The notes under the pieces were generated by a model that had not been told where the DNA came from, did no database searches, and saw only the letters and a program-made list of their open reading frames with translations. A stretch of 64,000 nt of DNA, taken from NCBI RefSeq assembly GCF_001922305.1, contig NZ_CP018839.1, positions 3,038,001-3,102,000 of the forward strand, read 5' to 3'. This document shows, one piece after another, positions 1-64,000 of this stretch. Origin of the DNA: Thauera chlorobenzoica. Its GTDB lineage: Bacteria > Pseudomonadota > Gammaproteobacteria > Burkholderiales > Rhodocyclaceae. The position numbers were made by a program, and so were the translations under genes. Each line of letters opens with the position of its first letter. Position 1 is the stretch's first letter.

Positions 1-155
1 GCCGGCGGTTCGACCGTGCTCGAGCACGGCAGCAGGGTCGCGCCGATATCGGGCGGCGAGTAGCCTTCGGCCAGCACCACCCGCGTCTGGACGAGCGTGT
101 CCGTCAGCGGGGGCGGGGTGTAGGACTCGGTGAGGACGACCGGCGACTTGATCAC
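1..155 (-). CDS. Phage tail-region protein, N-terminal fragment at window edge
   Basis: A reading frame opens at a GTG (positions 155-153) three bases after the stop of the beta-propeller gene and stays open through the left edge, giving about 51 residues rich in Pro, Thr and Val with no recognised domain. It keeps the strand and tight spacing of the upstream tail genes, so it is probably the next gene of the tail operon. Only the N-terminus is visible and no function can be assigned. An alternative start further in cannot be excluded. Confidence 0.5.
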   Translation of the reverse strand, partial: MIKSPVVLTESYTPPPLTDTLVQTRVVLAEGYSPPDIGATLLPCSSTVEPP

Positions 156-158
156 GGC

Positions 159-1571
159 TTAGGGCGCGGGCGGCAATTCCACGGTATAGGGGCCGTGACA
201 GACCGGCTCGCACCCGGCGCGCAGGTAGGTCACGTCGTAGGTGCCGGGCGGGACTTCGGCCGACCAGTCGCCGTTCGCGGCCGGGTAGACGCGCGTTTCG
301 AGTTTGCGCGACGCCCACACGCGCACCACGACCTCGTCCGCCGGCCCGCCGCTGGTGGTCGTGACATTGCCCGACAGCGTGACCATCGTGCCGACGTAGG
401 GGAGATAAATATCGGTCGGCGGGTCGCCGCCGGTGGTGGCGTCGATGCGGATGTTCAGCACCTCGTCGTCGTTACCGGCGGGGTTGCGGGCGATCAGCCA
501 ATAATCGTCCGCGTTGTAGCTCCTCACCTCGAGCTCGCCCGTCACCGGATCGCTCGGTTGCTGGAAGAACCGGGCGAAGCTCGGTCGATGGTGCACTTGC
601 ACCGTTGCCTGAATCGGGTTGCCGTTGTAATCGAACACTTTGAACTTGCGCGAATACCACGCAGAATCGGGGCGCCACGCGCAACCGTAGCCGGTGCCCG
701 AGAGCGTCGGCGTGCCGCTGACGACCGTCCAGTCTGACGTTCGGATGACGCGCAGGTACGGGCTGATGCTGTGCGCAACGGCGAGATACTGCCCATCGGG
801 TGAAAACGCGCAGCCGTAGCCGGTGCCCGAGAGCGTCGGCGTGCCGCTGACGACCGTCCAGTCTGACGTTCGGATGACGCGCAGGTACGGGCTGATGCTG
901 TGCGCAACGGCGAGATACTGCCCATCGGGTGAAAACGCGCAGCCGTAGCCGGTGCCCGAGAGCGTCGGCGTGCCGCTGACGACCGTCCAGTCTGACGTTC
1001 GGATGACACGCAGGTACGGGCTGCTGCTGTACGCAACGGCGAGATACTGCCCGTCGGGTGAAAACGCGCAGCCGCGGCCGATGTTCGAGAGCGCCGGCGT
1101 GCCGCTGACGACCGTCCAGTCTGACGTGCGGATGACGCGCAGGTACGGGCTACTGTCGTACGCAACGGCGAGATACTGCCCATCGGGTGAAAACGCGCAG
1201 CCGTAGCCGGCGCTCGAGAGCGTCGGCGTGCCGCTGACGACCGTCCAGTCTGACGTTCGGATGACGCGCAGGTACGGGCTGCCGCTGTACGCAACGGCGA
1301 GATACTGCCCGTCGGGTGAAAACGCGCAGCCGCGGCTGATGTTCGAGAGCGCCGGCGTGCCGCTGACGACCGTCCAGTCTGACGTACGGATCACCCGCAG
1401 GTTGGGGCTGTTGGTGTGCGCAACCGCCAGATACTGCCCGTCGGGCGAAAAGGCGCAGCCGTTGCCGGGGCCCACCAATGAGAGCGGCACGGCCGCCTCG
1501 CCCCACGTAACCGTGTCCACGCCCGTTAGAAAATCGCCGGCGTCGTGCGCCGCCACCAACAAACTCGACAT
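159..1571 (-). CDS. WD-like beta-propeller repeat phage tail protein
   Basis: A 470-residue protein. Residues about 35-300 contain six near-identical 43-residue repeats (core GCAFSPDGQYLAVA ... YLRVIRTSDWTVVSGTP) plus a degenerate seventh. FSPDGQYLA is the typical blade motif of WD40/YncE-like propellers. The C-terminal 160 residues include a beta-sandwich resembling carboxypeptidase-regulatory or Ig-like folds, common on virion surfaces. Seven blades would close one propeller. The place in the tail operon, downstream of the large tail protein, suggests a tail-tip or fibre-associated protein exposed on the particle; receptor or glycan binding is inferred. The repeats are almost identical in DNA as well, which suggests recent expansion or gene conversion. 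The ATG start is 3 bases from the preceding gene's stop. Confidence 0.75.
   Translation of the reverse strand: MSSLLVAAHDAGDFLTGVDTVTWGEAAVPLSLVGPGNGCAFSPDGQYLAVAHTNSPNLRVIRTSDWTVVSGTPALSNISRGCAFSPDGQYLAVAYSGSPYLRVIRTSDWTVVSGTPTLSSAGYGCAFSPDGQYLAVAYDSSPYLRVIRTSDWTVVSGTPALSNIGRGCAFSPDGQYLAVAYSSSPYLRVIRTSDWTVVSGTPTLSGTGYGCAFSPDGQYLAVAHSISPYLRVIRTSDWTVVSGTPTLSGTGYGCAFSPDGQYLAVAHSISPYLRVIRTSDWTVVSGTPTLSGTGYGCAWRPDSAWYSRKFKVFDYNGNPIQATVQVHHRPSFARFFQQPSDPVTGELEVRSYNADDYWLIARNPAGNDDEVLNIRIDATTGGDPPTDIYLPYVGTMVTLSGNVTTTSGGPADEVVVRVWASRKLETRVYPAANGDWSAEVPPGTYDVTYLRAGCEPVCHGPYTVELPPAP
684..1460 (-). repeat. Tandem 129-bp coding repeats
   Basis: Six in-frame 129-bp units, each encoding a 43-residue propeller blade, lie head to tail inside the beta-propeller gene. 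Two adjacent units (around 700-950) look identical over nearly their whole length. Others differ mainly in the codons for the residues after LAVA and before GCAF. Copy number could change by slippage or recombination and is a likely assembly trouble spot. Confidence 0.85.
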
Positions 1572-1574
1572 CGC

Positions 1575-2054
1575 TCAACCCCCGAAAGAAATGCTGGTGA
1601 GTCGCGCGAGCGACCCGTTGAACAGGCGCACCACCGGCAGCCCGCCCTCCTCGACGTTCGGCTCCATTTGCACCTCGCCGCCCGCGCCCGTCAGGCTCAC
1701 GGTCAAATCCATCACGCGCACACCGGCCGGGTCGAAGACGGTGGCGCCCAGGGGCGCGGTGCCGGTGCTCGGGTCGGCGCCGGTCACGAGGGCTTCGCGC
1801 GGGGCGGTGACGACGAGCGTGATCATGGTGTTCTGCGGGTCGGTGTTGTCGACGTTGATCGTGCCGACCGCAGCGGTCAGGGGGATGGTGACGAGCGCAA
1901 CCGCGGCGGGCGCCGTGGGGGTCTCGTTGTCGTAGAGTACGATGGTGCTCACGACCTCGCCGGCACCCGTGAGCCGGTCGAGGGTGGCTTGCAGCGCGGG
2001 GAGGCGGCAGGCTTGCAGCCGCTCCTCCGCGTGGTCGTTGGACAGGGTGGGCAT
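1575..2054 (-). CDS. Phage tail protein of unknown function
   Basis: A 159-residue protein with an N-terminal helix (residues 1-30) followed by beta-rich sequence heavy in Thr, Val and Ala. It lies between the 1,318-residue tail protein and the propeller protein, with 9-bp and 3-bp gaps, so it belongs to the tail operon. No catalytic motif or membrane segment is visible. A minor tail or baseplate component is the simplest reading from context alone. Confidence 0.6.
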   Translation of the reverse strand: MPTLSNDHAEERLQACRLPALQATLDRLTGAGEVVSTIVLYDNETPTAPAAVALVTIPLTAAVGTINVDNTDPQNTMITLVVTAPREALVTGADPSTGTAPLGATVFDPAGVRVMDLTVSLTGAGGEVQMEPNVEEGGLPVVRLFNGSLARLTSISFGG

Positions 2055-2063
2055 GTCTAGTCC

Positions 2064-5000
2064 TTACGGGCGGTCGATGTTGCCGAGCGCGTAGATTTCC
2101 ACGCCATCCGCCCCATCGCCGATCGGTTCGTCGGATTGCTGGATCGAACGGGCGATCCAGATGTCGGCCAGCGCGCCGACGGTGTTGATGCGCACGACGT
2201 TACCGGCCGACCACCCGCCGCCGTTTGCGGCAACGGGAATCGTCAGGTACGGCACGCCGCCGGTCCACGTCTCGGTCACTGCGTCCCAAATCCGGGTGCG
2301 CGGGTTGATCGGGGCGATGTCGGCGGTGAAGGGGCCGGAATACACCAGGCCGCGGCGCTGGCCGATGAGTTCGACGTTGGTGGTGGTGGTCCAGCGCAGA
2401 ATCCAGCGTTCGGTTTCGGCGCCTTCGTTGGTGACTTCGATCGGGTGGGCGATGGTGTCGAGGGTGGCGGTGGCCTCGCTGCCCTTGAGGGCGTCGGTCC
2501 AGGTGCCGTCCCAGGTGGCCTGGTCCCACACCGCACTGACGCGGGCGCGGCGGTCGCCATGGATGAGGCAGGAGGCGACGAGCGATTCGCCGGCCGGGTA
2601 GTCGTGGGTGAGCGCGCGCGCCAGGGTGAGCTGGCCGCTGATCTGGGCGTCGGTGATCTGGCGCAGGTCGCCGACGGTGTGGCGCACCGTCACCGGCATG
2701 GTCATGCCCGAGACGTCGATGAAGGTGACGAGGCCGGTGGCGCGGTCGAGGGTGAAGCCGTCGCGCACGGTGGCGCCGGTGGCGTCGATGACGCGAATCC
2801 AGGCGATGCGGGTGCGGCCGCAGTCGACGGTGCCGCCGTTGGCGACCGTGGCCGGGGCGGTGGTGGCGGCGTGCATGATCATGACCACGTCGCCGGCGCG
2901 ATAGATGGGGACGCGGCCGTCGGCGGGCAGGCGCACCGGGTCGATGCCGAGGATGCCTGCGTCGAGCGGCAGATAGGTGTAGGCGACGGCGTTGTAGCGG
3001 ATCGAGCTGGGGTCGACCGGGCGGGCAATCCACACCGTGGGCGCGGGGTCGGGGCTTTGCGGGTCGTGTTCGGGGTCGGGGCCGTACTGGCCGAAGGCGA
3101 GCTGCACGGTGCCGAATTCGTAGTTGACCGCGCCATAGACCCAGCTGGCGGTGATCTTGCCGTCGGCGTCGGCGGTGGCGCTGATCGTTTCGCCGTCGAG
3201 GGTGGTGGCGGTGAGGTTGAGCGATTCGGGGGCGATCGGGGCCACCGGCGTGCGGAAGGCGGCGCCGATCGCCGGCTCGATGCCGTACTGGGTGAGGCAG
3301 GCGAGCACCTGCACCGCGCCGCTGCCGCCGGCGGGCCAGTAGTCCAGGGTGACGCGGCCGGCGGCGAGGTCGAGCGTGCCCACTTCGAGGCCGCTGCCGA
3401 GGCGGTCGGGGTTCATGACGATGCGGCTGCCGCGGGCGACGAACAGGCCGCCGCCCAGGCGGAAGGCGAGCGATCCGGCGATGACGGGGTCGCCGGTATA
3501 GGGGGCGATGTCGATGTTGAGGGACTGCGCCGGCAGGGTCACGGATTCAGAAGTGGGCACGGTGGAGGTGACGACGTACTGGACGCGGATGAGCGCGCCG
3601 TTGCCCCAGGTGTCGGTGAACACCTCGCTGCCCCAGCTGCCGGTGTCGGCGGTAGATTCGCCGCCCGAAGAGCCGCGGATGGCGGTGGAGGATGAGGCCG
3701 ATTGCGCGCTGGCGCCTGCGCGGGCGTCTTCGCCCAGGTAGTTGAGGTAGATCGTCGTGTTGCTGCCCGCGCTCGCGCTGTTGGTGCTGCTGCCGCCTTC
3801 GGTTTCGAGCGACTGCGAGACGGTGCCGGTGGACACGATGCCGAAGCTGGCGGCGCGCACGACGTCGGTGGGGATGAAGTACACCTGGCCGGTGGCGTAG
3901 TCCACAAAGCCGGCCTGCGGCCCGTAGAGCGCGCCGGCACCGTCGTCGGTGCAGCGCTTTTGGACCGCGACGTTGCCCACGCTGGTGCTGGATTCGGATT
4001 CGGCGAAGCTGCGGGTGGCCTCGTTTTGCTTGATCGACTCGATGTCTTGGGTCGAGAGCTGGGACGAGGTGGTAGTCCCTTGCTCGCGGACCCGGCCATT
4101 TTTGTAGGTGGGGCGCTTCCAGGCATCGTTGGCGCTCAGGCTGGTGCTGGAGGAATAGGCCGCGCTCGAGGCGTAGTAGGCGACGTTGCCCAGGGTCTGG
4201 GTGGCCTTTTCGGTGGCGGTGCTGGTGCGGATCGTTTCCCACTCGATGTTGAGCGAGCGCGGCACGATCGGCGTTTGCGCAAGCTGCAGGGTGACGAAGC
4301 CGTTGCCGTCCTGGGTGGGGGTAAAGGTTTCGGTCACCAGGGTGGCGCGGTCGTAGGTGACCACCGGGGTGGTGCCGGGGTCGGGCAGCACCGCGGGGCG
4401 GAACCAGTATTCGCGGCGGGTGTAGCTGACCGCGCCGTAGCCGTCGCCGGCGAGCAGGTGGGCGCCGTCGTCGGTCAGGGTCTGAGTGAGGCCGCCGGCC
4501 TGCCAGGTGAGGGTGAGGCTGCCGGGGGCGATGGCGTGTTCGTCGAGCGGGTCGCCGATCACCCCGGACCAGGTGATGGGGGTGACGGCGCTGGTGTCGC
4601 GGATGGCGAGCGCGGCGCGGTTGGCCCAGCTGAACAGGATCAGGCTGCCGGCGTCGGGCAGCGCGCCGAGGGTGACGCTGGCGACCCCGGTGACGTAGGA
4701 GAGCTGCCCGGCGCCAAGCGCGGAGTCGGCGCCCACGAGCAGGCCGGTGCCGTCGTCGGTGAGCACGTACCAGTTGCCGTTGGCCATGTAGCTGACCGAC
4801 AGCGCCCCCGGGGCGGGGGTGGGCAGCAGGGTCTCGACCCAGTTGAAGCGGCGGTTTTCGGCGGTGACCTGGCGGAACAGGGTGTTGGCCGCGGTGCCCA
4901 GGGCCACCGCCGGCAGCCAGCTTACGTCCGCGCTGCTGCCCACGCTGTAGCCGGGGGCGGCGTTGAACTGGATATCGCCGGTGGCATAGACGATGCTGCC

Positions 5001-6020
5001 CACCGCCACCCCGGAGCGCAGCACGGTGCCGGCGCCGTCGTCGGTGGTGCTTTGCGGGCCGGCAAGCGAGCCGGGCAGCACGCCGGTGGCCAGGGTGAGG
5101 CGGCCATTGGCGGCGAAGGAAAGGTGGGCGTCGGCCACGGTGGTGGTGATCGGCGCGGCGGCGGTGGGGACCATGATGTCGCGCTCGCCCAGCATCTGGT
5201 TGGCGAGCGCCGATTCGGTGCGCGCCGAGGGCACGAGCTTGGTATACATGCTCGCCGCGCGCACCACGCGATCGCCCACGCTGGCAATGGCCGACAGCGG
5301 CTGGGCGCCGTAGTAGCGCGCGGCGTCGGCCACCGTGGTGTTGCGGATGCGGGCGGCGGCGCTGTAGCTGTAGTGGGTGTCGTAGTAGCGGGGGCTGTGG
5401 CCGGCAAAGTTGTGGCGCAGGGCGTCGGACAGGCCCAGCGTCACCACCCAGCGCTGGAATTCGAGGTTGTTGCTGAGCGCGGCGTCGGAGAAGGTCTGCT
5501 CGACCACGTCGACGCTGGTGACGCGCACGTACTGTTCCTTCTCGGTGCTCAAGCCTTCGTTCTGGACGATGCACAGGGTCTTACCGATCGGCGGCAGGGC
5601 GGAGCCGACGCGCTGGATCAGGTTGATCGCACGCATCCCGGTGATGTGGTTTTCGTACAGGTAGCCGGGCCAGGTGGGGCCCTTGTAGAGGTAGGACTCG
5701 ACCTTGTCGGCGGCCTGGGCGCGGGTGTCGAACGGGTCGTTGCTGGAAAACAGGGTGTAGCCCAGCGCCTCGTCGGCGGGCAGCGCGGTGACCACCGTCT
5801 TGGCGCCGCCGTAGAGGTCGGTGGACAGGGTGCGCACGGCGAGGAAGAGCTTGCGCAGGTTGAAGCGGCCGTAGGCGCGGTCGAGGTCGGAGATGTCCTC
5901 GAAGACGTTGTTCATGGCGCCGTCTTCGATCACGCGCCCGGTGGCGGCGCCGCCGCCTTCGGGCACGTCGTCCATGACCTGCGATTCGACGAAGACGATG
6001 TTTTGTTCCTGGATGGGCAT
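2064..6020 (-). CDS. Large phage tail structural protein
   Basis: A protein of 1,318 residues if begun at the ATG at 6020 (PIQEQN follows); an in-frame TTG at 6035 is the alternative but lies inside the preceding gene. Composition is that of a beta-rich virion protein: many Thr, Gly and Val, repeated DDGAG and DDGTGLL turns, and an Ala/Ser-rich stretch near residues 600-800. There is no transmembrane segment and no recognisable enzyme motif. Position (two genes after the tape measure) and size fit a central tail-tip, hub or tail-fibre protein of a siphovirus, comparable in role to lambda gpJ or a Dit/Tal protein. I do not recognise the family, so the role rests on context. Confidence 0.65.
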   Translation of the reverse strand: MPIQEQNIVFVESQVMDDVPEGGGAATGRVIEDGAMNNVFEDISDLDRAYGRFNLRKLFLAVRTLSTDLYGGAKTVVTALPADEALGYTLFSSNDPFDTRAQAADKVESYLYKGPTWPGYLYENHITGMRAINLIQRVGSALPPIGKTLCIVQNEGLSTEKEQYVRVTSVDVVEQTFSDAALSNNLEFQRWVVTLGLSDALRHNFAGHSPRYYDTHYSYSAAARIRNTTVADAARYYGAQPLSAIASVGDRVVRAASMYTKLVPSARTESALANQMLGERDIMVPTAAAPITTTVADAHLSFAANGRLTLATGVLPGSLAGPQSTTDDGAGTVLRSGVAVGSIVYATGDIQFNAAPGYSVGSSADVSWLPAVALGTAANTLFRQVTAENRRFNWVETLLPTPAPGALSVSYMANGNWYVLTDDGTGLLVGADSALGAGQLSYVTGVASVTLGALPDAGSLILFSWANRAALAIRDTSAVTPITWSGVIGDPLDEHAIAPGSLTLTWQAGGLTQTLTDDGAHLLAGDGYGAVSYTRREYWFRPAVLPDPGTTPVVTYDRATLVTETFTPTQDGNGFVTLQLAQTPIVPRSLNIEWETIRTSTATEKATQTLGNVAYYASSAAYSSSTSLSANDAWKRPTYKNGRVREQGTTTSSQLSTQDIESIKQNEATRSFAESESSTSVGNVAVQKRCTDDGAGALYGPQAGFVDYATGQVYFIPTDVVRAASFGIVSTGTVSQSLETEGGSSTNSASAGSNTTIYLNYLGEDARAGASAQSASSSTAIRGSSGGESTADTGSWGSEVFTDTWGNGALIRVQYVVTSTVPTSESVTLPAQSLNIDIAPYTGDPVIAGSLAFRLGGGLFVARGSRIVMNPDRLGSGLEVGTLDLAAGRVTLDYWPAGGSGAVQVLACLTQYGIEPAIGAAFRTPVAPIAPESLNLTATTLDGETISATADADGKITASWVYGAVNYEFGTVQLAFGQYGPDPEHDPQSPDPAPTVWIARPVDPSSIRYNAVAYTYLPLDAGILGIDPVRLPADGRVPIYRAGDVVMIMHAATTAPATVANGGTVDCGRTRIAWIRVIDATGATVRDGFTLDRATGLVTFIDVSGMTMPVTVRHTVGDLRQITDAQISGQLTLARALTHDYPAGESLVASCLIHGDRRARVSAVWDQATWDGTWTDALKGSEATATLDTIAHPIEVTNEGAETERWILRWTTTTNVELIGQRRGLVYSGPFTADIAPINPRTRIWDAVTETWTGGVPYLTIPVAANGGGWSAGNVVRINTVGALADIWIARSIQQSDEPIGDGADGVEIYALGNIDRP

Positions 6021-6024
6021 GGGG

Positions 6025-6423
6025 TCAGATCTCAATCAGGCGAAGGGTGACGACATAGGGCCAATCGGCCGGCGGCAGTTCGCGGTCCCACACCTGACGG
6101 GCGGTGATGGGTTCGTCACCGGGGCGAAAAGCCACGGTGAAGCTGCGCCCGTCGGCGAGCGTGAGGGCATAGGTGGCTCCGGGTGCGGCGGCCTTGGTGC
6201 GCAGGGCGAGGACCTTGTCGCGGGTCATCCCCGACCAGCCGCGGGTGTCGTTGGCGGCGAGCGTGATGGGGCGGCCCGCCTGGCGAGTGGCGGCATCGAT
6301 GACGAGGGCGCCGGTGAGGCTGTATTCGGATTCGGACGCGACCGGCGACCAGTCGAATTCGTCTTCCCAGATCATGCCGGCCGGGAGCGCAACGCCGTCG
6401 AGAGTGTGCGTGGGGGTGGTCAT
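6025..6423 (-). CDS. Phage minor tail protein, unknown family
   Basis: A 132-residue protein that starts within the ATGA overlap with the tape-measure stop codon and ends 4 bases before the large tail protein's start. It is beta-rich, with no membrane segment or signal peptide. Small genes directly after the tape measure usually encode tail-tip (distal tail) components in siphophages, and that is the likely job here. The four-base overlap implies translational coupling to the tape measure. Confidence 0.65.
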   Translation of the reverse strand: MTTPTHTLDGVALPAGMIWEDEFDWSPVASESEYSLTGALVIDAATRQAGRPITLAANDTRGWSGMTRDKVLALRTKAAAPGATYALTLADGRSFTVAFRPGDEPITARQVWDRELPPADWPYVVTLRLIEI

Positions 6424-9098
6424 GCTCGGCTCATGTCGTTTTCAAGTTTGCGCAGCAGGTCGACCAAGGCGTCGGCGTCGGCCCGGCTGGCGGTATTGAT
6501 GGCGGCCACGCGCCCGGCGCCGGTGCCGATCTCGACGCGGAAGGTGGTGACGGTTTCGCGCGGGGCGGAGCCGGTGACGCGGGGGTCGTTGGCATTGAAG
6601 CGGCCGGAGTCGTGCTCTTGCTTCATCTGCAGCTTGTCGAGCCGTTCGACGGTGTCCTGGAGCATCTTCGCGTAGCGCGGATCGAGCCCCGCCATGCGGC
6701 TCATGCTCTTGCCCTTCTGCTGCCATTCGGCTTCGATCGATTTGCGCAGCGCGAGGCCGCCGAGGCGTTCGGCGCGATCGAGCAGTGCGGTCTGGCCGTT
6801 GTCCATGCGCTTGTAGGTCTTGCTCCCGCCGCCGGGCGGCGGCGGTCCTCCCGGCGGAGTTCCCCCAGGCGCCGGCAGGCCGGCGATGGTCGCGCCGAGG
6901 ACGGCGTACTTGGCTGCGGCAGCCTCGGCCTGAGCGCCGAGCTGGGCGGTGGCCGAGGCGGCGTTGCCCATGCTGCTGACGACAGCGTTGCCCGCCTCGT
7001 CGGCGGCGATGCGCACTTTGTACATGCCGGCTTCGGCTTTCAGGGCGGAAGACGCAACGCCGCCGTTGGCGGCGATGGCTTTTTCGGCGTAGGCGGCGAA
7101 GGCCTGCTGAAGCTCGCGCGGGGTGGCGGTGCCGCTGTTGCGGATGAGATCGAACGAGCGGCGGGCGCCTTCGGCCAGTTCGTTGAGCTTGGCCTGGCTG
7201 GTGACGCCAAGATGGTGGAAGGCCAGCTCCAGTTCGTCGCCTGTGGCGCGGGCTTCGGTGCCGGTGTTGCGCAACTCCTTCTGTATCTCGATCAGGATCT
7301 CGGTGGCGCCCTGGGTGTCGCCCGCGGAGATCAGGCGCTGGTACTCGGCACGCAGGTCGGCCACTCTGGCCTGCGCCTCCTGTGCAGCGCGCTGCTGCTG
7401 GGTGCTTGACTGCTGGGCCTTGGTGCCAAGTTCCACCACCTTGCCGGCGGAGACCTCCGCGCCGTCGCCCAGCGCTTCGACCTGGTCGGCGGTGAGGCCG
7501 GCTTGGCGTTCGACCTGGCCCAGCGCCTGGGCGGTGGCGGTGGCAGACTGGGTGGCGGTGGTGGTCAGGGCGGCCCAGCCTTCGCGCGCGGTAAGCGCGC
7601 CCTGGGTGGCGGCGTCGAACGCCTCCCCCGCCTTGCGCCCGAACGCTTCATGCACGGCGTAGGTGGCCTGGGCTTCGGCGCGCATGCTGGCGGCGGCGCT
7701 GGCAAAGCCGGCGGATAGATCGCCGAAAGTGATCTTGGACAGCCCGTCGGTGATCAGCGCGAGATCGGCGAGGAAGGCCGAGGCCAGCCATGACATGCCC
7801 TCCCCGAGCTTATAGACGGCGGCGAGCACGATATTGATCCCGGCCGACATCACCCCGTAGGCGGTCTGCAAGGTGTTGCCCGCGGTGCTGGCGTGCTGGC
7901 CGATGGCGGTGAAGATTTCGCCGGCGCGCGCGGCGAAGGCCTGCAGCGAGGCGGCGATGGCGGTGAAGTCGAGCTTGCCGACGAACTCCGCCACCCAGCG
8001 CCCGGCGGATTCGAACGCGGCGCGGATCGCGTTGCCGAACGCGGTCGCCGTGCCGTCGGCGACGAAGCCGCGCAGGCGCTCAGCGATGGCGTTGACCTGG
8101 CCCTTGAGGGTGTCGAGCACCGGAGAGCCGAGCTTGATCAGCAGCGCATCCCAGGCGCTGCCCAGGCCCTTGGTGGCGCCGTCGAGGTTGTCGCCCATGA
8201 CCTGGGCGAAGGTGGCGGCGCTGCCGGCCGATTCGTCGAGCTTGCCCTTGAGCGCGTCGAGCGCGCCGATGCCCTGGTTGAGCAGCGCACGCAGCGCCGG
8301 GCCGGCTTCCTGGCCGACGGCGTTGATGGCCTTCTGCCCGCCGGGGCCGGCGGCGGCGAGCTGGCGCAGGGCCTGGTCAAAGTCGCCGGTGGTGATGCCG
8401 GCGGCGGCCAGTTCGCTGCGGAACTTGCTGGCCGGGTCGCTGAACTGGGCGAGGATGCTGTTGAGCGCGGTACCGGCGCGGCCGGCGTCGATGCCGGCGT
8501 CGGCGAACTTGCCGATCATGGCGACGGTTTGCTCGAGCGACAGGCCGAGGCTATTGGCCAGCGGTGCGGCGTAGCTCAAGGCCTGGGCGAGGCCGTCGAC
8601 GCTGGTGTTGGAGGCGTTGGCACCCATCGCCAGTACGTCGGCCACCCTGCCCGCCTCGGCGAACTCCAGCCCCATGCCGTTGACGGCCTTGGTGACGTAC
8701 TCGGCGGCGGTGCCCAACTCCACCCCGCCGGCCTGGGCAAGGTTGAGCACTGCGGGCAGCGCCTGCACCGCGTCGGTGGCCGACAGGCCGGACTTGGCGA
8801 GGTTTTCCAGCGCGCTGGCGGCTTCAACGCTGGTGTACTTGGTGGTGGCGCCGGCAGCTTCGGCGGCGCTGCGCAACTTGTCGAGCTCGGCACCGGACGC
8901 GCCCGAGGCGGCCTGCACCGCCGACATGGCGCTTTCGAAGTCGCGCGCGCTGCCGATGGCGTCGCCGAACAGGCGGGCGCCGAAGTAGCCGGCAATCGCC
9001 ACGCCGACGGCGGCGACCTTGGTCTGCAGGCTGCTGAACACCGCCGAGGCTTCATCCTTGGCGGTGATGATGATGCGGGTGACGGGATTACGCGCCAC
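6420..9098 (-). CDS. Phage tail tape measure protein (TP901 family)
   Basis: An 892-residue protein that sets siphovirus tail length and is ejected during DNA entry. The N-terminal 300 residues carry the TP901-type core: a hydrophobic segment near residue 30, then repeated Ala/Gly-rich helices (SVEAASALENLAKSG, AGRAGTALNSILAQF, QEAGPALRALLNQG). The middle has further hydrophobic stretches (about 370-470) and the rest is coiled-coil with a Gly/Pro-rich linker near 760-780. At about 1.5 angstrom per residue it predicts a tail near 130 nm, a rule-of-thumb inference. It begins 3 bases after the Rz stop and overlaps the next gene by ATGA. No frameshifting tail-chaperone pair precedes it; the lysis genes are there instead. 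Confidence 0.93.
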   Translation of the reverse strand: MARNPVTRIIITAKDEASAVFSSLQTKVAAVGVAIAGYFGARLFGDAIGSARDFESAMSAVQAASGASGAELDKLRSAAEAAGATTKYTSVEAASALENLAKSGLSATDAVQALPAVLNLAQAGGVELGTAAEYVTKAVNGMGLEFAEAGRVADVLAMGANASNTSVDGLAQALSYAAPLANSLGLSLEQTVAMIGKFADAGIDAGRAGTALNSILAQFSDPASKFRSELAAAGITTGDFDQALRQLAAAGPGGQKAINAVGQEAGPALRALLNQGIGALDALKGKLDESAGSAATFAQVMGDNLDGATKGLGSAWDALLIKLGSPVLDTLKGQVNAIAERLRGFVADGTATAFGNAIRAAFESAGRWVAEFVGKLDFTAIAASLQAFAARAGEIFTAIGQHASTAGNTLQTAYGVMSAGINIVLAAVYKLGEGMSWLASAFLADLALITDGLSKITFGDLSAGFASAAASMRAEAQATYAVHEAFGRKAGEAFDAATQGALTAREGWAALTTTATQSATATAQALGQVERQAGLTADQVEALGDGAEVSAGKVVELGTKAQQSSTQQQRAAQEAQARVADLRAEYQRLISAGDTQGATEILIEIQKELRNTGTEARATGDELELAFHHLGVTSQAKLNELAEGARRSFDLIRNSGTATPRELQQAFAAYAEKAIAANGGVASSALKAEAGMYKVRIAADEAGNAVVSSMGNAASATAQLGAQAEAAAAKYAVLGATIAGLPAPGGTPPGGPPPPGGGSKTYKRMDNGQTALLDRAERLGGLALRKSIEAEWQQKGKSMSRMAGLDPRYAKMLQDTVERLDKLQMKQEHDSGRFNANDPRVTGSAPRETVTTFRVEIGTGAGRVAAINTASRADADALVDLLRKLENDMSRA

Positions 9099-9101
9099 GG
9101 C

Positions 9102-9584
9102 TCACTCCCCTGCCCGTGCAGACGTCTGCACTGCGCGCCACCACTGCTGCCAGCCGACTAGCTGGGCGAGTGCGTCCCGGCACTGTTCGTAGTTGGCGGC
9201 GACGGTGTCGAGGGCGGCAGCGTCTGCAACGGGCGCGGCGTCTGCAGCAGCCAGGCGGGCGGGGTCGGTGGGCTCGCCGGTGGCGGCGGCGTCGTGGAGC
9301 AGGCGCCAAGCAGGATCGAGAGTGCAGCGGCGAGCGGCAGGGAGTTCGACATAGCGGACGACCTCGCGGGTGATGGTGCGGTTTTTGGGGATGCGCTTCT
9401 GGCGCTCGGCCTCGAGGTCGGCGGCGAGGGCGTCGACGGTGCCCTGGCGGCGGACGAGCTCGCCGGCGTAGGCGAGCGCCTGGTCGCGCTGGGCGCTGGC
9501 GTTGGCGCTGCGCCCCATGAGGTAGGCGCCGACGTGGGAGGCGGCGAGCACGATGCACAGCACGATGACGGTGATCTGGGTCAT
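9102..9584 (-). CDS. Inner-membrane spanin (Rz-like)
   Basis: A 160-residue protein beginning at the ATG (9584) that overlaps the stop of the 55-residue gene upstream (ATGA); longer in-frame starts would run through that gene and the lysozyme. Residues about 4-22 form one hydrophobic anchor, followed by a periplasmic, Ala/Arg/Glu-rich helix (residues 30-70) typical of i-spanins. The last step of host lysis is fusion of inner and outer membranes by Rz with its lipoprotein partner Rz1, whose gene is nested in another frame here (9158-9352). It sits at the end of a holin-lysozyme-Rz cassette. Confidence 0.85.
   Translation of the reverse strand: MTQITVIVLCIVLAASHVGAYLMGRSANASAQRDQALAYAGELVRRQGTVDALAADLEAERQKRIPKNRTITREVVRYVELPAARRCTLDPAWRLLHDAAATGEPTDPARLAAADAAPVADAAALDTVAANYEQCRDALAQLVGWQQWWRAVQTSARAGE
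9158..9352 (-). CDS. Outer-membrane lipoprotein spanin (Rz1-like), nested in Rz
   Basis: A 64-residue reading frame lying wholly inside the Rz gene, in a different frame on the same strand. It has a short signal peptide and a lipobox LLGAC with Cys at residue 18, followed by a strongly proline-rich mature part (TTPPPPASPPTPPAW). That combination, and the nested layout, is diagnostic of lambda-type Rz1 o-spanins. The mature protein is predicted to be anchored in the outer membrane and to bind Rz across the periplasm. Confidence 0.9.
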   Translation of the reverse strand: MSNSLPLAAALSILLGACSTTPPPPASPPTPPAWLLQTPRPLQTLPPSTPSPPTTNSAGTHSPS

Positions 9585-9748
9585 CGCGCCCCCAGTGCGC
9601 GCAGGAACATGCGCTGCCAGGCGAAGCCGATGCGCAGGTTGGCGAGCCACAGGGTTTCGACCGCCTCCGACCAGCGGCAGGCGTCGGCGATCGGGCGGGC
9701 GTGGGCGGCCTTCCAGGCGGCGAGGTCGGTGATTTGGGCGGTCGGCAT
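9581..9748 (-). CDS. Small phage protein in lysis cassette
   Basis: A 55-residue frame from the ATG at 9748, one base from the lysozyme stop codon, to a TGA that overlaps the Rz start as ATGA. The sequence is helical and Trp-rich (six Trp), with no membrane segment or signal. Coupling on both sides argues that it is translated. No function is assigned. Its position just upstream of Rz and the tape measure leaves open a tail-assembly or lysis-accessory role. Confidence 0.6.
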   Translation of the reverse strand: MPTAQITDLAAWKAAHARPIADACRWSEAVETLWLANLRIGFAWQRMFLRALGAR

Positions 9749-10267
9749 TCAGCCCTCCTGCTCGGCGAGGCACTTCGCGTGCCGTTCGAGTTGGCGCGTC
9801 CATACGCCCTTGCAGCCTTGCGGCCCCCAGTGTTGCGGCAGAGAGCAGTCGCGCCCGCCCTGCTTGCGCCACAGGAGCAGCGCATCGCAGGCCCCCCGGT
9901 AGTCCTGCGCCAGGATGCGGCGGCGCATGCTCGATCCGCTCCAGGCCCCGGTGCCGTACTGGTAGACGAAGTCCATGTACAGGTCGTATTCGCCCTGCGT
10001 GAGGCGGGCGCCGGGCAGCGAGCGCTGGAATGCGGCCTCTTCCTTGTCCACGTGCGCGCGCAGTGTCACCAGGGCGCGCACCGGGTCGGTGCGATCGCCC
10101 AGCTGCACCGGGCGGCCGTCGGCGTGGAAGGTCGAGCCGAAGCCGAGGGTGGGCCGGTCGCCCTTGGTCGGGGTCATCGCTTCGCCGACATAGCCTTCGG
10201 ACACGGCCAGCCCGATCAGGGCGGCTGCGGACACGCTCAGGGAGGCGACCAGGGAGCGCTTAATCAT
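9749..10267 (-). CDS. Phage endolysin, GH24 lysozyme with SAR-type N-terminus
   Basis: A 172-residue muramidase cleaving peptidoglycan glycan strands. The chosen ATG (10267) starts with a short basic N-terminus and a weakly hydrophobic, Ala/Ser/Gly-rich segment (residues 6-22), as in signal-anchor-release endolysins exported by Sec and later released into the periplasm. The catalytic glutamate is probably Glu24 (SEGYVG), followed by the GDRPTLGFG motif (residues 36-44) in which the Thr before LGFG is the usual third catalytic position. Two Cys pairs lie in the C-terminal half. It overlaps the holin stop by 8 bases. The start further upstream is less likely because it would add a Pro/Ala-rich tail ahead of the export signal. 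Confidence 0.88.
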   Translation of the reverse strand: MIKRSLVASLSVSAAALIGLAVSEGYVGEAMTPTKGDRPTLGFGSTFHADGRPVQLGDRTDPVRALVTLRAHVDKEEAAFQRSLPGARLTQGEYDLYMDFVYQYGTGAWSGSSMRRRILAQDYRGACDALLLWRKQGGRDCSLPQHWGPQGCKGVWTRQLERHAKCLAEQEG

Positions 10268-10556
10268 GGCTGTAGGGGCAGTCGGCGATGTCGGCGCAGG
10301 GGCGGCGGCGGTCGAGGGCAACCGGCAGGGTGGCGCGGCGGCGGTCTTCGGCTTCGCCGCGCAGCACTTCCAGGCGGATGGCGTGCGCTTCGCGCTCGCG
10401 GCGATCGCGCCGGTAGTGGTAGACGCCGTTGAGCAGCAGCGTCGCCAGCGCGGTTGCGATGCCGATGAGGATGCCGAGGTCGGTGAGGGTGAGCGCGCTG
10501 ACGATGGAGACGCCGCTGCCGGTGTAGCTTGCGGTGGTGACGATGCGGTCGGTCAT
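10260..10556 (-). CDS. Phage holin-like protein
   Basis: A 98-residue protein starting at the ATG at 10556. One clear membrane segment (about residues 22-43, LTDLGILIGIATALATLLLNG) is followed by a highly charged cytoplasmic tail (YHYRRDRREREAH). Size, single membrane span, charged tail and location just upstream of the lysozyme match one-span holins or holin-accessory proteins. It would set lysis timing by permeabilising the inner membrane or depolarising it to release the SAR endolysin. Confidence 0.75.
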   Translation of the reverse strand: MTDRIVTTASYTGSGVSIVSALTLTDLGILIGIATALATLLLNGVYHYRRDRREREAHAIRLEVLRGEAEDRRRATLPVALDRRRPCADIADCPYSHD

Positions 10557-10656
10557 CGGCGGTCCTGCGGGCGGGCTTGGGTTGGGCGGGCCGCGCACGC
10601 CGGGCGCGGAGAGGGCGTTGTGGGCATGGCGGCAGGGGTCGGCAGTCGGCAGGCTC

Positions 10657-10684
10657 GAGCGCCCTGCCCTGCGGCAAGGCGCTC
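10657..10684 (-). terminator. Stable hairpin after tail-tube gene
   Basis: In the 144-bp gap between the tail-tube stop and the holin start, GAGCGCC pairs with GGCGCTC around a further partly paired GC-rich core. No U-tract follows on the minus strand, so it is not a standard intrinsic terminator. It could stabilise the 3' end of the abundant tail-tube message or attenuate transcription into the lysis genes. Confidence 0.35.
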
Positions 10685-10700
10685 TGGTCTGGCGGCAGGC

Positions 10701-11492
10701 TTATTCGGCGACCGGGGCGTCATCGAGGTAGATGGCGGCGCCGTTGGGCGGGGTGAGGACTTCGAGCTCGAATTCCATGGTCACGTACTCGGCCTCTTCG
10801 GCGATCACCGGCAGCTCACCGGCGGGCTTGAGGATGCATAGAGGCATGTAGTAGTCGCGGTTGGTGGCACCGGCATTGTCGGAAACGACGCGGATCGCCC
10901 CGCGCAGCTCGGAGGCCGCACCGGTTTTGATGCGCTTCCAGGATTTGGCAGCCTTGCTGTAGCTGACCTTGATGTCGCCCGCGACGATGCTGCCGGCATC
11001 GATGATCTGCAGGCGCCCTTTGACGAGGTCAACGGCGTAGTCGGTGCCGGCCACGTAGGTGGTGGTGGCGGTGCTGTCGGTAATGACGAGGCTGCTGATG
11101 TTGCGGTCGCCGGCGGGGTTGGTGTCGGACCGGCCGAGCTGGTAGAAGCGCCCCGGGATGACCGCCAGGGTGGCGGCAGTGACGGCGTCGGAGGTTTGCG
11201 AGACGGTTTCAACCTGGCCGGAAAGGTACTTGGCGAGGTTGTCGAAGGAGACGTTGTCGCAGGTGACGGTGGCGCTACGGTCGACCTGAACGACGCGGGA
11301 GTCGTCTTTCTCGCGCAAGCCGGTCTGGCTGGAAAAGTGTTCGAGCTTTTCGGTTTCGATGGCGATGGTGAAGGACGGGCAGTTACCGAATTCTTCCTCG
11401 CCGGTCAGGGCGTCGGTGGCGGCGTCACGCGGGTCCCAGTACAGGCGCCCGCGGGGGATCTGGTATTCGTTGCTGGTGTGGATCAGTGCCAT
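10701..11492 (-). CDS. Phage major tail (tube) protein
   Basis: A 263-residue, beta-rich protein that starts MALIHTSNEYQIPRGRLYW, a pattern common in tail-tube subunits of siphoviruses, followed by a beta-strand-rich body with a long inserted loop. Position after the tail-terminator-like gene and before the tape measure (with the lysis genes between) agrees with lambda gpV. The predicted function is polymerisation into the tail tube around the tape measure. A possible Shine-Dalgarno (CAGGAGCC) precedes the ATG. Confidence 0.8.
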   Translation of the reverse strand: MALIHTSNEYQIPRGRLYWDPRDAATDALTGEEEFGNCPSFTIAIETEKLEHFSSQTGLREKDDSRVVQVDRSATVTCDNVSFDNLAKYLSGQVETVSQTSDAVTAATLAVIPGRFYQLGRSDTNPAGDRNISSLVITDSTATTTYVAGTDYAVDLVKGRLQIIDAGSIVAGDIKVSYSKAAKSWKRIKTGAASELRGAIRVVSDNAGATNRDYYMPLCILKPAGELPVIAEEAEYVTMEFELEVLTPPNGAAIYLDDAPVAE

Positions 11493-11507
11493 GACGGGCT
11501 CCTGTTG

Positions 11508-11915
11508 TTACGGTTGCCCGTCGTAGCGGGCGGCGGTTTTGAAAATGAGGTTGTAGGCGACGAGGCCTTGGTCGGTGGTTTCGCGCTGGACCTGCTGTAG
11601 TTGCAGCCGCTGCCAGGCACGCCCGCCCTGGGTGCCGGGCGCCCAGTTGTGCAGGCTGGCCACCACGGCGGCAAAGGCGGCATCGAGTTCGCCCATGGCG
11701 GCCGTGCTGTACTGGGTCACCAGGTGCACGCCCCAGGCGACCCCTACCGCGACGGCGGTGTTGCGTGCGTCGGCGATGTCGGCGCCCTCGCACCGCACCT
11801 CGACGGCCGGCAACGGACGACGGGTGGTCTCGGCGGCGCTGCTGCGCACGGCCCAGCCTGAGAGGGCGGGATCGGCAGCGAGGCGGGCGAGGATGGGGGA
11901 TTCGAGGGCGAACAT
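11508..11915 (-). CDS. Phage tail completion/terminator-like protein
   Basis: A 135-residue protein between the head-tail joining gene and the tail-tube gene, the place of lambda gpU-type tail terminators or gp37/DUF1834-type proteins. The alternation of helices and strands (PAVEVRCEGADI, AWGVHLVTQYS) suits that fold, but there is no unique motif. Its ATG touches the stop of the preceding gene (both at 11915), suggesting coupled translation. The role is inferred from synteny. Confidence 0.65.
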   Translation of the reverse strand: MFALESPILARLAADPALSGWAVRSSAAETTRRPLPAVEVRCEGADIADARNTAVAVGVAWGVHLVTQYSTAAMGELDAAFAAVVASLHNWAPGTQGGRAWQRLQLQQVQRETTDQGLVAYNLIFKTAARYDGQP

Positions 11916-12229
11916 CAGGCAGCGACCTCGCGCAGGGGGACGACGGCTTCGTGCCCGTCGGCGAGGCGGTAGGGATCGTCGGCGACGCGGTATTGCTGGC
12001 CGCGCAGGGTGAGGATGTCACCCGGCACAAGCGTGGCGTCCGCAAGCGGATAGCGCAGCTCGTAGTCCCCCACAATGGACGGGGGCGAGAGCGGATCGAT
12101 GTCGGCGAGGCGGAAGATGGCAAGGAACTCGCCGCCCGTCGCCGGGGTGACGACGACATTGGAGAGCAGCGCGAAGGCGGCTCCGGTGAGCATGTCTTCG
12201 ATGTCGGCGAAGGGGGCGGTGAGGGGCAT
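11915..12229 (-). CDS. Phage head-tail joining protein (gpFII-like)
   Basis: A 104-residue protein with the layout of lambda FII-type connectors: an N-terminal helix (PFADIEDMLTG), a beta-rich centre, and a C-terminal strand pair containing LTLRGQQYRVADDPYRLADG. The pattern GDILTLRGQQYRV recurs in head-tail joining proteins. It follows the small DUF7210-like gene and precedes the tail terminator, the expected place for the protein that seals the filled head to the tail. Confidence 0.72.
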   Translation of the reverse strand: MPLTAPFADIEDMLTGAAFALLSNVVVTPATGGEFLAIFRLADIDPLSPPSIVGDYELRYPLADATLVPGDILTLRGQQYRVADDPYRLADGHEAVVPLREVAA

Positions 12230-12231
12230 GG

Positions 12232-12432
12232 TCAGGCGCCCTCGCCTTCGAGGCCGGCTTCGCCCTGGTCTTCGGCCTTGGGTTCGGCCTTGGGCGAGGC
12301 GGTGCGAACGGGCGTGGCGAATCCACGCGCGATGAGCGACTCGGCTTCGGCCTTGTCCTTCACGTCGATCTCGCCGCCGGGCGGGATGTCCCCCGCACCG
12401 GTGACGAGGGTGACTTTGGCGATGAGCTTCAT
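12232..12432 (-). CDS. Small phage head-region protein (DUF7210-like)
   Basis: A 66-residue protein from the ATG at 12432, in a different frame from longer spurious frames over it. Residues 1-43 form a small beta domain (MKLIAKVTLV ... PGGEIDVKDKAEAESLIARGFA) similar to short phage proteins annotated near the capsid gene. The C-terminus is a charged, low-complexity tail. It lies between capsid gpE and the FII-like gene, roughly where lambda has FI, which assists DNA packaging, though no FI similarity is evident. Confidence 0.65.
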   Translation of the reverse strand: MKLIAKVTLVTGAGDIPPGGEIDVKDKAEAESLIARGFATPVRTASPKAEPKAEDQGEAGLEGEGA

Positions 12433-12446
12433 GTCACCCTCCCCGA

Positions 12447-13460
12447 TCAGCGCACGGTGGCGCAGAAGGACGCATTGACGCGGTACGGGACCGGCAGCGG
12501 CGCAGACTGCATGAGCAGGTAGCGCACAGCCGGGTCCTTCTCGAGCCAGGATTTGGGGAAGTACGGCAGCGCCTGGAAGCCGGCCTCTTCGTCCTTGATG
12601 GCGCCGAAGCAGCGCACGCCGTCGAGCTCCGGGCTGATGACGAGCACGGTGTAGTCCGGCAGGTAAGGGGTGACGGCGCCGGTGTCCGGGTGTTCGTACC
12701 AGCCGGTGTGCACCCAGATGTCGAAGTCGCCGACGTTGCCCATGTAGCGGGCGCCCTCGCCGGTGACGGTGGGGTTGAGCTGGTCGCGGCCGCGGAAGCG
12801 GTCGAGGAGCTTTTGCACTTCGGCGTCGGCGCTGAAGAGCTGCCAGGCCTTGAGATCCATTACCACGGTGTTGGCGGTGGCACCGGAGTGCTGCGATACG
12901 AGCAGCGACCACGTCTGCAGATCGTCCAGCGGCTTCACGCCGGATTCGCCCCAGCGCGCGGTGGTGGTGAGCGCCTTGGTCAGGTCGGCGTGGCGCTGGA
13001 AGTTCACCTCGACTTCGGGGTACTCGTCGCCCTTGACGACGACCTTGCCGGTGCGCAGGGCTTCGACAGCCATCACTTCCAGGCGACGGGTGAGCATGTC
13101 GATCTGGTCCTGCAGGTCACGGGCGAGCAGCAGTTGCTGACGCTGGGCGGGGCTGTATTCGCCGCCGATGCGCTCTCCGATGGCGCGCTTGAAGGGGCGC
13201 GAGGAATCGAACACCCGCTTGTCCTTGACGTAGGCGGGCTTGAAGGTTTTGGTGACGTAGCCGCGCGACTGCACCACCTTGCCGGCGACGATCGGCGCGA
13301 CGAAGGGGGCGATGCGGCGCTTGCCGGTGTCGAGGTCGAAGTGGATTTCCTCGCTGTCCTCGCGCTGCTCTTCGCGGAAGAAGCTGTTGAGGAAGAAGGG
13401 TTGCGGCTCGGGCAGCGCTTCAACGACCCGGCGCAGGACGCCAATGGTGAAAATGTCCAT
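12447..13460 (-). CDS. Phage major capsid protein (lambda gpE family)
   Basis: A 337-residue protein close in length to lambda gpE (341). Family hallmarks include the N-terminal helix (FTIGVLRRVVEAL), the segment from residue 24 (FLNSFF) to IHFDLDTGKRRIAPFVAP, and the C-terminal DGVRCFGAIKDEEAG and YLLMQSAPLPVPYRVNA. It forms the T=7-type icosahedral shell with HK97-like fold. It is preceded by the decoration protein gene with 14 bp between, as in lambda (D then E). Confidence 0.95.
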   Translation of the reverse strand: MDIFTIGVLRRVVEALPEPQPFFLNSFFREEQREDSEEIHFDLDTGKRRIAPFVAPIVAGKVVQSRGYVTKTFKPAYVKDKRVFDSSRPFKRAIGERIGGEYSPAQRQQLLLARDLQDQIDMLTRRLEVMAVEALRTGKVVVKGDEYPEVEVNFQRHADLTKALTTTARWGESGVKPLDDLQTWSLLVSQHSGATANTVVMDLKAWQLFSADAEVQKLLDRFRGRDQLNPTVTGEGARYMGNVGDFDIWVHTGWYEHPDTGAVTPYLPDYTVLVISPELDGVRCFGAIKDEEAGFQALPYFPKSWLEKDPAVRYLLMQSAPLPVPYRVNASFCATVR

Positions 13461-13474
13461 GCTGATACTCCTCG

Positions 13475-13852
13475 TCAGGCGGCCATGGCCGGCAGGATGG
13501 TGATGCCCTTGGCACGCAGGCCGTCGCGGATGCTGGCGACGGTGTGGGCGGTGCCGAGGGTGAGTGCGTTGGCGTTGAAGTCGCCGCGCTCGTAGGCCAG
13601 CGCCTGCGTATCGGCGGCGGTGGCGTCGCAGGCCTCGGCCATGATCAGGTCGGGGGTCTGGCTGCCATCCAAGGCGGCGGAGAGGCTGAGCAGATACTTG
13701 CCGTCGTCGTCCTTGCCGATAACGGCACCACGCACGAGGTTCTGGCCGCTCTTGACCGTCACCTTGCGGGCGACCAGCAGATGCGCGTTACCCGCGATGA
13801 GCCCGTCGGGCGCATAAGCGCCTTCGGTGGCGAACTTGGCCTTGTAGTCCAT
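13475..13852 (-). CDS. Phage head decoration protein (gpD-like)
   Basis: A 125-residue protein similar in size and features to lambda gpD (110 residues): DGLIAGNAHLLVARKVTV, followed by GAVIGKDDDGKY and a C-terminal RDGLRAKGI. It trimerises on the expanded capsid and stabilises it against DNA pressure. Genes on either side (protease/scaffold and gpE) support the call. Confidence 0.9.
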   Translation of the reverse strand: MDYKAKFATEGAYAPDGLIAGNAHLLVARKVTVKSGQNLVRGAVIGKDDDGKYLLSLSAALDGSQTPDLIMAEACDATAADTQALAYERGDFNANALTLGTAHTVASIRDGLRAKGITILPAMAA

Positions 13853-13864
13853 GGCGATGCTTCC

Positions 13865-14287
13865 TTATTGGCGAGCGTTGCCGATCAGGCCGACGATGCT
13901 GGCGGCCAGGGCGGCTTCGGTGTTGTCGGGGGTGGCGGCGGCCTCGATGCCGGACACGCCGGGATTGGGTACGGCGGCCATCGCGGCGGCAAAGGCGTTG
14001 TTGGGCGCGGCCGCGACGGTTGCGGCCGCAGGCACCGCGCCCAGCACCGCGGTGGCCTGCTCGGTGGTCAGCCCGGTGCTGATGCACTGCAGTGCCAGCG
14101 GCGAGCAGGACGCGGACGGATGTGCGAGCACGGCGCCAACGCGGGCGCGCTCGGCCTGGGTGCCCTGCTCCACGCCTTCGGCGCGGGCGCGATCGATATC
14201 CGCTTGCGAGAGGCTCGGGGAGGCCGCCTGCACGGCGGCCGGGGTGGCGGGCTGCGTCGTGGTGCCCGCCTGGGGGGTTTCGCTCAT
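13865..14287 (-). CDS. Nested capsid scaffold protein (Nu3-like), internal start in protease gene
   Basis: An in-frame ATG at 14287 inside the protease gene (codon 312, MSETPQAG) is preceded by a very strong Shine-Dalgarno, AAGGAGA, 6-7 bases upstream. It would yield the 140-residue C-terminal part alone: Ala/Thr/Gln-rich, helical, without catalytic residues. This reproduces the lambda C/Nu3 overlap, where the scaffold is made in excess of the protease. Confidence 0.8.
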   Translation of the reverse strand: MSETPQAGTTTQPATPAAVQAASPSLSQADIDRARAEGVEQGTQAERARVGAVLAHPSASCSPLALQCISTGLTTEQATAVLGAVPAAATVAAAPNNAFAAAMAAVPNPGVSGIEAAATPDNTEAALAASIVGLIGNARQ

Positions 14288-15220
14288 GAGGGGTTCTCCT
14301 TGTTGAGCAGTGATGCGGGCGGACTGCCCGACGGGATGCGGTCGGGCACGAAGCCCGGCCAGTTCGGCGATGAGTTGATCGGTGGTGGCGATGCGGTCGG
14401 CCAAGCCGGCATCGATGGCGGCCTGGCCGCGATAGGTTTGCGCCTGGGTCTTGCGGACGGCCTCAGGGTCCAGGTGGCGGCCGTTGGCCACGGCGCTGAT
14501 GAACATCTGGTGGAGGTCGTTGATTTCGGCCTGGAGGTCGGCGCGCACGCTGTCGGGCAGCGGCTCGAACTGGTTGCCGTCCACCTTGTGGTCGCCGGCG
14601 TAGATGTGCGTGACGCGGATGCCTTCCTGCGCCAGGGCTTGCGACAGATCGACGTGGCGCATGACCACGCCGATGGACCCGGCGTAGCCGGTGCGGGTGA
14701 TGGCGAAGTGTTCCAGGCCCGCCGCCGCGAGGTAGCCGGCGGATGCGGCCAGCCCGTCGGCGATGCCCCACACGGGCTTGTTGCCGCGCACCTCACGCAG
14801 GCGGTCGTGGTACTCGAAAGCGCCTTGCGCTTCGCCACCGGGCGTGTCGAAAACTTGCAGCACGGCGTGTACGTCGGTGTCGGCCTGGGCCATTTCGAGC
14901 GCGGCGGCCAGGTCGTTGTAACCGAGGATGCGGTCGCTGCTGGCCATGACGAAGCGGCCGCGATGGGCCAGCACGCCACTGGCGTAGATGACGGCCACGC
15001 CGTCGATGATCGCGTAGCCGGGGCGGCGGTCCTTGTCTTCCACGCGGCGGGTGCTGAACAGTTCCGCCGGCAGTGCAGACGCCTGCACGGCGTGCGCCAC
15101 CCCGGACAGGTCGGTATCGAGCAGGCGACCGCCCAGGCCGGCGATGATGGCGTCGAGCTTTTGCGGGTGGATGAGCAGCGGTGTGTTGAACACGCGCGCG
15201 GCAAGGTGCGGATACTTCAT
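13865..15220 (-). CDS. Phage prohead protease (gpC-like, S49 family)
   Basis: A 451-residue protein. Residues about 60-300 form an S49/SppA-like serine protease with nucleophile Ser160 in GLAASAGYLAAAG and probable general-base Lys212 in GDHKVDG. The C-terminal 140 residues are the Ala/Gln-rich scaffold part, also made separately from an internal start (see nested feature). This is the lambda C/Nu3 arrangement: the protease processes portal and scaffold during capsid maturation. It overlaps the portal gene by ATGA (15217-15220). Confidence 0.92.
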   Translation of the reverse strand: MKYPHLAARVFNTPLLIHPQKLDAIIAGLGGRLLDTDLSGVAHAVQASALPAELFSTRRVEDKDRRPGYAIIDGVAVIYASGVLAHRGRFVMASSDRILGYNDLAAALEMAQADTDVHAVLQVFDTPGGEAQGAFEYHDRLREVRGNKPVWGIADGLAASAGYLAAAGLEHFAITRTGYAGSIGVVMRHVDLSQALAQEGIRVTHIYAGDHKVDGNQFEPLPDSVRADLQAEINDLHQMFISAVANGRHLDPEAVRKTQAQTYRGQAAIDAGLADRIATTDQLIAELAGLRARPHPVGQSARITAQQGEPLMSETPQAGTTTQPATPAAVQAASPSLSQADIDRARAEGVEQGTQAERARVGAVLAHPSASCSPLALQCISTGLTTEQATAVLGAVPAAATVAAAPNNAFAAAMAAVPNPGVSGIEAAATPDNTEAALAASIVGLIGNARQ

Positions 15221-16917
15221 GACGTGACGGCCTCCTGGCCGAGCATGGCGAGGGTGTCGTGGTAGGCCGCAGCGCTGGCGGCGTCCGACGAGGGGCCGTC
15301 GTCGGCTTCGTCGTCGGGACCTGCAGAGGCGGTGTCGTCGCCCGCAGCTTCGGTGTCACGCCGGGTCAGACCGCTGCGGCGGGTTGCATCGGGGGCGGCG
15401 GTAGAGAGGCCACGCACTTCCTTCATCGCCTTCTCGATGGCCTGCTGGTCGAGGATCTCTTCAAAATCCTCGCCCTGCTCGGCGCATTCCTTTTCCAGCG
15501 TCGACAGCCCGGCGGCCATGCGCAGCACCACCGCCTGCACTTCCTTGACCGGATCGACCCAGCCCTTGCCGCCGAAGATGAATCGGGCCCGGCAGTAGGC
15601 GTAGCGGTTGCGGTAGAAGTCCGGGGCCTCGACCAGGCCGGCGTTGACAGCCTCTTCCAGCCACAGCTCGTACACGGCCTGCAGCCAGTAGTCCGACAGC
15701 CAGCGGCGGCGGCCATTGAAGTAGCGCCAGGCCTCGAGCAGCGCGGCGCGGGCACTGCTGTAGTTGCTCTTGCTGAAGTCCTTCAGCAGCAGCTCGTAAG
15801 GCAGGTTCATGCCGGCGGCGATGTGGCGCAGCGAGGCAAGCATGAAGGCTTCGAAGGCCGGGTTGGGGCGGCCGGGATTGAAGCTGGACAGGCGCGCACC
15901 CACCGGCAGCGGAATCACCGCCCCGCCCTGCAGCTTGCGGATGCTGCGGGCTTGGCGCACCGAGGTGTTCCATTGTTCGCGCACGCCCTCGGGGCTGTCG
16001 CCGAACAGCGCGGCGGCGGCATCCGGGCTGAGGTCGGATTCCAAAAAGGCGGCGACCAGGCTGTTGGCCAGACTGGCCTGCAGCTCGTTGTTCGCGTACT
16101 TGCCCGCCATATGGAACTCGCGCATCACCGCCGAGACGATGGGCTTGCCGCGGCTCTGGCCGGTGCGCTCCTTGTCGTGCAGGTGGATGACACGGCGCCG
16201 CCCCCAGGCGGTGAAGGCCGGGATGCGGGCCCAGCGCTGGGTGTGCGCGCTGCCCAGCCCGAAGCCTGCAAGTGCGTCAGCGGGGTGGCGTTCCAGCATG
16301 TGGTAGGCCACCGGGGCGCCGTAGTAGTCCTGCTCGATACCGGCGCGGATGTCGTCGCGGTGCATCATGCTGGTGGGTGTGCTGAGCCGGTTGGCATCCA
16401 CCAGCAGCAGGCGGGTGTTCCAGGCGCTGCCGGAACGGGGCAGCCACAGAGGCAGGGCCAGGGCGTCGCCATCGAGCATGGCGCCACCCAGGGCCTGCAA
16501 GGTGAGGCCCAACAGGTTGAGCGTGCGGCCGGCATCACATTCGGAGGTGGCGGCCCAGCTGCGGAAATGCGCTTCGGTGTTGTTGGCCCACTCGCGGGCC
16601 TGCTCGCGCGTCCAGCCCAGCAGCCGGTAGTCGGGGATGGCAGACAGCTTGAGCACGCTGCCGACGATGTTGTCGCGCATCGTCTGCATGGCGCCGCCCA
16701 TCAGCCCGTTGTTGCGGGCGAGATCGCGGGAACGCGCGGTGAGCGTGTCCAGGTCCGGCAGCAGGTCGGCATCTGCACTGCCGGCAACAGGATTCCAGTC
16801 GGCGGTGGCGAGATCGTACCCGGCGGACTGGTGTTGCCCGGCCAGCGCCGCACCACCCTGCCCCGCTTGGGTGCGGAGCGTGAGGTGAGGTTTGCCGGGC
16901 CGCCGTGCCATGCTCAC
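15217..16917 (-). CDS. Phage portal protein (lambda gpB family)
   Basis: A 566-residue portal (lambda gpB is 533). Conserved family stretches include SRDLARNNGLMGGAMQTMRDNIVG (about residues 62-85), MLERHPADAL, VIHLHDKERTGQSRGKP and GMNLPYELLLKDFSKSNYSSARAALLEAWR. The last 60 residues are an acidic, low-complexity tail. The dodecameric portal is the DNA gate to which terminase docks during packaging and the tail joins afterwards. It overlaps gpW upstream and the protease downstream by ATGA-type junctions, so the three are translationally coupled. Confidence 0.95.
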   Translation of the reverse strand: MSMARRPGKPHLTLRTQAGQGGAALAGQHQSAGYDLATADWNPVAGSADADLLPDLDTLTARSRDLARNNGLMGGAMQTMRDNIVGSVLKLSAIPDYRLLGWTREQAREWANNTEAHFRSWAATSECDAGRTLNLLGLTLQALGGAMLDGDALALPLWLPRSGSAWNTRLLLVDANRLSTPTSMMHRDDIRAGIEQDYYGAPVAYHMLERHPADALAGFGLGSAHTQRWARIPAFTAWGRRRVIHLHDKERTGQSRGKPIVSAVMREFHMAGKYANNELQASLANSLVAAFLESDLSPDAAAALFGDSPEGVREQWNTSVRQARSIRKLQGGAVIPLPVGARLSSFNPGRPNPAFEAFMLASLRHIAAGMNLPYELLLKDFSKSNYSSARAALLEAWRYFNGRRRWLSDYWLQAVYELWLEEAVNAGLVEAPDFYRNRYAYCRARFIFGGKGWVDPVKEVQAVVLRMAAGLSTLEKECAEQGEDFEEILDQQAIEKAMKEVRGLSTAAPDATRRSGLTRRDTEAAGDDTASAGPDDEADDGPSSDAASAAAYHDTLAMLGQEAVTS

Positions 16918-17141
16918 ACCAGGTAGATGGGCCGGTGGGCGTGAGTGCCGGCACGCACGTCGAGCTCGGCGCAGACCGCGGCGATTTCCTTGCGGATCTC
17001 GGCGGTGTGCTGGTCGAACTGGACCCGGCGGTCACCGCTGGCGGCGGTGGTGGCCTTGGTCAGGCGGTCGTGCAGCGACTGCGTGAGGGTGTCACGCAGC
17101 TGGTGGAGTTGCTCGACGGTGTGGTGGCTGTAGATTCCCAT
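16914..17141 (-). CDS. Phage head-tail joining protein (gpW-like)
   Basis: A 75-residue protein close to lambda gpW (68 residues) in length and pattern: an N-terminal helix (LHQLRDTLTQSLHDRLT), a linker, and a second helix starting VQFDQHTAEIRKEIAAVCAEL. It binds the portal after packaging. It overlaps the portal start by four bases. In lambda, W follows the large terminase directly. Here about 6 kb of accessory genes separate the two. Confidence 0.88.
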   Translation of the reverse strand: MGIYSHHTVEQLHQLRDTLTQSLHDRLTKATTAASGDRRVQFDQHTAEIRKEIAAVCAELDVRAGTHAHRPIYLV

Positions 17142-17167
17142 GCCGGCCAGAGTGCCGGCGGCGGGCG

Positions 17168-17189
17168 GAACTGTTCAGGTGAACAGTTC
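17168..17189. promoter_or_regulatory. Perfect dyad upstream of HigB operon
   Basis: Two 10-bp arms (GAACTGTTCA / TGAACAGTTC) separated by GG form a perfect palindrome between gpW and the HigB gene. Toxin-antitoxin operons are usually autoregulated through such dyads. A second smaller palindrome (TTCCC-AAAAA-GGGAA) lies at 17237-17251. Either could be the operator of the antitoxin; the downstream one is closer to the promoter. Confidence 0.5.
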
Positions 17190-17257
17190 ACCTTGACAGT
17201 TCCGTCAATTGGTTGGTCCGCACAACAATTTCAAACTTCCCAAAAAGGGAAATGTAC

Positions 17258-17285
17258 TTGCGCGACAATACGGGAACGCTATAAT
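17258..17285 (+). promoter_or_regulatory. Sigma-70-type promoter for HigB operon
   Basis: A TTGCGC hexamer at 17258-17263, a 16-bp spacer, and a perfect TATAAT at 17280-17285 lie 30 bp upstream of the HigB start codon. It is flanked by the palindromes at 17168 and 17237, so repression by the antitoxin is plausible. The promoter would make the module independent of the phage late transcript running on the other strand. Confidence 0.6.
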
Positions 17286-17314
17286 CCGAACCAACAGGGA
17301 AACTAACGAACCTC

Positions 17315-17599
17315 ATGCGACTGCTCGGCCAGATCCTGCTGGATGCCTTTAAGCGCACACATGCGGATGCGCGTCGGCCGCTGGATGCGTGGCAGGTGGA
17401 CGTCGAACGTGCGCAATGGTCAGGCCCGCAGGATGTGAAGAACCGATACCCGAGCGCCAGTTTCCTGGCGGACAACCGGGTGATCTTCAACATCAAGGGA
17501 AACAGCTACAGGCTGGTGGTGAAGGCAAAGTATCAGAACGGGATCGTTTTGATCGAGTGGGTCGGCACACATGCAGAGTACGACAAGCAGGATTTTTGA
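17315..17599 (+). CDS. HigB-type toxin, mRNA interferase
   Basis: A 94-residue protein of the HigB family (RelE-like ribosome-dependent mRNA endonucleases). The C-terminal signature YRLVVKAKYQNGIVLIEWVG, ending in THAEYDKQDF, is characteristic, as is the N-terminal WQVDVERAQWSGPQDVKNRYPSA. It lies 38 bp upstream of the antitoxin, giving the toxin-first order typical of hig loci. It probably stabilises the prophage or acts in phage exclusion, which is an inference. Confidence 0.88.
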   Translation: MRLLGQILLDAFKRTHADARRPLDAWQVDVERAQWSGPQDVKNRYPSASFLADNRVIFNIKGNSYRLVVKAKYQNGIVLIEWVGTHAEYDKQDF

Positions 17600-17637
17600 A
17601 CGACGCATGCCGACAATTGGGCGAGAGGGGAGCTGAA

Positions 17638-18852
17638 ATGGATCAACAAGTACGGGTAATCAAGACGGAGCGTGAATATCATGCTGCGCTGGCTCGCCTA
17701 TCGGCTCTCATGGACCAAGACATTGCAGCCGGGTCCGATGACGAAGCTGCGCTCGACTTGCTTGCAGTGGTCATTGCCGACTATGAGCGCACCAAGGTTG
17801 CGCCGGCCGTCATCGACCCCATCGATGCCATCTTGCTGGCAATGGACCAGCGAGGGTTGAGCAAGAAGGATCTGGAGCCGTTCATCGGCTCAATACCCAA
17901 GGTGTCCGAGGTGCTGGCACGCAAGCGGCCACTGAGCCTTTCCATGATCCGGAAGCTTCACCGTGCCTTGGATATCCCGGCAGACGTATTGCTGAGCGGC
18001 TCGGACAACGAAGACATCGACCTCTCCGAAACACCGCACTACGACTACAGCAAGTTCCCTCTGGCAGAAATGCTCGATCGCGGGTACTTCGGGAAGTTTG
18101 CCGGCGGGATCAAGCTCGCAAAAGCGAAGGCGGAAGAACTCGTACGCGGTTTCATGCATGGCGTCTCGCCCGACGGACCAGAGCCCGCGCTACTGCGCGC
18201 ACCGCTCCAGCAGAGTGGAGCCCGGACCATGGACGAATACGCCCTGCTGGTCTGGCGAGTTGCCGTGCTGAAGAAGAGCCGCAAAATTGCCCTGACCGGC
18301 AAGTACAAGCCGGGTGTGATCACCACCGACTGGCTGCAGGAACTGGTCCGGCTTTCCGCCTTTGACAGTGGGCCTAAGCTTGCACAAGAGTACCTCGCCC
18401 AAAGCGGCATCGCGCTCGTGATCGAGGAGCATTTCAAGAAAACCTACCTCGACGGCGCGGCCATGCTTGATGGCGAAACGCCGGTGGTGGCACTGACGCT
18501 TCGCTACGACCGGGTCGACAACTTCTGGTTTGCACTGTTGCATGAGCTGGTGCACGTGCAAAAGCACCTGAACGCCTCGCACTTGTTCATCGCAGACAAT
18601 CTGGATGACAAAACCCGCTCGAACGAAGAGGCAGAGCGGCAAGCCGATGCAGGCGCGAGCGAAGCACTTATCCCCACCAACGAGTGGGAGCAATCTGCCG
18701 TCAGAACCGTCCCGACAGCGGAAAACGCCCTTGCTCTGGCCAGAAAGCTACGCATCCACCCAGCCATTGTGGCCGGCCGCGTACGTCATGAGACCGGAAA
18801 CTGGCGGCTGCTCACCAACCTTAAGGGCGAAGTTCGCAGGTATTTCGAGTAA
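17638..18852 (+). CDS. HigA-like antitoxin fused to ImmA/IrrE metallopeptidase
   Basis: A 404-residue protein starting at the ATG at 17638 behind GAGGGGAG. Residues about 60-120 are a HigA/XRE helix-turn-helix (LSKKDLEPFIGSIPKVSEVL). Residues about 245-345 are an ImmA/IrrE zinc peptidase with HELVH at 302-306 and a downstream glutamate cluster (EEAERQAD, 330-337) as third ligand. Usual HigA proteins are 90-150 residues. Here DNA binding and a protease that in other systems cleaves repressors or antitoxins are in one chain, suggesting self- or partner-cleavage as a trigger. Base composition is lower in GC than the phage structural genes, which fits a horizontally acquired moron. Confidence 0.85.
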   Translation: MDQQVRVIKTEREYHAALARLSALMDQDIAAGSDDEAALDLLAVVIADYERTKVAPAVIDPIDAILLAMDQRGLSKKDLEPFIGSIPKVSEVLARKRPLSLSMIRKLHRALDIPADVLLSGSDNEDIDLSETPHYDYSKFPLAEMLDRGYFGKFAGGIKLAKAKAEELVRGFMHGVSPDGPEPALLRAPLQQSGARTMDEYALLVWRVAVLKKSRKIALTGKYKPGVITTDWLQELVRLSAFDSGPKLAQEYLAQSGIALVIEEHFKKTYLDGAAMLDGETPVVALTLRYDRVDNFWFALLHELVHVQKHLNASHLFIADNLDDKTRSNEEAERQADAGASEALIPTNEWEQSAVRTVPTAENALALARKLRIHPAIVAGRVRHETGNWRLLTNLKGEVRRYFE

Positions 18853-19167
18853 GCATCATGGAGAAACGATGAACACCGCGCATGCACGCGGCCTCGAGTG
18901 ATGCACCGCCCATTCGAGGCCAGCAAAGGAAAGCCCACAGTTCAGAAGCGTCCTGGTAAGACATGAACTGTGGGCCTAGGCGGTACAACTTGATGTGGTA
19001 GTCGAGCGCGCCAACGCTCTGCTGCCACCGGCACGGTGGTGAGGGCACCCCTCTGCCCCCCGCGACGCATACTCGCTTAAACAAGTAGTACCGCATGGTA
19101 TCACGCGGTACTACAACGATGCATCGCGGGCCGGATATTGCCTTCGTTCCTTATATAGGACACGAAC
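18853..19167. other. Intergenic region with several strong hairpins
   Basis: This 315-bp gap has no convincing gene but three good inverted repeats: GGCCTCGA/TCGAGGCC at about 18889-18921, an 11-bp perfect stem (CCCACAGTTCA / TGAACTGTGGG) at 18934-18974, and a 10-bp perfect stem (GTAGTACCGC / GCGGTACTAC) at 19085-19114. None has a T-run, so they are not ordinary terminators. They may be structured RNA, the 3' end of the HigB operon, or the ends of an old insertion. Confidence 0.4.
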
Positions 19168-19296
19168 ATGTCGGCACGTCTCATCCAACGCCGCAAGACC
19201 GTCCGCGTGCGCGCCTACGTTCGCACCCGCTTCGGCAACCGCGAACATGTGTGCGCACACTGGCGCTCGCATCCGGGTCAACTGACCCTGTTCTAA
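19168..19296 (+). CDS. Small basic protein, 42 residues
   Basis: A frame from the ATG at 19168 to TAA at 19294, with AGGA eight bases before the start and a strong terminator 8 bases after the stop. The product is Arg-rich (about ten Arg), with Cys29 and a C-terminal PGQLTLF. I do not recognise a family. A private ribosome site and terminator argue for a real short gene; nucleic-acid binding is suggested only by charge. Confidence 0.5.
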   Translation: MSARLIQRRKTVRVRAYVRTRFGNREHVCAHWRSHPGQLTLF

Positions 19297-19303
19297 GCAG
19301 TAC

Positions 19304-19340
19304 AAAGCCCGCCCGGGCTCCTTCTCGGGCGGGCTTTTTA
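19304..19340 (+). terminator. Rho-independent terminator
   Basis: A 10-bp GC-rich stem (AGCCCGCCCG / CGGGCGGGCT, loop GGCTCCTTCT) followed by TTTTA, 8 bases after the small basic gene. It reads as AAAGCCC...GGGCTTTTT and is nearly symmetrical, so it could also stop minus-strand transcripts, although the minus-strand Rha gene ends just downstream at 19344. Confidence 0.9.
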
Positions 19341-19343
19341 CGC

Positions 19344-20174
19344 CTATCCCTCCGGCCTTACATACACATACCGCCGCGCCCCCTTCGCCATGCGCTGTTT
19401 GCGCCAGCCCAGCCGCGCCATGATGTAGCCGAGGCGGGTTTGGGCGCCGTGAAAATCGCTGTGGCCGGGGGTGAGGCCGATGGCGCCGGACAGGATGTCC
19501 TGTGATTCGAAGTGGTTGCGGGCGGCCTGCTCGGGGGCGTCCAGCCAGGCGGAAACGCGGCTGGCGGTGCCGTCGTCGTGAGAAATGGCGCGCAGGCGGG
19601 TGTCTGCGCTGACGGCCGGGGCGCTGGCGGCAAGGTCGGCGTCGGTAACGCCGAGCTCTTCCATGAGGTCGATGCCGGTGTGGCGCAGGGTGGCGGCGTT
19701 GGCCGAGCGGGCCGCGTGGGCGTGGCCCAGGCGCAGCCCCTGTGCTGCGCGCAGCAGGCCGTTGAAGCTGCGGGTGGCCGCCACGATGTGATCGGCCCGG
19801 TGCGCCACCGAGGTGGGCAGGCCGGGTGCCGCTGCCACGCCCGCCGCCGAATCGCGCAGATCGAAGAAGGCCCGGACCAGCGCCTTCTTGAACCCGCGCA
19901 CGATGTCGCTGTTGCGCATGTAGGTGAGCAGCAGCGTCGCCTGGGGTTCGTTGAGGAAGGCGATCTCTTGCCGCTGCGTTCCGCCTGCGGTTTCAAAGGG
20001 TCGGATTTCAAATCCAACCCTTCCGAACTCTTCCAGATCTTCAAGGTACTTCCGTACCAGCTTGATAACTGATGCGTGCTCAACTTCAGTGCCTTCGGCG
20101 ATCGCAAGGCTCGTAGTCACCAGTTCACCAGCGCGCTCGATCACGATCTCTGGCATGTGCAGGTCAGGCAGCAT
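19344..20174 (-). CDS. Rha-family phage regulatory protein
   Basis: A 276-residue protein if started at the ATG at 20174 (MLPDLHMPEIV). Residues 5-110 match the Rha domain: an opening strand-helix (MPEIVIERAGELVTTSLAIAE), HASVIKLVRKYLEDLEEFGRVGFEIRPF, then a block with EIAFLNEPQATLLLTYMRNSD. The C-terminal half (helical, RLGWRKQRMAKGARRYVYVRPE) resembles the C-terminal DNA-binding extension of many Rha/antirepressor proteins. In P22 and phi80-type phages Rha interferes with host functions and development; the exact role here is unknown. It lies among accessory genes in place of the normal head-gene neighbours. Confidence 0.85.
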   Translation of the reverse strand: MLPDLHMPEIVIERAGELVTTSLAIAEGTEVEHASVIKLVRKYLEDLEEFGRVGFEIRPFETAGGTQRQEIAFLNEPQATLLLTYMRNSDIVRGFKKALVRAFFDLRDSAAGVAAAPGLPTSVAHRADHIVAATRSFNGLLRAAQGLRLGHAHAARSANAATLRHTGIDLMEELGVTDADLAASAPAVSADTRLRAISHDDGTASRVSAWLDAPEQAARNHFESQDILSGAIGLTPGHSDFHGAQTRLGYIMARLGWRKQRMAKGARRYVYVRPEG

Positions 20175-20373
20175 TCTGGCCTCCGTTCGCATGCGAGCCA
20201 CGCTTACCGGGGCGGCCGCGCCGGGGTGGTACCACGCCGGGAATCGAAGCCTTGAAGGCGGCAAAACACGCATCTTGCTGTGCGGCGAAGTAGCGGCCCC
20301 ACTCCACTTGGCCGGCTTTATCGCGCAGCGTCCAGCGACCGAAGGGAGCGAGGTTGAGCGCCAAGTTAGGCAT
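20164..20373 (-). CDS. Small protein reading out of a truncated attC site
   Basis: A 69-residue frame whose first 20 codons lie in the half attC site at the end of the third integron cassette (20313-20371); the rest (VEWGRYFAAQQDACFAAFKASIPG) lies in phage-side DNA. It overlaps the end of the HEPN-like gene and the start of the Rha gene. The second half may be a decapitated phage gene whose start was replaced by the integron insertion. Whether it is expressed is unclear. Confidence 0.4.
   Translation of the reverse strand: MPNLALNLAPFGRWTLRDKAGQVEWGRYFAAQQDACFAAFKASIPGVVPPRRGRPGKRGSHANGGQNAA
20313..20371 (-). other. Truncated attC recombination site (cassette C)
   Basis: On the minus strand the stop codon of the HEPN-like gene lies in GCCTAAC, a perfect R'' core (RYYYAAC). 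A 5-base spacer and attC-like sequence up to GATAAAGCCGG follow, but the second half and the closing GTTRRRY core are missing. The array therefore ends in half an attC, the point where integron DNA meets phage DNA. Confidence 0.65.
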
Positions 20374-20803
20374 CGCCTTTCTCCGTGGCGAAAATTTCGT
20401 TCAATTCAGTAAGGCAGTTGACCAAATCGCTGTGAAGATGGTCTGCGCACACCTGCAGGGACTCTTTATTAAAATCTCCGGCATCGCCATAGCGCAGCAT
20501 GTGACGCTTGTAATAAGCATTGAGCAACTTCAGTTCTGATGTTGATTGGCTCGACAAGAATGGTCCGCCCGCGTTTCGATCAACCTCAGCAACAAGAACC
20601 TCCAGATCATGACCGAAATCCTTTCGTAGGATTGGCTCGTACTTTCCATAGTCATGGGCTAATAGCAAAGCTTTTCCTATGCATTCGAGCCCTTGGCACA
20701 ATAAATGTAGATAGACGAACCTGTGCCCTTCGTATGCTTTGACCAATCCGCCGGCCATGACAAAACTGCGGCCCTTTTCGTACATAGGAATGGTAATACG
20801 CAC
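20366..20803 (-). CDS. HEPN-like protein in integron cassette C
   Basis: A 145-residue helical protein from a GTG at 20803 preceded by AAGGGGG. It has the look of HEPN proteins: four to five helices, with ILRKDFGHDLEVL giving an R-x4-H motif (Rx4-6H is the usual HEPN RNase motif). Its stop codon lies inside the R'' core of its attC and its start lies 18 bp after the R' core of the preceding cassette, exactly as in integron cassettes. Many HEPN proteins are RNases in toxin-antitoxin or phage-defence systems; that is an inference here. GC content is well below the phage average. Confidence 0.6.
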   Translation of the reverse strand: MRITIPMYEKGRSFVMAGGLVKAYEGHRFVYLHLLCQGLECIGKALLLAHDYGKYEPILRKDFGHDLEVLVAEVDRNAGGPFLSSQSTSELKLLNAYYKRHMLRYGDAGDFNKESLQVCADHLHSDLVNCLTELNEIFATEKGDA

Positions 20804-20820
20804 GCGAGCCCCCTTGCGAT

Positions 20821-20892
20821 ACCTAACGTAGAGGTAACCGGCGCGAAGCCGGATTTATCGGCGGAGCGTCCGAGTTAACCGCCATGTTAGGA
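20821..20892 (-). other. attC site of cassette B (complete)
   Basis: A 72-bp imperfect dyad on the minus strand. It opens with TCCTAAC (which contains the stop codon of the OLD gene), continues with inner arms GGTTAACTC and GGTTACCTC around a GC-rich GGACGCTCCG...CGCGCC stem, and ends in the core GTTAGGT. Inner-arm spacing of 5 bases on one side and longer on the other is the attC pattern that lets the folded bottom strand be recognised by IntI. Confidence 0.85.
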
Positions 20893-22254
20893 GTTCATGT
20901 GCGTAGAAAGCGAGCCGAATAGTGTCTTAAGCTGCATTGCGTATTCTTCCTTGAGTTCCAATTTTTCGTTTAGCAATCCTTGAACCTCGTCCGTAGCTTT
21001 GCGCGGTGGTTTTGTGCGAATGTCCTTGGCCGGGATACATGCAAAGTGGAATTCCGGAAATTCGAGCGCCGCCTTATCCCGCTCTTCGGTCTTGTCTCCA
21101 TCAAATAGGCCTGCCACCTTCTTGTATCCAAGGTCTTTAAGAATCCGACATAGATGCCGGATGTTGCTAGCGCCGCCAGCACCCCAGCCGAAAAAATTCC
21201 CTGTGATCTCTGCTTTTACCTGTTCCGCTACCCGTGGCAATAGCAGAACATCTTCTTGCCCTTCAGTCAGGATTATTTGATCTTCCTGAAAAAATAGCTC
21301 GCGCGCATCAAGACCAAACACGTGTGGGTTGTACAAGTTTCCCTCTGATAGCCGGCTGATTGAGTCTTTCGCTGCAGCAGAAACTTCGTAGATTATTGTG
21401 CCTTCGTCCCCTGTCGCCACACGAGCCAAGTGGCCACCATTTGAAAGTGCTTTGAGGTCGACGAAATATGGGGAATGGGTTGAAACAACAATCTGCCTAT
21501 CTTTCGCAAATCTACACAGCAAGTTGGCAACTCTCTTTTGAAGGGCGGGGTGAAGAGAAAGTTCTGGCTCGTCGATTACGATGACGTCTCCAGGCTTCGA
21601 GTCGTAAAGGGAGTCGACTATGGAAAAAATGCTTACGATTCCTTCACCCATTCCATCACTTGAATGTGAGTCATCCCCGTTAAAGAACTTCAGAAAATAC
21701 TGTCCTTGGTCGGACTGGTCTATCGACCACTCTGGCTTAAAGGTCAGAACTTCATGGAGGATTTCATTGAATGCCGTTTGATTCTTGAGCACTGTGAAAA
21801 GTCGGTACTCGAATCCGCTCAGCATCGATGAGCGTTGAGGTGTAAGAGTTGAGTTGTTTAGATGTTGCTCTCTGGAGTGCTCAGATCGGCCAAAGTAAGG
21901 ATTGAATGCCCTGCGTGATGGAAGTACAAAGACGTGGAAATTAGAATCGACTCCTTCTTTCTTGGTTTCACTCGCGCCTTTCTTTATGGACTTAATTGTT
22001 TCCTCTTTGCCGTTGATAACGTATTTAATTCCAACCTCTTCAACGTTGGCGTTACGCGCTCCAACCGTAAAGCTTGGCGGTTGATGGCCTGCGCGAGCCT
22101 TGAGGCATTCCAAGATTGAAGACTTCCCAGCATTGTTTGGCCCCGTAATGACTGTTAAGCCGCTTCCGATCTCTCCGTTTGGAACGGAAAAATTTATCGT
22201 GCCGAGCGTCCTGAACCCCCGAAAACCCAAGATCTCCATTCTTGTAAGAGCCAT
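20887..22254 (-). CDS. OLD-family ATPase-Toprim nuclease (integron cassette B)
   Basis: A 455-residue protein. Residues 1-300 are an ABC/SMC-type ATPase: FRGF near residue 11, Walker A GPNNAGKS (38-45), a signature-like GMGEGI (201-206), Walker B VIVIDEPELSLHP (224-236) and H-loop STHS (259-262). Residues about 325-430 are a Toprim nuclease with ILTEGQED (acidic Glu331) and LFDGDK (385-388). This is the architecture of single-gene OLD nucleases such as P2 Old and relatives of Gabija GajA, which cut DNA in phage exclusion. No GajB helicase is adjacent. It is a promoterless cassette: its start is 14 bp after one attC core and its stop lies inside the next attC. Confidence 0.85.
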   Translation of the reverse strand: MALTRMEILGFRGFRTLGTINFSVPNGEIGSGLTVITGPNNAGKSSILECLKARAGHQPPSFTVGARNANVEEVGIKYVINGKEETIKSIKKGASETKKEGVDSNFHVFVLPSRRAFNPYFGRSEHSREQHLNNSTLTPQRSSMLSGFEYRLFTVLKNQTAFNEILHEVLTFKPEWSIDQSDQGQYFLKFFNGDDSHSSDGMGEGIVSIFSIVDSLYDSKPGDVIVIDEPELSLHPALQKRVANLLCRFAKDRQIVVSTHSPYFVDLKALSNGGHLARVATGDEGTIIYEVSAAAKDSISRLSEGNLYNPHVFGLDARELFFQEDQIILTEGQEDVLLLPRVAEQVKAEITGNFFGWGAGGASNIRHLCRILKDLGYKKVAGLFDGDKTEERDKAALEFPEFHFACIPAKDIRTKPPRKATDEVQGLLNEKLELKEEYAMQLKTLFGSLSTHMNS

Positions 22255-22267
22255 GAGTTGTGTTAAC

Positions 22268-22336
22268 TCCTAACGTGAAGGTAACCGGCCTTGCGCGGCT
22301 TTATGCGCAAGGTCCGTGTTGACCGAAAGGTTAGAT
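22268..22336 (-). other. attC site of cassette A (complete)
   Basis: A 69-bp imperfect dyad on the minus strand. It opens with ATCTAAC (a perfect RYYYAAC core holding the stop codon of the cassette A gene), contains arms GGTCAACAC / GGTTACC, a stem with CCTTGCGC and GCGCAAGG, and ends GTTAGGA. Like the other attC it lies between a stop codon and the next start codon, 13 bases away. Confidence 0.85.
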
Positions 22337-22711
22337 TTTTTTTGCAACGACGATAATGCCCTCCGTGTAGCTATATCCGTAGCCGTAGCCGTAGCCCCAA
22401 CCGCCGTTGGCCCCTGGACCACCTTTGGTTTCATATTTCCAGGAGTAGTTGCCGGAGGTGACGTCTGTCAGCGACATAACCTCAAAGCCTTGCTCGTTCA
22501 ATTTGTCCACGGCAGCTGCGACGTCCTTAGCTAAACGCTGGCCGTCAATTTCACGATCAGACCAACCTGTTTGAACCCATTGCTCTTCCTTTCGGAAGAC
22601 CTCCTTTTCACCGCCGAAGAATCCCTTCTTCGTTTCACCGGTAGGCACCTTGATGGTTTCAGCTTTTCCTATGGGTTTGAAAAATGCTTCTACAAAGACC
22701 ACTTTGTTCAT
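22331..22711 (-). CDS. Integron cassette A protein, unknown function
   Basis: A 126-residue protein. The N-terminal 90 residues are a mixed alpha/beta domain with KKGFFGGEKEVFRKEEQWVQ and a helix (AKDVAAAVDKLNEQGFEVMS). A Gly/Tyr repeat (GWGYGYGYGYSYTEG, residues 104-118) precedes a final beta strand. No signal peptide or membrane span is visible. Its stop lies in an attC core and its ATG, with AGGAG in front, lies 16 bp after the attI-like core, so it is the first cassette of the array. Not recognised; a defence role is possible by association only. Confidence 0.7.
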   Translation of the reverse strand: MNKVVFVEAFFKPIGKAETIKVPTGETKKGFFGGEKEVFRKEEQWVQTGWSDREIDGQRLAKDVAAAVDKLNEQGFEVMSLTDVTSGNYSWKYETKGGPGANGGWGYGYGYGYSYTEGIIVVAKKI

Positions 22712-22727
22712 TGCGGCTCCTAAAAAA

Positions 22728-22795
22728 ATCTAACTTTGTTTTAGGGCGACAGTTCTACTGCATAACATCTGAATGCCGGATAACATTTTTTGCAA
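22728..22795 (-). other. attI1-like integron recombination site without integrase
   Basis: On the minus strand the sequence just upstream of cassette A ends in GTCGCCCTAAAACAAAGTTA followed by GAT. From memory this matches the class 1 integron attI1 end through the crossover core, and the preceding GATGTTATGCAG and ATGTTAT resemble the attI1 direct repeats DR1 and DR2. About 35 of 42 bases seem to agree. No intI gene lies beyond it; 220 bp further on is the Mor-like gene. This marks the proximal end of a class-1-like integron whose integrase has been lost. Confidence 0.75.
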
Positions 22796-22893
22796 GCTAT
22801 TGTTTAGACGTAGAAAGCGCGCGAAAAGCACCATAACAAGGTAGGAAAAGCAGCTGCCGACGGCATAGCGGGGCTGCGACCCATCTAACACAT

Positions 22894-22913
22894 AAGCGGT
22901 AAGCATACCGCTT
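22894..22913. repeat. 8-bp-arm hairpin downstream of Mor-like gene
   Basis: AAGCGGTA and TACCGCTT surround AGCA, about 105 bp beyond the Mor-like gene stop and 100 bp before the attI-like site. There is no T-tract. It may be an RNA 3' end, a regulatory site, or a boundary scar between phage and integron DNA. The surrounding 22796-23017 interval holds no supported gene; GTTAGAT on the minus strand at 22884-22890 is a lone core-like heptamer. Confidence 0.35.
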
Positions 22914-23017
22914 CGACCGGATGATCGCTATCTGGATCGAATTTCAGCGGGTGGTATATGGCCGATAGTACCCTGCGGGCATCCGAAGCACGCTCAAAGG
23001 AGACATGGAGCCGCTAC

Positions 23018-23311
23018 TCACCGCGCACTGGCAATCTGCCGCACCCACCGCACGCTCACCCCAAACTCCCGTGCCAGCACCGCCGCATTGCGGCCGGTGA
23101 ACCGCCCCCGGATCTCCGCAATAACCCGCTGTCGGTCGCGGAGCCGGCGACGCGGCACGTAGATGTTCTCGCCGCCCAGGCGCAGCATGATGCGCTCGAC
23201 GAACATGGCGGCCATGTCTTCGCAGGCCGGAATGCCGAAGGACTTGGCGACAGCGCGGGCTTCGTCTTCGATGACGGCGATGGGGTCGTCGTCGATGTCG
23301 TGTTCGTTCAT
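23018..23311 (-). CDS. Mor-like transcription activator domain protein
   Basis: A 97-residue protein from the ATG at 23311. The C-terminal part, IYVPRRRLRDRQRVIAEIRGRF...REFGVSVRWVRQI, matches the Mor/C (phage Mu middle activator) helix-turn-helix pattern, with GRFTGRNAAVLAREFGVS as the recognition region. The N-terminal acidic segment and helix could dimerise. It lies 11 bp downstream of the large terminase gene, at the boundary with the integron DNA. A regulatory role in phage transcription is likely; its target is not apparent. Confidence 0.75.
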   Translation of the reverse strand: MNEHDIDDDPIAVIEDEARAVAKSFGIPACEDMAAMFVERIMLRLGGENIYVPRRRLRDRQRVIAEIRGRFTGRNAAVLAREFGVSVRWVRQIASAR

Positions 23312-23321
23312 GGTCGGCCTC

Positions 23322-26300
23322 TCAGTGCATGGGGATGGGGGCGAATAGCTCGTCGTCTGCATCGCTGGTGGATAGGTCGGCAGCGGGCAAGGCGACGGGG
23401 ACGACAGGCTGTGCGCGAGGCGGCTGGGCGGGTGCTTGCGGGGCTTCGGCGTGGGCCTGTGAGGGCACAGGGGCGCTGAACAGATCTGGCGCGAGCGCGT
23501 CCCGCCACTTCTGCCACGTGCTGGCGGGGGTGGTGTGGTAGCCCATCGCCTGGGCCAGGAAGAGCACGATGACGGTGCAGTCGAGCACCTCGTTGCGGTG
23601 CCCGCTGGGGCATACCCAGCGGTCGGCCCAGCCGTGGGCCATGCGCACCTTGATGCGGTGCTCGGCGGTGAGCTGGTCGAACCATTCGGGCGGCAGGTGG
23701 CGGTTGAGGTGGATGTAGCCGGGGCCGGGTTGTTTGACCTGGTCGAGCCGGCCGTGGAGCAGATCCTTGGCGGTGTCGACGCAGATGCGCCAGAGCTTGA
23801 CGCCGCGCTTGAGGGTTTTGCCGAAGGCGTTCACGTCCACCCAGCTGGGCTTCATTTTGATGGGGGCGCCCAGCGCCTGGTCGCCCTTGGTGGCGAAGAC
23901 CTTGCGGGCGTTCATGGCGCGGCAGTAGGTGTAGGCCTGGTGCGTCCAGTTGGTGCCGCCGGTGTCGATGCCAACGGCGTCGATGGGCATGGCGTGGCCG
24001 TTGATGTGGCGGTAGGTGGCTTCGATGACGGGGTTGAGCTTTTCGAACCATTCCTGCTGCTGGGCCGGGTTGCCGTAGATGACGCGGTAGTCGATGGGCC
24101 ACATCTCCTCGCCTTCGCCGATGGCCCAGGCGACGGCTTCCCAGCGGTCTTGCTGGGTGTCGATGCCAAGCAGGATCTTGCAGGCGCCCTGGGGGACGCG
24201 CTGCAGGGGGAGGTCGATGTCGGTGAGGGCGCGGGCACGCAGCAGGCTGGCGTCGGTGTGGTCGTATTCCTCCTCCCAGACGTCGGCGAGGGTTTCATTC
24301 TTGAAGCCCTGCATGGGGCCGCTGTCGCCGAGCTTTTGCGCTTTGCGGGCCTCGAGAAATTCGCGGACGATGTCGGGCCAGGCGCGCTGCGGGCTGTAGG
24401 CGGTCCAGACGTTGACGAAGGCGACGTGGCGCGGGGGTTTGCGCGGGGTGCCGCGGCTGTCGGTCCAGACCTTAGCGGTGTGGTTGTAGAGGTAGTCGCC
24501 GCAGCGGCTGACCCAGCGGCCGGCTTGCCAGATGGTGAGGTAGTCGGCCTGGGTGATGGGCTCGTTGCAGTGGGGGCAGACGTGGCGGACGGTGGCGGGG
24601 TCGGCGTTGTCCCACTTGAAGCCATGGCGGACGTCGGCCCCGCCCCACATGAGGGGGTGGTCGAGCTCGCAATGGGGGCAGTCGATGCGGAACTCCATGA
24701 CGGCCTCGGCAGCCTGCACGCGGCGGCGGACGTGGCTGGTGAGCTTGTGGCGGGGGGTGGTGCCGAGGATGATCTTGGGAAACGGGGCGCCTTCCAGCCG
24801 GCCCTTGGCGCCGGTGACGGGGTCGATGGTCTTTTCGACGACCTGGTCCATGGCGTCGACTTCGTCGAGGATGGCCACGGCGATGGTGATGCGGCGAAAG
24901 CTGCGGGCGGCCTTGGCGCCGAGGTAGTGCTGCACGCTGCCACGGAAGCGCTTGAACTTGATGGTGTCGTCGTCGCGGCCGAGGCGGCGGACGGGGTCGA
25001 GCCCGCGGCAGATGTCGAAGGACGGGGTGATCTCGGACTTGACGAAGCTGTCGCGATCGTCGTCGGTGGGTTGCCAGATGGCGAGCTTGCGGCGGCGATG
25101 CGCGGCGTTGTATTCGGCGAAGCCGACGACGGTTTTGGTGTTGTGAGTAGGCACCATGGCCCGGGTGCACAGGAAGAGATGGCTTGGGCTGTCGACTTCG
25201 ATGCAGCGCACGGGGACGCTGGCGATGGGTTGAACGCTGACAACGCGCCGGCAGTAGGTGATGGTGGGGCGTTGTACCTCGATTACGCGGTGGGCCTTGC
25301 GCTGCAGGTTGAAGGGGTTGATGGCCGGCGACGGTTTGAAGTTGACCCGGTATTGGTCGAGGTGATGCGCTTGCTGACGCATCCGACCGCGCAGGGTGGC
25401 TTTGAGGCCCAGCGAGACGACCAGCTCATACACGCCGTCTGCCAGTGCCTTGTTGGTGCTGACGAATTCGCACCGGCCATTGGTGCCAACGGTGCCATCG
25501 GAATCCATCAAGCCGCGCAGCAGTTGCAGGCGCTGGTTGCGCGAGGCTCGCAGGTAGATGGGCGGGATATGTTTGCTGCTGAGCAGGCCAAGCGCGCGGA
25601 ACCGGGCGGCCCAGGGCGTTACGGCGCGCGGTTCGTCCCCGACATCGAGCAGGATGGTGGCGTTGTTTGGATTCCGTTGGTCGAGATAGCACACGCGGGC
25701 GTCGATACCTTCGGCACGGATGTGGTCGGCGGTTTCTACATCGCCCCGGTGTTGCGTGATGCGGGGCGTGACAAGGTGCCCGTCGCCCAGCCAGAGGCCG
25801 AGGGTGTAAGGCGGAATGGGCAGGTCTGCGTTGGGCAGCTCGAGCGCGGCGGCGTTTCTGATGCGGAGTTGGTTATAGCTCCAGCCTTGGGACTGGATTC
25901 GGGCCATCTGGCCGGTGTCGAGAATGCCCTGCGTGGTGACCTGACGCCCCCGTGGCGGGCGGCCAAAGGGGCGGGACTGGCTGGGGGATAGGAGGTATTC
26001 GAAGCTGACCCTGCTTTCGACCATCCAGCGGTGACCTTCGTCGGCAACGACTTGGGTGCCATCGCAGAAAGTAATGCGGTAGCAGGTGTGGTTGCGGTAG
26101 ATGGGTGAGCAGTAACGCACGATACAGGGGCGCCCTGCTTCGTCGAACACGGTGTCGCCCGGCGCGAGGCGGCCCATGGTTGTCCATCCGCTGGGGGTGG
26201 GCACGGGGGTGTCGAGTGCGAGGGCGTACCCCACCCGCTTGGCCTTCTCGACGTTGACCTCCTCGATGTCGTCATTCGAGAAGGCGTCCATCCAGCCGAT

Positions 26301-26477
26301 TTGGAACGGCCACGGCACGAACAGGCCGCGCTGGTGGCTGGATTCTTCGTCGAGGTCGAAGTGCTCGGCCGCCCAGGTGCTGTAGGCCACGGGCGGGTCG
26401 GCCTTGAGGGGCCGCAGGCCGGCTTCGATGGCGCGCTTGAGGGCGTCGAGGGTTTCGGTGGGCAGGCGGGCAGTCAT
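23322..26477 (-). CDS. Phage terminase large subunit (gpA-like) interrupted by intein
   Basis: A 1,051-residue precursor. Removing residues 85-446 (the intein) leaves a 689-residue terminase like lambda gpA (641). The rejoined Walker A region reads KAKRVGY-TKTVVG, matching the lambda KSARVGYSK type. Walker B is AVAILDEVD (533-541), zinc-ribbon pairs are CPHC at 600-603 and 634-637, and the nuclease acidic motif is LLGIDTQQD (about 769-776). The enzyme packages DNA and cuts cos-type ends, working with the Nu1-like subunit encoded 3 bp upstream. Without protein splicing the ATPase would be broken, so packaging depends on it. Confidence 0.95.
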   Translation of the reverse strand: MTARLPTETLDALKRAIEAGLRPLKADPPVAYSTWAAEHFDLDEESSHQRGLFVPWPFQIGWMDAFSNDDIEEVNVEKAKRVGYALALDTPVPTPSGWTTMGRLAPGDTVFDEAGRPCIVRYCSPIYRNHTCYRITFCDGTQVVADEGHRWMVESRVSFEYLLSPSQSRPFGRPPRGRQVTTQGILDTGQMARIQSQGWSYNQLRIRNAAALELPNADLPIPPYTLGLWLGDGHLVTPRITQHRGDVETADHIRAEGIDARVCYLDQRNPNNATILLDVGDEPRAVTPWAARFRALGLLSSKHIPPIYLRASRNQRLQLLRGLMDSDGTVGTNGRCEFVSTNKALADGVYELVVSLGLKATLRGRMRQQAHHLDQYRVNFKPSPAINPFNLQRKAHRVIEVQRPTITYCRRVVSVQPIASVPVRCIEVDSPSHLFLCTRAMVPTHNTKTVVGFAEYNAAHRRRKLAIWQPTDDDRDSFVKSEITPSFDICRGLDPVRRLGRDDDTIKFKRFRGSVQHYLGAKAARSFRRITIAVAILDEVDAMDQVVEKTIDPVTGAKGRLEGAPFPKIILGTTPRHKLTSHVRRRVQAAEAVMEFRIDCPHCELDHPLMWGGADVRHGFKWDNADPATVRHVCPHCNEPITQADYLTIWQAGRWVSRCGDYLYNHTAKVWTDSRGTPRKPPRHVAFVNVWTAYSPQRAWPDIVREFLEARKAQKLGDSGPMQGFKNETLADVWEEEYDHTDASLLRARALTDIDLPLQRVPQGACKILLGIDTQQDRWEAVAWAIGEGEEMWPIDYRVIYGNPAQQQEWFEKLNPVIEATYRHINGHAMPIDAVGIDTGGTNWTHQAYTYCRAMNARKVFATKGDQALGAPIKMKPSWVDVNAFGKTLKRGVKLWRICVDTAKDLLHGRLDQVKQPGPGYIHLNRHLPPEWFDQLTAEHRIKVRMAHGWADRWVCPSGHRNEVLDCTVIVLFLAQAMGYHTTPASTWQKWRDALAPDLFSAPVPSQAHAEAPQAPAQPPRAQPVVPVALPAADLSTSDADDELFAPIPMH
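25140..26225 (-). other. Class 3-type intein with LAGLIDADG endonuclease in terminase
   Basis: A 362-residue in-frame insertion from Ala85 to Asn446. Splicing block A starts ALALDTPVPTPSGW, with Ala where most inteins have Cys or Ser. Block B ends ADEGHRW (Trp151), block F is VPVRCIEVDSPSHLF (Cys425), and block G is MVPTHN followed by Thr. Trp, Cys and the Thr before His-Asn form the WCT signature of class 3 inteins, in which the block F Cys attacks first. Two dodecapeptide motifs (LGLWLGDGHL at about 226-235 and LLRGLMDSDG at 319-328) show a full LAGLIDADG homing endonuclease, so it is a mobile and not a mini-intein. Confidence 0.93.
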
Positions 26478-26480
26478 GGG

Positions 26481-27176
26481 TCAGTCGGCCTCCGGTGAGG
26501 CGTCGGGGGTTTCGTCTTCCTGGATATCGAACGGGTCCAGGGCGTCGGCGATCAGCGAGGCCGTTTTGCGGACCATCTCGTTGCGAGCGCGAGCGACCTC
26601 GGTCATGACCAGGTCGCGCACTGGCTGCGGCAAGTCGGGGCAGACACGGTTGATGCCGGCGGGGATCTGGTCGAAATGGTCGACGGCAGACTGAGCCGCG
26701 TTCGAGAGCACGTCGGTGAGGACGTCGATGGGGGCGTAGGTGCCGCGGGCGACGGCGTTCTTGATGTCCTGCCCTTCGCGCTGCGAGCGGGCGAGCAAGG
26801 CGCGTTCGGTCGGCAGGTCGATGGACCCGTCAGCTGCGGCGCGGCCGGCGGCCTCTTCCCGAAGCTTGCGAAGGTAGCGGATGCGGATGTCGGCCAGGGG
26901 GACTTGCTTGTGGTCGAGGCCGAACTCGGTCAGCAGCTCGCGCAGGCGGCGGTCGCTGATATCCAGGTGCGCGGCGATCTCGGCCTGGGTGGGGGCACGC
27001 TCGACCCGCCCGGCTTCGTCGCGCAGGTGGCGTACATACGCGTGCACTAGCGGGGCGAGGTTGTAGGCGTTTTTGTCGACGCGCGGGATGACGCCCCGAT
27101 CCACGAGCCGGCTCAGCTCGCCCGGCGTGAGGTCCAGCAGCCGGGCGGCGGTGTCGTGGTTGAGATGGCCTGACAT
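26481..27176 (-). CDS. Phage terminase small subunit (Nu1-like)
   Basis: A 231-residue protein with the Nu1-type N-terminal winged helix (MSGHLNHDTAARLLDLTPGELSRLVDRGVIPRVDKNAYNL), which binds cos DNA, then a central helical part with a second helix-turn-helix-like segment (TQAEIAAHLDISDRRLRELL) and a C-terminal region that should bind the large subunit. The C-terminus is acidic. The terminase large gene starts 3 bp after its stop. Confidence 0.92.
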   Translation of the reverse strand: MSGHLNHDTAARLLDLTPGELSRLVDRGVIPRVDKNAYNLAPLVHAYVRHLRDEAGRVERAPTQAEIAAHLDISDRRLRELLTEFGLDHKQVPLADIRIRYLRKLREEAAGRAAADGSIDLPTERALLARSQREGQDIKNAVARGTYAPIDVLTDVLSNAAQSAVDHFDQIPAGINRVCPDLPQPVRDLVMTEVARARNEMVRKTASLIADALDPFDIQEDETPDASPEAD

Positions 27177-27182
27177 GGCGGT

Positions 27183-28037
27183 TTAGCGTCCGCCTTTGGA
27201 GGCAGCACGGTCCAGTTTCTCGGCCGCTTTTGCGGCAGCCTTCGCGGCGGCCTCGGCGATCACTGCCCGCCGTTTCTCGGCGCGGTCAAGGCGCTCGATC
27301 TCCGCAATCAGCAGCGCAGCCGCTTTCACCAGGTTTCGGCGCGGCGTGCCAGGCTTCCACCACTCGGCCGGAAAAGGCCATTGAGACGGGCCATCGTCCT
27401 GCTGCGGGGCGCAGCCATGCAGCGCATAGCAGGCCGCAGCACGGGGCAGTTCGCCATCCTGATACTTGTCGTCGTGCGCAGGCGCCCAACCCTCGACCGC
27501 GATCTGGCGCTCGCGCTCGTTGATCACCTCTTCGACTGCCTCGACGCCACGGCGGCGCTTGACGACGGGAGCAGCTGGCGGCGCCTTATCTACTTCCGCC
27601 CCCTCCCCCAGCTTCGCCGTTGCCGCGCTTAGATTCGACAACGACGCCAGGGCATCTGCCCCGATACCGAGGGTGCCGAGGTCGAAGCCGTCATCCTTCA
27701 GCAAGGCCAGCTGCTGGGCCAGGACGGTTTCGTCCCATTCGCCGTTACGGGCGATCTGGTTGTCAGCGATGATGTACGCACGCTTCTGTGCCTCACTCAG
27801 CCCCGTGCGGCGCAGGCAGGGCACCGTCTTCATACCCGCACGAATCGCTGCCAGTCGGCGGCCGTGGCCCGCCAGCACCACATTACCTTCGTCGACGACG
27901 ATCACGCCGTTGAAGCCGAATTGCTCGAAGCTGGCCACCAACTGGGTGATCTGCCCATCGCCGTGCTTCATGCTGTTGTCCGGATGGGGCGTAAGCGCCT
28001 CCGGGTCGATATGCTCAATGATGTCGTGCTGAGTTTT
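27183..28037 (-). CDS. ParB-like nuclease-domain phage protein with C-terminal extension
   Basis: A 284-residue protein from a TTG at 28037, chosen because AAGGGGG lies eight bases upstream; a GTG further up (28082) has no such site. Residues about 5-95 form a ParB/Srx-type domain: NSMKHGDGQITQLVASFEQFGF, GNVVLAGHGRRLAA (the GHGRR-like motif) and AQKRAYIIADNQIARNGEWD. Residues 180-265 contain a second phage domain, ERQIAVEGWAPAHDD...WPFPAEWWKPGTPRRNLVKA, widespread in phage proteins but of unknown function to me. The tail is an Ala/Lys/Arg helix. It lies directly upstream of the terminase genes; such proteins may methylate, nick or bind DNA for packaging, which is unproven. Confidence 0.75.
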   Translation of the reverse strand, partial: KTQHDIIEHIDPEALTPHPDNSMKHGDGQITQLVASFEQFGFNGVIVVDEGNVVLAGHGRRLAAIRAGMKTVPCLRRTGLSEAQKRAYIIADNQIARNGEWDETVLAQQLALLKDDGFDLGTLGIGADALASLSNLSAATAKLGEGAEVDKAPPAAPVVKRRRGVEAVEEVINERERQIAVEGWAPAHDDKYQDGELPRAAACYALHGCAPQQDDGPSQWPFPAEWWKPGTPRRNLVKAAALLIAEIERLDRAEKRRAVIAEAAAKAAAKAAEKLDRAASKGGR

Positions 28038-28128
28038 CAAAACCGGAACCCCCTTAGGAAGGTTGAAAAACAGTGGAAGCACGGGGTTCGAATTACCCGC
28101 GGGCGGATCACCCCGGAAGGACCCGCAG

Positions 28129-28938
28129 TCATGCCGTCACCTTGTCGAGTTCGGCCTGCAGCGCGGCCTCGATGCGTGGCCGGAACTCGCGTTCGATAGT
28201 CCGCTTGGCCACGCCGTAGAAGTCGAAGCGCCGTTCATACGACGCGCTCTTCACGAAGATCATCACCGGCTCGATGCGGCTGCCCAAGGCGTAGTTGGTG
28301 CGGCGGTAGATGCCGGGCTGCATCTTGTGGGTCGAGCCGCGACTGGACTGCTCCGACCTGACGAACGATCGGCGATCGCCAGCGCGGACGAGGAAGTACT
28401 CCCAGCCGGCGCGCTTCTTCGTGCCCTTGCGGCGGCGGTCTCGCCCCTTCACACCCATGTTCTGCGTCGAGCCGGCCACGCGCTCGGCGGCGTCGAACCA
28501 GGACAGGATCTGGCGGATCTCGCCGGGGCTGTGGTTGCCGTAGGCGTCGAGCTTGGCGCGCTCGCCGGGCACGGCCACCCAGCCGGCCGGGAGGACGCCC
28601 ACGGCCTGCAGTGCTTTCTCGAAAGCCTTCTGCCTGCGACGGCTTGCGCCCTCGATCTGCGTCTGCAAGTAGTTGTCAGCGCGGTACCAGTAGCCGTCCT
28701 TGATCTCGACGCGGGCCTGCATCTCAGCCTTGTCCAACTTCACCTGGAAGCTATTCAGGGTCCAGCGGGTTGGGCGATCAAACACACGCCCCATCTCGCG
28801 CACCTCGGCATCCTTGACCTCGCGCGCGGCGTGGAGCAGTGCGCGCTGCGTGGCGATCTCGACGGCGCGCGGAGCTTCCTTGGCCAGACGGCCGATCACC
28901 TGGTCGATGTCAGACTTCACGCTTAACCGCGCAACCAT
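28129..28938 (-). CDS. Phage protein upstream of terminase, minor tail (gpZ/HK97 gp10-like?)
   Basis: A 269-residue basic protein beginning MVARLSVKSDI at 28938, whose ATG shares a base with the preceding stop (TGATG). Features are a helical N-terminus with RALLHAAREVKDAEVREM, then GRVFDRPTRWTLNSF and a basic middle (KGRDRRRKGTKKRAGWEYFLV). This resembles tail-completion proteins of the HK97 gp10 or lambda Z type, but the gene is outside the tail cluster, so the assignment is tentative. No catalytic motif is seen. Confidence 0.6.
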   Translation of the reverse strand: MVARLSVKSDIDQVIGRLAKEAPRAVEIATQRALLHAAREVKDAEVREMGRVFDRPTRWTLNSFQVKLDKAEMQARVEIKDGYWYRADNYLQTQIEGASRRRQKAFEKALQAVGVLPAGWVAVPGERAKLDAYGNHSPGEIRQILSWFDAAERVAGSTQNMGVKGRDRRRKGTKKRAGWEYFLVRAGDRRSFVRSEQSSRGSTHKMQPGIYRRTNYALGSRIEPVMIFVKSASYERRFDFYGVAKRTIEREFRPRIEAALQAELDKVTA

Positions 28939-29237
28939 CACCGCGCCCCCTTCCCAGCCAGTTCGCGCACCTCGCATTCCTCGCGTTCCTCACGCGCCTG
29001 GGCCCGCATCCGCGCCACGCTACCGCGCACGATCAGATCCCAGGCCGCGATCGCACCCGAGAGGTCGGCGAGCCATGCGGCCCAGCTCAGGATCATGTCC
29101 GGGTCGCCCTTCTCCACCGCAGCCTTGATCGCAGCGCCGATCTCCTTCTCGTCGGCCTCGCTCCAGTCGCCGCGCTGCTTGCGCACTTCGGCCACCCGTA
29201 CGAAGTCGCCGCGCATCTTGTCGATTACCGTTTTCAT
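28938..29237 (-). CDS. Small phage protein, unknown
   Basis: A 99-residue helical, charged protein (MKTVIDKMRGDFVRVAEVRKQR...) coupled to the next gene by a one-base overlap. The central hydrophobic stretch (MILSWAAWLADLSGAIAAWDLIV) could be one membrane span or an amphipathic hairpin. It is first in the minus-strand block downstream of the palindromic region near the primase. Function is unknown. Confidence 0.55.
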   Translation of the reverse strand: MKTVIDKMRGDFVRVAEVRKQRGDWSEADEKEIGAAIKAAVEKGDPDMILSWAAWLADLSGAIAAWDLIVRGSVARMRAQAREEREECEVRELAGKGAR

Positions 29238-29568
29238 CTCATCACCTCGTCACGCTTCCCTGCCCTGTTTCCCAGCCTTCCCAGCCTCAATACCGAGGTT
29301 GGGAAGCCAAAAGCCTTGCAATCCCTGCTTGTTCCCAACCTTCCCAACCTTCCCAACCTTTTTGTTCGGTGCGCACGCGAGCGCGCGCGGGGGCGTGTAC
29401 GTGCCCCCGCGCCCTCGTACGCGCACGGGCGAGCACGCGTGAAGCGCGAGGCTGGGAACGTTGGGAAGGTTGGGAACCCCCAGCAACGGCGCGGGTTGCA
29501 GCTTCCCAGCCTCTGCGCAGAGGCTGGGAAGGCTGGGAACGGAGGGTGGGAAAACGCCCACGGCGCGA
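29238..29568. repeat. Iterated inverted-repeat region beside primase gene
   Basis: A 331-bp non-coding interval with C-strand units (TTCCCAACC or TTCCCAGCC) at 29268-29288 and 29331-29358, and G-strand units (GGTTGGGAA or GGCTGGGAA) at 29295-29308, 29450-29481 and 29521-29551, separated by an alternating CG-rich core (29359-29449). It includes a perfect 30-bp palindrome at 29502-29531 built on CTTCCCAGCCTCTGC. The whole forms a nested dyad. Location next to the primase-helicase suggests a replication origin or iteron cluster; a structured RNA is the alternative. Confidence 0.7.
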
Positions 29569-32013
29569 TCAGAACGGCGCACAGCCACCCTCCCCACTCG
29601 CCGGTGGCGAAACCCGCGCCGTTGCTGCGCTGGCACGAATATCGCTTCTACCCTTGTTCATGCTCGGGGGCGTGTAGAGGCGGCGGCGACCCGGGTCAGC
29701 GGCGAGCCGATCCTCCACACGCCCGCAGCCGAGCTTGCGCAGGGTGATGCCGATACGCGTCACCACCGCAGGGGTGAGCTTGTCCGGCGTGAGATTGAGC
29801 GGACCTGCGGCTACGTCCGCCATGCTGAACGGCCCGGTCTGCTTATTGACCCACTCGTACAGGTAGTCCTCGAACGGCTCCGGCATACCCCGCTTGGCCT
29901 GCTCGGGGTTGAACAGCACTCGCTGCTCGTCGTGCGTCGGCCAGCAGCGTTCGCCGTTGCGGTAGTCGTACAACGCCTCGGCAAACAGCAACTCGCGCAC
30001 GGCCAGCAACCCGTCGAGGTCGAACTCCCCCGCACACATCACCGGCCAGAATCGGCGTGCCCCGGTCACGTCCTTGAGGTATTCCTCCTCGTTGGTCGTC
30101 CCGATGAACACCGACTGGCGCGGTACCTTGATGATGCGTTTGCCGTACGGGGGGCGATACTCATCGTCCTGCCGGCTGAGGAAGGACTTCTGCTTGCGCT
30201 CCTCCGCCTTCATGAGCGAACCCAGCTCCGCGATCTCATAGACCCAGTGGCCGGGCAAAGCCATCAGCGAGTCCTTGTTGCTCAGATCGAGGTCGGTATC
30301 GGCAAACCAGTGCCAGGACAAGATGCGCGCGGCGGTCGATTTGCCCCGCCCCTGCTCGCCTTCCAGCACCAGGCAGTAGTCGAACTTGCAGCCGGGCTCC
30401 ATCACCCGCTTGATCATGCCGCGCAGGAAGAACTGCCCGACGAAGCCCACGTACTCCGAGTGTTCCACGCCCAGGAAGTCGCTCAGCCAGTGCGCGTTGC
30501 GGCGCACGCCGTCCCACGGCGGCAGCGCCTCGAGCGCCTCGCGCACGGGGTGGAAGCGGTGCTTGCGTGCCAGCACCTCGACCGCCTGCGCCACGGTGCT
30601 CGCGCTGAACTCCACCCCCCACTTCCGTTGCAGCCAGATGGCCGTGGTGATGTCGAGCAGATCCGTCCATTCGCCGGCATCCGGCCCATTGCGCTCGCAT
30701 GGAATCGGGCGGCGGAACTCGGTCTTTTCCGCGAACTCGTTGTAGCCGATCGCGCCGCGCCACTCGCGCATGCACGACAGGATCAGCTCGGCATTGGCCA
30801 GACACGGGCTGATGTCGCCCTTTTTCTGGAGCAGGTCGCGCTCCCACTCGTCGGGCGGCTCGTCGTCATCAGGGGGCGCTCCGGGCGCATCTTGCCCCGC
30901 CCCTGCGGGAGCTGTCATCGCGGCGGGGGCAAGGTCGAGGTGCGCACCGTCGGGCGCCGGGGGCATTGGCACGGCAGCAGCAGGGGCAACGGGCGGGCGA
31001 TCGGCCTTTGCCGCGCGCGGTTTGCGCGCCTTGGCCTTGGCCCAGGGCGACACCCAGCCCGCCTCCTCCGCCAGCCCGAACACCGTGCCCAGCGAAATCT
31101 CCCTGGGCTTGAAGCTCGCCCAGCGCTTGGCTGTATCGTCTGGCCCCGCATACTTGGGGCTGCGTGACGACCACGCATCCCACACCATGTAGCCGGGGGC
31201 GCCGAGCTCGACCAGCGCATGCCCCACCTGTATCCACGTGTTGTATTCGTCGGGCGGCACAAAGCCCAGCGCCTCTTCGGCCAGCGCCACCGACTCCGCC
31301 CGGCTGCGCTGCCGGCCACCCACGGCCACAGGCGCAGATGCAGCAACCGGCGGCGCAACAGGCCCGGCAGGCGCTGCCGGCTTGCCCTTCACCGTCACGT
31401 ACAGCCGGCGCAAGGTCGCTTGCGAGATCTCGCGCACATCCTCGGGCGCCCCGCTCCAGGCACGGCCGGTGAAGGTGAAATACTGCCGTCCGGTGAAGAC
31501 CTCGATGCCCACCTTGTTGTTCTTGAAGGTGCGCACCTCGCCATCCGCCGGCGCGGCGCAGATGATGTGCACACCGGTGCCCGAGGGCGAATACTCGGTA
31601 TAGCTGTCGCAGGCCTGGATGATCGACAGGCAGCGCTCGGCCACCTCGCCCGACCCGGCATCGATCATCCCGTCCAGGTCGATGCCCAACAGGCCATCGC
31701 CGGGCAGGAAGGCGAACCCGACGCCGTCGAAATCGCCCCGCCCGGCCGCTGCCAGGGCGGTGGCGAATGGCACCAGGTGCGAGCGGTCGCGCTCGCTCCC
31801 CTGCTCTTTCCACCGCCGCCCGCCATCGGCGTAGTACGGCATCTTGCGCGGCTTCTTCTCCGGCGTTTCGCCCGGCTCATAGCGCCACAGCAGCCACTGA
31901 GCCCGATCGGCGAGCGCGGCCGGTGCAGCGCCGGGCAGCGGATTACGCGCGCGGAATTCGGCCCGGTAGGCAGGCAAGTCTGCCCAGGGCAGCGGATCCG
32001 TTCCCCCCTGCAT
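29569..32013 (-). CDS. Phage primase-helicase (AEP/PriCT-2/P-loop)
   Basis: An 814-residue replication protein. Residues about 30-205 form a primase-polymerase-like domain with GIDLDG (110-115) as metal-binding motif and YSPSGTGVHI (141-150). Residues about 240-320 match the PriCT-2 primase C-terminal domain (EEALGFVPPDEYNTWIQVGHAL). After an acidic Pro-rich linker (340-395), residues 440-760 are a virulence-associated E/D5-type P-loop helicase with Walker A EGEQGRGKST (551-560) and conserved FIGTTNEEEYLKD. The C-terminal 60 residues are divergent. It probably unwinds the phage origin and primes synthesis. It lies 6 bp after the CII/CP76 gene and next to the inverted-repeat array. Confidence 0.9.
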   Translation of the reverse strand: MQGGTDPLPWADLPAYRAEFRARNPLPGAAPAALADRAQWLLWRYEPGETPEKKPRKMPYYADGGRRWKEQGSERDRSHLVPFATALAAAGRGDFDGVGFAFLPGDGLLGIDLDGMIDAGSGEVAERCLSIIQACDSYTEYSPSGTGVHIICAAPADGEVRTFKNNKVGIEVFTGRQYFTFTGRAWSGAPEDVREISQATLRRLYVTVKGKPAAPAGPVAPPVAASAPVAVGGRQRSRAESVALAEEALGFVPPDEYNTWIQVGHALVELGAPGYMVWDAWSSRSPKYAGPDDTAKRWASFKPREISLGTVFGLAEEAGWVSPWAKAKARKPRAAKADRPPVAPAAAVPMPPAPDGAHLDLAPAAMTAPAGAGQDAPGAPPDDDEPPDEWERDLLQKKGDISPCLANAELILSCMREWRGAIGYNEFAEKTEFRRPIPCERNGPDAGEWTDLLDITTAIWLQRKWGVEFSASTVAQAVEVLARKHRFHPVREALEALPPWDGVRRNAHWLSDFLGVEHSEYVGFVGQFFLRGMIKRVMEPGCKFDYCLVLEGEQGRGKSTAARILSWHWFADTDLDLSNKDSLMALPGHWVYEIAELGSLMKAEERKQKSFLSRQDDEYRPPYGKRIIKVPRQSVFIGTTNEEEYLKDVTGARRFWPVMCAGEFDLDGLLAVRELLFAEALYDYRNGERCWPTHDEQRVLFNPEQAKRGMPEPFEDYLYEWVNKQTGPFSMADVAAGPLNLTPDKLTPAVVTRIGITLRKLGCGRVEDRLAADPGRRRLYTPPSMNKGRSDIRASAATARVSPPASGEGGCAPF

Positions 32014-32019
32014 ACCGAA

Positions 32020-32532
32020 TCAGCGCGCCACGTGGATCGGATGCACCACGTCATCGACCGGCTTCACCTGGCTCTCGACCTCCTTCAGGAAGGCATACAC
32101 CGCCCGCACCACCCGATTGCCGGCCACCCGCAGCGCCCCCACCTCGTCGACCGTGATGAGTCCATCGCGGCGCGACTCAGTGTACTCACGGGCCAGCTCG
32201 CCGAAGCGCGACATCATTTCCAGCTGCGCCTGCAGCAGATCCGCCTCGCCCGCCTCACCTATCGGCAGCGGCACGAACAACCCGCCGAACACCGCGCATT
32301 TGGCCTCGATATAGCCCGTGGCGCCGGTCTTTTCGGCAATCGCCGCGCCCATCGCGTCGGCCTCGTGGTCGGTCACGTCGTAGTTCGGCATCGAGTCGGA
32401 AAACTTGTTGTGCAGCACGCCCGGGCTGCGCCCGATCAACCGCGCCAGGGCGGCGATTCCGCCGGGGTAGTGCTTTGCGTCCGCGTGCAGCGCCAGAACG
32501 GGGTCTGCGCGGTCGGGAGTTGCGTGAGTCAT
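32020..32532 (-). CDS. Phage regulatory protein, CII/CP76 family
   Basis: A 170-residue protein with the N-terminal helix-turn-helix of the Phage_CP76 family, LHADAKHYPGGIAALARLIG then SPGVLHNKFS, and a long C-terminal helical part. Members activate or repress early promoters and belong to lysogeny decisions. It follows a terminator at 32593-32628 downstream of the Cro-like operon, like lambda cII behind tR1, and precedes the primase gene by 6 bp. Confidence 0.88.
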   Translation of the reverse strand: MTHATPDRADPVLALHADAKHYPGGIAALARLIGRSPGVLHNKFSDSMPNYDVTDHEADAMGAAIAEKTGATGYIEAKCAVFGGLFVPLPIGEAGEADLLQAQLEMMSRFGELAREYTESRRDGLITVDEVGALRVAGNRVVRAVYAFLKEVESQVKPVDDVVHPIHVAR

Positions 32533-32592
32533 CTTGTTATCCCCTCAGTCCACTTCTCGAAACACCACACCTAGACTCGCCTCAACCCCAGC

Positions 32593-32628
32593 GAAAAAAG
32601 AACGCCGGGCAGCACCTGCGACCCGGCG
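32593..32628 (-). terminator. Rho-independent terminator before CII-like gene
   Basis: On the minus strand, stem CGCCGGG / CCCGGCG with a 12-base loop is followed by TTCTTTTTT. It lies between the Cro-side operon and the CP76 gene, so rightward-type early transcription must read through it to express the regulator and the replication genes. This parallels lambda tR1, although no nut site or N-like protein was found. Confidence 0.85.
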
Positions 32629-32737
32629 CGAACAGCCAAAGCGGCTGAGGGAGACAAGCATGCAAAACGGGAGGCACGCTCCATGCAGATAGAATGCGAG
32701 TTGTCACACAACACAGTCATCACCACAGGAGCGCACC

Positions 32738-33049
32738 ATGAGCGATTACGAAACCGAACTACGCGAAGGCTTCGAGGAACTGCTCGAAGCCACCGAGCAA
32801 ACCTTTACCGCGCTGGCCGGAATCCTTTCCGAACAAGCAGCGCCCGGATCCACGCTACGAGAGCTGCTGCAAGCCGAACAGGCGCTGAACCTGCAATTCG
32901 GCCCCAACGGCTTCCGCGACCGTTTTTTCCGGCGGATGCTCGTAAAAAGCTCTTCTGCGGACCGTCGGCGCGCACCAGGCGATGCAGCTCTGCAATCTCT
33001 TGTTGCCAGCGTTCTGACGCCTCGAGAGGACGATCCAGAGATCCACTGA
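32738..33049 (+). CDS. Hypothetical protein, 103 residues
   Basis: A plus-strand frame with a good AGGAG seven bases before its ATG. The first 70 residues read as a real acidic helical protein (MSDYETELREGFEELLEATE...), with GC-rich third positions. The last 35 codons look less constrained. A GTTGT-CAC-ACAAC dyad lies 24 bp upstream of the start. It overlaps an opposing frame (32805-33092) that would fit the Cro operon, so one of the two may be spurious. No family is recognised. Confidence 0.5.
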   Translation: MSDYETELREGFEELLEATEQTFTALAGILSEQAAPGSTLRELLQAEQALNLQFGPNGFRDRFFRRMLVKSSSADRRRAPGDAALQSLVASVLTPREDDPEIH

Positions 33050-33092
33050 CACGCTGCACCCCGCCGCCCTCCGAAGTTTTCATTTCAATCAT
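32805..33092 (-). CDS. Possible third gene of Cro operon
   Basis: A 95-residue frame beginning immediately after the preceding stop (TGAATG). The first 50 residues (SGSLDRPLEASERWQQEIAELHRL) look protein-like; the Arg/Gly-rich rest looks like antisense of the plus-strand frame at 32738. It is supported by operon context and contradicted by composition, so confidence is low. Confidence 0.3.
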   Translation of the reverse strand: MIEMKTSEGGGVQRVSGSLDRPLEASERWQQEIAELHRLVRADGPQKSFLRASAGKNGRGSRWGRIAGSAPVRLAAALVAWIRALLVRKGFRPAR

Positions 33093-33341
33093 TCAGACCT
33101 CCGCACCAACGAGGCCGGCTTCGGCCATCGCCCTGGCGAACGGCACAACACGGCGCAAGGCCGGAAGCGCAGAAGCTTTCCAGTCGGCGCGGTTGGTCAG
33201 TACCAAGCTGCCGGCCGGAACGCGGGCGCGCCCGTCCCAGTCGTCGATGATCTGCGTGCAGCCGAAGTGGGCGGCGAGCGCTTGCGCGCTGCCGGTCTTG
33301 CCGCAGCCTTGCGGGCCATGGACGACGACGGTGCTGGGCAT
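33093..33341 (-). CDS. Small P-loop ATPase-like phage protein
   Basis: An 82-residue protein from the ATG at 33341 with a clear Walker A, VVVHGPQGCGKT (residues 5-16), then a short strand-helix and IIDDWDGRA, an acidic motif in the place of Walker B. It is much shorter than a full AAA or kinase domain, so it is either a minimal nucleotide-binding protein or a regulator derived from one. It lies between the Cro-like gene and the terminator, with 28 bp upstream. Confidence 0.7.
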   Translation of the reverse strand: MPSTVVVHGPQGCGKTGSAQALAAHFGCTQIIDDWDGRARVPAGSLVLTNRADWKASALPALRRVVPFARAMAEAGLVGAEV

Positions 33342-33369
33342 GCGATTACTCCTCAGTGGTTGTGCCGCG

Positions 33370-33726
33370 TCACGCGGCCTCATGGTTGTTGATCACGCCG
33401 CCGCCCTGCTCCGGCACGACGCTCTGTCCCGCTGCGGCGGTCGGCGATGCCGTATTCACCCCCTGCCCAGACGCGGGCAGGGGGCGGGGTCGAGAAGGTG
33501 GCGAGGGCTCCTGGGTGGAGCCGCGCAGATACGCCCAATCCACATCGGGACGCAGCTCTTCGCAGCGGACCTTGCCCGCGGTGAGCTTCTCGATCTGGAT
33601 GCAGCGCTCGATCGTCGGGGGCTTGTTGTGCAGCCAGAAGGCCACGGTGCCCTGAGCCACGCCGAGCTGACGCGCGAAGCCCATCTGGGTCAGGCCAGAT
33701 TCCTTGAGGTAGTCGGAGAGGGTCAT
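33370..33726 (-). CDS. Cro/YdaS-like repressor
   Basis: A 118-residue protein from the ATG at 33726; an upstream TTG would run through the operator. Residues 1-65 form an XRE/YdaS-type helix-turn-helix (MTLSDYLKESGLTQMGFARQLGVAQGTVAFWLHN) and the rest is a flexible Pro/Ser/Gly-rich tail. It is divergent from the CI-like gene with a 77-bp intergenic operator region, the Cro position of a lambdoid switch. It heads the minus-strand early operon (P-loop gene, CP76 gene, primase). Confidence 0.85.
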   Translation of the reverse strand: MTLSDYLKESGLTQMGFARQLGVAQGTVAFWLHNKPPTIERCIQIEKLTAGKVRCEELRPDVDWAYLRGSTQEPSPPSRPRPLPASGQGVNTASPTAAAGQSVVPEQGGGVINNHEAA

Positions 33727-33736
33727 AGTCGCACCA

Positions 33737-33781
33737 AATATTCGCAATGTCGTTAATCGTAATAACGACATTCTCGTTTGT
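33737..33781. promoter_or_regulatory. Lysogeny-switch operator region
   Basis: Between the divergent Cro-like and CI-like genes lie AATGTCGTTA (33746-33755) and its perfect inverse TAACGACATT (33763-33772), 7 bp apart. The left arm belongs to a 20-bp element, AATATTCGCAATGTCGTTAA (33737-33756), that recurs with two mismatches upstream of the plus-strand early operon at 37787. These are the likely binding sites of the repressors. Confidence 0.75.
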
Positions 33782-33813
33782 CAAACTATTAGCACGCCCG
33801 TTAAATGCTGCGC

Positions 33814-34287
33814 ATGAGCCAGACAACGAAGCGCCGCGCCCTTTCACCAGAAGAAATCGAGGACATCGATCGCCTCCGCGACCTTTTCGATAAGGAAAAG
33901 GAGGCGACTGGCCTTACACAAGCGCAACTGGCCGAGGCCTGCGGATGGGAGTCTCAAGGAACAATCGCCCAGTATTTCGGGAAGCGACTGCCGCTAAACC
34001 TCGACGCCGCCTTCCGCTTCTCGAAAGCCCTCGGGGTTCCGCTCGACGCCATCAGCCCGCGCCTTGCCGCAAAGGCGGTCGAACTGTTCGGCGCAACGAT
34101 TGCCGGCCGGGAGCGACCCAAGACCTTCGAGGAGTTGCTCGCCCACTTCGCGCCCGAGATCGAACAGCTCCGGCTGACGGACACCGGTCGGCGGGCGCTG
34201 GCAGGCCTGGTCAGCGCCTACGAGCAAGACCCGGCCGCGGGCGACCGCCTCTCTAAAGCCTTGCTTGCCCTGGTTGGGCAGGAGTAG
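33814..34287 (+). CDS. CI-like repressor lacking a cleavage domain
   Basis: A 157-residue protein if begun at the ATG at 33814; the ATG at 33805 would add three residues. The N-terminal 75 residues hold a CI/XRE helix-turn-helix (ATGLTQAQLAEACGWESQGTIAQYFG, LDAAFRFSKALGVPLDAISP). The remaining 80 residues are helical and carry neither the S24/LexA Ser-Lys peptidase nor an Ala-Gly cleavage site. SOS induction by RecA-type autocleavage is therefore unlikely, and an antirepressor (see 38011 and Rha) may do the job. No Shine-Dalgarno is visible, so it may be translated from a leaderless message like lambda cI. Confidence 0.82.
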   Translation: MSQTTKRRALSPEEIEDIDRLRDLFDKEKEATGLTQAQLAEACGWESQGTIAQYFGKRLPLNLDAAFRFSKALGVPLDAISPRLAAKAVELFGATIAGRERPKTFEELLAHFAPEIEQLRLTDTGRRALAGLVSAYEQDPAAGDRLSKALLALVGQE

Positions 34288-34292
34288 CCCGC

Positions 34293-34838
34293 GTGCTGCC
34301 ACCATTCGACCCCTTTGCAGGCCACCTGCCGCCCGGATGGCACAGCGCAACCGTTGAAGGGTTCCGTCAACGGTGCGTAGACGAATTTCCACCGCACTTC
34401 CGGCGCGAACTGCAGCAGCCCGACGCACACCGAAAGCGGCTTTTCGAAGGGTATCTGAGGCTTCACGAAGCACTCTCCGAACTCAGCATCCCCACCGAGC
34501 AGTGGATCGGTGGATACTTTGTTTCCGGCGCCCCGGCGCCAGCCACAATCGAGCTTGTGAATTTCTGCGACGCCCAAGCCTACGAATCCCTACCAGCCGA
34601 ACTGCGCGCCCTGATCCAGCGCTATTTCGATGGCGAACGCACGGCACAGCACTGCCACTGCGATTCGTACATGGTTACAAAAGGGCCGCCTGACCACCCC
34701 TGCAACGCCGACTACCTGAAAAAGCACAATTTCTGGCACAAGCGGCTTGCATACGACCGCGACAAGCGGCCGCGGGGCATCATCGGCATCACCATCGAGG
34801 CGGCACTGCCCGAGGAGGCAACCGATGCCGAGGCCTGA
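34293..34838 (+). CDS. DUF6932-like, nucleotidyltransferase-related protein
   Basis: A 181-residue protein from a GTG at 34293 with AGGAG eight bases upstream. The centre, WIGGYFVSGAPAPATIELVNF, corresponds to the WIDGSFVT...NDIDLV motif of DUF6932 proteins, which resemble MNT-type nucleotidyltransferases; here the first acid of the DxD is missing (TIEL). C-terminal HCDSYMV...PPDHP and DRDKRPRGIIGI also match the family. It starts 5 bp after the repressor stop, so it is probably expressed in the lysogen. A toxin, defence or exclusion role is inferred from location. The next gene overlaps it by 14 bp. Confidence 0.7.
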   Translation: MLPPFDPFAGHLPPGWHSATVEGFRQRCVDEFPPHFRRELQQPDAHRKRLFEGYLRLHEALSELSIPTEQWIGGYFVSGAPAPATIELVNFCDAQAYESLPAELRALIQRYFDGERTAQHCHCDSYMVTKGPPDHPCNADYLKKHNFWHKRLAYDRDKRPRGIIGITIEAALPEEATDAEA

Positions 34839-35799
34839 CACACGCCCATGGCGAGAAGGGGTCGACCCCGAGCAGGCAGAACGCCGCCTGCGCTGGGCGC
34901 GCGAACTGCTAGACGATGCCGATGAGGCCATTCAGGCGCAGCAGCGCATCATCAAGCACGACGGCAAGCTCGAGGCGCACCTGCTCTCGCTCAACGCCCT
35001 GCGCAGCCAACAGCGGCAACTGCGCGGCGAAATCGCCGAGCTGATGCAGCAGCGGCAGTTCGAGTTCGTCGACTTCGCGCTGGACGGCCCCAAGTATTCG
35101 GGCCACCGCGCCAACGCCATGCACCTTGGCGCCTTCCTGCACGCGGTGCAGAAGCTGTACGCGCACATCAAGCATGGCAAGCTGGTGCGCAACGCCGGGC
35201 AACGCATTGCGCCGTCACTGCTCGGGCAATGCCAGCTCGACGTAGAAGCCTTTTTCCCTTCGTCATTCGGCGTGCGCTTCGTGGCACATACCGACAGCGA
35301 CCTCGACGACGGTTACAGCGCCACCAACGAGGCTCTGGAGGCAACCTTCGACCTGATCACCGCAGAGTACCCGCTTGAAGTTGCCGAGCGCGTCACGCCC
35401 TGGGGCATGCGCCAATACCGCAACCTCGTGACGACACTGGTAAAGGCAGAAGCGACACCGAAGGTGCGCTGGGTTTCGCCGGAGGGAGATGAGCGCAGCT
35501 GGACCGCCGACCAGAACGCATTGCTCACCCTGCAGAATCGCCTGGTGGTGCTGCACCATGAAGAACCGCGCACGCTGGATGCTGTAGGGGTGCTCACCGG
35601 TGCCAGCCTGCGGCGCAGACGCTTCGAGTTCTCGGGTCAGCACCTGATCACTGGCACCACGCCAAAGGAACTGGAAGGAAAAGTGACAGAGTTCTTCGGT
35701 AAGCCATGCCGCATCGTGTACTCCGAGACGATCTTCTTCGACGACAGGACGGACCAGGAGAAGCGCTCACGAACGCTCATGGACATCACGCTACCATGA
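34825..35799 (+). CDS. Unknown partner of DUF6932-like protein
   Basis: A 324-residue protein from the ATG at 34825 (GAGGAGG seven bases before), overlapping the DUF6932-like gene by 14 bases, so the two are translated together. Residues about 5-75 are a coiled-coil (AERRLRWARELLDDADEAIQ ... LRGEIAELMQQRQ). Residues 80-170 include a conserved-looking block with YAHIKHGKLV and FFPSSFGVRFVA. The C-terminal 120 residues are beta-rich (SLRRRRFEFSG, GKPCRIVYSETIFFDD). I recognise no domain. Two-gene layout next to the repressor suggests a lysogen-expressed module. Confidence 0.65.
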   Translation: MPRPDTRPWREGVDPEQAERRLRWARELLDDADEAIQAQQRIIKHDGKLEAHLLSLNALRSQQRQLRGEIAELMQQRQFEFVDFALDGPKYSGHRANAMHLGAFLHAVQKLYAHIKHGKLVRNAGQRIAPSLLGQCQLDVEAFFPSSFGVRFVAHTDSDLDDGYSATNEALEATFDLITAEYPLEVAERVTPWGMRQYRNLVTTLVKAEATPKVRWVSPEGDERSWTADQNALLTLQNRLVVLHHEEPRTLDAVGVLTGASLRRRRFEFSGQHLITGTTPKELEGKVTEFFGKPCRIVYSETIFFDDRTDQEKRSRTLMDITLP

Positions 35800-35856
35800 G
35801 ACAATGAGCACGCGACTAAAGTTAGTTGCAACCGCCAGAACCTGAGGCATAATCTC

Positions 35857-36108
35857 GTGTCCAATAAAGCAAAACAGGTCGCACGACTTAGATCGCTACC
35901 CGCCGACTTCACGTGGGACGAAGCTACACGGCTGCTCAAGCTGTGTGGTTTCGAGCAGTTGAAGAGCAAGGGCGGGTCAGGCAGGAAGTTTCGCCACGGC
36001 TCCGGCGTCAAGTTCTTCGCGCACGAGCCACATCCGGAGCCGATTCTCAAGAAGTACGCGCTCGAAGACTTGATCGAAGCACTACAGAACGCGGGAGAGA
36101 TTGAATGA
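35857..36108 (+). CDS. HicA-type toxin
   Basis: An 83-residue protein from a GTG at 35857. It shows the pattern of larger HicA-like proteins: TWDEATRLLKLCGFE, KGGSGRKFRHGSGVKFFAHEPHPEPILKKYALEDLIEAL. HicA toxins are double-stranded-RNA-binding-fold mRNA interferases acting with a catalytic His; His47 (FRHG) or the HEPHP histidines are candidates. It overlaps the HicB gene by ATGA. Confidence 0.85.
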   Translation: MSNKAKQVARLRSLPADFTWDEATRLLKLCGFEQLKSKGGSGRKFRHGSGVKFFAHEPHPEPILKKYALEDLIEALQNAGEIE

Positions 36109-36587
36109 AGGCAATTCTTGAATACAAGAGCTACCTTGGCTCCGCCGAGGTCAGCGTCGAGGACGGCCTGATTCACGGCAAGCTGCTCTACATCAACGAC
36201 GTCATCAGCTACGCGGCGGAATCCCCCAAGGACATCAAGGCTGCATTCGAGGCTGCGGTTGACGACTACCTGGAGACCTGCGCCGAATGTGGCGACCAGC
36301 CAGACACGCCATTCAAGGGTAGTTTCAACGTACGTCTCGGCCCAGATTTGCACAGAGGGTGTGCGATGGAAGCCGAGCGCGCCGGCACAAAACTCAACGA
36401 ATGGGTCAAGGGCGCGTGCGAGGAAAGGCTCGAGCGCGCCAAGAACCCGGCCAAGAAAGTCGAGATCAGCGTAACGAACCACCACTACGTTCACCCCGAG
36501 GCCGGCGTCAATGTTCAGGAGTTCGACGAGTCGGTTCCCGGTCCTCTTACGACCTTTTCGCCCGGGAGGACGGCATGGACGAACTAA
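36105..36587 (+). CDS. HicB-type antitoxin with C-terminal extension
   Basis: A 160-residue HicB: an RNase-H-like degenerate fold (residues 1-65, LEYKSYLGSAEVSVEDGLIHGKLL), then a ribbon-helix-helix/Arc-like segment (KGSFNVRLGPDLHRGCAMEAER), which binds DNA. The last 35 residues, after EISVTNHHYVHPE, are an extra tail (GVNVQEFDESVPGPLTTFSPG) not needed for the usual HicB fold. In chaperone-dependent systems such a tail is the chaperone-addiction segment. It overlaps HicA by 4 bases and the SecB-like gene by 13. Confidence 0.85.
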   Translation: MKAILEYKSYLGSAEVSVEDGLIHGKLLYINDVISYAAESPKDIKAAFEAAVDDYLETCAECGDQPDTPFKGSFNVRLGPDLHRGCAMEAERAGTKLNEWVKGACEERLERAKNPAKKVEISVTNHHYVHPEAGVNVQEFDESVPGPLTTFSPGRTAWTN

Positions 36588-37066
36588 AGAGACTCAAGTT
36601 CAAATCGGGGATCCCAACGATTGTCGAAGCGAGCTGCCGACGCAGCTTCTCGGCAGACGAGGCGCCCGAAGGCAGGGTGCGCACAGGGGTGGACGCGTCA
36701 CTGGATTTTTCCGACGATCACCAGACGCTGCAGGTTCGACTCACCGTCACCACAAAAGGGATTGCAGAAGCGGGCAAAGACACTGCGTTCGAAGCCACTT
36801 GTACCGTCGAGTGCAGCTATGTCTTCAATCACCCCAGGGAGGAGGCTGATCTGGAACAGCGCCCCTTCATCAGAACATTCTGCGATCCCCTGTATCAGCG
36901 ATCCGCGGCACTGCTCCAGGACCTGATCTGGCGGATGGGCTACAACGCGGTCCGGCTGCCACTGATGTTTCCAGAGGGAAATCGCGAACAAAAAGCCCCT
37001 GAACAGGCAGAACCGAAGCGGACGCGACGGCCAAGAAAGAAAGCTGCGGAAGCTGCCGTGAAATGA
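36575..37066 (+). CDS. SecB-like chaperone of a toxin-antitoxin-chaperone operon
   Basis: A 163-residue protein from the ATG at 36575 behind GGGAGGA, overlapping the HicB gene. Beta strands at 25-75 (GVDASLDFSDDHQTLQVRLTV, AFEATCTVECSYVFN) precede a helix and FIRTFCDPLYQRSAALLQDLIWRMGYNAVRLPLMFP. This resembles the SecB C-terminal half (CPNILFPYARE...RGTFPQLNLAPVNF) in spacing and character. The C-terminus is a basic tail. By analogy to the M. tuberculosis HigBA-SecB TAC system, it would hold the antitoxin tail and so control toxin activity. Homology is judged by eye and is moderate. Confidence 0.7.
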   Translation: MDELKRLKFKSGIPTIVEASCRRSFSADEAPEGRVRTGVDASLDFSDDHQTLQVRLTVTTKGIAEAGKDTAFEATCTVECSYVFNHPREEADLEQRPFIRTFCDPLYQRSAALLQDLIWRMGYNAVRLPLMFPEGNREQKAPEQAEPKRTRRPRKKAAEAAVK

Positions 37067-37069
37067 GAT

Positions 37070-37096
37070 AACCCGCCCAATGGCGGGTTTTCTTTT
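37070..37096 (+). terminator. Rho-independent terminator of the HicA-HicB-SecB operon
   Basis: ACCCGCC and GGCGGGT pair around CAAT and are followed by TTTTCTTTT, starting 4 bases after the SecB-like stop codon. It overlaps the last codon of the convergent BRCT gene (37095), so it may also serve that transcript, although the T-run on the other side is poor. Confidence 0.92.
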
Positions 37097-37715
37097 AGCG
37101 CAGGCGCGCCACCCAGTGCGCCTCGGACACAATCGCGATACCCGCGCCGTCTTCGCAGTACTGTGCCGCCTTCATGATCTTGGTGCCGAAGCTGGAGTGG
37201 CGCCAGCACTCGGAGCCCACCGAGCCGATCACCAGGTAGTTCAACTTCTTGGTGACACCCTTCGCGGGCTCGCCACCCCGCGCCATAACCGCCTCGTGAC
37301 ACTCCGCGCGTGACCCGAACTCGAACACCCCGGTAAAGCAGAAGCTGCGTCCGGTGTACAGGATCTCGGGCGCAGGCGCCGTCAGCGGCAAGGTGCTCGG
37401 CACGGCCGCAACCCCCACGCCCGCAGGCGCGGCAATCTGCATCAGCAGGCCCAGCAGCTCTCCCGCTTCGTCCACATCCAGCACGCCATCGGCCAGCATC
37501 GCCCGCAAGCGGTCGTACAACACGCTGGCCGGCCAGGTGTCGAGACAATCGGCATTGGCGTCAAGCCACCCGAGGATGCCCTCGGCCTCGTTCTGCTCCA
37601 CCACCCCATCCAGTAACGCCCCCTTCGCCAGGCCGACGAGTTCGTCGATCTGGCGCTTGACGATGCGATCGGCGTGGATCTGCCGCAGTGTGTAGTCGCT
37701 CAGTTCTCGCCCCAT
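37095..37715 (-). CDS. BRCT-domain protein
   Basis: A 206-residue protein from the ATG at 37715 with GGAGGGAG in front. The N-terminal 90 residues are helical (ELSDYTLRQIHADRIVKRQIDELVGLAKGALLDGVV), a pattern seen before BRCT domains in phage and plasmid proteins. Residues about 120-200 are a BRCT domain (YTGRSFCFTGVFEFGSRAECHEAV..., GVTKKLNYLVIG, SSFGTKIMKA), as in DNA ligase or the exonuclease part of Pol III. It may bind DNA ends or a host repair protein. It converges with the TAC operon and diverges from the early operon at 37840. Confidence 0.85.
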   Translation of the reverse strand: MGRELSDYTLRQIHADRIVKRQIDELVGLAKGALLDGVVEQNEAEGILGWLDANADCLDTWPASVLYDRLRAMLADGVLDVDEAGELLGLLMQIAAPAGVGVAAVPSTLPLTAPAPEILYTGRSFCFTGVFEFGSRAECHEAVMARGGEPAKGVTKKLNYLVIGSVGSECWRHSSFGTKIMKAAQYCEDGAGIAIVSEAHWVARLR

Positions 37716-37786
37716 TTCTCCCTCCAAGACTCATGACGTACGGAAAAACGTAGCACGGGCGTGCAGCTACGAAAAATCACGTTGAC

Positions 37787-37833
37787 AATATTCGCATTGC
37801 CGTTAAAATTTAAATAACAGCACTGCGAATATT
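37787..37833. promoter_or_regulatory. Second copy of phage operator, in inverted pair
   Basis: AATATTCGCATTGCCGTTAA (37787-37806) matches the switch element at 33737 in 18 of 20 positions. An inverted copy lies at 37814-37833, so the site is a dyad with long arms (GTTGACAATATTCGCA / TGCGAATATTATCAAC, 15 of 16). TTGACA at 37782-37787, inside the element, would serve as a -35 box with TTAAAT at 37807-37812 as a possible -10. Repression of the early operon by the same protein is implied. Confidence 0.75.
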
Positions 37834-37839
37834 ATCAAC

Positions 37840-38004
37840 GTGAAGCCAACCGCCACCAAAACCATCGGCGAGTTCCGCGCGGCGACGACTCATCTGCCCA
37901 ATGACACCCCGCTGATGGTGGATACCGGCGGCGGCTACTCCGCACCCGAGTTCTACGTCACCGAAGAAGGCCTGCTGTTTGACCCTTTTCCGCAAGGAGA
38001 TTAA
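37840..38004 (+). CDS. Small early phage protein
   Basis: A 54-residue frame from a GTG at 37840, directly after the operator dyad, to TAA at 38002. The product (VKPTATKTIGEFRAATTHLP ... APEFYVTEEGLLFDPFP) looks like a compact alpha/beta protein. The next gene's Shine-Dalgarno (AAGGAGA) lies over its last codons. First gene of the early operon; function unknown. Confidence 0.65.
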   Translation: MKPTATKTIGEFRAATTHLPNDTPLMVDTGGGYSAPEFYVTEEGLLFDPFPQGD

Positions 38005-38010
38005 AGCGCC

Positions 38011-38418
38011 ATGCACCCGAACCTCACCTTCCGCACGATCACCCAGGCCGGCGCCGACTGTCACGGCATCGATGCACGCGAGTTGCACAAGCGGCTCGAC
38101 AACGGCACCAAGTTCGCCGACTGGATCAAGCGGCGCATCGACGAGTACGAGCTGCAGGCAGGGCGCGACTTTTTTGATTCCTCAGATCTGGGTAATCAAA
38201 AGCAGAAGGGCCGCGGCGGCGATCGTCGAAGCATGAACTACCTGCTGACCGTTGCCACCGCCAAGGAACTGGCGATGGTCGAGCACACCGACCAGGGCCG
38301 CGCCATTCGCCGCGCGCTGATCGAGACCGAGGAGCGCGTCGCCCAGGGCAACACCAGCTGCCGCGCCGAATGCAGCCGCGCCGCGCTCAGCGTGGCCGGG
38401 TCGCTGATGCACGCCTGA
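38011..38418 (+). CDS. AntA/AntB-type phage antirepressor
   Basis: A 135-residue protein with the AntA/AntB N-terminal domain: GIDARELHKRLDNGTKFADWIKRRIDEYELQAGRDFF, followed by GGDRRSMNYLLTVATAKELAMVEHT and RAIRRALIETEE. In phages P1, N15 and others such proteins inactivate the repressor. With a CI-like repressor that lacks a cleavage domain, this is a good candidate for the inducer of the lytic cycle. It is in the operon controlled by the operator copy at 37787 and starts behind AAGGAGA. Confidence 0.85.
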   Translation: MHPNLTFRTITQAGADCHGIDARELHKRLDNGTKFADWIKRRIDEYELQAGRDFFDSSDLGNQKQKGRGGDRRSMNYLLTVATAKELAMVEHTDQGRAIRRALIETEERVAQGNTSCRAECSRAALSVAGSLMHA

Positions 38419-38430
38419 GGAGCCGTCGCG

Positions 38431-38835
38431 ATGCAAACGTCTGCACTCCCCGCCGCGCCCGCTCACACCCCCGGCCCCTGGCACTGGGACGGCTACAGCC
38501 TGCGCCCGGCTGCCCCAAACCCCGACCAGCACGCGGTGCACACCATCCTTGAAGCCGAGCACATCGGCTGGGGCTTTGTCGCCTCGGACCTCCATGCCGT
38601 GCGCCAGGAGGCCGACGCCAACCTGTCGCTGATCGCCGCCGCGCCACAACTGCTCGACGCCGCCCAGGCCGCCGCCGATCTGCTCACCCGGCAGAAGTGG
38701 CAGCCGGGCGACACGTTCAACCCCGAGGCGGTCGTGCTGGCCAAGCTCATGGACGCAATCATCGAGGCGACGATGCAGGCGGCGCCTGGCATGAACGGCC
38801 GTGAACTGACCGGACCCAAGGAGGCGGCGCAATGA
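38431..38835 (+). CDS. Conserved phage protein, unknown
   Basis: A 134-residue protein with the opening pattern HTPGPWHWDG, frequent in small phage proteins of unknown role, then LSLIAAAPQLLDAAQAAADLL, an Ala-rich helix that also recurs in this group. There is no signal or membrane span. It overlaps the next gene by four bases (ATGA at 38832). Confidence 0.7.
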   Translation: MQTSALPAAPAHTPGPWHWDGYSLRPAAPNPDQHAVHTILEAEHIGWGFVASDLHAVRQEADANLSLIAAAPQLLDAAQAAADLLTRQKWQPGDTFNPEAVVLAKLMDAIIEATMQAAPGMNGRELTGPKEAAQ

Positions 38836-39065
38836 CCCCAACCCTAGACCAACGCGCGCTCGATCGCCTTGCACGGCAATGCGAACGCGACCTGAAGTTT
38901 CTGCGCCACTCCCCCCGCGAGCAGCGGGGGGTGCCCTTCGCCGACGAGGCCGAGCGGGCCGAGATCATCGACGCAGTGATCGGCAGTGCGGTGTTCTTCG
39001 CCTTCGCCGCAGCGCTGATCTGGTTACCCGAGCTGATGGCGCTGATCGAGCGCGCCGGCGCATGA
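38832..39065 (+). CDS. Small phage membrane protein
   Basis: A 77-residue protein. Residues 1-45 are charged and helical (DQRALDRLARQCERDLKFLR) and residues 47-70 are one hydrophobic segment (IIDAVIGSAVFFAFAAALIW). It overlaps both neighbours by ATGA. The single C-terminal span suggests an inner-membrane protein, for instance in exclusion; this is conjecture. Confidence 0.6.
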   Translation: MTPTLDQRALDRLARQCERDLKFLRHSPREQRGVPFADEAERAEIIDAVIGSAVFFAFAAALIWLPELMALIERAGA

Positions 39066-39130
39066 GCGCCCGCCCTCCTCCCGACATGCCCATGCCTGCA
39101 GGGCCGATGCAGGCACCTGAGGAAACATGA
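39062..39130 (+). CDS. Possible 22-residue leader-like peptide
   Basis: A very short frame (MSARPPPDMPMPAGPMQAPEET) that links the preceding and following genes through two ATGA overlaps. It is proline- and methionine-rich. It could be a coupling peptide carrying ribosomes to the next start, whose own GAGGA lies inside it. Existence as a product is uncertain. Confidence 0.3.
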   Translation: MSARPPPDMPMPAGPMQAPEET

Positions 39131-39396
39131 CCACGATGAGCACAGCAACTGAAGAGCAAACCGCCACCACGCCCGGTATGAATACCTTGCTAGCCGACGC
39201 CGTCGACGACGAGCGCATCCCGGTGACGGTGTGCATCACCCCGGCCGAAGCCGTGCGCCTGGAGCTACTGATCGCCGCCTACCGCGACCGCCACCCCGGC
39301 GCCGACGACACGCATGTGATCGACGCCATCTTCCTTGCCGGCCTCGCAGCCGCCGAACTGACCCTGTGCCAACCCGTCCCGGAGCCCACCGCATGA
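39127..39396 (+). CDS. Small phage protein, unknown
   Basis: An 89-residue protein from the ATG at 39127 (MTTMST...). The second half (ITPAEAVRLELLIAAYRDRH ... DTHVIDAIFLAGLAAAEL) looks like a ribbon-helix-helix-type or small helical domain. It ends in an ATGA overlap with the DUF3310 gene. No clear family. Confidence 0.55.
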   Translation: MTTMSTATEEQTATTPGMNTLLADAVDDERIPVTVCITPAEAVRLELLIAAYRDRHPGADDTHVIDAIFLAGLAAAELTLCQPVPEPTA

Positions 39397-40460
39397 GCAC
39401 CCGCAAGAAACCCGCGCCGCTGCGCGAGCAGATCGTCGCCTTCCTGAAGACGCACGACGAAGCCACGCTGAAGCAGATCGCCGCGTCGACCACCGAGCGC
39501 GACTTTCCCAGCCGCGTCATCACCGAGCTGAACAAGATGCGCACCGACGCCCTGATCGAATGCGCCAAGAAAAAGGGCAAGAACGAGCTGTGGTACTGGC
39601 TCGCCGCCACCGAACCCCAGCCGGAGGTGGGTAAAAACACCGGCAGCCGCGCATCGGTGCCCACATCGCACTCCGCCGAGGGCGCGGCCGTCCGCCCCGA
39701 ACCCGCCCCGCAACCCACCGTGCAACCGGTGGCCGCGGTGGCGGAGGACGAACCGGCGGCAACGCCCGAGCAACCCACAGCGCCTCCGCTGCAGTACGAC
39801 CCCCACGACGTGGCTTTCAGCCAGCCTGCGGCCCCGGCCAAGGAATTCCACCTGCTGGGCGTGCTCGCCGACATCCGCGCGGCGATCGGCGACAGCGGGC
39901 AGATCATGCTGGGCGAGCTGGCCGAACACATCCGCGCCATCCACGACCTCGGCGAGGCGCACAAGCGGGCCTGCATTGAGTGGGAAAAGACCATGATGGA
40001 CGTCTTCGGCGAAGATGGCGTCGGCGATGTCGTCATGGCAATCGGCAAGCTGAAGGATGACCTGCGCGACGCGCACCTGGAGCTCGCCGTGATCCGCGAG
40101 TTGCTCGCCGGACGCATCGGCGGCGAGATCGACCCGAGCGACATGAGCGAGAGCGAAATCGCCCGCGCCGCGGCGCAGGTGATCGACCGGCATGACGACG
40201 AGCTTGTCGAGCAGGCGAAGACGATCATTGACCTGCGCGGCCAGCTCGATGCCGGCGGCGCCGACATGGTCAATCACCCGCCGCACTACCAGGGCAAGGT
40301 CGAGTGCATCGAGGCCATCGAGGCCGCACTCGGCGGCGAAGGCTTTGCCGCCTACTGCCGGGGCAACGCGATCAAGTACACCTTCCGTGCTGGCAGAAAA
40401 GGCGACGCCGCGGTCGATCTGGCGAAGGCGCGCTGGTACTTGGAACGGGTAGCGGCATGA
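39393..40460 (+). CDS. DUF3310-domain phage protein with N-terminal winged helix
   Basis: A 355-residue protein from the ATG at 39393. Residues 1-70 look like a winged helix (PLREQIVAFLKTHDEATLKQIA ... LWYWLA). A Pro/Ala/Glu linker follows, then a helical region (200-290). Residues 296-355 form a DUF3310 domain: VNHPPHYQGKVECIEAIEAAL...YCRGNAIKYTFRAGRKG...ARWYLE. DUF3310 is found in many phage early operons, often near nucleotide-metabolism genes; its biochemical role is not established. Coupled on both sides by ATGA. Confidence 0.8.
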   Translation: MSTRKKPAPLREQIVAFLKTHDEATLKQIAASTTERDFPSRVITELNKMRTDALIECAKKKGKNELWYWLAATEPQPEVGKNTGSRASVPTSHSAEGAAVRPEPAPQPTVQPVAAVAEDEPAATPEQPTAPPLQYDPHDVAFSQPAAPAKEFHLLGVLADIRAAIGDSGQIMLGELAEHIRAIHDLGEAHKRACIEWEKTMMDVFGEDGVGDVVMAIGKLKDDLRDAHLELAVIRELLAGRIGGEIDPSDMSESEIARAAAQVIDRHDDELVEQAKTIIDLRGQLDAGGADMVNHPPHYQGKVECIEAIEAALGGEGFAAYCRGNAIKYTFRAGRKGDAAVDLAKARWYLERVAA

Positions 40461-40894
40461 AACCGCGCCGCGCCTGCTTCGCGCGCCCAACCTTCGTCGA
40501 CATGATGAAGGCCTTCGGCCCGGTCGACGCCATGCTCGCGCGCCTGGCCGAGGGTTGGATCCACGAGATCCAGGGCGCGGCGGTGTTCCTGAACCCGCAG
40601 GACGGCGTGTGGTACGAGATCCCCGCCGCACTCGAGGGCTGGATCGCCCTGTGGGAGCGGCTGGACGCACGCCACCGATTGCAGCTCGACCTCGACCCGG
40701 TACGCAAGATCGTTGCCCGCCTGCGCTACAGCACGCCCATCCCCCCCGAGCTGGTCGCCCAGGCACAAGCCGTCGCCGACCAGTGCAAGCGCGCCTACCG
40801 CCGCATGGACCTCCACGAGGTCGGCAGCGTGGTGAAGACGCAGTTGATCGTCAACGAGGCCGAACAGCAAGGCCTGACGGAGAACGCAGCATGA
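40457..40894 (+). CDS. Phage protein, unknown
   Basis: A 145-residue protein from the ATG at 40457. It contains VFLNPQDGVWYEIPAALEGWIALWERLDARHR and a C-terminal helix region with LIVNEAEQQG. There are no cysteine clusters, membrane spans or catalytic motifs. Four-base overlaps with the DUF3310 gene and the ParB-like gene show it belongs to this operon. Confidence 0.6.
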   Translation: MKPRRACFARPTFVDMMKAFGPVDAMLARLAEGWIHEIQGAAVFLNPQDGVWYEIPAALEGWIALWERLDARHRLQLDLDPVRKIVARLRYSTPIPPELVAQAQAVADQCKRAYRRMDLHEVGSVVKTQLIVNEAEQQGLTENAA

Positions 40895-41697
40895 GCCAGC
40901 TCAACCCCTTCCAGCTGCTCCGCCTGGAGCACCTCGCCCCCAGCCCGACCAACCCGCGCAAGCACTTCGAGCCGGACGCGCTGACGGACCTGGCCACCAC
41001 CATCCGCGAGCACGGCGTGATCGAGCCCATCATCGTGCGCACGTGGCCGGACGAGTACGACACCCCGGCCGACCGCGACGAACGCCCGCTGTACGAGATC
41101 ATCGCCGGCGAGCGCCGCTACCGCGCCTCCCTGCTCACCGAGCTGGAAGACATCCCCGCCCTCGTCCGCCACCTCGACACCCGCCAGGTGCTCGAGATCC
41201 AGATCATCGAGAATTTGCAGCGGCGCGGCGTGAACGAGCTCGAGGAGGCCGAGGGCTACGACCTGATGATGCGCAGCTACGGCTACACCGCCGACCAGCT
41301 CGCCGAGAAGGTCGGCAAGAGCCGCGCCTACATCTATGGCCGACTCAAGCTCACTGCGCTTTGCGAAGCCGCCCGCCAGGCCTTCCGCGAGGGCAAGCTC
41401 GACGCCTCCCGGGCGCTGCTGGTCGCACGGATCCCGGGTGCCAAGCTGCAGCAGCAGGCGTTGAAGGAGATCGCCGAGGGCTACGGCGGCCCTATGCCCT
41501 ACCGTGAGGCCGCCCGTCACATCCAGAACCGCTACATGCTCAAGCTGAAGGAGGCGCCGTTCGAGACCGCCGACGCCTTTCTCCTGGTGACCGCCGGCGC
41601 CTGCACCACCTGCCCCCAGCGCGCGCAAGGACAAGGCGACGGTCGTCACCTACCGCCACCCGACGAACGCCGAGCTGACGTGGAGCGGCCGGGGTAA
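40891..41697 (+). CDS. ParB-like phage protein, C-terminus lost by frameshift or deletion
   Basis: A 268-residue ParB-family protein. Residues about 10-110 are the ParB/Srx domain (LAPSPTNPRKHFEPDALTDL, IIAGERRYRASLL, QIIENLQRRGVNELEEAEGY) and residues 125-190 the HTH (YTADQLAEKVGKSRAYIYGRLKLT). After GACTTCPQRA, normally the start of a Cys-containing C-terminal part, the frame changes into 25 residues of unrelated composition (QGQGDGRHLPPPDERRAD...) and stops. The downstream DNA in the +1 frame encodes an H-NS-like end. A role in phage DNA or gene regulation is usual for such solitary ParB proteins. Confidence 0.8.
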   Translation: MSQLNPFQLLRLEHLAPSPTNPRKHFEPDALTDLATTIREHGVIEPIIVRTWPDEYDTPADRDERPLYEIIAGERRYRASLLTELEDIPALVRHLDTRQVLEIQIIENLQRRGVNELEEAEGYDLMMRSYGYTADQLAEKVGKSRAYIYGRLKLTALCEAARQAFREGKLDASRALLVARIPGAKLQQQALKEIAEGYGGPMPYREAARHIQNRYMLKLKEAPFETADAFLLVTAGACTTCPQRAQGQGDGRHLPPPDERRADVERPG

Positions 41698-41950
41698 GAA
41701 GCCCGAATGGGTCGCGAACTACCTGGCCACCGGCGGACGCCTCGAGGAGCTTTCCACCGCTAACCAGGCTGCGCGGGCGGGCGATCAACCGTCGCTGCGG
41801 AAACCCAAGATCCAGGCCGCTGACGCGGCGAAAAAACCCAAGGAAAAGGCAAAGACCGGCGGCCGCGTAGCCGCGGCCGGAGGAAAGGAATCGGGCGCCG
41901 AGCCCGCCCCTACCGTTGCCCGAATACCCGAGACCTGCTGGAAGGAGTAG
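41591..41950 (+). pseudogene. H-NS-type DNA-binding tail, start missing
   Basis: In the +1 frame relative to ParB, codons from 41621 onward read ARKDKATVVTYRHPTNAELTWSGRGKKPEWV, with the TWSGRGKKPxW motif of the H-NS C-terminal DNA-binding domain, then a Lys/Ala-rich tail to TAG at 41948. The frame is closed by TGA at 41588 and has no start codon before the homology. It is therefore a fragment joined out of frame to the ParB gene, by a one-base change or by a larger deletion that removed an H-NS N-terminus. Confidence 0.7.
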
Positions 41951-41954
41951 TGGC

Positions 41955-42515
41955 GTGGGCGTGAAGATCTACACGAACGTGATGCTGGACCTAGAAACCA
42001 TGGGCAACGGCCCGGACGCCGCTATCGTGGCGATCGGCGCTATCGCCTTCGACCTTGAGGCCGGCGAGCTGGGCCCCGGCTACTACAACCGCGTCGACCT
42101 CGAATCCGCCGTGCAAGACGGCGGCGTGATCGACGCCAGCACCGTCACCTGGTGGCTCCAGCAAGGCGACGAGGCCCGCCAGGAAATCGCCCGTGCCGGC
42201 GGCCTGCCCATCGCCGTCGCCTTGGCGTCGTTCGCCGAATGGATGGGCCAGACGACGATCGAGGCGGAGGTGTGGGGCAACGGCGCCAGCTTCGATAACG
42301 TAATCCTGCGCAGCGCCTACCAGCGCGGCGGCCAGCCCGCACCGTGGGCCTGGTGGAACGACCGCTGCTACCGCACCGTCAAGGCGCAGCGGCGGCACGT
42401 ACCCTTCGAGCGCATCGGCACCCACCACAATGCGCTGAGCGACGCCACCAGCCAGGCGCTGCACCTGATCAAAATGCTGCGACCGTCTGCGTTCATTTCA
42501 GGAGAACCGAGATGA
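41955..42515 (+). CDS. 3'-5' exoribonuclease/exonuclease (DnaQ-like)
   Basis: A 186-residue protein from a GTG at 41955 preceded by AAGGAG seven bases upstream. DEDD exonuclease motifs are visible: Exo I VMLDLETMG (residues 8-16), Exo II with WGNGASFDNVIL (Asp), and Exo III HNALSDATSQALH, giving the DEDDh type with His in HHNALSDA. This matches the phage 3'-5' exoribonuclease family often labelled exonuclease VIII-like or DUF5051. A role in phage recombination or RNA turnover is likely. Confidence 0.88.
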   Translation: MGVKIYTNVMLDLETMGNGPDAAIVAIGAIAFDLEAGELGPGYYNRVDLESAVQDGGVIDASTVTWWLQQGDEARQEIARAGGLPIAVALASFAEWMGQTTIEAEVWGNGASFDNVILRSAYQRGGQPAPWAWWNDRCYRTVKAQRRHVPFERIGTHHNALSDATSQALHLIKMLRPSAFISGEPR

Positions 42516-42724
42516 TCCTATCGAAAGATGAGCTTGAGCTGCTGACCGAGAGGCGGATTGCAAGTGCGCAGAAGCGTGTTCTGAAGGCGATCGGAATTCC
42601 GTTCCGCGAGCGCCCGGACGGATCTATTGTCGTATTCAAGGAGGACTGCCATGCGACCAAGAAAGAACGACCGCCATCTCCCAAGCTGCGTCTACCAGAA
42701 GCACGGAGCGTTCTGGCTCGTTAA
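42512..42724 (+). CDS. DUF4224-domain small protein, upstream of integrase
   Basis: A 70-residue protein from the ATG at 42512 behind AGGAGA. MILSKDELELLTERRIASAQKRVLKAIGIPFRERPDGSIVV is the DUF4224 signature, a small domain nearly always encoded just before phage integrases; it may act as an excisionase or integrase cofactor, which is unproven. It overlaps the integrase start by 74 bp. Confidence 0.85.
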   Translation: MILSKDELELLTERRIASAQKRVLKAIGIPFRERPDGSIVVFKEDCHATKKERPPSPKLRLPEARSVLAR

Positions 42725-43622
42725 GCACGGCAAGTGGATCCGGCTCGGCGCCGACTTCAGCGAAGCGATGGAGGAGTACGCCCGCCGGATGAAGCAGAAG
42801 ATGGGCGGCATGGCGCAGCTCATCGAGGACGCGCTACCCTCGATCCTGAAGGACAAGGCCCCCTCGACGGTCAAGAAGTACCGCACGACGGCACGCTTCC
42901 TACAGGAGGCATTCGCCGATTTCGCCCCGCACCAGGTCAAGCAGAGCGACGTCGCCGCGCTGCGCCGCCATCTGATCGGCCAGGCCACCATCTGCAACCG
43001 CACTCTTTCCGTACTGCGGATGGTGTTCGACGTGGCGCTGGAAGACTGCATCGTCGACTTCAACCCCTGCACCGGCATCAAAACGGTGAAGCAACCCAAG
43101 CGCGAGCGCCGGGTCGAGCCATGGGAGTTCGACGCCATCAAGGCCCAGGCCGGGCCGCTGCTGGCCGTGGTGATCGACCTGTGCTACCTGACCGGCCAGC
43201 GCATCGGCGACGTGCTCAAGATCGCACGAGCCGATCTGCGGGACGAAGGCGTCTACGTCGTTCAGCAGAAGACGAAGGCGCGCGTACTGATCCGCTGGAA
43301 CCCGGACCTGCGTGCCGCAGTGGAGCGCGCCAAGGCGCTGCATAAGAACGTTGCCGGAATGTATCTGCTCGGCACCAAACCGCCCGTTTACAATACCATC
43401 TGGCAGCAGTACAAGAAGGCGCGCGAGGCGGCCGGCATCCCCGACGTGGTGCTGCACGATCTGCGTGCGATGTCGGGCACCGAGGCCGAAGCCCAGGGCG
43501 CCGACCCGCAGAAACTGCTTGGGCACACGGACCGGAAGATGACCGAACGTTATCTCCGCGACAAGAAAATCACGCAGGCCGAAGGTCCGAGTTTTAGACA
43601 GTCTAAAACAAATCGAGGCTAG
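42651..43622 (+). CDS. Phage integrase, tyrosine recombinase
   Basis: A 323-residue site-specific recombinase from the ATG at 42651, chosen for AAGGAGGA seven bases upstream. The N-terminal 110 residues bind arm/core DNA. The catalytic domain holds Arg in YLTGQRIGDVLKI, HDLRAMSGTEA (His-x-x-Arg), LLGHTDRKM (His) and the nucleophile Tyr in TERYLRD near residue 305. It carries out prophage integration and excision. It is the last gene on the prophage right side, 27 bp before gloB, so attR should lie at or very near 43,590-43,660. Confidence 0.95.
   Translation: MRPRKNDRHLPSCVYQKHGAFWLVKHGKWIRLGADFSEAMEEYARRMKQKMGGMAQLIEDALPSILKDKAPSTVKKYRTTARFLQEAFADFAPHQVKQSDVAALRRHLIGQATICNRTLSVLRMVFDVALEDCIVDFNPCTGIKTVKQPKRERRVEPWEFDAIKAQAGPLLAVVIDLCYLTGQRIGDVLKIARADLRDEGVYVVQQKTKARVLIRWNPDLRAAVERAKALHKNVAGMYLLGTKPPVYNTIWQQYKKAREAAGIPDVVLHDLRAMSGTEAEAQGADPQKLLGHTDRKMTERYLRDKKITQAEGPSFRQSKTNRG
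43591..43609. repeat. Perfect dyad at integrase 3' end
   Basis: GTTTTAGAC and GTCTAAAAC surround a single A, overlapping the last integrase codons. This is an AT-rich 19-bp palindrome in GC-rich surroundings, suited to an integrase core-type site or a 3' RNA hairpin. It may be part of attR; the left attachment site is outside the window. Confidence 0.45.
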
Positions 43623-43649
43623 AACCCGCGCCATTACTGGGTTTCAGGT

Positions 43650-44423
43650 ATGAACATTATCCCCCTTCCCGCCTTTCGCGATAACTACATCTGGCTGCTC
43701 CATGACGGCCATCACGCCCTTGTCGTCGACCCGGGCGATGCGGCACCGGTGGAGGACGCGCTGGCGCGCTATGGGCTGACCCTGTCGGCCATCCTCATCA
43801 CCCATCACCATCCTGATCATGTCGGCGGCGTCGGCGCCCTGCGCGCCCGCCACCCGGTACCGGTCTACGGCCCGGCGGCCGAACATATCGAGGGCGTGGA
43901 CCGGCCGCTCGGCGACGGCGGCGAAATCCGTCTCGACACCCCGGCGGCAGCGTTCCGGGTGATCGAGGTGCCGGGCCACACCGCTGGCCACATCGCCTTC
44001 GTCGGCACCGGCCCGAGCAACGGTGTGCTGTTCTGCGGCGACACCCTGTTTTCCGCCGGCTGCGGTCGCCTGTTCGAAGGCACCCCGGCACAACTGGCGG
44101 CCTCGCTCGCCCGTCTCGCCGCCCTGCCGGACGAGACCCGGGTGTATTGCACCCACGAATACACCTTGTCCAACCTCGCCTTCGCGCGCGCGGCCGAGCC
44201 CGGCAACGGCGCACGCGACGCCTATGCGCTGCACTGCGAGGCGCTGCGCGCGCGCGGCGAACCGACCCTGCCCAGCACCATCGGCCGGGAGAAGGCCATC
44301 AATCCCTTCCTGCGCTGTGCGCAGCCGGCGGTGCTCGATGCGCTGACCCGGGAAACCGGCACCCGGCCGGCCGATACCCTCGCCTGCCTGACCGCCCTGC
44401 GGGCCTGGAAAGACCGTTTCTGA
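43650..44423 (+). CDS. gloB: Hydroxyacylglutathione hydrolase (glyoxalase II)
   Basis: A 257-residue metallo-beta-lactamase-fold enzyme, the usual GloB length. It hydrolyses S-lactoylglutathione to lactate and glutathione, step two of methylglyoxal detoxification in the cytoplasm. The metal motif THHHPDH is at residues 51-57, with further ligands in VPGHTAGHI, FCGDTLFSAGCGR and CTHEYTLSN. The C-terminal substrate-binding domain ends with LACLTALRAWKDRF. It is the first chromosomal gene after the prophage and is intact. Confidence 0.96.
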   Translation: MNIIPLPAFRDNYIWLLHDGHHALVVDPGDAAPVEDALARYGLTLSAILITHHHPDHVGGVGALRARHPVPVYGPAAEHIEGVDRPLGDGGEIRLDTPAAAFRVIEVPGHTAGHIAFVGTGPSNGVLFCGDTLFSAGCGRLFEGTPAQLAASLARLAALPDETRVYCTHEYTLSNLAFARAAEPGNGARDAYALHCEALRARGEPTLPSTIGREKAINPFLRCAQPAVLDALTRETGTRPADTLACLTALRAWKDRF

Positions 44424-44433
44424 GCCGGCTCCG

Positions 44434-45861
44434 ATGCCTGCACGCCTTTCCCGCCCGGGCCTGCGCGCAGCATTGCGGACGGCTCTGCGGGTGGCCGTAT
44501 GCACCGCCCTGCTGCAGCCGGCCGGCAGCGCAGGGGCACAGGACCGCCCCCTCCCCACGCCCGCCCCAGTCAGCGCGGCGAGCGCGACCGCCACCGTCCC
44601 GGACGAGGGCGTCACGCCCCCGGAACCCGCCGCGCCTCCGCCATCCGCGCACACCGGATCCTTCGTCGCCGAACGCGTATTGACGCTCGACCTGACCCGC
44701 GACGCCAACGATATCTGGGACCGCATCCGGCGCGGCTTCGGCATGCCCGATCTGGACAGCGAGCGGGTGATCGACCAGCAGGCCTTCTTTCTGAACCGTC
44801 CCGGATTCCTGAAGCAGGTATTCGCCCGTGGCGGACTCTACCTGTATTACATCGTCGACGAACTCGAACGTCGCGGCATGCCCACCGAGATCGCCCTGCT
44901 GCCAATGATCGAGAGCAGCTACAACCCGATGGCCTACTCGCCCGCCCACGCTTCCGGGCTGTGGCAGTTCATCCCATCGACCGGCAAGCACTACAACCTC
45001 GCCCAGGACAGCTGGGTGGACGAGCGCCGCGACGTGATCGCCTCGACCCAGGCCGCCCTCGACTACCTGCAACGCATCTACGACATGCACGGCGACTGGC
45101 ACCTCGCGCTGGCTTCCTACAACTGGGGTGAAGGGGCAGTGCAGCGCGCGCTGCGGCGCAACGCCGATGAAGGCCTGGCGCAGGAGTACTCCCACCTGCG
45201 CATGCCGGAAGAGACTCGCAACTACCTTCCCAAGCTGCAGGCGATCAAGAACATCGTCGCCGAACCCGAGCTGTTCCATTTCGAGCTCCCCTACGTCGCC
45301 AACGAGTTGCACTTCGTCACCGTCGACGCGCCGGTCGGAGTGGACCTGGCAACCGCCGCCCGGCTCTCGGAAATGCCGCTCGATGAATTCCTCGCGCTCA
45401 ACCCGGGCTTCAACCGGCCGGCGATCACCCTGCCCGGGCAAACCTTCGTGGTCCCCACCGACCGCGCCGAACAACTCGAGGAAGGGCTGGCCGAACTGGC
45501 CCGCAGCGGCAAGGGCTGGCGCATGCATGTACTGACCGCTGGCGAGGGCCTGGACGCCGTAGCCGTGCGCCACGGGCTGAGCCTCGCCCAGCTGCGCAAA
45601 CTCAACGGCCTCACCCCGGCGAGCAAGCCGGGAGCCGGCCATGCGCTGCTCGTGCCCGACGGAGTCGAGCCCGAGGGGGCGCTGGAAGTCAGCCAGCTGC
45701 TGCCTTTCGCCGCGGCGGTGGCGCGTCAGCCGGGATTGAAGCTCGGATCCACCGACGCGCGGAGCCGTCAGCCGCAGCTCGCCCCCTCCGGATCCGCAGC
45801 CCGCGGCACTGCGGCCAGAACCGGCAGAAAACCACAGCGCCAAGCCGGCAGCCGGCACTGA
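44434..45861 (+). CDS. mltD: Membrane-bound lytic murein transglycosylase D
   Basis: A 475-residue protein starting 10 bp after gloB. A signal peptide (residues 1-35, basic then hydrophobic, ending GSAGA) has no lipobox Cys, so it is probably periplasmic rather than lipid-anchored. The SLT domain spans about 130-290 with catalytic Glu160 in LLPMIESSYNPMAYSPAHASGLWQFIPSTG. One LysM repeat follows near 345-385 and a second near 400-440. The C-terminus is basic. It cleaves glycan strands to 1,6-anhydro products. It ends base-to-base against the convergent ABC gene. Confidence 0.93.
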   Translation: MPARLSRPGLRAALRTALRVAVCTALLQPAGSAGAQDRPLPTPAPVSAASATATVPDEGVTPPEPAAPPPSAHTGSFVAERVLTLDLTRDANDIWDRIRRGFGMPDLDSERVIDQQAFFLNRPGFLKQVFARGGLYLYYIVDELERRGMPTEIALLPMIESSYNPMAYSPAHASGLWQFIPSTGKHYNLAQDSWVDERRDVIASTQAALDYLQRIYDMHGDWHLALASYNWGEGAVQRALRRNADEGLAQEYSHLRMPEETRNYLPKLQAIKNIVAEPELFHFELPYVANELHFVTVDAPVGVDLATAARLSEMPLDEFLALNPGFNRPAITLPGQTFVVPTDRAEQLEEGLAELARSGKGWRMHVLTAGEGLDAVAVRHGLSLAQLRKLNGLTPASKPGAGHALLVPDGVEPEGALEVSQLLPFAAAVARQPGLKLGSTDARSRQPQLAPSGSAARGTAARTGRKPQRQAGSRH

Positions 45862-47976
45862 TCAGCCTCCTCGCCGTGGCCAATGGCAGCGCGCGCGATG
45901 CCCCCGGCCGAACTCGGCGACCGGCGGATAGCTGATCCGGCAGACGTCGGTGGCATGCGGGCAGCGGGGGTGGAAATGACAACCGGCAGGGGGGGCGAGC
46001 GGCGAGGGCAGATCGGCGAGGGTCTTCCCACCGGCAGGCGCCTCCAGCACATCGCCCCCCCCGGCCCAGCCTTCCCCGCCGCGGGCCGCGGCCACCTCGC
46101 CGTCGAGCCGCGGCACCGCCGCCAGCAGGGCCCGGGTGTAAGGGTGGAGCGGCGCCTTCAGGACGCGCTCGACCGGGCCTTCCTCGACGATCCGGCCGAG
46201 ATACATCACCGCCACTTCGTCGGCCAGATATTCGACCACGGCCAGGTTGTGGGTGATGAACAGATAGGCCAGCCCATGTTTGCGCTGCAGATCGCGCATC
46301 AGGTTGAGCAACTGGGCCTGCACCGAAACATCGAGCGCGCTGGTCGGTTCATCGCACACGATCACCCGCGGCGACACCGCCAGCGCACGAGCCACCGCGA
46401 TCCGCTGGCGCTGGCCGCCGGAGAACTCGTGCGGATAGCGCCAGCGCATGTCCGCCGCCAGCCCGACATGCTCGAGCAGTTCGCCGATCCGGGCGTGGCG
46501 GGCCTGGGCATCGGACTCGACGCCGAGCGCCACCATGCCCTCCTCGATGATCTCGCCAACCCGCATGCGCGGGTTCAGCGAGGCGAAGGGATCCTGGAAA
46601 ACCATCTGCACCGTACGCCGCATCGACTGCAGGGCCGAAGCCGGCAGTGCGGTGATGTTCTCGCCATCGAGATGAAGCTCGCCGGCGGTGGGCGGGATCA
46701 GCTTCAGGATCGCCTTGCCCACGGTGGTCTTGCCACAGCCCGACTCCCCGACCAGCGCGAGCGTGCGCCCTGCGGCCAGATCCAGGCTGACGCCATCGAC
46801 CGCCTTCACCTGGGCCACCGTGCGCTTGAGCAGGCCTTTGCGCACCGGAAAATGCACGACCAGATCCTTGACCTGGAGCACTGGCCGGGTGCTGTACGGG
46901 CGAGGGACAGCGACAGGCGGAACCGCTGTGTCGAGGCCGCGCGGCACGCTGACGCCTTCATACAGGTGGCAACGCACCGCCTGTGCCCCCACCGTATGCC
47001 AAGGCGGCGCCTCGTCGTCACAGCGGTCGAAGGCGGTCGGGCAGCGCTCGGCGAAGCGGCAACCGTGAAAACGCCGGTCGAGCGCCGGCACGCTGCCTTC
47101 GGGCGCATCCAGCGGGGCGCCACGCCGCGCCGCGCCGGGAAGGGCGGAAAACAGCTTGCGTGCATACGGATGCAGCGGCGTACTGAAAAAATGGGCGCGG
47201 CTACCGGTTTCGACCAGTTCACCGGCGTACATCACCCCGACCCGGTGCGCCATCCGCGCGACTACCCCGAGATCATGGGAAATCAGCAATATCCCCATCC
47301 CCCGCTCGCGCTGGATGGTGGCGAGCAGATCGAGCACCTGGGCCTGGATGGTGACATCGAGCGCGGTTGTCGGCTCATCGGCGATCAGCAGCCGCGGCTG
47401 GCCGGCCAGCGCCATCGCGATCATCACGCGCTGTTTCATTCCTCCGGAAAACTGGAAGGGGAAATCCTGCAGCCGACGTTCGGGAGCGGAAATGCCGACC
47501 GCCTCGAGCAGGCGGCAGGCGTCGTCATCGAGCGCCGCACCGTGCACGCCATGGCAGGACAGCGCCTCGGCGATCTGCGCTCCCACCGTCATCACCGGGT
47601 TCAGGCTGGTGGCCGGCTCCTGGAAGATCATGCCGATCTGCCCGCCGCGCACGCGGCGCATCGCCGACTCGGGCAGCGCCAGCAGATCCTCCCCCTCCAG
47701 CCGGACCGCGCCGCCGGCGACGCGACCGGCGTCGGGCAGCAGTCGGGTCAGCGCAAGCGCGGTCATCGACTTGCCGCAGCCGGACTCGCCGAGCAGGGCA
47801 AAAGTCTCACCCGCATGGATCTCGAAGCTCACCCCATCGACCGGACGGATCTCGCCCCCCTCCCGCCCGATCACCACGGCAAGGTCGGAAACCTGCAGCA
47901 ACGGCACAGCCGACGACGCCGCTGCAAGGGGCTCGACAGAGGGAGGGGCAAGGGGTGGGGAAGAAGAAGCGTTCAT
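45862..47976 (-). CDS. Fused dipeptide/oligopeptide ABC transporter ATPase (DppD-DppF type)
   Basis: A 704-residue tandem ATPase from the ATG at 47976. Half one (residues about 25-330): Walker A GESGCGKS, signature FSGGMKQR, Walker [13 protein letters not shown] and a Cys-rich C-terminal segment ([10 protein letters not shown]) typical of OppD/DppD. Half two (about 355-690): [29 protein letters not shown] and [13 protein letters not shown]. Peptide or nickel importers usually have these as two proteins; here they are one chain (as in YejF/GsiA-like arrangements). The membrane and binding-protein genes are not adjacent in the window. An upstream in-frame start (48060) would add 28 residues. 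Confidence 0.9.
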
Positions 47977-48071
47977 GCCTTTGCCGAAAAGCCGGGTCAG
48001 TACGATGCGCTGCGCGCCCGGTGGCCGCCGCCGGGCATCGCGAGACCTCGGCGAAAACATGCATCCGGGCG

Positions 48072-48097
48072 CAAAAAGGGCCGCACACGCGGCCCTT
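48072..48097 (-). terminator. Rho-independent terminator of slyD/bcp operon
   Basis: On the minus strand AAGGGCCGC pairs with GCGGCCCTT around GTGT and runs into TTTTTGC, 8 bases after the slyD stop codon. This is a strong intrinsic terminator that closes the bcp-slyD transcript before the ABC ATPase gene. Confidence 0.9.
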
Positions 48098-48104
48098 GCA
48101 GTGC

Positions 48105-48590
48105 TCAGTGGTGATGACCGCCAGGGCCGTGCACATGGCCGTGGGTGATTTCCTCGGCAGTCGCCGGGCGGACTTCGGCAACGGTGATGTCGAACATCAG
48201 GGCCACGCCGGCGAGCGGGTGATTACCGTCGACCACGACCTTGCCCTCGGCGATTTCGGTGATGCGATAGACCTGGTCTTCCTCGCCATCATCGGAAACA
48301 CGCTCGAAGCTCATGCCGATTTCGATGTTGTCCGGGAACAGCTTGGCGTCCTCGACCATGATCAGTTCCTCGTCGTACTCGCCGAAGGCATCGTCGGGCT
48401 GCAGCTTCACCTGAAGCGTGTCGCCGACCTTCTTGCCGTGGAGGGCTTCTTCCAGCATCGGGAAGATACCGTCGTAACCACCGTGCAGATACACCAGCGG
48501 ATGCGCGCCGTCATCGATCACGGCTCCGTCCGGGTCGCGCACGGTGTATTGCAGCGTCACGACGCTATTCTTGACGATTTCGTTTTCCAT
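48105..48590 (-). CDS. slyD: SlyD-type FKBP peptidyl-prolyl isomerase
   Basis: A 161-residue protein from the ATG at 48590. The FKBP part has VTLQYTVRDPDGAVID and FGEYDEELI; the insert-in-flap chaperone domain follows (residues 70-130). The end is His-rich (HGHVHGPGGHHH), a nickel-binding tail as in SlyD. It isomerises prolyl bonds and, in bacteria with NiFe hydrogenase or urease, helps deliver nickel. It overlaps the end of the peroxiredoxin gene by 26 bp. Confidence 0.93.
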   Translation of the reverse strand: MENEIVKNSVVTLQYTVRDPDGAVIDDGAHPLVYLHGGYDGIFPMLEEALHGKKVGDTLQVKLQPDDAFGEYDEELIMVEDAKLFPDNIEIGMSFERVSDDGEEDQVYRITEIAEGKVVVDGNHPLAGVALMFDITVAEVRPATAEEITHGHVHGPGGHHH

Positions 48591-49062
48591 TCTGTGATTC
48601 CAGTTCCTTGACCAGTTCGAAAACCGCAGCTGCATGACCGCGGGGCGTCACATCGTAGAGTGCGTGGCGAATCCTGCCCTGCTTGTCGATGATGAAGGTC
48701 GACCGCCGCACACCCATTTTCTTCACTCCGTCGACTTCCCGCTCCTGCCATACCTTGTACAGCCGGCACACCTCGGTATCGGCATCCGACAGCAGCCGGA
48801 TCGACAGGCCTTCATCGTCGCGGAACTCGGCGTGGGTAAGACAGTCGTCCGGGCTCACTCCGACCACGATGCAGTCGTAGCGGGTGAATTCGTCTTCATG
48901 ATCGCTGAAATCGGCAGCCTGAAGGGTGCAGCCCGGCGTCTTGTCACGAGGGTAGAAATAGAGAACCACATGGTGCTTACCGGCGGTCGATGCAAGATCG
49001 AACGTTTCCATGTCTGCATCCGGCAATGAAAAAGCGGGGGCGATGTCTCCGCTCTTCAGCAT
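48565..49062 (-). CDS. bcp: Bcp/PrxQ-type peroxiredoxin
   Basis: A 165-residue thioredoxin-fold peroxidase from the ATG at 49062 with AGGGAGA upstream. The peroxidatic Cys45 is in YPRDKTPGCTLQAADF; the common resolving Cys five residues later is Ala here, so it works as a 1-Cys or atypical enzyme. VKKMGVRRSTFIID is the conserved GVxRxTFIID motif. It reduces hydrogen peroxide and lipid peroxides in the cytoplasm. It is cotranscribed with slyD. Confidence 0.93.
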   Translation of the reverse strand: MLKSGDIAPAFSLPDADMETFDLASTAGKHHVVLYFYPRDKTPGCTLQAADFSDHEDEFTRYDCIVVGVSPDDCLTHAEFRDDEGLSIRLLSDADTEVCRLYKVWQEREVDGVKKMGVRRSTFIIDKQGRIRHALYDVTPRGHAAAVFELVKELESQNGKRNRQE

Positions 49063-49390
49063 GATGTCTCCCTGATGTGGGTGGGATTCTAGCCGAGAGC
49101 CCCGGCGAACACTACCGGAACGGGCCGTGGGAGGGGGGCGGAGCGGAGGGTGCATGACGGCGTATCTCCCTGTGCTTGTCGACGCGCCGGTGCCATCTGC
49201 CGACACCGTGCTGAAGCAATAGCCCAGATTGCGGCAAGGCTCAAGACGCAGTGCATCAACGGACGCTGTGCATCGACGGCTGCGGTGCAGCACCCGGCCC
49301 CTCTCCCCGCCCTGGCAACGAGCCCGGGGCGGATTTCCCTTGCTCCGCCAGGAAAGCTGTTTAAAATTACAGCTGGATCATGGAGGCCCG
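49063..49390. other. Intergenic region between bcp and lexA
   Basis: A 328-bp gap between divergent bcp and lexA. Besides the SOS box at 49357-49372 and a GGAGG for lexA, no gene, strong promoter or repeat could be supported. The frames through it are antisense- or composition-driven and have no start with a ribosome site. Confidence 0.5.
49357..49372. promoter_or_regulatory. LexA-binding SOS box
   Basis: CTGT-TTAAAATT-ACAG fits the CTG-N10-CAG consensus perfectly, 18 bp before the lexA start. It predicts autorepression by LexA and induction on DNA damage. Confidence 0.9.
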
Positions 49391-49999
49391 ATGAGCAGCC
49401 GCAACGAAACCCTCACTCCCCGCCAGCAGGAAATCCTCGACTTCATCCGCAGCAGCGTCGAATCCGAGGGCCGACCTCCGACCCGCGCCGAAGTGTGCAC
49501 CGCATTCGGCTTTCGCTCGCCCAACGCCGCAGAAACCCATCTGCGGGCGCTCGTCGCCAAGGGCGCGATCCTGCTCGAGGAAGGCCGTGCGCGCGGCATC
49601 CGCCTCGCCGACGGACTCGGCCTGCCGCTGGTCGGCCGGGTTGCTGCCGGCAGCCCGATTCTCGCCGCCGAACACGTCGAGGCCCGCTATCAGCTCGATC
49701 CGGCCCTGTTCTCGCCCAGGGCCGACTATCTGCTGCGCGTGCGCGGCATGAGCATGCGCGATGCGGGCATTCTGGACGGCGACCTGATCGCCGTGCATCG
49801 CAGCAGCGAGGCACGCAACGGCCAGGTCGTGGTCGCCCGCGTGGACGACGACGTCACCGTCAAGACCCTGCAGCGCAAGGGCAGCGTCGTCGAGCTGCTG
49901 CCTGCCAATCCCGATTACGCCCCGATCGTGGTCGACACCCGGCACACGGCACTGGTCATCGAAGGCATCATGGTCGGCCTGATCCGCAAGGACCACTGA
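49391..49999 (+). CDS. lexA: LexA repressor
   Basis: A 202-residue SOS repressor from the ATG at 49391 (GGAGG upstream). Residues 1-70 form the winged helix ([28 protein letters not shown]). The Ala86-Gly87 cleavage bond lies in [10 protein letters not shown], and catalytic Ser121 (RGMSMRDAG) and Lys158 (VTVK) form the S24 dyad. RecA-stimulated self-cleavage derepresses SOS genes. It is autoregulated through the box at 49357. The gene 11 bp downstream may be in the same operon. Confidence 0.97.
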
Positions 50000-50010
50000 T
50001 CACTGAACCC

Positions 50011-50568
50011 ATGTCCGCCCCTGTCCTCCACAGCGCCGCTCCCTTGGCGGGAGATCGTGCCCGCCGCCGTGCCCTCTTCAATCTGCTCGTCGCGCTGCTC
50101 ACCCTGCCGGCCTGCTGGCTGCTGTTTTCCCGGCTCGGCACAATCTGGCCCGCCGTCGCCACGATGGAAGGCGCGCCCTTCATGGCGGCAGCAACCCTGC
50201 TCGGCGCGGCGATGGCACTCGGCCCGCTGGCGGCAGCAGTCGGCTTCCTGCTCGCCGTATGGTTCGGGGTGGACAGCGTCTACCGCCCGCGCCGCCGGCC
50301 CTCACCCCGGCTCGATCGCCTCATCGTCGCGCTCGGCCTGCTGGTCTGGTTCGCTCCCGCTCTAACCGCAGCCGGCATCGCCGGCCAGGCCCTGGCAAGC
50401 GGTCGCATCCACTTCGTACGCCCGCCGCGTGACTATCTTCTCGCCACCGACCCGATCGCCTTCTGGCAGGGAGTCGGGTTCTGGCTGATCATGGCGGGCC
50501 TGTCCGGCTTCCTCGCCTGGCGCTACTGGCGCCCCCGGCTGTTGCCGGCAACCGCGGCCAGGAACTGA
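50011..50568 (+). CDS. Inner-membrane protein downstream of lexA
   Basis: A 185-residue protein with four or so hydrophobic segments (about 25-43 LFNLLVALLTLPACWLLFS, 55-85, 103-127, 150-170) separated by short basic loops (RPRRRPSPRLDR). It starts 11 bp after lexA and could be SOS-regulated with it. In some proteobacteria a SulA-like division inhibitor or a membrane protein follows lexA; this one shows no similarity to SulA. Function is unknown. Confidence 0.65.
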   Translation: MSAPVLHSAAPLAGDRARRRALFNLLVALLTLPACWLLFSRLGTIWPAVATMEGAPFMAAATLLGAAMALGPLAAAVGFLLAVWFGVDSVYRPRRRPSPRLDRLIVALGLLVWFAPALTAAGIAGQALASGRIHFVRPPRDYLLATDPIAFWQGVGFWLIMAGLSGFLAWRYWRPRLLPATAARN

Positions 50569-50582
50569 CTCGAGCAACAGGC

Positions 50583-52385
50583 TCAGGCCCGTCCCAGCCA
50601 ACCCTCGCGCAGCGCCCGCGCCGCCGCGCCGGCCCGCGGAGCGAGCTTGAGGCTGTATTTGTCCGTCGGGGCGGGCGCCAATACGAGCTCGAACTGCATC
50701 AGCTCGTCACGCCGGAACAGGTGAATCGCCACCCGTTCGCCCGCCCTGCGCCGCGCCAACAGCCCGTCCAGCCCTTTCGCGCTCAGCTTCAGCCCATCCA
50801 GTGCCAGCAGCACATCCCCGGCAGCAATGCCCGCCGCCTGCGCCGGCCCTCCGTCGAATACGTTGGCGACTTTCGCTTCGGCCTCTCCCGCCGCCAGTTT
50901 CAGGCCCAACCAGGGGGCCTTGCCTGCCGGCGCGGCCTCGAGCACAAGGCCGAAATCCCTTAACAGTCGCGGCAACGGTAGATCCCCGGTCCCCTCCACC
51001 GCAGCCTCCAGCCAGCGCGCCAGGCGGGAACCGAGCCGGGGCCCGCCGGCTTCGCGTACCGCGGCGAAGATCCCGTCCTCGGCCACCCCCACACCGCTTC
51101 GCCCATGCCGGGTCCACAGCAGGCGCATCACCGCATCCAGGCTGCAGCGCCCTGCACTGCCGGCGCGCAGTTGCAGGTCGAGGGCAAGCGCGATCAGCGC
51201 TCCCTTGGCGTAATAGCTGACGATGGCATTGGGCGCGTTCTCGTCCTGACGGTAGTACTTGATCCAGGCATCGAAAGACGATTCGGCCACGCTCTGGCGC
51301 AGGCGGCCGCTGCCGCGCATCACGGTCGACACCGTCTTGCCGAGCAGTTCGAGATAGTCTTCGACCCCGATCACGCCGCTGCGTACCAGCACCAGGTCAT
51401 CGTAATAGGAGGTGAAGCCTTCGAACGCCCACAACAGCCGGGTGTAGTTCTCACGCCCGAGCTCGTAGGGGGTAAACGCGGCCGGCTTGATGCGCTTGAC
51501 GTTCCAGGTGTGGAAATACTCGTGGCTGCACAGGCCGAGAAAACCCTTGTAGCCATCGGAGAGCCCTTCCATCCCCGTCCACGGCAAGTCGGCACGGCTG
51601 CAGATCAGCGCGGTCGATGCGCGATGCTCCAGACCGCCATAGCCCTCGCCCACCACCATGACCAGAAACACATAGCGCGACACCGGCGCGGGAGCGCCGA
51701 ACAGTTCGATCTGGCAGGCACAGATGCGCGCCAGGTCGGCCCCCAGCCGGTCGAGGTCGCAATCGTGGCGGCCGCTGAGGACAAGGTCGTGACGCACGCC
51801 ACCGGCATCGAAGCTCACGTTCGAGAAACACCCCATTTCGACCGGATGGTCGATCAGCTCCTCGTAGTCGGCCGCACGAAAGCGCCCGAACCCGAACTCC
51901 CGCGCCCCGCCCGGCCGTGCCGGAGGCAGCGCGGTCGCGAGCTTCCAGCTACGGTATTGCGCCCCCTCGGGAGCCTCGATCACCACCGTGCAGGGCAAGG
52001 CGGCACACCCATCGGGGGCAAGGAACACGCTGCTGCCGTTGAAAAAACCATGCGTGGCATCGAGGTGGGCAGAACGTACCGACAGATCCCAGGCATAGAC
52101 CTCGTAATGCAGGGTCAGGCTCGTTCCCGAAGGCAGCGCCGCCACCTTCCAGCTGTGCTTATCGATTTTTTCCACCGCGCACGGCTTGCCGCCGGCCTCG
52201 GCACGGAGGCTGACAATGTTGCGCGCGAACTCACGGATCATGTAGCTGCCCGGAATCCATGCCGGCAGGCGGAACACCTGGCCGGACGCATCAAGCGTCC
52301 TTACCGTGCAGTTCACTGCGAACAAATGCGCCCCCAGATTGGAAGGGCGGATGTGGTATTCGACAACGGAAGGCATGGACGACAT
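50583..52385 (-). CDS. M61 family aminopeptidase with PDZ domain
   Basis: A 600-residue glycyl-aminopeptidase-type protein from the ATG at 52385 (GAGAG upstream). The N-terminal beta-saddle domain spans 5-170. The catalytic domain has HEYFH (288-292) and a downstream Glu in AFEGFTSYYDD. A PDZ domain covers about 490-580 (GLKLAAGEAEAKVANVFDGGPAQAAGIAAGDVLLALDG). There is no signal peptide, so it is cytosolic unless exported otherwise. The family removes N-terminal Gly/Ala; its cellular role is poorly known. Confidence 0.92.
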   Translation of the reverse strand: MSSMPSVVEYHIRPSNLGAHLFAVNCTVRTLDASGQVFRLPAWIPGSYMIREFARNIVSLRAEAGGKPCAVEKIDKHSWKVAALPSGTSLTLHYEVYAWDLSVRSAHLDATHGFFNGSSVFLAPDGCAALPCTVVIEAPEGAQYRSWKLATALPPARPGGAREFGFGRFRAADYEELIDHPVEMGCFSNVSFDAGGVRHDLVLSGRHDCDLDRLGADLARICACQIELFGAPAPVSRYVFLVMVVGEGYGGLEHRASTALICSRADLPWTGMEGLSDGYKGFLGLCSHEYFHTWNVKRIKPAAFTPYELGRENYTRLLWAFEGFTSYYDDLVLVRSGVIGVEDYLELLGKTVSTVMRGSGRLRQSVAESSFDAWIKYYRQDENAPNAIVSYYAKGALIALALDLQLRAGSAGRCSLDAVMRLLWTRHGRSGVGVAEDGIFAAVREAGGPRLGSRLARWLEAAVEGTGDLPLPRLLRDFGLVLEAAPAGKAPWLGLKLAAGEAEAKVANVFDGGPAQAAGIAAGDVLLALDGLKLSAKGLDGLLARRRAGERVAIHLFRRDELMQFELVLAPAPTDKYSLKLAPRAGAAARALREGWLGRA

Positions 52386-52696
52386 CAAGAAACTCTCTCT
52401 GGCACCGATTTGAACCCCACTTCCCTGAATGGCGACAGAATCCCGCGCGCAGGCAAATGGCCGACAAGGCTGCACGCTACTTACCACGCCACCGCCATTC
52501 CGTCGAGACACCTGCATCGCGCTCGATGCTTGCAGCAAACCCATGCGCAAGCCGGCTCGGGACCCCGGGCGCAGGATTTCCACTCCTTGTCTTTCAGTGT
52601 GAAAAAGCGCACACCCGGGGCACGCGCCCGGAAGTTCCGCCATCGACCATGGGCTATATTCGGCGTGGCGAGAAACTCCGGCCTCGCACACCGCCC
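52386..52696. other. Intergenic region between M61 and HD-GYP genes
   Basis: A 311-bp gap between divergent genes. A TATATT at 52652-52657 may be a -10 element for the HD-GYP gene. No well-supported -35, operator, repeat or RNA was seen. Confidence 0.35.
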
Positions 52697-53428
52697 ATGC
52701 ACATGCCCCCAGTCTCCCAGCCCCACCCGCCCTCCCTGCAGTTTTCCCCCGCGATCACGCTGGGCGATGACACGCTGCCGCCTGAAACCGCCGCGCCGTC
52801 TGGCAACGCCGATCCGGGCAAGACTTACCAGCAGATGTTCCGCATGGCGCAGGAGCTGCAGGATGTGGCTGCCGAACGCGATCGCGCCCAGGCTGCGATC
52901 GCGGATGCGCAGCACCAGGCCTTGCGCCGGCTGATCCTCCTCGCTGCGCTCAAGGACGGTGGCACGCCCGAGCACTGCCTGCGCGTGGGCGCGCTGTCGG
53001 CCCTCCTCGCACACGCCATGGGCCTGCCCGAAAAGCGCTGCGACATGCTCTTCGATGCCGCACCGCTGCACGACCTGGGCAAGCTGGGGATCCCCGATTC
53101 GATTCTGCTCAAACCCGGCCGCCTGAGTCCGGACGAGTGGCGCATCATGCGCGACCACCCCCTGCTCGGTGTCCGCCTTCTGGGCAACGCGGGTTCCCCC
53201 GTGCACGAGCTCGCCGTCGAAATCGTCCTCAATCACCATGAAAAATGGGACGGCAGCGGCTACCCGGCGGGCCGCCTCGGCACCAACACCCCGTTGAGCG
53301 CCCGCATCACCGCAGTGGCAGATTTCTTTGATGCAGTCACCTCCCTGCGCAGCGACCGCGCCCCTCTCGGCGACGATCAAGTGTTCCGCCTGCTCGAGTG
53401 CGCCAGCGGCACCCAATTTGGGGTATGA
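52697..53428 (+). CDS. HD-GYP phosphodiesterase, C-terminus cut off by insertion
   Basis: A 243-residue protein. A coiled segment (residues 35-70) precedes the HD-GYP domain: HCLRVGALSALLAHAMG, HDLGKLGIPDSILLKPGRLSPDEW, HPLLG, LNHHEKWDGSGYPAGRLG and ARITAVADFFDAVTS. HD-GYP proteins hydrolyse cyclic di-GMP. At GTQF the usual continuation (D-P-x-x-V...) is replaced by GV and a stop, exactly where the transposon-like DNA starts (GGGGTATGACC at 53420). About 15-60 residues of the original protein are missing. The catalytic residues remain, so partial function is possible. Confidence 0.8.
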   Translation: MHMPPVSQPHPPSLQFSPAITLGDDTLPPETAAPSGNADPGKTYQQMFRMAQELQDVAAERDRAQAAIADAQHQALRRLILLAALKDGGTPEHCLRVGALSALLAHAMGLPEKRCDMLFDAAPLHDLGKLGIPDSILLKPGRLSPDEWRIMRDHPLLGVRLLGNAGSPVHELAVEIVLNHHEKWDGSGYPAGRLGTNTPLSARITAVADFFDAVTSLRSDRAPLGDDQVFRLLECASGTQFGV

Positions 53429-53465
53429 CCGGGATGAAGGGAAAAACTGTACATATCCGCCGCAA
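53420..53465 (+). mobile_element. Left terminal repeat of a Tn3-family-like transposon
   Basis: GGGGTATGACCGGGATGAAG starts directly after HD-GYP codon Phe. Tn3-family elements begin GGGG and have 38-48-bp repeats; Tn4651-group elements have GGGGTTATGCCGAGATAAGG-like ends (recalled, not checked). The next 120 bp are AT-richer and unlike the flanks. CCGGGATGAAG recurs at 53505-53515. The right end was not found in the window. The 5 bp to the left (AATTT) should be the target duplication. Confidence 0.55.
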
Positions 53466-53562
53466 ACCGTTGTTTTGCAACAAAAGATTTTGGCTCCTGC
53501 GGCGCCGGGATGAAGCCAATATTAGGACTTTCGAGCTGTAAGCGTATGTTTTAAATGTTTAA

Positions 53563-54651
53563 TTATGGTGCGGTGGGCGTTGCGGCTTTCTCGCCGACTC
53601 CCGCGACGTGGTCCTGTTTGCCGCTTTGTTTCCGGCGGCTGCCATGACGTAGAAGCTGTGCATGCATGTCCGCAATCACTTTTTCCTGTATGGATAAGGA
53701 CGCCCGGGCGGCCCCAAGCTCGATTTCCAGGGCTTGACGACGTTCGGCCTGTTCGGCGAGCGTAGCTTCGACCACACTCTTGCCGCGCAGCAGATCCTCG
53801 ATCTGCAGTTCCCGCTCCGCCAGGCGTTGGCCCAGCGCCTCGACGCGTTGCCCGGTTTCCTTGGCCACCGACAATTCGTCTCGGAGCGATCGCGCCTCCG
53901 TCTGAGTCTGGTGAAGCTGCGCATGGGCCTGCGACAACTCGGCCGCCAGGCGGGCGTTGTCCCGGCTGATCCCGGTCAGTTGATCCTGTTTGGTTCCGAG
54001 CGTCTGATTCAGTTGCCTCAGTTCGGCCTGCAGGTGCTGGGTCTGCTGCTCATGCTGGCGCTGCTCCTGATCGCGCTGTTCCTTGGCCGCCTGCCGAAAA
54101 TGGTCCAGGGCTTCGCGGGCGTGACGGTGTTTGTCCTCCAGTGATTGCCGGTGCTGTTCGCCTTGCGCCAGTTGTGACTGCAGATCGGCAACCTGTTGCG
54201 CGGCCTGCGCGCGCTGCACGGTCTCCTGTTGCAGCGTGAGTGCCGTCTGGCGATGACGGTCACTCTCCTCGCTCAACAGGGATTCGGTATGCTGCAACTG
54301 GGTCTTGAGTGCTTCACCCTCTTGGCGCTGCTGCCGGAGCGCGTCCTTGAGTTGGGCAATTTCGCCGGTATAGCGGGTTTTTGCCTCCGCGATCCGGGCA
54401 TCGGCCTCTTCGTGCAAGCGGCCGGCCAGCCTGCCGACGAGGTCCTGGATTGCCTCGCTCACGGCAACCTGTGTGCCGCCGGTTCCGCCCTCTTCCTCTT
54501 CGATCTCCTTTAAGTAGCGGTGAATCGTTGCCTTTGAGCCGGTATTGCCGAGTTCGACCCGAATGGCGTCGATCGATGGGTGTCGCCCCTGCGCGCGCAA
54601 CGCGTCACGTGCCCGCACCACCTCGGACTTGTAGATCCCGCTTCTGGCCAT
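53563..54651 (-). CDS. KfrA_N/TnpT-like coiled-coil DNA-binding protein
   Basis: A 362-residue protein. Residues 1-55 form a KfrA-type N-terminal DNA-binding domain (MARSGIYKSEVVRARDALRA, HPSIDAIRVELGNTGSKATIHRYLKEIE). Residues 60-335 are continuous coiled-coil (Gln/Leu/Glu/Arg heptads). Plasmid KfrA organises plasmid DNA, while TnpT of Tn4651-type transposons has the same layout and acts with TnpS in cointegrate resolution. Position beside a transposon end and a dyad-rich region favours TnpT. The tnpS recombinase is not seen. Confidence 0.75.
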   Translation of the reverse strand: MARSGIYKSEVVRARDALRAQGRHPSIDAIRVELGNTGSKATIHRYLKEIEEEEGGTGGTQVAVSEAIQDLVGRLAGRLHEEADARIAEAKTRYTGEIAQLKDALRQQRQEGEALKTQLQHTESLLSEESDRHRQTALTLQQETVQRAQAAQQVADLQSQLAQGEQHRQSLEDKHRHAREALDHFRQAAKEQRDQEQRQHEQQTQHLQAELRQLNQTLGTKQDQLTGISRDNARLAAELSQAHAQLHQTQTEARSLRDELSVAKETGQRVEALGQRLAERELQIEDLLRGKSVVEATLAEQAERRQALEIELGAARASLSIQEKVIADMHAQLLRHGSRRKQSGKQDHVAGVGEKAATPTAP

Positions 54652-54918
54652 CGCGACACCCCTGATTTTTACGTACTGTATTACATGGTACGCCTGTACA
54701 TACTATTGTCAATGATCGTACGCGTATGAAAATGCATATTACGACACGGGATAATCGCGGATTATCACGCCTGTTGGCCACGTTCTGGGGCAAGAACGAG
54801 ATTTTCGGTACAACTGCACCGGGAATGCGGTCAGTTCCGGGTCTGTTGCCAGGATCTTGCCTAGAGGTCCGCTGTTCCCGGCCCCGCGCGGCTGGCGAGC
54901 AAGGGTGGAGAGGCCGAA
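54652..54918. other. Resolution-site-like intergenic region (rst candidate)
   Basis: The 267-bp gap upstream of the TnpT-like gene is AT-rich in its first 120 bp. It contains CGTAC / GTACG (54680-54700 region) and a perfect inverted repeat GATAATC-GCG-GATTATC at 54750-54766, the form of a tyrosine-recombinase core. In Tn4651 the rst site lies between divergent tnpS and tnpT. A plus-strand frame from 54726 begins MKMHITTRDNRGLSRLLATF but is not a recognisable recombinase; it may be a remnant. Confidence 0.5.
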
Positions 54919-55476
54919 TCAAATGCCCTCGTCCGAAGTCCCACGCAGGGCACGGTTTGGGCGCGGGCCTCGAGGCCCCTCCAAGATGGCAACGATGTCC
55001 TGTCGGCCCAAATTTTTTGCGAGCCAGAGCTCGTCGTGTCCGTCCGCATCGATTTGGTTCCGCTTCGCACCGCCGATCAGGAGATGCCGGACAACTGCTG
55101 TGTGCCCCTTGTAGACGGCCCAGAACAAGGGCCACTCCCCGTCCTCGTTCCGCACGTCTGGATTGGCGCCACGGCCGATCAGGAATGAAACGATGTCCGC
55201 ATGGCCGTTGAAAGCGGCCCAGAAGAGCGGCGTCCATCCCCGACGATCGGGCAGGTCGACTGATGCGCCGTGCGCCAACAGGCCGTCAATAACGGCCCAC
55301 CGACGGTGATATGCCGCCAGGAAGATCAAGCTGCACCCCTCGGTATCTTGCCAATCGGCGGGAAGTCCGTCCTCCAGCCATCTCAGCACTTCCGGGATCT
55401 TGCCCTGGCGAACCGCGTCGAGCAGTTCCGGGGCCACTCGATCGCGCCAGGCTTCGTGATGGACGTCGTCATGCAT
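54919..55476 (-). CDS. Ankyrin-repeat protein
   Basis: A 185-residue protein from the ATG at 55476. Four ankyrin-type repeats are visible, e.g. GWTPLFWAAFNGHADIVSFL, GEWPLFWAVYKGHTAVVRHL and GCSLIFLAAYHRRWAVIDGL, with the first helix pair DAVRQGKIPEVLRWLEDG. No signal peptide is present. Bacterial ankyrin proteins mediate protein contacts; no partner is evident. It is in transposon cargo, near the lipoprotein gene. Confidence 0.82.
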   Translation of the reverse strand: MHDDVHHEAWRDRVAPELLDAVRQGKIPEVLRWLEDGLPADWQDTEGCSLIFLAAYHRRWAVIDGLLAHGASVDLPDRRGWTPLFWAAFNGHADIVSFLIGRGANPDVRNEDGEWPLFWAVYKGHTAVVRHLLIGGAKRNQIDADGHDELWLAKNLGRQDIVAILEGPRGPRPNRALRGTSDEGI

Positions 55477-55560
55477 CGTCTTGGTCCTGACGAGGCGAAC
55501 CCGGACCCTTGGGGCGTTGATCCGTCGCAACAATCCCTGGCGTCCCGCGCGACAGGCGCA

Positions 55561-55938
55561 TCAATTGAAGTCCTTCTCGTCAGATGTTGATGAGCTGCGC
55601 TTCGGGATCGGTGCGTTGCAGTCCTTGAAGTTCACATACACCTTGTCACCGACCTGCAATTGCGCATCGGCAGGCAACTTTGCGGCGCGCGCGTACGGGT
55701 GGCCATTGCGCAGAAACGCAACCATCACGTACGGCTTGTCGCCTTCCGCGTCGGACGCCTCGGCCCTGCAGTCATAGAACGAAGGCCGCTTCAAGCTATT
55801 CGCCGGACCGATTTCGACAACAGTTCCTTTGCGCCACCCATCGTCCTGCGCGTATTTCCCTTCGAACACGGTGGGGCTCGCACAGCCGCCCAGTCCACCG
55901 ACGGCAACGGCAACCATTCCTGCCACAAGAGTTTTCAT
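55561..55938 (-). CDS. Small lipoprotein
   Basis: A 125-residue protein with a signal peptide and lipobox LGGC (Cys19), followed by a mature beta-rich domain with VGDKVYVNFKDC and a polar Ser/Lys tail. Lipidation places it in the inner or outer membrane. No family is recognised. It precedes the His-rich protein and the RND operon in the same orientation. Confidence 0.75.
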   Translation of the reverse strand: MKTLVAGMVAVAVGGLGGCASPTVFEGKYAQDDGWRKGTVVEIGPANSLKRPSFYDCRAEASDAEGDKPYVMVAFLRNGHPYARAAKLPADAQLQVGDKVYVNFKDCNAPIPKRSSSTSDEKDFN

Positions 55939-56003
55939 TGGGTCACCTCTGGGTTACATGAGTTGGCCGCCCGCAGCGACGTGCTGCGGGCAAGCGGACG
56001 ACG

Positions 56004-56390
56004 TCACTTCAGCGTGAAGCGCGCCGTGGTGGAGGGCTTGCCCGGCAGCGTGACGACGGCCACCAACTTGGTGCCGGCGCCCACCTTGAAGCTTCCCTTG
56101 GACTCCAACCGGTCGCCGGCAGGCTTGAGTTCGACTTCCTGTTTGTCGGTGCCGGACAGGAGCGTGAGCTTGGCGCTGCCGTTGGTCACATCAACCGGTT
56201 TGCCGTGATCGCGCAGGTGCAGCTGGATGACGTCCGGCTTGGCGACGAGTTCGAGGTCGACATCCTTGACCTCGACCACCAGGCCGCCGTGCATGGACTC
56301 ATGTTCGTGCGCGTGGTCGTGCTTGTCCGCCGCGAAGGCAGGACCGACGGCCACCAGGGCGGCAAGCGTGATGAGCTTCGAGAGTTTCAT
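56004..56390 (-). CDS. His-rich periplasmic metal-binding protein
   Basis: A 128-residue protein with a signal peptide (residues 1-20, ending FAA) and a mature N-terminus DKHDHAHEHESMHGG that can bind divalent metal or silver/copper ions. The rest is beta-sandwich-like (DVIQLHLRDHGKPVDVTNGSAKLTLL). It lies 41 bp after the end of czcA and is probably the last gene of that operon. A periplasmic chaperone or buffer role is inferred. Confidence 0.8.
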   Translation of the reverse strand: MKLSKLITLAALVAVGPAFAADKHDHAHEHESMHGGLVVEVKDVDLELVAKPDVIQLHLRDHGKPVDVTNGSAKLTLLSGTDKQEVELKPAGDRLESKGSFKVGAGTKLVAVVTLPGKPSTTARFTLK

Positions 56391-56431
56391 GTTTTCTCCT
56401 TTCAGGATTCGATTGTGTAAGCGGATCAGCG

Positions 56432-59400
56432 TCAGAACGCTTCGGCATTGCGGTCGTTGAGCAGGCGCTCGACGTCGCGGCGGCCGAAAAGCCAGAACAT
56501 CGCCGGGGTGAGGAAGGTATCGAGGAGCGTCGAGCTGATGAGCCCCGAGAAGATCACCACCGCGACCGGGTGCAGGATCTCGGTACCCGGGCGTTCGGCC
56601 TCGAACAGCAGCGGTGCCAGCGCAAAGGCCGTCACCAGCGCCGTCATCAGCACCGGCGATAGCCGTTCCAGCGAGCCGCGCAGGATCATCTGGTGATCGA
56701 AGCTCTCGCCTTCGATGCGCATCAGATTGATGTAGTGGCTGACCTTCAGGATTCCATTACGCACCGAGATGCCGGCGAGCGTGATGAAGCCGATGAGCGC
56801 CGCGACCGACAAGGGCTGGCCGGAGATCCACAGGCCGATCACTGCGCCCACCAGCGCGAGCGGAATGTTGGCCATGATCAGCGCCGAGAGACGCACCGAC
56901 TTGTAGCGGCTGTAGAGCACGACGAACATCAGCACGAGCGACACGATCGACAGCAGCCCCACGAGACGCGACGCTTCTTCCTGTGCCTGGAACTGCCCAC
57001 CGAGCGTGATGAAGTAGCCTTCGGGCAGTTTCATGTCGGCCACCGCCGCGCGGATGTCCTCGACGATTTCCGAGAGCGGGCGTTGCTGCGCATTGGCCGA
57101 CAGCACGATGCGGCGCTTGCCGTCGTCGCGGCTGACCTGGTTCGGCCCGTCACCATCCTCGATCGACGCGAGTTTCGACAACGGGACGTGGCCGGTGGGC
57201 GTTTCGATGAGGATCTGCGCGAGCCCCTCGACCGAACGCGCCGATTCGGGCAGGCGCACGACCAGCGCGAAACGCCTTCCACCTTCGACGATCTGGGTGA
57301 CTTTCTCGCCCTCGACGAGGTTCTGCAGCGCGGCCAGGATCTGCGGTGCCGGCACGCCATAGCGGGCCGCTGCGGCATAGTCGATGCGCACCTTGATCTG
57401 CGGCGCGAGCACTTGCTTCTCGATTTCCAGATCCGCGAGTCCGGGGATGCCGGCCAGCCGCGCCCGCAGCGCATCGGCCTGCCCCCGCAGCGTGTCGAGA
57501 TCCTCGCCGAAGATCTTGATCGCGATCTGCGAACGCACGCCCGAGAGCATGTGGTCGATGCGGTGTGAGATCGGCTGGCCGATCGCGATCGCAGCGGGCA
57601 GGTTCACGAGCCGGGCGCGGATGTCGGCGGCGATCTCCCCCATCGAACGGGTGAGTTCTGACGCCGGCTTGAGCCCGACATCGAGCTCGCTGACGTGCAC
57701 GCCTTCAGCATGTTCATCGAGTTCCGCACGTCCGCTGCGACGACCAACGTGCGTGACCTCCGGCACCTGTTTCACCAGCACCTCCGCCTGTTGCGCAAGC
57801 GCGGTGGACTCGGCGAGCGTCACCCCCGGGTTGAGCCGCATGCCGATCAGCAGGGTGCCTTCGTTGAAGGGCGGCAGAAACGTGGTCGGAAAGAAGGGCA
57901 CGGCGGCGGCCGCGACGATCACCGCGACTGTGCCGGCGAACACGGCCGCCCTGGGCCGCTCGAGGACGGCCTGCAGACCGTTGCGATAGCGCGCCTTGAG
58001 CCAGGCAAGTACGCGCGTGTCGCCATGGTCGAGGGACTTCATGCGCGGCAGCAGATAGAAGGACAGGACCGGGGTCACCGTTACCGAAACGACCAGCGAT
58101 GCCAACGTCGAGACGATGAATGCCACGCCGAGCGGCACGAACAGCCGCCCCTCCATCCCGGGCAGCGCGAACAACGGCAGGAACACCAGCACGATGATGA
58201 TCGTCGCGTAGAGGATGGCCGAGCGCACCTCCATCGTTGCATGAGCCACGAGTTCGATCGGGTGCAGGCGATGGTCATGATGCTTCGCGCGATCCTCCTT
58301 CAGCCGGCGCAACACGTTCTCGACGCCCACCACCGCGTCGTCGACCAGGCCGCCGATCGCAATCGCCAGCCCCCCGAGCGTCATCGTGTTGATCGACAGA
58401 CCGAAATACTTGAACACCAGCGCCGTCATGAAGATCGACACCGGGATCGCGGTGAGCGCGATCACCGTCGGGCGCAGCGTGCCGAGGAAGAAGAACAGGA
58501 TCGCCGCGACGAACACCGAGGCGCCAATCAGCTTGCCCTGCAGCGTGCCGATCGAGGCCTCGATGAAGCTCGCCTGCCGGAACGTAACCTGCGGCGCTTC
58601 CATGCCGGCGGGCAGCGATTTCTTCATCTCGTCGAGCGCGGCCTCGATCGAGCGGGTGAGGTGAATGGTGTCCGCGGTCGGCTGCTTCTGGATACCGAGA
58701 ATGACTGCCGGTTTGCCCTCGAAACCCGCATCGCCGCGGCGCAGCGCCGGTGCGAACGTCACGGAGGCAATCTGGCGCAGCAGGATCGGCTGACCGTCGC
58801 GTGCCGTGATCGCGAGATTCTTCAGATCCTCCAGGCTCGAGGTGCGTCCGAGGTTGCGGATCAGGTATTCACGCCCGGTGAGTTCGAGGAAGCCGCCCGA
58901 GGTGTTCGACGAAAAGCCGCGGATCGCCGCTTCCATCTGTTCCAGCGAAATGCCGAGTTCCGCCATGCGCCGCGTATCTGGCTGCACCTGGAACTGCCGC
59001 ACTTCTCCGCCGATCGGGATGACCTGCGCAATACCGGGGATGGCCATGAGACGCGGACGCAGCACCCAGTCAGCGTATTCGCGCACCTGCATCGGCGAGA
59101 TCTTAGCGGTATCGATCGGGATCGCGATCTGCATGATCTCGCCCATCACGGAGCTAATCGGCCCCATGCGCGGAATCACGTCCGCCGGCAGGCCTTCCTC
59201 CATCGCCGACAGGCGCTCCGACACCATCTGCCGGGCGCGGAAAATCTCCGTGCTCCACTCGAAGGTCACATAGACGAAGGACAGCCCCGCGCTGGAGATG
59301 GAGCGCACCGACTCCACCCCGGGTAGCCCGTTCATTGTCGTTTCGAGCGGGAAGGTGATGAGCTGTTCGACCTCCTCCGCCGCCATGCCGCCGGATTCGG

Positions 59401-59551
59401 TCATGATCGTGACCGTCGGCTTGTTGAGGTCCGGGAACACGTCCACGGGCGTGCGTGTGAGCGTGAACGCGCCGTAGGCCATCAGCACCAGGCTGGCGAT
59501 GATCACCAGCAGCCGGTTGCCCAGACTGTTGTCGAGTAGCCATTTGAACAT
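56432..59551 (-). CDS. czcA: Heavy-metal efflux RND transporter (CzcA/CusA family)
   Basis: A 1,039-residue HME-RND permease, the inner-membrane pump of a CBA complex exporting metal ions across both membranes. It has twelve spans in the usual 1+5+1+5 pattern, an N-terminal MFKWLLDNSLGNRLLVIIASLVLMAYG, and a proton-relay segment in TM4 (GGLAIAIGGLVDDAVVGVENVLRR) with Asp pair. Periplasmic porter domains lie between (residues 35-330, 550-860). The TM4 motif differs from CzcA (DFGxxVDGAV) and CusA, so the exact metal is not certain. It follows czcB with 15 bp between. Confidence 0.93.
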   Translation of the reverse strand: MFKWLLDNSLGNRLLVIIASLVLMAYGAFTLTRTPVDVFPDLNKPTVTIMTESGGMAAEEVEQLITFPLETTMNGLPGVESVRSISSAGLSFVYVTFEWSTEIFRARQMVSERLSAMEEGLPADVIPRMGPISSVMGEIMQIAIPIDTAKISPMQVREYADWVLRPRLMAIPGIAQVIPIGGEVRQFQVQPDTRRMAELGISLEQMEAAIRGFSSNTSGGFLELTGREYLIRNLGRTSSLEDLKNLAITARDGQPILLRQIASVTFAPALRRGDAGFEGKPAVILGIQKQPTADTIHLTRSIEAALDEMKKSLPAGMEAPQVTFRQASFIEASIGTLQGKLIGASVFVAAILFFFLGTLRPTVIALTAIPVSIFMTALVFKYFGLSINTMTLGGLAIAIGGLVDDAVVGVENVLRRLKEDRAKHHDHRLHPIELVAHATMEVRSAILYATIIIVLVFLPLFALPGMEGRLFVPLGVAFIVSTLASLVVSVTVTPVLSFYLLPRMKSLDHGDTRVLAWLKARYRNGLQAVLERPRAAVFAGTVAVIVAAAAVPFFPTTFLPPFNEGTLLIGMRLNPGVTLAESTALAQQAEVLVKQVPEVTHVGRRSGRAELDEHAEGVHVSELDVGLKPASELTRSMGEIAADIRARLVNLPAAIAIGQPISHRIDHMLSGVRSQIAIKIFGEDLDTLRGQADALRARLAGIPGLADLEIEKQVLAPQIKVRIDYAAAARYGVPAPQILAALQNLVEGEKVTQIVEGGRRFALVVRLPESARSVEGLAQILIETPTGHVPLSKLASIEDGDGPNQVSRDDGKRRIVLSANAQQRPLSEIVEDIRAAVADMKLPEGYFITLGGQFQAQEEASRLVGLLSIVSLVLMFVVLYSRYKSVRLSALIMANIPLALVGAVIGLWISGQPLSVAALIGFITLAGISVRNGILKVSHYINLMRIEGESFDHQMILRGSLERLSPVLMTALVTAFALAPLLFEAERPGTEILHPVAVVIFSGLISSTLLDTFLTPAMFWLFGRRDVERLLNDRNAEAF

Positions 59552-59566
59552 CGGTCAGGCTCCCCG

Positions 59567-60679
59567 TCAGCGGATCTGGTTGATCAGGGTTGCCGCGTTC
59601 GTGGCGACACGCTCCCCGGCCGCGAGGCCCGACGTCACGGCGACGTTCGCCCCATCGAGCGGGGCGATGGTGACGGTGCGCGGCTCGAAGCGTTCCGGCG
59701 CGGTCTTGACCCACACGATGATCTGGTTCGCCGGGTTCTTCAGCACCGATCCTGCAGGGACGCTCACGCCCTGCAGCGTGCTGCGCGTCTGCACGAACAC
59801 CTCGACCGGTTGCCCGACAGCGAAACGCGCCAGGGAATCGCCCGCGGCACCGAAAGCGAGCGGCAGCGCCTGCTCGCGCAGACTGCGCGCCGCGCCGAGG
59901 AAGTCGAGCCTCACTCGTTGCTCGCCCACCGCAACGCTCGCGCCGGCCACATCGATGGCGGTGTCGGCATCGTAGGCCAGCGCCTCGACGCGCAGGCGCT
60001 TCGGATCGACGATTTCAAACACCAGTTCGCGCGCATCGACGACCTGACCGGCGACGGCGTTGCTCGACGCGATGACGCCCGCGACGGGCGCCACGAGCGC
60101 ATCGCGATTGCTGAGCCCCGCACCCACCGCCGTCGCGCGGGCCGCGAGACTCGTGAGTTCGCTCTCGGCCGCTTCGATCTCCTTGCGCGGCACCGTGTCG
60201 GCGAGCTCCTTCAGCCGCGCCACGCGCTTCTCCGCGAGCACTTTGGCGGCCTGCAACTCGGCGAGCTGCGCCATCTGGTTCGAGCGTTCGATCTGCCCCG
60301 CCGACGGCACGACATACGCCAGCACCTCGCCCTTCTTCACGGTCTGCCCGACTCCGGGCAAGCCGCGCGGCCCGGCTTCGAGGCGGCCGGCGACCAGCGC
60401 CTGCACTTTTCCGCCCGCGTTGGGGTCCATCACCACTTTGCCGGCGAGCGCCACGGTGCGGGGCAGCTCCCCCGCTTCCGTGACCAGCGTGCGCACGCCG
60501 ATCTGCCGTTGTGCCGGCTTGGGCAGGAATACGCTGCCGTCGGGCAAGCGTCGCGGACCGTTGCCGCCGACGGGCGCGGAGCCTTCGTCGCCGTGATCGT
60601 GCCCGTCGCCAGCGAATGCGTTCCACGATGCACTTGCCGTAACGAGGCACAGCATGACCAGCAGGATTCCCGGTTTCAT
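59567..60679 (-). CDS. czcB: RND efflux periplasmic adaptor (CzcB-like)
   Basis: A 370-residue membrane-fusion protein from the ATG at 60679 with GGAGG upstream. A signal peptide (1-23, ASWNAFAG) is followed by GDGHDHGDEG, a His/Asp metal-binding leader. Lipoyl-like halves (GLPGVGQTVKKGEVLAYVVPS and ALVAPVAGVIASSNAVAGQVV) flank a coiled-coil hairpin (about 130-180), then beta-barrel and membrane-proximal domains. It links the pump to the outer-membrane channel. It overlaps the preceding gene by ATGA. Confidence 0.92.
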   Translation of the reverse strand: MKPGILLVMLCLVTASASWNAFAGDGHDHGDEGSAPVGGNGPRRLPDGSVFLPKPAQRQIGVRTLVTEAGELPRTVALAGKVVMDPNAGGKVQALVAGRLEAGPRGLPGVGQTVKKGEVLAYVVPSAGQIERSNQMAQLAELQAAKVLAEKRVARLKELADTVPRKEIEAAESELTSLAARATAVGAGLSNRDALVAPVAGVIASSNAVAGQVVDARELVFEIVDPKRLRVEALAYDADTAIDVAGASVAVGEQRVRLDFLGAARSLREQALPLAFGAAGDSLARFAVGQPVEVFVQTRSTLQGVSVPAGSVLKNPANQIIVWVKTAPERFEPRTVTIAPLDGANVAVTSGLAAGERVATNAATLINQIR

Positions 60680-61239
60680 GCGACACCTCCGGCCGAACGG
60701 TTGCGGGCGTTTCCCTTGCGCAGCGCGGCCCAGCCGACCAGTCCGATCACGAGAACGCCGGCGCCGAGCCATCCTGCGTAAGATTGCAAGCCTGGCCCGG
60801 CCGATTCGTCGTGCACCTCGGCGGCTTGTTCGTGCAGATCCAGCTCGCCCGCAAGAAGGTCCGCGTCTTGTCCGGCAACGACGGTGGCGGTCACGGAGAC
60901 GACCCCCGGCTTGAGTGCTTCCTGCAGCGTGGCTTCGAATTCGCCCTCGGCATGGGGCTCGACGGAAATCGCCTTGCCGTCGAGTTGCAGCTCCAGCGTT
61001 GCGTCCTTGACCGGGCTGTTGTCAGCGAAGCGGTCGAGATAGAGCGTGATGTGCTTGCCGTCGACCACGCCGACCAGCTCAAAGAGCTCCGAAACGGCGG
61101 TGAATCGCGGCAGCATCGGCCCGGCCACGGGTGCCGGGGCGTCGCCGTGGTCGTGGCCTTCACCGGCCAGGGCCTGGGGCGTGACACCCGCAAGGACGGC
61201 GGCAAGGCTCCACGCCGCCAGGGTAAGGGAAGCTTTCAT
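60676..61239 (-). CDS. His-rich membrane protein of the czc operon
   Basis: A 187-residue protein from the ATG at 61239 (AGGA upstream; the ATG at 61260, overlapping the czcC stop, is the alternative). Signal peptide, then GEGHDHGDAPAP, a beta-rich periplasmic part of 110 residues, and a C-terminal membrane anchor (YAGWLGAGVLVIGLVGWAAL) with a basic end. It resembles proteins encoded between the channel and adaptor genes of some heavy-metal RND operons. It may hand metal to the adaptor; unproven. Confidence 0.75.
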   Translation of the reverse strand: MKASLTLAAWSLAAVLAGVTPQALAGEGHDHGDAPAPVAGPMLPRFTAVSELFELVGVVDGKHITLYLDRFADNSPVKDATLELQLDGKAISVEPHAEGEFEATLQEALKPGVVSVTATVVAGQDADLLAGELDLHEQAAEVHDESAGPGLQSYAGWLGAGVLVIGLVGWAALRKGNARNRSAGGVA

Positions 61240-61256
61240 GTTCGGGTTCCTGGTGT

Positions 61257-62522
61257 TCATTCGGGAAGAAGGCCCATGGCCTGCCGCAGCGCGGACACGG
61301 CCGCGGCCAGTTCGATGCGGGTGCGCGCCACCTGGCGCTCGGCTTCCGTGGCTTCGAGTTCGATGCGCAGGCGGGTCGGTAGATCGGTTTCGCCGAGGCG
61401 GAACGCCTTCTGGAAGAAGCCGCGCGACTCGCGGGCCAACTGCGCGCGCTGTTCGGCGGAGGCGACCAGGGTGCGCGCCGATTCGACGCGGACGCGCGCC
61501 GTATCCACTTCGGCCGTCAGGCGTTCGCGTTCCAGCCTCAGCTGGGTTTCGGCTTCGATCGCCTCGGCGCTGGCGCTGGCAACACGGGCGCGGTTGCGGG
61601 AGTCGGATCCGAAGGGAATGCGTACGCCGATCGTCACCGTCTGTTGCCAGGATTCGCCGGATGCACCGCGCTCACGCGTCGTCGCCAGGTTCAGCTCGGG
61701 ATTGGCGCGCCCCTGAATCCCGGCGAGAGTCATGCTGCGCTGTGCCAGCTCCGCCCGATCGCGCAGCTCGGCGATGGCCGGATGCCCCGCCCCCAGGGCG
61801 ACAGGGGGGGCGGCGGGGGCGGGTTCGGCTTCGGCCACGGAAAGTCCTTCCGCGGCAAGCGCTGGTGTCATGCCTGTCAGGGCGCGCAACTGCTGTTCCG
61901 CACCCGCGAGCGCGCCGCTGGCTTCGGCGAGCGACGCTTCGGCGGTCGCCAGCGCTCCGTCCGCCTGATGCTGGTCGGCGCGTGCGAGTTCGCCGGCCCG
62001 AACCCGTTTCGACACATCCGCTGCGAGTTCGCGAGCACTGGCAAGCCGCTCGCGGGCGACCAGGACGTCGACCCGCGCACGCTGCCAATCCCAGTACGCG
62101 GCCCGCACCCCGGCGGCCGTGCGCAGTTGTGCCGCAAGCGTGCGGCTCGTACTCGCACGCACTTCGGCATCGGCAAGGGCTGCGGTCGATGCGCGTTCGC
62201 CGGGCAACCACAGCGGCACAGCGAGGCCGATCTCGTATTCGCGGCTGCCGTCGTTGCGGTGGAGTTGGTCGGTCTTGCCCGACACTTCGAGCGCCGGCGG
62301 CTCGGCCGACCAGCGGTCGACGCTCACGCGTCGCGCCAGCGCAGCCGCCCGGCGCATGTCGAGCGACTGCGCCTCGGGCTGACGCGCCCACGCGGCGTCG
62401 AACGCCTGCCTGAGCGTCGTTACGACAGGCGATGCAGGGGACGCGGCTTGCGCCCACGCCCCGCTGGCCGCGAGTCCGAGCAGCAGGCCCGGCAGCCAGT
62501 TGATGCCAATTCTTCGAAACAT
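61257..62522 (-). CDS. czcC: TolC-like outer-membrane efflux channel (CzcC-like)
   Basis: A 421-residue outer-membrane factor from the ATG at 62522 (GGAGA nine bases before). A signal peptide (to about 28, GAWAQA) is followed by two OEP repeats of long helices (LRQAFDAAWARQPEAQSLDMRRAAALARR; HPAIAELRDRAELAQRSMTLAG) as in CzcC. It forms the trimeric exit duct of the efflux complex. Coupled to the next gene by ATGA if the longer start there is used. Confidence 0.9.
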   Translation of the reverse strand: MFRRIGINWLPGLLLGLAASGAWAQAASPASPVVTTLRQAFDAAWARQPEAQSLDMRRAAALARRVSVDRWSAEPPALEVSGKTDQLHRNDGSREYEIGLAVPLWLPGERASTAALADAEVRASTSRTLAAQLRTAAGVRAAYWDWQRARVDVLVARERLASARELAADVSKRVRAGELARADQHQADGALATAEASLAEASGALAGAEQQLRALTGMTPALAAEGLSVAEAEPAPAAPPVALGAGHPAIAELRDRAELAQRSMTLAGIQGRANPELNLATTRERGASGESWQQTVTIGVRIPFGSDSRNRARVASASAEAIEAETQLRLERERLTAEVDTARVRVESARTLVASAEQRAQLARESRGFFQKAFRLGETDLPTRLRIELEATEAERQVARTRIELAAAVSALRQAMGLLPE

Positions 62523-62655
62523 CCAATTCTCCGTTGATGACAAGACACACGGAAAATCGGCAGGGCGCGATCAGCTCGATCGCAATGGGCGCGCGGCAAC
62601 ACCGTTCAGAACGGTGAAACTGCCGGAATGAGAATGGATGCGACCGCCCTGCCGA

Positions 62656-63003
62656 TCAGGCGGGCTGTCGCCACTTGGGGCGCTCTGGTTCCGAGAAATG
62701 CCCGGCAAGGAGCCACACTTGGGCTCCCCCGCGGATCGTCGCAATCGCGAGGTCGAGGGTCGGCAATCCCGTGCCGCTCGGCAACGCGGTGCAACTGGCC
62801 GCATGGCAGAAACTGCAGTCGACATCGACTCCGCCGCCCTTGGGCCAGGACTCGTCGTCGACCTCGCCCTGATGTTTATGCTCATGGTGGCCGAGATGGT
62901 CCGCCGCAGCACCGGCTTCATGCTCGCAATACGCACTCACAGCCGCCCAACTGAGTTGGATTGGCAGAAACAGCAGGAAGAGAATCGCGAACCAGCGGCG
63001 CAT
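62656..63003 (-). CDS. czcI: CzcI-like metal-resistance leader protein
   Basis: A 115-residue protein with a signal peptide (FAILFLLFLPIQLSWAAVSAYC) and a His-rich mature part (HLGHHEHKHQGEVDDE) plus a CSFCHAASC cluster, matching the small CzcI proteins encoded first in czcICBA operons. CzcI is thought to be a periplasmic regulator of the efflux system. It is 133 bp upstream of czcC in the same direction. Confidence 0.85.
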   Translation of the reverse strand: MRRWFAILFLLFLPIQLSWAAVSAYCEHEAGAAADHLGHHEHKHQGEVDDESWPKGGGVDVDCSFCHAASCTALPSGTGLPTLDLAIATIRGGAQVWLLAGHFSEPERPKWRQPA

Positions 63004-63131
63004 GGGGACGGATTGTAGCGGTACGAACGGAAATGAAAAATAGCGTTGCCAACATCTTGTTGCCCGTCATCGTTGCGACGCATGACCGCCCGCCCCGAGG
63101 GACCAGGGGCTCCGTGCTCACACCGCCGCGA

Positions 63132-63470
63132 TCATTGCCCGACGTAGAGTTCGTCCATGCGCGCCCGCTCCTCGGGCGATATGTTCACCAGCTCCTTGAG
63201 CACTTGCTCGCGCGTTTTACCCGGGCCGGTATCGCGTGATGGAACGGGCACGCCTCGCTGCAGGTAGAAATAGCTTCCGTCCGCCTTGGCCTGCTCGAGC
63301 TCACGCAACACTTCAGCACGCGTCTTGGTGCTCGTCACGTGATCGGGGAAAGAGGTGTAACCCACCTCGCCGCCGGTGAAATGCCATTCCGAGTTCGCCT
63401 GAGCGACGCTCGGCACGACCAGGACGACAGCGAGGATAGGGAGGACGGTGGCGGTTCGGATTTTTGACAT
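63132..63470 (-). CDS. DUF4148 periplasmic protein
   Basis: A 112-residue protein with a signal peptide (residues 1-26, ending AQA). The remainder contains two DUF4148-type repeats, [17 protein letters not shown] and [17 protein letters not shown]. Such small secreted proteins are often next to heavy-metal two-component systems and are metal-induced in Cupriavidus relatives. It is divergent from the response regulator, sharing a 168-bp regulatory region. Confidence 0.8.
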
Positions 63471-63588
63471 GATGAGGCTCCTATCGTTGACACGGGATAT
63501 GCGTCCCGGCGGTGGCCGCTGCATACGCCATGTGCCGGGTACGGGGCGTACTGTAGAAAACCGTTCACGTCGAATCGCGAACAGCCCG

Positions 63589-63604
63589 ATTACGAATTCG
63601 TAAT
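63589..63604. promoter_or_regulatory. CopR/CzcR-type operator dyad
   Basis: ATTACGAATTCGTAAT is a perfect 16-bp palindrome between the DUF4148 gene and the response regulator gene. It resembles the copper-box type (TTACA-N4-TGTAA) bound by CusR/CopR-family regulators, with CG in place of CA/TG. It probably mediates autoregulation of the two-component system. Confidence 0.65.
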
Positions 63605-63638
63605 GTCGACGCGCCACCGCCTCCGCGATAATTCGTGC

Positions 63639-64000
63639 ATGAAGATCCTGGTCGTCGAAGACGAGCCGAAGCTCGCCGAATACTTGCGCAAGGCGCTGAC
63701 CGAAAACAGCTACGTCGTCGATGTCGCGCACAGCGGCACCGAGGGGCGCTATCTCGCGATCGAAGGGCATTACGACCTCGTCCTGCTCGATGTCATGCTG
63801 CCGGGCCTGGACGGCTTCGCCGTCTTGCGCGAACTGCGGCGCGGCAAGCACGTACCGGTGCTGATGCTCACCGCGCGGGACAAGGTGGAGGATCGCGTGA
63901 AGGGGCTGCAGGCGGGTGCCGACGACTATCTTGTGAAACCCTTTGCCCTGTCCGAACTGCTCGCACGCGTCCAGGCGCTGTTACGGCGTGGCGCCATTCC
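63639..64000 (+). CDS. OmpR-family response regulator (CzcR/CopR-like), N-terminal part
   Basis: The first 120 residues of a response regulator, cut by the window edge. The receiver domain has acidic pocket EDE (7-9), phosphoacceptor Asp51 in [14 protein letters not shown], Thr in LMLTARD and Lys in DDYLVKPF. The start of the linker and winged helix ([15 protein letters not shown]) is typical for CzcR, CopR, CusR and IrlR regulators. A sensor kinase gene is expected beyond the window. It probably activates the adjacent czc operon. Confidence 0.93.

Follow-up and report, generated by a model that had tools for sequence, protein, structure and literature searches.

An integrase-less leader-attI unit heads a cassette array in a Thauera prophage

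Cassette arrays with at least two attC sites and no integrase nearby (CALIN) are described in the accessible text of PMC9024848. Such arrays are also known in phages, for example the CALIN headed by attI in Shewanella prophage M16-3, where according to the accessible part of PMC9892861 the prophage has its own intact IntI and a Shewanella-type attI. Delta-attI1 architectures were functional when tested with IntI1, and in cassettes of this type attI-derived sites with the consensus AAACAAAGTTRRRY replace attC at the cassette end (PMC12901181, as far as its accessible text goes).

The array analysed here lies in a 64-kb window of the Thauera chlorobenzoica chromosome (64,000 nucleotides, the whole stretch of DNA studied). 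It is a CALIN by its two attC sites and the lack of a nearby integrase, but at its head stands a leader-attI unit of its own kind, conserved and found again in several genera. As in M16-3, array and attI are found in a prophage, whereas the Thauera intI1 is located outside it; as in the delta-attI-type cassettes, the site is attI-like and its core fits the minimum consensus of the published delta-attI1 sites, but the leader unit stands at the head of the array. The cassettes are bounded by attC as in a complete integron, the third attC being truncated, and two hallmarks of class 1 integrons, intI1 in cis and a full attI1 sequence, are missing at the array. A preliminary description had regarded phage-borne cassettes as an unusual route of spread; such arrays, including the one in Shewanella, were already published. 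What looks new is the dispersed family of integrase-less attI units, and we consider it likely that the prophage carries a non-autonomous integron platform that is loaded in trans by IntI1.

Three cassettes in a lambda-type prophage

Three integron cassettes occupy the minus strand of the prophage at 20309-22964, between a Mor gene and a Rha gene, and the surrounding genes are those of a lambda-type temperate phage (GpA terminase, lambda-family portal, S49 protease, tape measure and CII-like regulator). The features are as follows.

23322..26477, minus strand: terminase large subunit GpA with LAGLIDADG insertion, a probable intein (PF05876, PF20454, PF14528)
23018..23362, minus strand: phage Mor-type late activator, left neighbour (PF08765, phrog_532)
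22959..22964, minus strand: left edge CGGCCA, from the sequence
22730..22964, minus strand: leader-attI unit, 235 bp (nhmmer model positions 1-237, E 3.2e-63, window copy in seed)
22728..22741, minus strand: attI core AAACAAAGTTAGAT, with the crossover predicted to fall between 22734 and 22733
22274..22733, minus strand: cassette 1, 126-aa protein of the phrog_15841 family (ORF 22331-22711)
22268..22336, minus strand: attC of cassette 1 (rule-based finder; covariance model 67.0 bits, sequence in seed)
20827..22273, minus strand: cassette 2, 455-aa AAA ATPase with OLD-like TOPRIM domain (ORF 20887-22254)
20821..20892, minus strand: attC of cassette 2 (rule-based finder; covariance model 46.4 bits, sequence in seed)
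20309..20826, minus strand: cassette 3, 145-aa protein (ORF 20366-20803), with truncated attC at 20309-20371
20309..20314, minus strand: right edge CGGCCA, in the same orientation as the left edge, cutting the third attC
19344..20273, minus strand: phage Rha-type regulator, right neighbour (PF09669)
15217..16917, minus strand: lambda-family portal protein (PF05136)

The stop codons of all three cassette ORFs fall inside YYYAAC-type cores on the minus strand (ATCTAAC, TCCTAAC and GCCTAAC for cassettes 1, 2 and 3), and the start codons follow the preceding 7-bp GTT core by 16, 13 and 17 bp. With these stop cores, the attC sites and the phage genes in place, the earlier view that a lambda-type prophage here contains a true cassette array and a site of attI type was borne out, as was the lower GC of the array (0.48-0.53 versus 0.64-0.68 in the flanks). 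The interval first assigned to it, 20313..22795, needs correction at both ends: the left limit of the unit is 22964, and the array continues on the right as far as 20309. We infer the right junction at 20309..20314, because no empty site was found. The preliminary description would have been refuted by related prophages carrying the same three genes with unrelated intergenic sequences; the related prophage in G019 is 81-89% identical in DNA over the flanking blocks and lacks the cassette genes there.

The rule-based attC finder was run on both strands of all 64 kb with an energy filter, using relaxed rules after a stricter regular expression had given zero matches, and its output comprised the sites at 22336-22268 and 20892-20821 plus a palindrome of low complexity (29333-29475, both strands). 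A covariance model seeded with 19 attC sites scored both window sites and had no further match at E<=1 in the rest of the window; the fit of the window sites is partly by construction, since both are in the seed. Finder and model agree on the two complete dyads originally reported. More independent support comes from the array DNA (20360-22735), which matches 36 of 101 genomes including its own, with all non-self matches listed lying at query 383-479 or 1845-1918, over the two attC sites. Control loci gave no model match at E<=1 (L010, L094, L095) or at E<=0.05 (L010, L011, L012), although L010 is not a clean control because it contains a decayed leader.

The best PADLOC matches of the cassette 2 protein are AriA and then Old, and two of the cassette 3 homologues among the matches listed are named HEPN-domain proteins. 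The OLD/AriA-like ATPase and HEPN-family cassettes are predicted to serve phage-phage competition. A search for a Pc promoter gave no convincing candidate: 20100-23100 has a single sigma-70-like site, located where cassette 2 begins, versus 2.0 expected, and the best such match in the leader consensus was 8/12. An Rfam search of 20000-23400 gave no match.

Among the viral contigs scanned, a single one (L085/L114) had leaders, and its likeness to the window ends at 22814. In L025 an attI1 core lies where the contig ends. No leader came up when L147-L159 were searched with the profile; L147 matches the window without a difference for 5483 bp, beginning at 20829.

A dispersed family of leader-attI units

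By its core and leader sequence, an attI-type site heads the window array. Its AAACAAAGTTRRRY motif occurs once in the window (22741-22728, minus strand), and 0.00 chance occurrences are expected for the 30-mer around the core. The near-identity to attI1 claimed at the outset ends after ~40 bp: 40 of 233 query bases of the window leader match the attI1 of the host, at 88%, and the other ~195 bp upstream are a different, conserved sequence. The site is thus ruled out as a class 1 attI1, the likeness being confined to the last ~40 bp. Leader unit and class 1 integron (intI1-attI1) have in common the attI core with ~40 bp upstream, the left edge CGGCCA and, when in a Tn402-type end, the same distance of 95-96 bp from the Tn402 inverted repeat. 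Unlike the class 1 integron, the leader unit has no intI1 and is multi-copy and dispersed, and the only similarity of its other ~195 bp to the class 1 unit is a weak match of 21 bp.

The unit was first detected by blastn in relatives and then aligned. Full copies, defined by a model start <=5 and end >=229, number 47 in 45 of the 88 loci examined, which were mostly chosen for matches. Their hosts are Thauera, Azoarcus, Aromatoleum and relatives, and the unit also occurs on resistance plasmids (intact on two, partial on a third); copies per genome are lower bounds, with 2 or 3 candidates per genome scored for DNA queries. Over the unit alone, 38 of the 47 are <93% identical to each other, a number that was 46 when thinning included 55 flanking bases. 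The copies share CGGCCA as left edge and the attI core as end, and conservation follows these limits: information per column is 0.23 bit before CGGCCA and 1.53 in the first 12 columns, then 1.41 in the last 29 up to the core and 0.17 after it. Since AAACAAAGTT is kept in only 33/55 units and AAACAAAGTTRRRY in only 19/55, many units have probably decayed. No convincing RNA structure was found in the leader (-7 kcal/mol over 240 columns).

Within 3 kb downstream of 64 leaders we counted 72 attC sites on the same strand versus 2 on the other, while the 3 kb upstream contained 8; in these counts neighbouring leaders share some attC sites, the model was seeded partly from the same loci, and the weakest rows (9/82 and 10/45) were omitted from the table. 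Of leaders with >=0.8 kb downstream, 41/57 have attC and 16/57 have none by the attC model.

Cassettes could also have entered the phage at an off-target, attG-type site with no dedicated platform. Integration at attG is documented (PMC12444791, in its accessible text, citing Loot et al. 2024), but the window site belongs fully to a conserved family of attI sites and is not a minimal genomic target, which makes such an entry exceedingly improbable.

A complete class-1-like integron might instead have lost intI in place, leaving a CALIN with attI. In line with this, the leader consensus contains 21 bp similar to the start-codon region of intI1, with 0/500 shuffles reaching the score of this match in a restricted test, but in an unrestricted test the best of 300 exceeds it, so that the leader as an intI1 remnant is suggestive only. 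In-place loss should leave intI remnants of varying length, whereas the same unit, bounded by the same two edges, is found 47 times and is preceded by unrelated DNA, and near-identical cassettes are common to leader arrays and intI1 arrays. We regard this origin as improbable.

Integrase in the host cell and cassettes in common with intI1 arrays

IntI-like genes gave no match in the 64-kb window at E<=1e-5, and the host chromosome has an uninterrupted intI1 at G000:C1:285.6 kb (IntI1 frame 508 bits). The array is therefore integrase-less, as first described, on the scale of the window but not of the cell. No IntI1-like match (>=50% identity) was present in the fetched locus of 46 of the 47 full leader copies, the sole exception being L078, where a divergent intI1 unit follows the leader at a distance of 1 kb. 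Among leader-bearing genomes, there was no IntI1 match at E<=1e-30 in G003, G008, G009 (one contig), G010, G014, G021, G022, G027 and G064, and only distant IntI (53-62%) in G001, G013, G037 and G061. Plasmids pMRCP1333 and pYKBR041 carry no IntI. These absences, like the probable decay of many units and the leaders without attC, speak against the platform reading proposed below.

Cassettes 99.8-100% identical occur in both leader arrays and intI1 arrays (leader L128 and intI1 L079, 1378 bp at 99.855%; leader L109 and intI1 L078, 647 bp at 99.845%; leader L128 and intI1 L078, 588 bp at 100%). These matches end within about 10 bp of a GTT core, apart from one that stops inside an interrupted attC.

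A 235-bp leader-attI unit without an integrase gene heads the prophage array, and we propose that IntI1 encoded elsewhere in the same chromosome, acting in trans, likely inserted the three cassettes there. If so, a single IntI1 could load many platforms in one cell, including a prophage-borne one, and platforms on resistance plasmids would escape intI1-based surveillance.

The CGGCCA edge and possible movement of the units

Besides the leader units, CGGCCA delimits a small tyrosine-recombinase module and, in Tn402-type ends, the intI1 unit, and its occurrence in these three contexts hints at how leader-attI units move. The left edge of the window unit with its preceding bases, AGGGTACTATCGGCCA, is identical to the end of such a module in L063. 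Whole units may thus move by recombination at CGGCCA, perhaps catalysed by the 206-aa tyrosine recombinase that adjoins several of them, a step we put forward with less assurance than the loading in trans.

It is nearly as probable as not that CGGCCA is a mere dispersed intergenic repeat, with units spread by homologous recombination or transposons and no dedicated recombinase. CGGCCAnnAGC is not specific to leader units, because it is over-represented away from them as well: 58 leader loci (L013-L016, L109 and L085 left out) have 81 versus 11.9 expected, 39 being leader starts and 42 elsewhere, control loci have 9 versus 1.8 expected and the window 3 versus 1.65. CGGCCA itself was counted 1375 times in 679 kb, both strands included, which is too often for the right-hand edge of other units to be provable without empty sites. 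The small recombinase adjoins only a minority of leader units, and several leader genomes gave no match to it at E<=1e-40. Against the repeat stands the finding that CGGCCA is at the 3' edge of 21/30 recombinase modules, most of which run on into different DNA, and that Tn402 left ends change cargo exactly at CGGCCA. Plasmid pN260-3 and L126, a contig of a Tepidiphilus MAG, have an identical 95-bp Tn402 left end, after which the plasmid continues with intI1 and L126 with a leader-attI unit; this switch needs confirmation, as L126 is one low-coverage metagenome contig.

A more far-reaching proposal, which we think unlikely as a whole, is that leader-attI units form a class of their own, satellite integrons that borrow IntI1 and move by site-specific recombination at the 6-bp CGGCCA core via the small tyrosine recombinase. 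On this view the ancestor of clinical class 1 integrons arose when the same reaction brought the intI1-attI1 module into a transposon of the Tn402 type. A literature search on class 1 boundaries found nothing. The common edge makes the capture of a chromosomal class 1 integron by a Tn402-type transposon testable.

Like Tn402-like transposons, four leader units are preceded, at a distance of 95-96 bp, by 23 bp that match the Tn402-type inverted repeat exactly; such ends are a known transposon route, which also fits the dispersed repeat. The window copy differs, a pattern search of the window having found no match to the inverted repeat. In the loci of the four units, tniR shares 97-100% identity with the tniR of pMRCP1333 (partial in L128).

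The prophage cassette array and its attI site

The window prophage carries a real integron platform without an integrase gene. As the preliminary description had proposed, the array lies inside a lambda-type prophage, in which GpA terminase (with a LAGLIDADG insertion), lambda-family portal, S49 protease, major head protein, tape measure, CII-like regulator, primase, Mor and Rha were identified, and the Mor and Rha genes are the two neighbours of the array.

Array order on the minus strand, 22964 to 20309
22730-22964, minus: leader-attI unit (235 bp; upstream ~195 bp conserved leader, last ~40 bp attI1-like, ending in the attI core)
cassette 1, minus: product in phrog_15841
attC
cassette 2, minus: AAA ATPase with an OLD-like TOPRIM domain
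attC
cassette 3, minus: small protein (83 database matches including its own, two named HEPN-domain proteins)
half attC

The two attC dyads of the preliminary description were both recovered by a rule-based finder, with covariance-model scores of 67.0 and 46.4 bits (both sites were included in the seed). With array DNA (20360-22735) as query, 36 of 101 genomes matched, its own included, and among the matches listed every non-self one lay over the two attC sites; all six plasmid records matching array DNA did so at an attC, five of them adjoining OXA-2-type genes. The proposed near-identity of the insertion site to attI1 held over 40 bp (88% with the host attI1) and failed for the upstream ~195 bp, which match other places. 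The host genome is a single contig of 3.74 Mb, of which the window covers G000:C1:3038001-3102000. Near C1:285.6 kb it encodes an uninterrupted intI1 frame (508 bits), accompanied by attI1 and a separate array; the prophage unit lies elsewhere on this chromosome at C1:3060.7 kb, and a second, decayed leader copy lies 17 kb from intI1 (L010 13643-13819).

Comparison with a related prophage lacking the array (genome G019), as had been suggested, placed other genes in the Mor-Rha interval, with flanking blocks of 81-89% DNA identity and no leader match found in that genome. In a viral contig 97% identical to the window prophage (L085), the equivalent position is occupied by the leader's left part, followed by different DNA. 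The Rha-to-portal interval of the window (17315-18852) holds a further accessory block, with one ORF of 487 aa that matches families of phage transcriptional regulators and a small protein that we take to be HigB-like.

Distribution and structure of the leader-attI family

The window leader or core as query matched 28 of 200 relatives (own included), and another leader member matched 69 of the 395 genomes of the family, spread over 22 of 68 genera, many of these rows being core only, that is, plain attI1. At least 120 bp of leader was present in 42 of the 395 (own included; counted from the match table), and outside the family the matches came from two of 368 other class-level genomes and spanned just 43 and 24 bp. 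When 88 loci (969 kb), a majority picked for having matches, were searched with a profile, 47 full copies turned up, spread over 45 loci; 38 of these copies are less than 93% identical over the unit. The exact leader pattern (14 stretches) has named hosts including Thauera, Azoarcus, Aromatoleum, Pseudothauera, Diaphorobacter, Pseudomonas sp. MRCP1333 and a Tepidiphilus MAG.

Information per column rises from 0.23 to 1.53 bit at the 6-bp edge CGGCCA and falls from 1.41 to 0.17 bit past the attI core. For 46 of the 47 full copies no IntI1-like match (≥50% identity) was found in the fetched locus; the exception, L078, has a divergent intI1 unit 1 kb behind the leader, and other tyrosine recombinases, 26-34% identical to IntI1, occur in some leader loci. 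Downstream of leaders, 72 attC sites stand in cassette orientation versus 2 on the opposite strand (8 upstream within 3 kb), and one or more downstream attC sites follow 41 of 57 leaders.

Some leaders are truncated at an upstream GTT; three (L013, L067, L137) run on as cassette-like DNA, and in L068-L070 an IS91-like element follows GTTGAAC (label read from the protein, not a database match). A tyrosine recombinase 33% identical to IntI1 also follows GTTGAAC at attI or leader sites (L068:4304-6388, L070:4305-6389, L126, L079, L143); the next ORF in L068 and L070 is transposase-like, and IS91-like as read from its protein.

The integrase-less family looks new: in the literature searched (listings and passages, mostly from outside subscription journals), neither a dispersed attI family of this integrase-less kind nor its CGGCCA edge was seen described. 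Cassette arrays on phages and functional phage attC sites are already published (PMC9892861). Plasmid pYKBR041 and its aac(6')-31 are treated in PMC9499019; the term 'attI' is absent from the main text of that paper.

Shared cassettes and probable loading in trans

Judged from shared cassettes, leader units are likely loaded in trans by IntI1. Near-identical cassettes stand behind leaders and in intI1 arrays: L128 (leader) shares 1378 bp at 99.855% with L079 (intI1) and 588 bp at 100% with L078 (intI1), and L109 (leader) shares 647 bp at 99.845% with L078; such matches end ~10 bp or less from a GTT core, and the 588-bp one stops within an interrupted attC. Two resistance plasmids, pMRCP1333 and pYKBR041, have leaders identical over 234 bp, yet their resistance arrays differ; neither plasmid gave an IntI match. 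No IntI1 match at E<=1e-30 was found in nine leader-bearing genomes, one of them single-contig, and four further ones have only IntI relatives of 53-62%. According to PMC12901181, IntI1 is functional on the delta-attI1 architectures tested, and the window unit fits the minimum delta-attI1 consensus taken from it. As only 19 of 55 units fit that consensus, many are probably dead.

In plasmid pN260-3 a leader truncated on the left lies beside IS26, and the plasmid has a separate intI1 integron as well. An IMG/VR contig (L025) has an attI1 core at its extreme end (bases 17-57); since the DNA next to this core also stands beside the pN260-3 leader at IS26, the contig's viral label is doubtful. The genomes of L077 (G012:C2) and L079 (G018:C1) each have two or more intI1 copies or fragments.

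The CGGCCA edge and proposed unit mobility

That units move at a CGGCCA edge is a plausible, testable hypothesis: no empty counterpart turned up for the right edge of the array, and CGGCCA is frequent, control DNA included. CGGCCA bounds the intI1 unit on its left as well, and in Tn402-type ends it lies 95-96 bp from the inverted repeat in 8 of 8 records compared.

DNA following CGGCCA at Tn402-type ends
intI1: pN260-3, L077
leader: pMRCP1333, pYKBR041, L126, L128
beta-lactamase gene: pB3
tetR-qac: pYKBL037

The 95-bp end of L126 is that of both intI1 records, with the change to leader exactly at CGGCCA. The intI1 unit of L077 follows a Tn402-type inverted repeat.

A 206-aa tyrosine recombinase, found at E<=1e-40 in 26 of 150 genomes (own included), adjoins leaders (e.g. 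L048, L063, L071) and the intI1 unit of L078.

Copies of the 206-aa recombinase gene
L063:3353-3970
L010:12075-12686
L048, L066, L078, L160-L172

CGGCCA lies 60-95 bp 3' of the gene in 21 of 30 copies examined, 13 of them as GTACTATCGGCCA; the other nine, most of which are more distant or cut, do not show this edge. Six of the 30 are flanked by exact inverted ends TGGCCGATAGTAC...GTACTATCGGCCA. The DNA past CGGCCA differs among most copies and is alike in L010/L129 and L055/L161. The window left edge (22959-22964) shares AGGGTACTATCGGCCA with the recombinase module, and the right edge (20309-20314) is again CGGCCA. The small recombinase gene with its CGGCCA edge may be a minimal mobile element.

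A second family of short repeats that likewise starts at CGGCCA (CGGCCATCAGCTGCCGGTCGTGGTTACA-like; L055:10450, L115:1927, L118:2136, L066:5523 and 6491) may be another kind of unit.
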